From Deltaproteobacteria bacterium RIFOXYA12_FULL_61_11 (GTDB lineage Bacteria > Bdellovibrionota_F > JAHFAK01 > YA12-FULL-61-11): 10,657 nt of DNA. Positions 1 through 10,657 of the stretch are shown here, piece after piece. Location of the stretch: the NCBI GenBank assembly GCA_001799195.1, contig MGSU01000016.1:21530-32186 (forward strand). Reading direction: 5' to 3'. Below the pieces are notes generated by a model. That model was not told the origin of the DNA. It saw only the letters and a list, made by a program, of their open reading frames with translations, and made no database searches. The position numbers and the translations under genes are program-made. Within the stretch, counting starts at the first letter, position 1. Every line of letters begins with the position of its first letter.

Positions 1-1325
1 GGTTCGACCCAGGGGAGACCGGCCCGATCGAGATACTCTCCCATGCCCTTGACCATGCCGGTGTCGCGCCACGCCGGCCAACTCAGGGCCAGGCGACGCC
101 CCCTGCCCTGCTGAGCCCAGCGATCGAGGTGGGCGTTGGCCCCGGCATAAGCGGCGAAACCCGAACCAAGACCGGGCAAGTAAGAAGCGAGGGAGGTGAA
201 GAGCAGGATGAAGTCGGGTTCTTCGTGCTCGAGCAAAGCTCGGAAGAGAGCGAGGGGTCCGAGCTTGGCCTCGAACACGGCTTCGAGTTCGCCGAGCGAG
301 TGGTTCGCGAAGCCCGGATGCAAAAGGTCTATCCGGCCGGCGCAGTGGATCAGGCCTCTCAGCGGTAGATCGCGGAGGCGTGTAGAGCGGAGGTGGAGCA
401 GTCCGGCAGCATCCCCGGTATAATAGGTCACACTGTCGAAACGTCCTTGCAGCGCGAGGAGCCGGCGCAGGGAGCGTTGACGTGCATCCCCGGCCGGGAG
501 GCTCGCGGCGAGGTCGCGCCAGGTGCCCGGTTCGCCGAGGTCGGCCGACCCCACGATCAGCAGGTGGCGGACCCCTCGCCGGAAGAGGCGTTCCGCGAGC
601 AGGAAGCCGATATCGCCGGTGCCCCCGGCAAGCAGGTACAAGCCCTCGGGATCGAACCGCGCCTCTTCTCGAGGGCGTGGAGGGATCGCCTGGAGGGCCA
701 TGCGGGGTTCCAGGCGCCTACCGTTGCGCCAGACGGCGTCGGGTTGGTGCCCTCCGACCATCTCCCTCACCAGGAGGGCCGGGACACCGGGGTCCAACCG
801 TTCGAGTTGCAGGTTGCGCGGCCGCAGCCAGCGGTACTCGTCGCCGAGGACTCTATAGACGCCCTCGAGCGGCGAGCAGTCCCTCTCGGTCAGTGAGAGG
901 TGAACCAGATGGAAGGTTTCGGTGCGGTCCCGGCCGGCCAGCCGGCGCAGGAGTTCCAGTCTGCAACGCAGCGATACGGAGTTGTCGGGGGAGAGGTCGC
1001 AGGCGTCTACCAACCCGCAGCAGTCCGGTTCCTCGTCCAGTCGGGCGAGTATCGCGGTGGCGGCTGCTAGCGGGTCCTCGAGGGAAATCCGGCCTCGGGA
1101 CGCATCCGGACCGAGGACCAGGACCACGAATTCGACCTCCGCGGACGCTTGCAGGAGCGGGGAAGTCCGGTCCTCTTCCGAGGTGAGCAGTATAAATCGG
1201 GGACGCTCGAGCACCTGTAGGCCGGGGAGGTGTTCACGTTGTTCCAAGTCCAAACGCCAGAGGGCCAAGCTCTCGCTGCTCGTGGTCTGGGCGGAAGGTT
1301 CAGACGTGCTAGCAGCCGGTGCCGG
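1..1325 (-). other. Ketoreductase domain KR2, A-type by motif (runs to window edge)
   Basis: The structural half covers about residues 2785-3000, followed by the catalytic half with the NADPH motif AGGTGDIG near residue 3014. Lys3132, Ser3156, Tyr3171 and Asn3175 form the expected catalytic set. Ser and Tyr are 15 residues apart rather than 13, a two-residue longer loop (SYLPGLGSGF) known in many trans-AT KRs. The LDD position reads IDL (Asp3111-Leu3112), so the diagnostic second Asp is missing and an A-type (L-configured) hydroxyl is predicted, opposite to KR1. The WPAW motif after the active site is present. The C-terminal end, and whatever follows, lies outside the window. Confidence 0.9.
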
Positions 1326-4300
1326 CCAGTAGCGCATCCTCTCGAAGGGATAGCCAGGAAGATGCAAGGTCCTGCCCTGATCGGCCTCGGCGAGAGCATC
1401 CCCGGGCAGGGTTTCCCCACGAGCGTAGGCTTGGGCAAGGTCCTCGAGGACCGCCTTGCGATCCTTCGAAGGTAATGACGTGATGATTGGTTCCCCGGAG
1501 CGAGGTTGGTCTTCGTTGCAACCGGGACGGGTTGCACGTGCCAGCCCGAGGAGGTCGGGGCGTTCGAGTTCGGCGATCAAGTCGGCCCGTTCCTGTACGA
1601 GCAGCGCGAGTCGTACCTCGTGATGCCTGCGTCCGAGGGTGAGGGTGTGAGCGATATCACACAGCGAAGCGGTGGCGCCGGGGCCTTGTAACCATGCACG
1701 AAGCGTGTGCACCTGTTCCTGCAGGAGAGGCGCGGTCTTTGCCGAGAGCGGGAGCAACCAGGGCCCGGCAGCAGGCTTGGAGCGAGAGGGCTCCTCGGGA
1801 GCTTCCTCGAGGACGACATGACAATTGGTGCCGCTGATGCCGAAAGCGCTGACGCCGGCCCGCCGCGGAATACCCTCCCGACCGATGGTCCAGGGAGCCT
1901 TCTCGGACCCGATATGGAACGGAGTACCGGTGAACTCCAGTAAGTCGTTGAGCGGTTCGCTATGCAGGGAAGGGACCAAGGTACGATGGTAGAGACACAG
2001 CACCGTTTTGATCAAACCCGCGATGCCGGCGGCCGCGCCGAGGTGACCGAGGTTGGATTTCACCGAGCCGAGGACGCAACGGAAGTCGCGACGCGAAGCC
2101 ATGCGGAAGGCCCGGGTCAGGGCTTCGAACTCCACGGGATCTCCCAAGCGCGTGCCGGTGCCGTGGGCCTCCACGTAGCCCAGAGTGGCCGGGTCGATAC
2201 TATAGCGCTCATAGACTTGGCGTTCGAGGCGTTCTTGGGCCAGAGAACTCGGAGCGGTCATGCCGTTGGTGCGGCCGTCGTGGTTGACACCCGAGCCGAG
2301 GATCAGGGCGTAGACCGGGTTCTTGTCCCGCCGCGCGGCGGACAGGGGTTTGAGTACCACCACTCCGGCGCCCTCGCCGGGCACGAAACCGTCGGCCGAG
2401 CGGGAGAAGGTCCTGCAGCGACCGCTGGGAGAAAGCATCCCTGCCTTGGAAGCCAGGAGGTAGAACATGGGTGAGCTGTACACGTTGACCCCGCCCGCCA
2501 AGGCCAGGTCGCATTCTCCCGCGCGCAGGGCGGAACAGGCGAGGTGCAAGGCGACCAGGGAGGAGGAACACGCAGTATCGACCGGGAGACATGGTCCGTG
2601 CAGATCGAACAGGTAAGACAGTCTAGCTGAGAGGATCGAAGCGATGTTGCCGGTGTAGAGCAAGGGACTGAGGGGTTCTCGGCTGCGTCGCAGGACCTCG
2701 CCGTAATCGCCTGCGCCGGCGCCGACGAACACCCCGCAGGCCGAACCGTGAAGACCCTCGCCGACCATGCCCGCGTCTTCGAGGGCATGGTACGCGGTCT
2801 CGAGGAAAAGGCGCTGCTGGGGATCCGCGTAGAGAGCCTCCGCTCCGGAGAGCCCGAAGAAGAGGGGATCGAAGTGTTCGACCGAAGCGAGGAAACCTCC
2901 CTCGGTGCAGGTCAGGGCGGCCAGAGCAGCTTTCCGTTCGGCCGGGGGATAACATTCGAACCAACGGTGTTCGGGCAGAGGACCGACCGCATCGACGCCC
3001 GCAGCGAGATTAGCCCAGAGTTGTTCTAGCGTCGTGCTGCCTGGAAAGGTCGCAGCCATACCGATGACCGCAATCGGTTCGTCGGATGGGCGGGCACCAG
3101 AGGTCGAAAACCGGACTGCTGAGGCCGGACGTTCGACCGCGGAAGGGCGGGGGCGCATGCGCTCGGGCACTCCGGCGAGCAAGGTGCGGAGGTTGGTACG
3201 GCTGGTGCGCAGACCTTCGAGGACCACCAGGGGACGGTCCTGTTCGTCGTACAGAGCCAAGTCCAAGTCACTGTGAGTCGGCTGCTGCGAGATCGTCGCG
3301 ACGTGGCCGCGATAGCGCTCGGACACCAGAGGCCCGTATATGGTCAGGGAGCGTGCGCCCACGGGCACGAACAAGCTCTGCTCCGGGTCGATGGGGAGGT
3401 TCGCCAGGTATTGGCCGATCTGGAGCAATCCGTTCAAGGCCCAGGGATCGACGAGGTACCGGGCTCGTTCGGGAGCGCGCTCGGGAGCGTGCCGTAGGGT
3501 GGCGATGGCACTGCCGTTGGTGAGGAGGAAGTCGTGGACCACCTGGTACGCCGGACCGAAGGTCGCGCCGCGCAGGTTGCCGTAGAACGCATGTTTGTCG
3601 AGGTGCACGTCCTTGCACGCGGTGATGGTGGCCCAGGGAGGTGTTGCAGGGACCGCTGGTCTCTCGTAGGAGAGAGAACATGTAAGGCAGGGGGCTTCAA
3701 TACCGTCCGGTCCGAGGAGCCCGAGGGTCAGGCCAAATCCTCCGACCTTCGCGCGGAAGCGCAGGAGGAGGTCGGTTCGGAGCCCGATCATGCAGAACAC
3801 GGGAGTACGGATCTGCACGTTGCGGAGGCTGACTTCGAAGGGAGTGAACAGGCCGGCGCCTGCCTCGAAGATCAACTCGGCCAGGGCATCGAGAGAGAGG
3901 AAGGCCACGCCTTCGCCAAGAGCGTGTTCGCGGGTCAAGACGTCGGTATCAGGTCCGAGGCTGCAAGCCAGAACCGCGAGGTCGCCCTCGTTCTTTGGAA
4001 AGGGCAGAAACGTGAAGGCGGAGCCTTTCGATTCCAGGCCCTCGGAAGGGAGCCTTCCAGGTCGAGCGACCGCGGAGGGCGAGACCGGTGCCTGGACCGG
4101 CGAGAGGTGTTCGAGCTGGGAGGCTAAACGGCGCAGGGTGGGGTGATCGAACAAAGTTGTCGGCGTCAGGTCGACATGGAGGCGTTGCCGCAGCCGTTGG
4201 ACCAGTTCTACCGCGACGAGGGAATCCACTCCGAACTCGCTGAAAGGTCTGTCGAGCTCGAGTTCCTCGGGTGGGAGGGCGAGGTGCTCGGCCACCATGG

Positions 4301-7300
4301 CGCGCAGCTCTTGGAGCCGCCCGGTAGACGGTTGGGGAGAGCAGGGCTCGGGAGCGGGCCGGGTCGATACCTCCTTCTCCTGTACCATCGAGAGGGGAAG
4401 CGAGCCGTCGCTGACAGAGACCAGGACGGCTTGGGCGAAGTCGTCTTCGCCTTTGGTTCCCGGCATGCCGTACACTGCGGTGGCAAGGAACCCTGCTTCG
4501 GCCAGCAAGGTTCTCCAGCCGGAGCAGCTTGTTAGAGGGGCTCCGGGGAGCCGCAACTCTTTGTCCTGGAAGAGCCACCAGCCGTCCAGGAGTCCGAAGG
4601 TCATGGTGGCGAAGGCTTGCGAGGCTACGACCTCGTTGAGGAGCAGAACCCCACCCGCGGCGAGCAGGGCTTTAACCTGTTCGAGAGTGTGGCGCAGCGA
4701 GCTGGTGGCGTGCAGGACGTTCGAGGCTACCACCAGATCGTGTTCACCCGGTCGGAAACCCTGAGCTGCCAAGCTTTTCTCGAGGTCGAGCAGTCGGAAC
4801 TCGGGTTTGCAGGCGTTGTCCGTGAAAAGAGTACGGCCGTGCTCGAGGAAGACTCTGGAGAGATCGGTGTACCGGTAGCGCACCCGTGGAGCAAGGTCCC
4901 CGAGAGAGGCCAGCACCGCCCGGGTAGCACTACCCGTGCCGGCACCGACTTCCAGGAGCAGCACTTCCTCGCGTCGGGTGAGCAGAACCCGGATAATAGC
5001 AGCGAGGTGCGAGGCCAGGAGAGCGTTGTGGTAATCGGCGCCCGGGGTTCCCTCGTACACCGGCCGGACCAGGTGAGGGGATCCCTCGGGAAAGAATACC
5101 TGGGTCGCGGGGAGCTCTCCGCGGAGGATGGAGAGATAGTTGGTTGCCGCAGCCTCGAGCAGCGGCAAGAAGGGAGCGAGCGCGGGATGCTCGGTGGAGA
5201 GGCGATCGCGGAGCCGGTCGGCCAGGGTCGACAATTCGACCGACGACTGGGTCTGGAAGAATCCCCCTGTGGTCGCGTCTTGCCGGTTTCCTTGCCGAGC
5301 CTCGTGGAGGTGCGAGAGCATGGCGTGTACGTGCCCGTGCAGGGCAGGGATAACTCCCAGGGCTGTTGCGTACTCGGTGGCCTTGTCCGGTGAGGGTGGC
5401 GGGGAGGCTGTGGTTGCGCCGACCGCTCGCAGGAAGTACACGAGACTTAGGTGTTGGAGCATGTTCATGCCCGGCGCAAGATCGAGGGCCTCCGGTGGGG
5501 GCACCGGGGGAGGCACTTCCGAGAACCCTGCCGAGGTCGGGAAACGCGCGGGTAGTGCGACGCGCTGGGCTTCCTGCGATAGCCCGAGCTGACCGCGCAG
5601 GACGGGAGAGAGCTTGAACGGGATTATCCGCCATTGCGAGGAACCGGAGAAGGCCTCGAAGAGATCGAGACCCTCTGCCACGCCGATCGAGAGGATGCCC
5701 TGGCGTTCGAGGGCGGTGCGGTATTCCGGCCGGGCCACGGATCCCACCTCTCCCCAAAAACCCCAGTTGAGGAGTTTGACCGGCAGCCCGAGGTTGGTGC
5801 GCAGGAACTGGGCGAAGTAGTCTTGGAAGGTCGAGGCCGCGGCGTAGTTCGCCTGACCGGCGTTGCCGAACACGCTGATCGCCGAGGAGAAGAAACAGAG
5901 GAAATCGAGTTCGGCTCCCGCGAAGGTCCGAGCAAGGTTCACGCTGCCGTGGACCTTCGGCCGCAAGGCGGCGAGGAATCTCTGCTTGTTCTGCCGGAAC
6001 AGGGTCGCGTCGGCCAGGACCAAGGCCGAGTGGATCACCCCGTGCACGGGACCGAACGCGGCTTCGACCTCCTCCCTGCACCTTGCCAGGGCTGTGCTGT
6101 TGGTAACGTCGGCGGGGAAATAGCGAGCTTGGCCGCCGAGGGTTGTCAGTTCCTCCAGCTCGGTCCGGCCTCGCTGATCGAGGGGCCTGCGTCCGACCAG
6201 GGCGAGCTTGGCCTGGTACCGGCGGGCGAGGTGGCGGGCGACCTCGAGGCCCAAACCTCCCAGACCTCCCACGATGAGGTAACATCCCCGGTCACGAAAG
6301 GGGGCGTATTCTGCCGGAGCGAGCGTCAGCGCCTCCAGCCGTCTGACGTAGCGTCGGCCGCGGCGGAAGGCCAACTCGCGCTCCGTCGCGGGATCCTGTT
6401 CGGCGACGACCGAGGCCAGGGTCGCCTCGCGGTAGGGGCTTTCCTTCGACAACTCGGGAGAAGCCAGGTCCACCAAAATGGTGCGGATGGCGCGTTGCTC
6501 TTGGGCAAGTACTTTTACCAGACCGCAGAGGGTCGCAGGTCCAGGGTCGCAGATCTGGTCCCGCCCGTCGAGCACGGCGAGCTCCAAGGTGAGTACCTTG
6601 AGCAGCAGGGGGCGTTCAGAGGAACGTGCGACCAGGACCTTTGCCAACTGCAGCCCGAGCAGAGCAGTGCGTTCGGCCTGGAGTTCGAGGTCCGACGAGA
6701 GCCGGGGAGGCCGCGGTGGAGGTGGGAGCAGGTATACAGTGCCGCCGGCGGGTACTCGTTCCAAGGCCGAGCGCAGGGTTTGTTCCAGGTGGGGATCGTC
6801 CGGGGAGAGAGGATCGGTGAGTTCTTCGATCGGTCTGTCCGCGTGGAACTCGCGTAAGGCCTCGGCCAAGAGCGGATATCGTTCCCCATAGTGCAAGAAG
6901 AGAGAAGCCCCCTCCGGCGCTCGCGACTGGACTGGCGAAGCGCTCCAGCGCAGGTCGTAGAGATAGTCCGGCGTGGAGTTCCACGGCCGCAGCCTGGTTT
7001 GGAACCGCAGACCTTCGAGCTTGGCTACCAGCGCACCGGAGCTCTCGAACAGGTGCAGGTCGAAACAGACCCGCCCTGCCTCTGGTGCAGAGGAAGTCCT
7101 GCGGACATGGACCGTGGCCGCTCGGATGAGAGGAGCGTGGAGCGTACACCGGTCGAGCAGGTACGGCACCGGCGCCAGGTCCTGACGCCCCGCCACAACG
7201 AGGGCCAGGGCTGCTTGGAAGGCCGCATCGAGCACTCCGGCAGCGTTGAGGACATGGGAAGGCTCGGGAATCGCCTCCTGCTTGAGCAGCTCGGCCACGA

Positions 7301-9659
7301 GCTCTTCCCCCCGGATATACAGGCTCTTCAAGCCGCGATAGACCCCGCGATGCACGAAGCCGCGCGAATGGAGAGCGGTGTAGAACTGCTCGATCGGCAG
7401 TTCGGTGCCTTCCTCGGGGGTACTGAGGATCGGAATCGGACCCTCAGGGAACACGCTGCCGGCAGCACGGAGTCGGACGCTCGCGTGGGTGGTTGGTGCA
7501 TGGTCTAGACCGGTTCGCACCGAGACGATGGTACCGGAGGCGTCGTTGTCCCGGGTCAACGTTATTCGTTGCCGCCGATCGCAGAGCAGAGGGCTGAGGA
7601 AACGCGCTTCTCCGAGTTCCAGCGGAAAGGTGGTCCCGGCCGTCTCGAGGACGAGGGCGAGGAAGCCTGCCGCGGGAAGGACCGGAGTGCCGTCTACGCG
7701 GTGATCCGCCACCAGGGGGTCCTCGGGTGCGAGTTCCAGTTCTGCCGGAGGAACTTGCTCAACGCGGGGGGGGGGCGATGGTTCCGGCGACACCCAGTAG
7801 CGTTCGCGTTTGAAGGGATAGGTGGGCAGACTGAGCGGCCGTCCTCCGAGGGGTCGCAGGAGGGTACCCCAATCGAGGTCGTTTCCTCGCAGGTACGCCA
7901 GGACGGACTCGCGCCAGGGAGTATCGGTCAAACCCTCCACAAAGGTAGGAATATTCCCGAGGTTGTCTTGATAGCGCGAGGTCCATACTCCCGCGAGGGT
8001 TCGGCGCAAGAGGGTGAGGGCCTCGCCGAGTTCTGAGGAGAGCAGGATGGCTCGCTTCTGGAAATGATCGCGTCCGCAGGCCAGAGTCCTGACGACCTCG
8101 CGGAGTGTTACGGTGGTGGGGCGGCGCTCCAGCCAATCGGCGAAGTGTTCGAGGCGTTGGCGCAGCCCCTCCTCGGAACGGGCCGAGAAGAGCAGCGGCA
8201 CCATCTCGCCATCGTCGGGAACGGCTGAGTGTGACGTCTGTCGAGGAGCTTCCTCGAGCACCATGTGGCAGTTGGTGCCACTGAAACCGAAGGAGCTGAG
8301 GGCTGCTCGGCGCAAGGCGCCGGGATGCGCCGGCCAGGGTCTTGCCGAGGTGAGGGGGAAAAAGGCACCGCTCTCGAAATCGATGGCCGTGTTCGGACGT
8401 TCGAGATGCACGGTCGGGGGAAGGACCTGATGTTGGAAGGCGAGCAGGGTCTTGATCAAACCGGCGATGCCCGAGGCCGCGATGGTGTGCCCGATGTTGG
8501 ACTTGACCGACCCGAGCGCGCAGAACCCCTTCTTGGGGGTGAAGGTGCGGAAGGCGCGTTGCAGGGCCTGGACCTCGATCGGGTCCCCTAGCTTGGTACC
8601 GGTGCCGTGAGCCTCGAGATGACTCACCGTGGAGGGATCGACCTCGAGCTTCCGGTACACTCCTTCGAGCAACTCGATCTGCGCTGCCGGGTTGGGGGCG
8701 GTGATCCCGTTGGAACGGCCGTCCTGGTTGATCCCCGAGCCGAGGATCACGGCGTGGATCCGGTCCTCGTCCGCCACGGCCCGAGCCAGGGTTTTCAGGG
8801 CCACGACCCCGACCGCCTCACCGGGGACGAAGCCGTCGGCGCCCTCGTCGAAGACCCGGCAGGTGCCGCTGGGGGAGAGCATCCCGGATTTGCCATAGAG
8901 CAGGTGGAAGAGCGGGGTCAGCAGCAGGTTCACCCCGCCCGCCAAGGCCAGTTCGCACTCACCGGACGCCAGGTCGCGGCAGGCGAGATGCAGAGCGACG
9001 AGAGAAGAGCTGCAGGCCGTGTCCACGGTCAGACAGGGCCCTCGGAGATCGAGGAAATAGGCCACCCGGGCGGCGAGGATCGAAGGCGCGTTCCCGAGGA
9101 AGAAGGCCGCGCTGGCCGGCAAGCCTGCTTGGCGTACGAGTTGGGTATAATCCTGGGCACTGATTCCGGCGTAGACCCCGACTCGGCGACGTCCGAGGGC
9201 CGAGGGGGCTTGGCCGGCGTCCTCGAGGGCCGTGTAGGCGCATTCCAGGAACAGCCGCTGTTGCGGGTCCATCAAACGGGCTTCCCGGCCGGAGAGGTTG
9301 AAGAAGAGGGGATCGAAGCGGTCGACGTCGGTCAGAAAGCCGCCGTGACGGCAGGGGGTGGTGTTCTCGACCGAGGGATCGGGATGGTAGTACCGCTCGA
9401 TGGGCCAACGCTCGGCCGGCACCAAGGTGATGCCGGAGCGGCCGGAGGCCAGGAGTTCCCAGAACTGTTCGGGAGTATTTCCCCCGGGGAAGCGTCCGGC
9501 CAGGCCTATCACCGCAATGGCGTGGCTCGTGGTCCTGTTCCCGAGACCGGAAGAGACTGCCGACGAGGCCTGCATGGTCTCGAGCAGGTTCTTCGCCGCG
9601 CCCGTCCCGAGTTCGCCACCGGCGACCAACCGCAAGATCTGTTCTTTGAGGTCTTTCAT
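1..9659 (-). CDS. Trans-AT type I polyketide synthase, KS-DH-KR-cMT-ACP-DH*-KS-KR (partial, 3' end outside window)
   Basis: A single open frame of 3219 codons starts at the ATG at 9659 and runs off the window at position 1 without a stop. Domains in order (residues): N-terminal helical tail 1-45, KS1 46-475, linker 475-622, DH1 639-890, KR1 895-1375 (structural half, then catalytic half), C-methyltransferase 1395-1730, ACP1 1780-1850, DH-like domain 1885-2155, KS2 2194-2625, linker 2625-2778, KR2 about 2785 to the edge. There is no acyltransferase, GHSxG motif or enoyl reductase. The short post-KS linkers and the KR-before-MT order mark a trans-AT enzyme, so a separate AT must load malonyl units. 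The protein is one of several likely subunits of an assembly line, as it begins with a KS and no loading module. It follows the SDR by 28 bases in the same operon. The product cannot be named from this fragment. Confidence 0.96.
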   Translation of the reverse strand, partial: MKDLKEQILRLVAGGELGTGAAKNLLETMQASSAVSSGLGNRTTSHAIAVIGLAGRFPGGNTPEQFWELLASGRSGITLVPAERWPIERYYHPDPSVENTTPCRHGGFLTDVDRFDPLFFNLSGREARLMDPQQRLFLECAYTALEDAGQAPSALGRRRVGVYAGISAQDYTQLVRQAGLPASAAFFLGNAPSILAARVAYFLDLRGPCLTVDTACSSSLVALHLACRDLASGECELALAGGVNLLLTPLFHLLYGKSGMLSPSGTCRVFDEGADGFVPGEAVGVVALKTLARAVADEDRIHAVILGSGINQDGRSNGITAPNPAAQIELLEGVYRKLEVDPSTVSHLEAHGTGTKLGDPIEVQALQRAFRTFTPKKGFCALGSVKSNIGHTIAASGIAGLIKTLLAFQHQVLPPTVHLERPNTAIDFESGAFFPLTSARPWPAHPGALRRAALSSFGFSGTNCHMVLEEAPRQTSHSAVPDDGEMVPLLFSARSEEGLRQRLEHFADWLERRPTTVTLREVVRTLACGRDHFQKRAILLSSELGEALTLLRRTLAGVWTSRYQDNLGNIPTFVEGLTDTPWRESVLAYLRGNDLDWGTLLRPLGGRPLSLPTYPFKRERYWVSPEPSPPPRVEQVPPAELELAPEDPLVADHRVDGTPVLPAAGFLALVLETAGTTFPLELGEARFLSPLLCDRRQRITLTRDNDASGTIVSVRTGLDHAPTTHASVRLRAAGSVFPEGPIPILSTPEEGTELPIEQFYTALHSRGFVHRGVYRGLKSLYIRGEELVAELLKQEAIPEPSHVLNAAGVLDAAFQAALALVVAGRQDLAPVPYLLDRCTLHAPLIRAATVHVRRTSSAPEAGRVCFDLHLFESSGALVAKLEGLRFQTRLRPWNSTPDYLYDLRWSASPVQSRAPEGASLFLHYGERYPLLAEALREFHADRPIEELTDPLSPDDPHLEQTLRSALERVPAGGTVYLLPPPPRPPRLSSDLELQAERTALLGLQLAKVLVARSSERPLLLKVLTLELAVLDGRDQICDPGPATLCGLVKVLAQEQRAIRTILVDLASPELSKESPYREATLASVVAEQDPATERELAFRRGRRYVRRLEALTLAPAEYAPFRDRGCYLIVGGLGGLGLEVARHLARRYQAKLALVGRRPLDQRGRTELEELTTLGGQARYFPADVTNSTALARCREEVEAAFGPVHGVIHSALVLADATLFRQNKQRFLAALRPKVHGSVNLARTFAGAELDFLCFFSSAISVFGNAGQANYAAASTFQDYFAQFLRTNLGLPVKLLNWGFWGEVGSVARPEYRTALERQGILSIGVAEGLDLFEAFSGSSQWRIIPFKLSPVLRGQLGLSQEAQRVALPARFPTSAGFSEVPPPVPPPEALDLAPGMNMLQHLSLVYFLRAVGATTASPPPSPDKATEYATALGVIPALHGHVHAMLSHLHEARQGNRQDATTGGFFQTQSSVELSTLADRLRDRLSTEHPALAPFLPLLEAAATNYLSILRGELPATQVFFPEGSPHLVRPVYEGTPGADYHNALLASHLAAIIRVLLTRREEVLLLEVGAGTGSATRAVLASLGDLAPRVRYRYTDLSRVFLEHGRTLFTDNACKPEFRLLDLEKSLAAQGFRPGEHDLVVASNVLHATSSLRHTLEQVKALLAAGGVLLLNEVVASQAFATMTFGLLDGWWLFQDKELRLPGAPLTSCSGWRTLLAEAGFLATAVYGMPGTKGEDDFAQAVLVSVSDGSLPLSMVQEKEVSTRPAPEPCSPQPSTGRLQELRAMVAEHLALPPEELELDRPFSEFGVDSLVAVELVQRLRQRLHVDLTPTTLFDHPTLRRLASQLEHLSPVQAPVSPSAVARPGRLPSEGLESKGSAFTFLPFPKNEGDLAVLACSLGPDTDVLTREHALGEGVAFLSLDALAELIFEAGAGLFTPFEVSLRNVQIRTPVFCMIGLRTDLLLRFRAKVGGFGLTLGLLGPDGIEAPCLTCSLSYERPAVPATPPWATITACKDVHLDKHAFYGNLRGATFGPAYQVVHDFLLTNGSAIATLRHAPERAPERARYLVDPWALNGLLQIGQYLANLPIDPEQSLFVPVGARSLTIYGPLVSERYRGHVATISQQPTHSDLDLALYDEQDRPLVVLEGLRTSRTNLRTLLAGVPERMRPRPSAVERPASAVRFSTSGARPSDEPIAVIGMAATFPGSTTLEQLWANLAAGVDAVGPLPEHRWFECYPPAERKAALAALTCTEGGFLASVEHFDPLFFGLSGAEALYADPQQRLFLETAYHALEDAGMVGEGLHGSACGVFVGAGAGDYGEVLRRSREPLSPLLYTGNIASILSARLSYLFDLHGPCLPVDTACSSSLVALHLACSALRAGECDLALAGGVNVYSSPMFYLLASKAGMLSPSGRCRTFSRSADGFVPGEGAGVVVLKPLSAARRDKNPVYALILGSGVNHDGRTNGMTAPSSLAQERLERQVYERYSIDPATLGYVEAHGTGTRLGDPVEFEALTRAFRMASRRDFRCVLGSVKSNLGHLGAAAGIAGLIKTVLCLYHRTLVPSLHSEPLNDLLEFTGTPFHIGSEKAPWTIGREGIPRRAGVSAFGISGTNCHVVLEEAPEEPSRSKPAAGPWLLPLSAKTAPLLQEQVHTLRAWLQGPGATASLCDIAHTLTLGRRHHEVRLALLVQERADLIAELERPDLLGLARATRPGCNEDQPRSGEPIITSLPSKDRKAVLEDLAQAYARGETLPGDALAEADQGRTLHLPGYPFERMRYWPAPAASTSEPSAQTTSSESLALWRLDLEQREHLPGLQVLERPRFILLTSEEDRTSPLLQASAEVEFVVLVLGPDASRGRISLEDPLAAATAILARLDEEPDCCGLVDACDLSPDNSVSLRCRLELLRRLAGRDRTETFHLVHLSLTERDCSPLEGVYRVLGDEYRWLRPRNLQLERLDPGVPALLVREMVGGHQPDAVWRNGRRLEPRMALQAIPPRPREEARFDPEGLYLLAGGTGDIGFLLAERLFRRGVRHLLIVGSADLGEPGTWRDLAASLPAGDARQRSLRRLLALQGRFDSVTYYTGDAAGLLHLRSTRLRDLPLRGLIHCAGRIDLLHPGFANHSLGELEAVFEAKLGPLALFRALLEHEEPDFILLFTSLASYLPGLGSGFAAYAGANAHLDRWAQQGRGRRLALSWPAWRDTGMVKGMGEYLDRAGLPWVE
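1326..1799 (-). other. Post-KS2 flanking linker in place of an AT domain
   Basis: About 155 residues follow KS2 and end in LPGYPFERMRYW, with Trp2778 closing the segment. As after KS1, no AT domain fits in this length and no serine nucleophile motif is present. The next segment goes directly into the KR structural half, so there is no DH directly after KS2. Confidence 0.82.
1800..3080 (-). other. Ketosynthase domain KS2
   Basis: This condensing domain (about residues 2194-2625) takes the ACP1 product after any DH* action. The triad is complete: Cys2364 in DTACSSS, His2499 in AHGTGT and His2539 in SNLGH. Residues from the opening IAVIG (2196) to His2539 match KS1 at a constant offset of 2148 codons, so the two domains have no net insertion or deletion over that stretch. 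GPC and GTNCH are shared with KS1. It should be active in elongation. Confidence 0.95.
2489..2874 (-). repeat. KS-derived direct repeat, copy in KS2 (partner at 8933-9318)
   Basis: Two exact 19-base matches, at 2489-2507 and 2856-2874, recur at 8933-8951 and 9300-9318. Both pairs sit at exactly the same offset of 6444 bases. They mark the homologous KS1 and KS2 coding segments, a substrate for intragenic recombination that would remove or add one module in frame. Confidence 0.85.
3195..4010 (-). other. DH-like domain (DH*) with Asp-to-Asn change: candidate enoyl isomerase or pyran synthase
   Basis: This is a second complete double-hotdog domain (about residues 1885-2155), placed between ACP1 and KS2. 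His1912 is retained, but the HxxxGxxxxP motif is degraded: Gly at +4 is Glu and Pro at +9 is Leu. The catalytic Asp of the DxxxQ motif is Asn2076 (LNGLLQ), and the HP before it is DP (Asp2071). TFGPAY in the second hotdog is conserved, so the fold is probably intact and not decaying at random. From recalled family knowledge, loss of the Asp and Pro with retention of His marks double-bond-shifting enoyl isomerases. Pyran synthases share part of the pattern. A standard dehydratase is unlikely; an inactive domain remains possible. Confidence 0.82.
4110..4322 (-). other. Acyl carrier protein domain ACP1
   Basis: This is a carrier domain of normal size (about residues 1780-1850). The phosphopantetheine site Ser1813 lies in FGVDSLVAVEL. 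It is flanked by Pro/Ser-rich linkers on both sides. It is a single copy and holds the intermediate worked on by DH1, KR1 and the methyltransferase, and probably by the DH-like domain that follows. No tandem ACP or beta-branching Trp signature was noticed. Confidence 0.94.
4470..5477 (-). other. C-methyltransferase domain
   Basis: This SAM-dependent domain (PKS residues about 1395-1730) adds a methyl to the alpha carbon of the ACP-bound beta-ketoacyl chain. It has the SAM-binding motif EVGAGTG (Glu1570, Gly1572), then DLVVASNVLHAT with His1650 and LLNEV with Glu1676. These match the His-Glu pair expected in PKS C-methyltransferases. The FGLLDGWW stretch after them is characteristic of the C- rather than O-methyltransferase type. 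Its place after the KR is usual for trans-AT lines; cis-AT lines have it before. Confidence 0.92.
5530..6985 (-). other. Ketoreductase domain KR1, B-type by motif
   Basis: This NADPH-dependent beta-ketoreductase comprises a structural half (about 895-1110) and a catalytic half (about 1120-1375). The catalytic half carries GGLGGLG from residue 1131, Lys1235, Ser1259 and Tyr1272. The residue four after the Tyr is Ser1276 rather than Asn, a variation also known in KRs that precede methyltransferases. LAD at the LDD position keeps the diagnostic Asp1217, which predicts a B-type (D-configured) hydroxyl. The HSALVLAD stretch is typical of trans-AT KRs. Active by motif. Confidence 0.92.
6990..7745 (-). 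other. Dehydratase domain DH1 (catalytic His and Asp present, YGP motif lost)
   Basis: This double-hotdog dehydratase spans PKS residues about 639-890 and would remove water from the beta-hydroxyl made by KR1. His653 sits in a full HxxxGxxxxP motif (HRVDGTPVLPAAG). Asp811 sits in DAAFQ, the DxxxQ motif, so the catalytic dyad is intact. The conserved GxxYGPxF segment is instead GFVHRGVY (767-774), so Tyr, Gly and Pro are changed. The domain is probably folded and may be active, but this deviation makes its activity uncertain. Confidence 0.88.
7766..7775 (-). repeat. Run of ten C (coding strand) in the KS1-DH1 linker
   Basis: Ten consecutive G on the plus strand read as ten C in the coding strand, giving three Pro codons and the first base of an Arg codon in SPPPR. 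The frame is intact on both sides: the KS1 motifs upstream and DH1 His653 downstream share one codon phase at the stated length. Long homopolymers are prone to replication slippage and to sequencing error, so this is the weakest point of the frame. Confidence 0.9.
7794..8244 (-). other. Post-KS1 flanking linker in place of an AT domain
   Basis: About 150 residues (475-622) separate KS1 from DH1. A cis AT would need roughly 300 further residues and a GHSxG serine motif, neither of which is present. The segment runs through LLFSARS to LPTYPFKRERYW with Trp622 at its end, the standard termination of the KS flanking subdomain in trans-AT synthases. In these systems the free-standing AT is thought to dock in this region. 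Confidence 0.85.
8245..9524 (-). other. Ketosynthase domain KS1
   Basis: This condensing domain (PKS residues about 46-475) accepts the chain from the upstream carrier and elongates it with a malonyl unit. It opens with IAVIG at residue 48. The active-site Cys216 lies in DTACSSS, His351 in AHGTGT and His391 in SNIGH, so the Cys-His-His triad is complete and it should be an elongating KS rather than a silent KS0. DPLFFN around the middle of the domain is more like trans-AT than cis-AT ketosynthases. Two small peculiarities are shared with KS2: GPC before the active site where GPA or GPS is usual, and GTNCH near the end where GTNAH is usual. Confidence 0.95.
8933..9318 (-). repeat. KS-derived direct repeat, copy in KS1 (partner at 2489-2874)
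   Basis: Partner of the KS2 segment. Identity beyond the two 19-base blocks is partial at the DNA level, as expected for paralogous ketosynthase domains rather than a very recent duplication. Confidence 0.85.
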
Positions 9660-9669
9660 CCGCGAGGTG

Positions 9670-9675
9670 CTCCTC
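9670..9675 (-). promoter_or_regulatory. Ribosome binding site of the PKS gene
   Basis: GAGGAG lies ten bases before the ATG at 9659, in the 28-base gap after the SDR stop. No other ATG, GTG or TTG in the PKS frame lies between the SDR stop and this ATG, so the start is well supported. The spacing is slightly long. No promoter-like or terminator-like sequence is evident in the gap, so the PKS is read as part of the same transcript. Confidence 0.6.
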
Positions 9676-9687
9676 GGTGCAACATGG

Positions 9688-10512
9688 TCAAACCTCTTCG
9701 GTGAGCAAGGCCGAGAACAAGCCGTTGCCCAGGAGCGATTGGCCGCAGTCGGCGACGAGCACCGCTCCGGTCACGCAGGAGGCGAGGGGAGAAGTCAGGA
9801 AGAGCGCGGTCCGCGCGAGCTCGTCGAGTTCGGGAAAACGGCGCAGGGGAAGGTGGGCCGCCAATCTCTCCGCGGCTGCTTCCGGGATTAAACGGCGGAA
9901 ACCCTCGGTTGCCCGTACAGCTCCGGGTACCAGGCTGTTACAGCGAATACCGTGGCGGCCCCACTCCGCGGCGAGGGTACGCATCAGGGCGTCCATACCC
10001 GCTTTGGCGGCGCATACGTGACTTTGATAGGGAGTGGGCAGGAAGGCCTGAGGGGCGGAGATGAAGAGCAAGGTGCCTTTACTGTCGCGGAGATGCGGGA
10101 AGGCCTCACGGCCGAGCACGAAGGCTCCACGCAGATCGCTGTCGAGGACCCGGTCGAACCCGGCGAGACTTAGGTCTTCGGCCGGGTAGGGAGTGTTGAC
10201 CGCCGCACCATGGACCACCACGTCGAGGCCGCCGCGTCGGCCGACCAGTTCCGAAAGTGCAGCCGATACAGCGGGTTGGTCGGTGACATCCAGGACGACG
10301 TGTTCGGCCGAACCTCCGGCCCTCGTGAGTTGTTCGACAGCCTCGAGGAGTACTTTTTCGCGGCGGCCGCAGACCGCCACGTGAGCCCCTGCCGCGGCGT
10401 AGGCTCGGGCCAAGGCGAGGTTGATCCCGGTGCCCACGCCGGCGACGAACACGGTCCGGTCCCGGAAGTAAGGACCGAAACAACCGGTCAGGTCCAGGGG
10501 AGGAACAGTCAT
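9688..10512 (-). CDS. SDR-family oxidoreductase, 2,4-dienoyl-CoA reductase-like, lacking the YxxxK Tyr
   Basis: This is a complete 274-residue cytosolic NAD(P)-dependent short-chain dehydrogenase/reductase of normal classical-SDR length. A Rossmann dinucleotide motif sits near residues 22-31 (VAGVGTGIN; the usual final Gly is Asn31). Asp75 in VLDVTD is the adenine-contacting position, and HGAAVN (101-106) replaces the usual NxAG. Ser152 lies in the active-site region and Lys170 is the catalytic lysine. The Tyr of YxxxK is replaced by Val166, with Tyr162 nearby. From recalled family features, loss of that Tyr together with the TEGFRRL stretch (202-208) and SPLASxVTGAVLVAD near the C-terminus points to the 2,4-dienoyl-CoA reductase branch. 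FabI-type enoyl-ACP reductase is a weaker alternative. It sits between an unidentified protein and a PKS in one operon, so a trans-acting enoyl or dienoyl reduction of a carrier-bound intermediate is plausible but inferred. SDR membership is near certain; the substrate is not. Confidence 0.9.
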   Translation of the reverse strand: MTVPPLDLTGCFGPYFRDRTVFVAGVGTGINLALARAYAAAGAHVAVCGRREKVLLEAVEQLTRAGGSAEHVVLDVTDQPAVSAALSELVGRRGGLDVVVHGAAVNTPYPAEDLSLAGFDRVLDSDLRGAFVLGREAFPHLRDSKGTLLFISAPQAFLPTPYQSHVCAAKAGMDALMRTLAAEWGRHGIRCNSLVPGAVRATEGFRRLIPEAAAERLAAHLPLRRFPELDELARTALFLTSPLASCVTGAVLVADCGQSLLGNGLFSALLTEEV

Positions 10513-10657
10513 AGCAACTCCTTGGCGTCATCCACGCTCAGCGTGCCTGCGGCGACCCGGGCGAGCAGTTCGTCCAGGGAGGCCGAGGGCGAGGGTTCGG
10601 CGATGGCGGGGGAGGGACTCGTGGGCGGAAGTGCGGGCTCCCGCGACCCGAGGTGCG
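10509..10657 (-). CDS. C-terminal end of an unidentified protein upstream of the SDR (partial)
   Basis: Only the last 48 residues are in the window, so the protein cannot be named. The visible part is a flexible Pro/Ser/Ala-rich stretch of about 25 residues, as found between domains or before a tail in PKS and NRPS proteins. It is followed by a short amphipathic helical segment, SLDELLARVAAGTLSVDDAK, then ELL and a TGA stop. The stop overlaps the SDR start codon (ATGA), so the two are almost certainly co-transcribed and translationally coupled. The tail resembles the first 30 residues of the downstream PKS (pattern VAxGxLxxxxAKxLL), which suggests a megasynthase subunit or a protein that associates with one. 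The reading frame is supported by the stop overlap, the amino-acid composition and the tail match. Its function is unknown. Confidence 0.7.
   Translation of the reverse strand, partial: HLGSREPALPPTSPSPAIAEPSPSASLDELLARVAAGTLSVDDAKELL
10518..10523 (-). promoter_or_regulatory. Ribosome binding site of the SDR gene
   Basis: AAGGAG lies five bases before the SDR ATG and inside the last codons of the upstream gene. It supports the ATG at 10512 as the start and indicates coupled translation across the ATGA overlap. Confidence 0.75.

Follow-up and report, generated by a model that had tools for sequence, protein, structure and literature searches.

The locus and its assembly line

The window, i.e. 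the whole stretch of 10,657 nucleotides analysed here, forms the right-hand end of a contig of 32,186 bases (C16) from a genome of 4.64 Mb that is 87% complete. It is occupied by a minus-strand open reading frame (3–9659) for a polyketide synthase (PKS), which extends past the window to a total of 4,082 aa and contains one stretch of N. Including the part beyond the window, the domain order of this gene is KS1-DH1-KR-MT-ACP-DH*-KS2-KR-condensation-like-ACP-thioesterase, where DH* stands for the dehydratase (DH)-like domain at the centre of this analysis (Table 1). The gene encodes no acyltransferase (AT) and two discrete acyltransferases are found elsewhere on the contig, which together mark it as part of a trans-AT assembly line.

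Table 1. Features of the PKS gene within the window; residues are numbered in the encoded protein.
Feature	Position in window	Strand	Basis or remark
KS1	8280..9524	-	Cys/His/His intact
DH1, motif-complete dehydratase (HRVDGTPVLP, VLDAAFQ)	6960..7742	-	Pfam; panel alignment
KR of upstream module	5730..6308	-	Pfam KR
C-methyltransferase (MT) domain	4425..5222	-	Pfam Methyltransf_12
ACP of upstream module (FGVDSL)	4110..4337	-	Probable carrier of the DH* substrate
DH*, Asp-less DH-like double hotdog, aa 1884-2155	3195..4010	-	Pfam PF14765 at 2007-2155; AlphaFold2; VIA
His1912, catalytic histidine kept	3924..3926	-	Sequence, alignment
Gly1915-Glu1916, site of one-residue insertion in HxxxGxxxxP	3912..3917	-	Three alignments
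Ser1922 at motif Pro position	3894..3896	-	Pro in 98/117 of panel; strand/helix boundary in model
Asp1924, first hotdog helix	3888..3890	-	Common to Legionella relatives; 0/117 others
FGPAY, aa 2034-2038	3546..3560	-	Sequence
Asn2076 (AAC) at catalytic Asp position	3432..3434	-	Alignment, codon
Gln2080, Gln of DxxxQ kept	3420..3422	-	Alignment
KS2, directly after DH*	1830..3083	-	Cys/His/His intact
Second KR	60..782	-	Pfam KR, second stretch

Past the second KR (about 18940–21500 of the contig), a condensation-like domain with an HHxxxD motif (HHAVGDR) and a Pfam score below the cut-off is followed by an ACP and a thioesterase, an uncommon ending for a PKS module. Upstream, a gene for an SDR-family reductase (9688–10512 of the window, minus strand), possibly a trans-acting reductase, ends 29 bases ahead of the start of the PKS gene. 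In addition, four genes with a radical-SAM CxxxCxxC motif adjoin the PKS gene on the contig (about 5946–7868 on the minus strand; 10983–12629, 13362–14810 and 14749–16296 on the plus strand), and the two that were run against Pfam match Radical_SAM together with a sub-threshold B12-binding domain.

A DH-like domain that has lost its catalytic Asp

The preliminary description had reported a DH-like domain at 3195–4010, with the signatures of both hotdogs (FGPAY included), a retained His1912 and an Asn in place of the catalytic Asp, and all of this is borne out. Pfam PS-DH matches the domain, and an AlphaFold2 model (mean pLDDT 79.2, pTM 0.81, from a 9-row alignment) has the expected fold: VIA structural alignment gives Z scores of about 28 to about 31 against DH crystal structures, 28.6 against a pyran synthase (PS) and 24.5 against the shorter chain of an enoyl isomerase (EI). 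Fold similarity, as judged from this model, fails to separate the three classes.

A further statement of the same description, that the Gly and Pro of HxxxGxxxxP are replaced by Glu and Leu, is an artefact of counting without gaps. In three gapped alignments, the stretch H-A-L-G-E-G-V-A-F-L-S of DH* carries one extra residue, such that the motif Gly is preserved as Gly1917, the Pro position is taken by Ser1922 and Leu1921 corresponds to the Leu normally seen in V-L-P. The model, which was built on one of these gapped alignments and is not wholly independent of them, agrees with this placement, with a strand at V1918–L1921 and a helix starting at L1923. With canonical DHs such as CurK, CurF and the first DH of PksJ, the domain thus has in common the fold, the His, the Gly, the GP and Gln2080; it differs from them in its Asn for Asp, which leaves it without the canonical His/Asp dyad, in the DP that replaces the HP ahead of the catalytic Asp position, in the Ser for Pro and in the inserted residue. 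A phmmer search of the PDB returned only CurF, AlnB and CurK, with weak E-values, and NCBIfam holds no match for the domain.

How unusual the Asn is can be read from a panel of 120 DH-like domains, which began as 114 distinct domains, lost two partial ones and gained six sequences from the PDB plus two that were added later. The 114 were drawn from the source genome and from 11 genomes reached via relatives of KS2, among them Acidobacteriota, Streptomyces, Nocardia, Burkholderia and Legionella. When the EI, PS and Legionella groups are set aside, the catalytic Asp is present in 100 of 104 domains and Asn in none; the four exceptions (Thr, Glu, Leu and Gln) all belong to one Legionella cluster. 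The only panel members with an Asn here are DH*, one uncharacterised Legionella relative, the PksR EI and five of the seven pyran synthases. A further Asn, in PDB 5tz7, was set aside as a natural precedent, as the entry is an engineered protein titled ‘CurK Dehydratase D1169N Inactive Mutant’. Because Asn is nearly confined to non-dehydratases in the panel and the CurK D1169N mutant is titled inactive, dehydration by DH* appears unlikely; it would also be unneeded, because DH1 of the same module has the full motif. Given that the source is one draft genome, the AAC codon may be a single-base sequencing error for GAC.

Relatives of DH* and the marks of neighbouring classes

Parts of the literature on EIs (PMC11672594; PMC9600693) name two marks, a change of the motif Pro to Leu or Val and a change of the Gln/His of DxxxQ/H to Val or Leu, and the PksR EI (HVFNNERVLV and NSAYL; PDB 4u3v) agrees with them. 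Like PksR, DH* is a double hotdog with a catalytic His and an Asn for the Asp. Both marks are absent, however: Ser1922 stands at the Pro position according to the gapped alignments and the secondary structure of the model (a Leu would stand there only if counted without gaps), where EIs have Val or Leu, and Gln2080 is retained where PksR has Leu. The context differs as well, since DH* lies between an ordinary ACP and a KS, whereas the EI order is KS0-EI-ACP. In addition, Asn is no EI marker, because three of the six EI-clade domains keep the Asp. In the best maximum likelihood (ML) tree (50 rows), the EI clade (98/94) excludes DH*, and its scores against EI profiles (20–33 bits) do not exceed those against DH profiles (up to 49 bits). 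AU tests did not reject a grouping of DH* with the EIs (p-AU 0.127; 0.112 with both Asp columns masked), nor did they across all constraints joining EIs and DH* with or without the Legionella domains (p-AU 0.11–0.35). For the enoyl-isomerase pattern invoked in the preliminary description, the Asn is shared with PksR and the EI topology is not rejected, while the two marks are absent and the best trees place the domain outside the EI clade; the isomerase assignment is possible rather than proven.

The ring-forming assignment made in the same description fares worse. PS marks given in parts of the literature are a change of Asp to His or Asn, a deletion in HxxxGxxxxP and a position adjoining a DH (PMC4979870; PMC5772238), and the SorB PS (DHEQLFP and NSVLV; PDB 6b2v) agrees with them. 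SorB resembles DH* in its double hotdog, its retained His and its Asn, the last being the sole PS mark in DH*. Unlike SorB, DH* keeps the Gln and has a one-residue insertion instead of the deletion (found in five of the seven panel pyran synthases), and it is flanked by MT-ACP and a KS rather than by a DH before a KR. The PS clade (97/86) lies apart from DH* in the 50-row tree, and the AU test rejects their union (p-AU 0.009, or 0.0087 unrounded; 0.016 with both Asp columns masked). As a separate observation, the genomes of a Holophagae MAG and of Acanthopleuribacter pedis hold many DH-PS tandems (L095/L119, L097/L121, L098/L122 and L016), in which the motif deletion varies; it is absent in L016 and L121, where the Asp is also kept.

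The best-supported relatives of DH* are three Legionella-type domains, LegA (L091), LegB (L168) and LegC (L195), with which it groups at 96/96 without LegC, 97/97 with LegC and, once both Asp columns are masked, 89/96. Because the branches are long and the tree tool warns of long-branch joining, this grouping is probable rather than proven. LegA and LegB resemble DH* in sitting directly ahead of a KS, in having lost the Asp (Asn or Ser) and in carrying an Asp in the first hotdog helix; they differ from it in an identity of only about 20%, in having lost the Gln and the GP while keeping the Pro, and in following a KS-DH-ACP module instead of KS-DH-KR-MT-ACP. LegC, by comparison, lies in a KS-DH′-ACP module after KS-DH-KR-MT-ACP and keeps the Asp. 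All four members of the lineage have the His, despite the low identity, and all four have an Asp two residues past the Pro position (Asp1924 in DH*), which is found in none of the 117 other domains, where Ala or Val prevails. In single-hotdog dehydratases, the equivalent position presumably forms part of the active-site lining.

The neighbouring KS mildly backs the Legionella link: among 161 KS domains, the highest bit score to KS2 is that of the KS behind LegB's domain, while the sisters of KS2 in the tree are Streptomyces KSs without a DH*-like domain. Further matches of the lineage profile in Legionellales and Burkholderiales were discarded as ordinary DHs, with the Asp present wherever the motif is readable, and a pairing of DH* with an Acidobacteriota DH (85/84), which arose when the Legionella rows were left out, was treated as noise. 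Neither a single-domain scan of named genomes nor a plasmid tblastn returned relatives of DH*. Grouping with ordinary dehydratases, which the preliminary description had named as evidence against its own reading, is not clearly found: uniting DH* with the canonical trans-AT DHs gives a p-AU of 0.082 (0.08 when rounded). One Legionella MAG cluster (L091, minus strand) also encodes several degenerate DH-like domains lacking the Asp (Thr, Glu, Leu or Gln); in one of the modules concerned, KS-DH-DH-ACP, it is missing from both DHs.

By motifs and trees, then, DH* is a variant among the double-hotdog DH-like domains found in trans-AT PKSs, one that falls outside the PS clade and does not clearly belong with the EIs, and it probably represents a lineage separate from both. 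This matters for trans-AT PKS product prediction, in which the motifs of a DH-like domain decide whether it is taken for a dehydratase, an isomerase, a pyran synthase or a dead domain. The Asn alone would label DH* an EI or a PS, yet the other marks of both fail, making the domain a caution against assignment from a single residue and a candidate for another His-based chemistry from a phylum of which the searched set contained only two genomes.

A proposed function and its rivals

The reading we favour, albeit tentatively, is that DH* is a non-dehydrating, His-based olefin isomerase that acts before KS2 on an ACP-bound alpha-methyl-enoyl chain. Judging from the motifs, KS1 would extend the chain, the KR would reduce it, the MT would add an alpha-methyl group and DH1 would remove water, yielding an alpha-methyl-alpha,beta-enoyl-ACP. 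By analogy with PksR, DH* would act on this enoyl chain while it is still bound to the same, adjacent ACP. His1912 would serve as the general base, with position 2076 providing no acid to expel or add water, and removal of a gamma-proton followed by reprotonation of the alpha-carbon would shift the double bond from alpha,beta to beta,gamma before KS2 takes the chain. Such a shift would be the most economical reaction because His1912 is present and an acid at 2076 is not. DH* would work like a trans-AT EI but come from a probably separate lineage that carries the extra Asp1924, located where the first hotdog helix starts. This proposal is in line with PksR, a solved isomerase that likewise combines a His with an Asn, with the redundancy of a second dehydratase beside the motif-complete DH1 and with LegC, which likewise follows a KS-DH-KR-MT-ACP module. 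Against it stand the missing EI marks, the position outside the EI clade and the low EI profile scores, as well as the further site losses (Gln and GP) of the Legionella relatives, which are as expected of inactive domains.

Those losses lead to the main rival, which we consider a real if lesser possibility: a dead DH kept between the ACP and KS2 as a spacer, a dimerisation element or an element positioning the ACP and KS. The lost Asp, the change of HP to DP and of Pro to Ser, the loop insertion and the very long branch of DH* would all suit such a role, as would the variability of the Legionella relatives, which have Asn or Ser at the Asp site and have lost the Gln. Moreover, inactive DHs have been reported in trans-AT PKSs (PMC9600693). 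Speaking against this rival are the His that every member of the lineage has retained, the Asp1924 common to them and the confidently predicted fold. The G+C content of DH* (0.640; GC3 0.776) matches that of the neighbouring domains and its reading frame is open, without a stop; together with the confident model, this argues against a fresh pseudo-domain, though not against a long-standing structural role. The view that the domain reflects altered chemistry rather than decay, put forward in the preliminary description, gains from the occurrence of Asn in non-dehydratases, from the CurK mutant titled inactive, from the presence of the motif-complete DH1 and from the lack of decay in base composition.

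Rather unlikely is a third class of Asp-less DH-like domains apart from EIs and pyran synthases, placed immediately before a KS, in which the helix Asp would replace the lost one and the domain would tailor or proofread the chain before hand-over. A strict swap of one Asp for the other was rejected, since LegC has both.

Improbable, too, is a domain that would epimerise the alpha-methyl centre or interconvert E and Z olefins through deprotonation by His1912, with no net shift of the double bond. His-only chemistry would be enough for this, the module has a C-methyltransferase, and GphF DH1, which reportedly epimerises as well, would be a precedent; however, no sequence mark of this activity is known.

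The two remaining alternatives are highly improbable. Oxa-Michael ring closure by a pyran or furan synthase could draw on the Asn, as in the PS clade, and on an enoyl provided by DH1, but it is opposed by the rejected clade, by an insertion where a deletion is expected and by the position after MT and ACP, given that pyran synthases lie beside a DH. Least probable of all is continued dehydration with Asp1924 standing in for Asp2076: this lineage-only Asp does accompany loss of the usual one in three of the four members, but LegC breaks the pattern and DH1 already supplies dehydration.

Besides DH*, the source organism has what is by sequence a standard EI. On another contig of the same genome (C103; L007), a minus-strand open reading frame (3–2675) begins with an EI-clade DH-like domain (HTVYGSRVLI; LDGAIL) at its N-terminus, in the order DH-ACP-KS, and the gene before it carries a KS without the HGTGT histidine motif.
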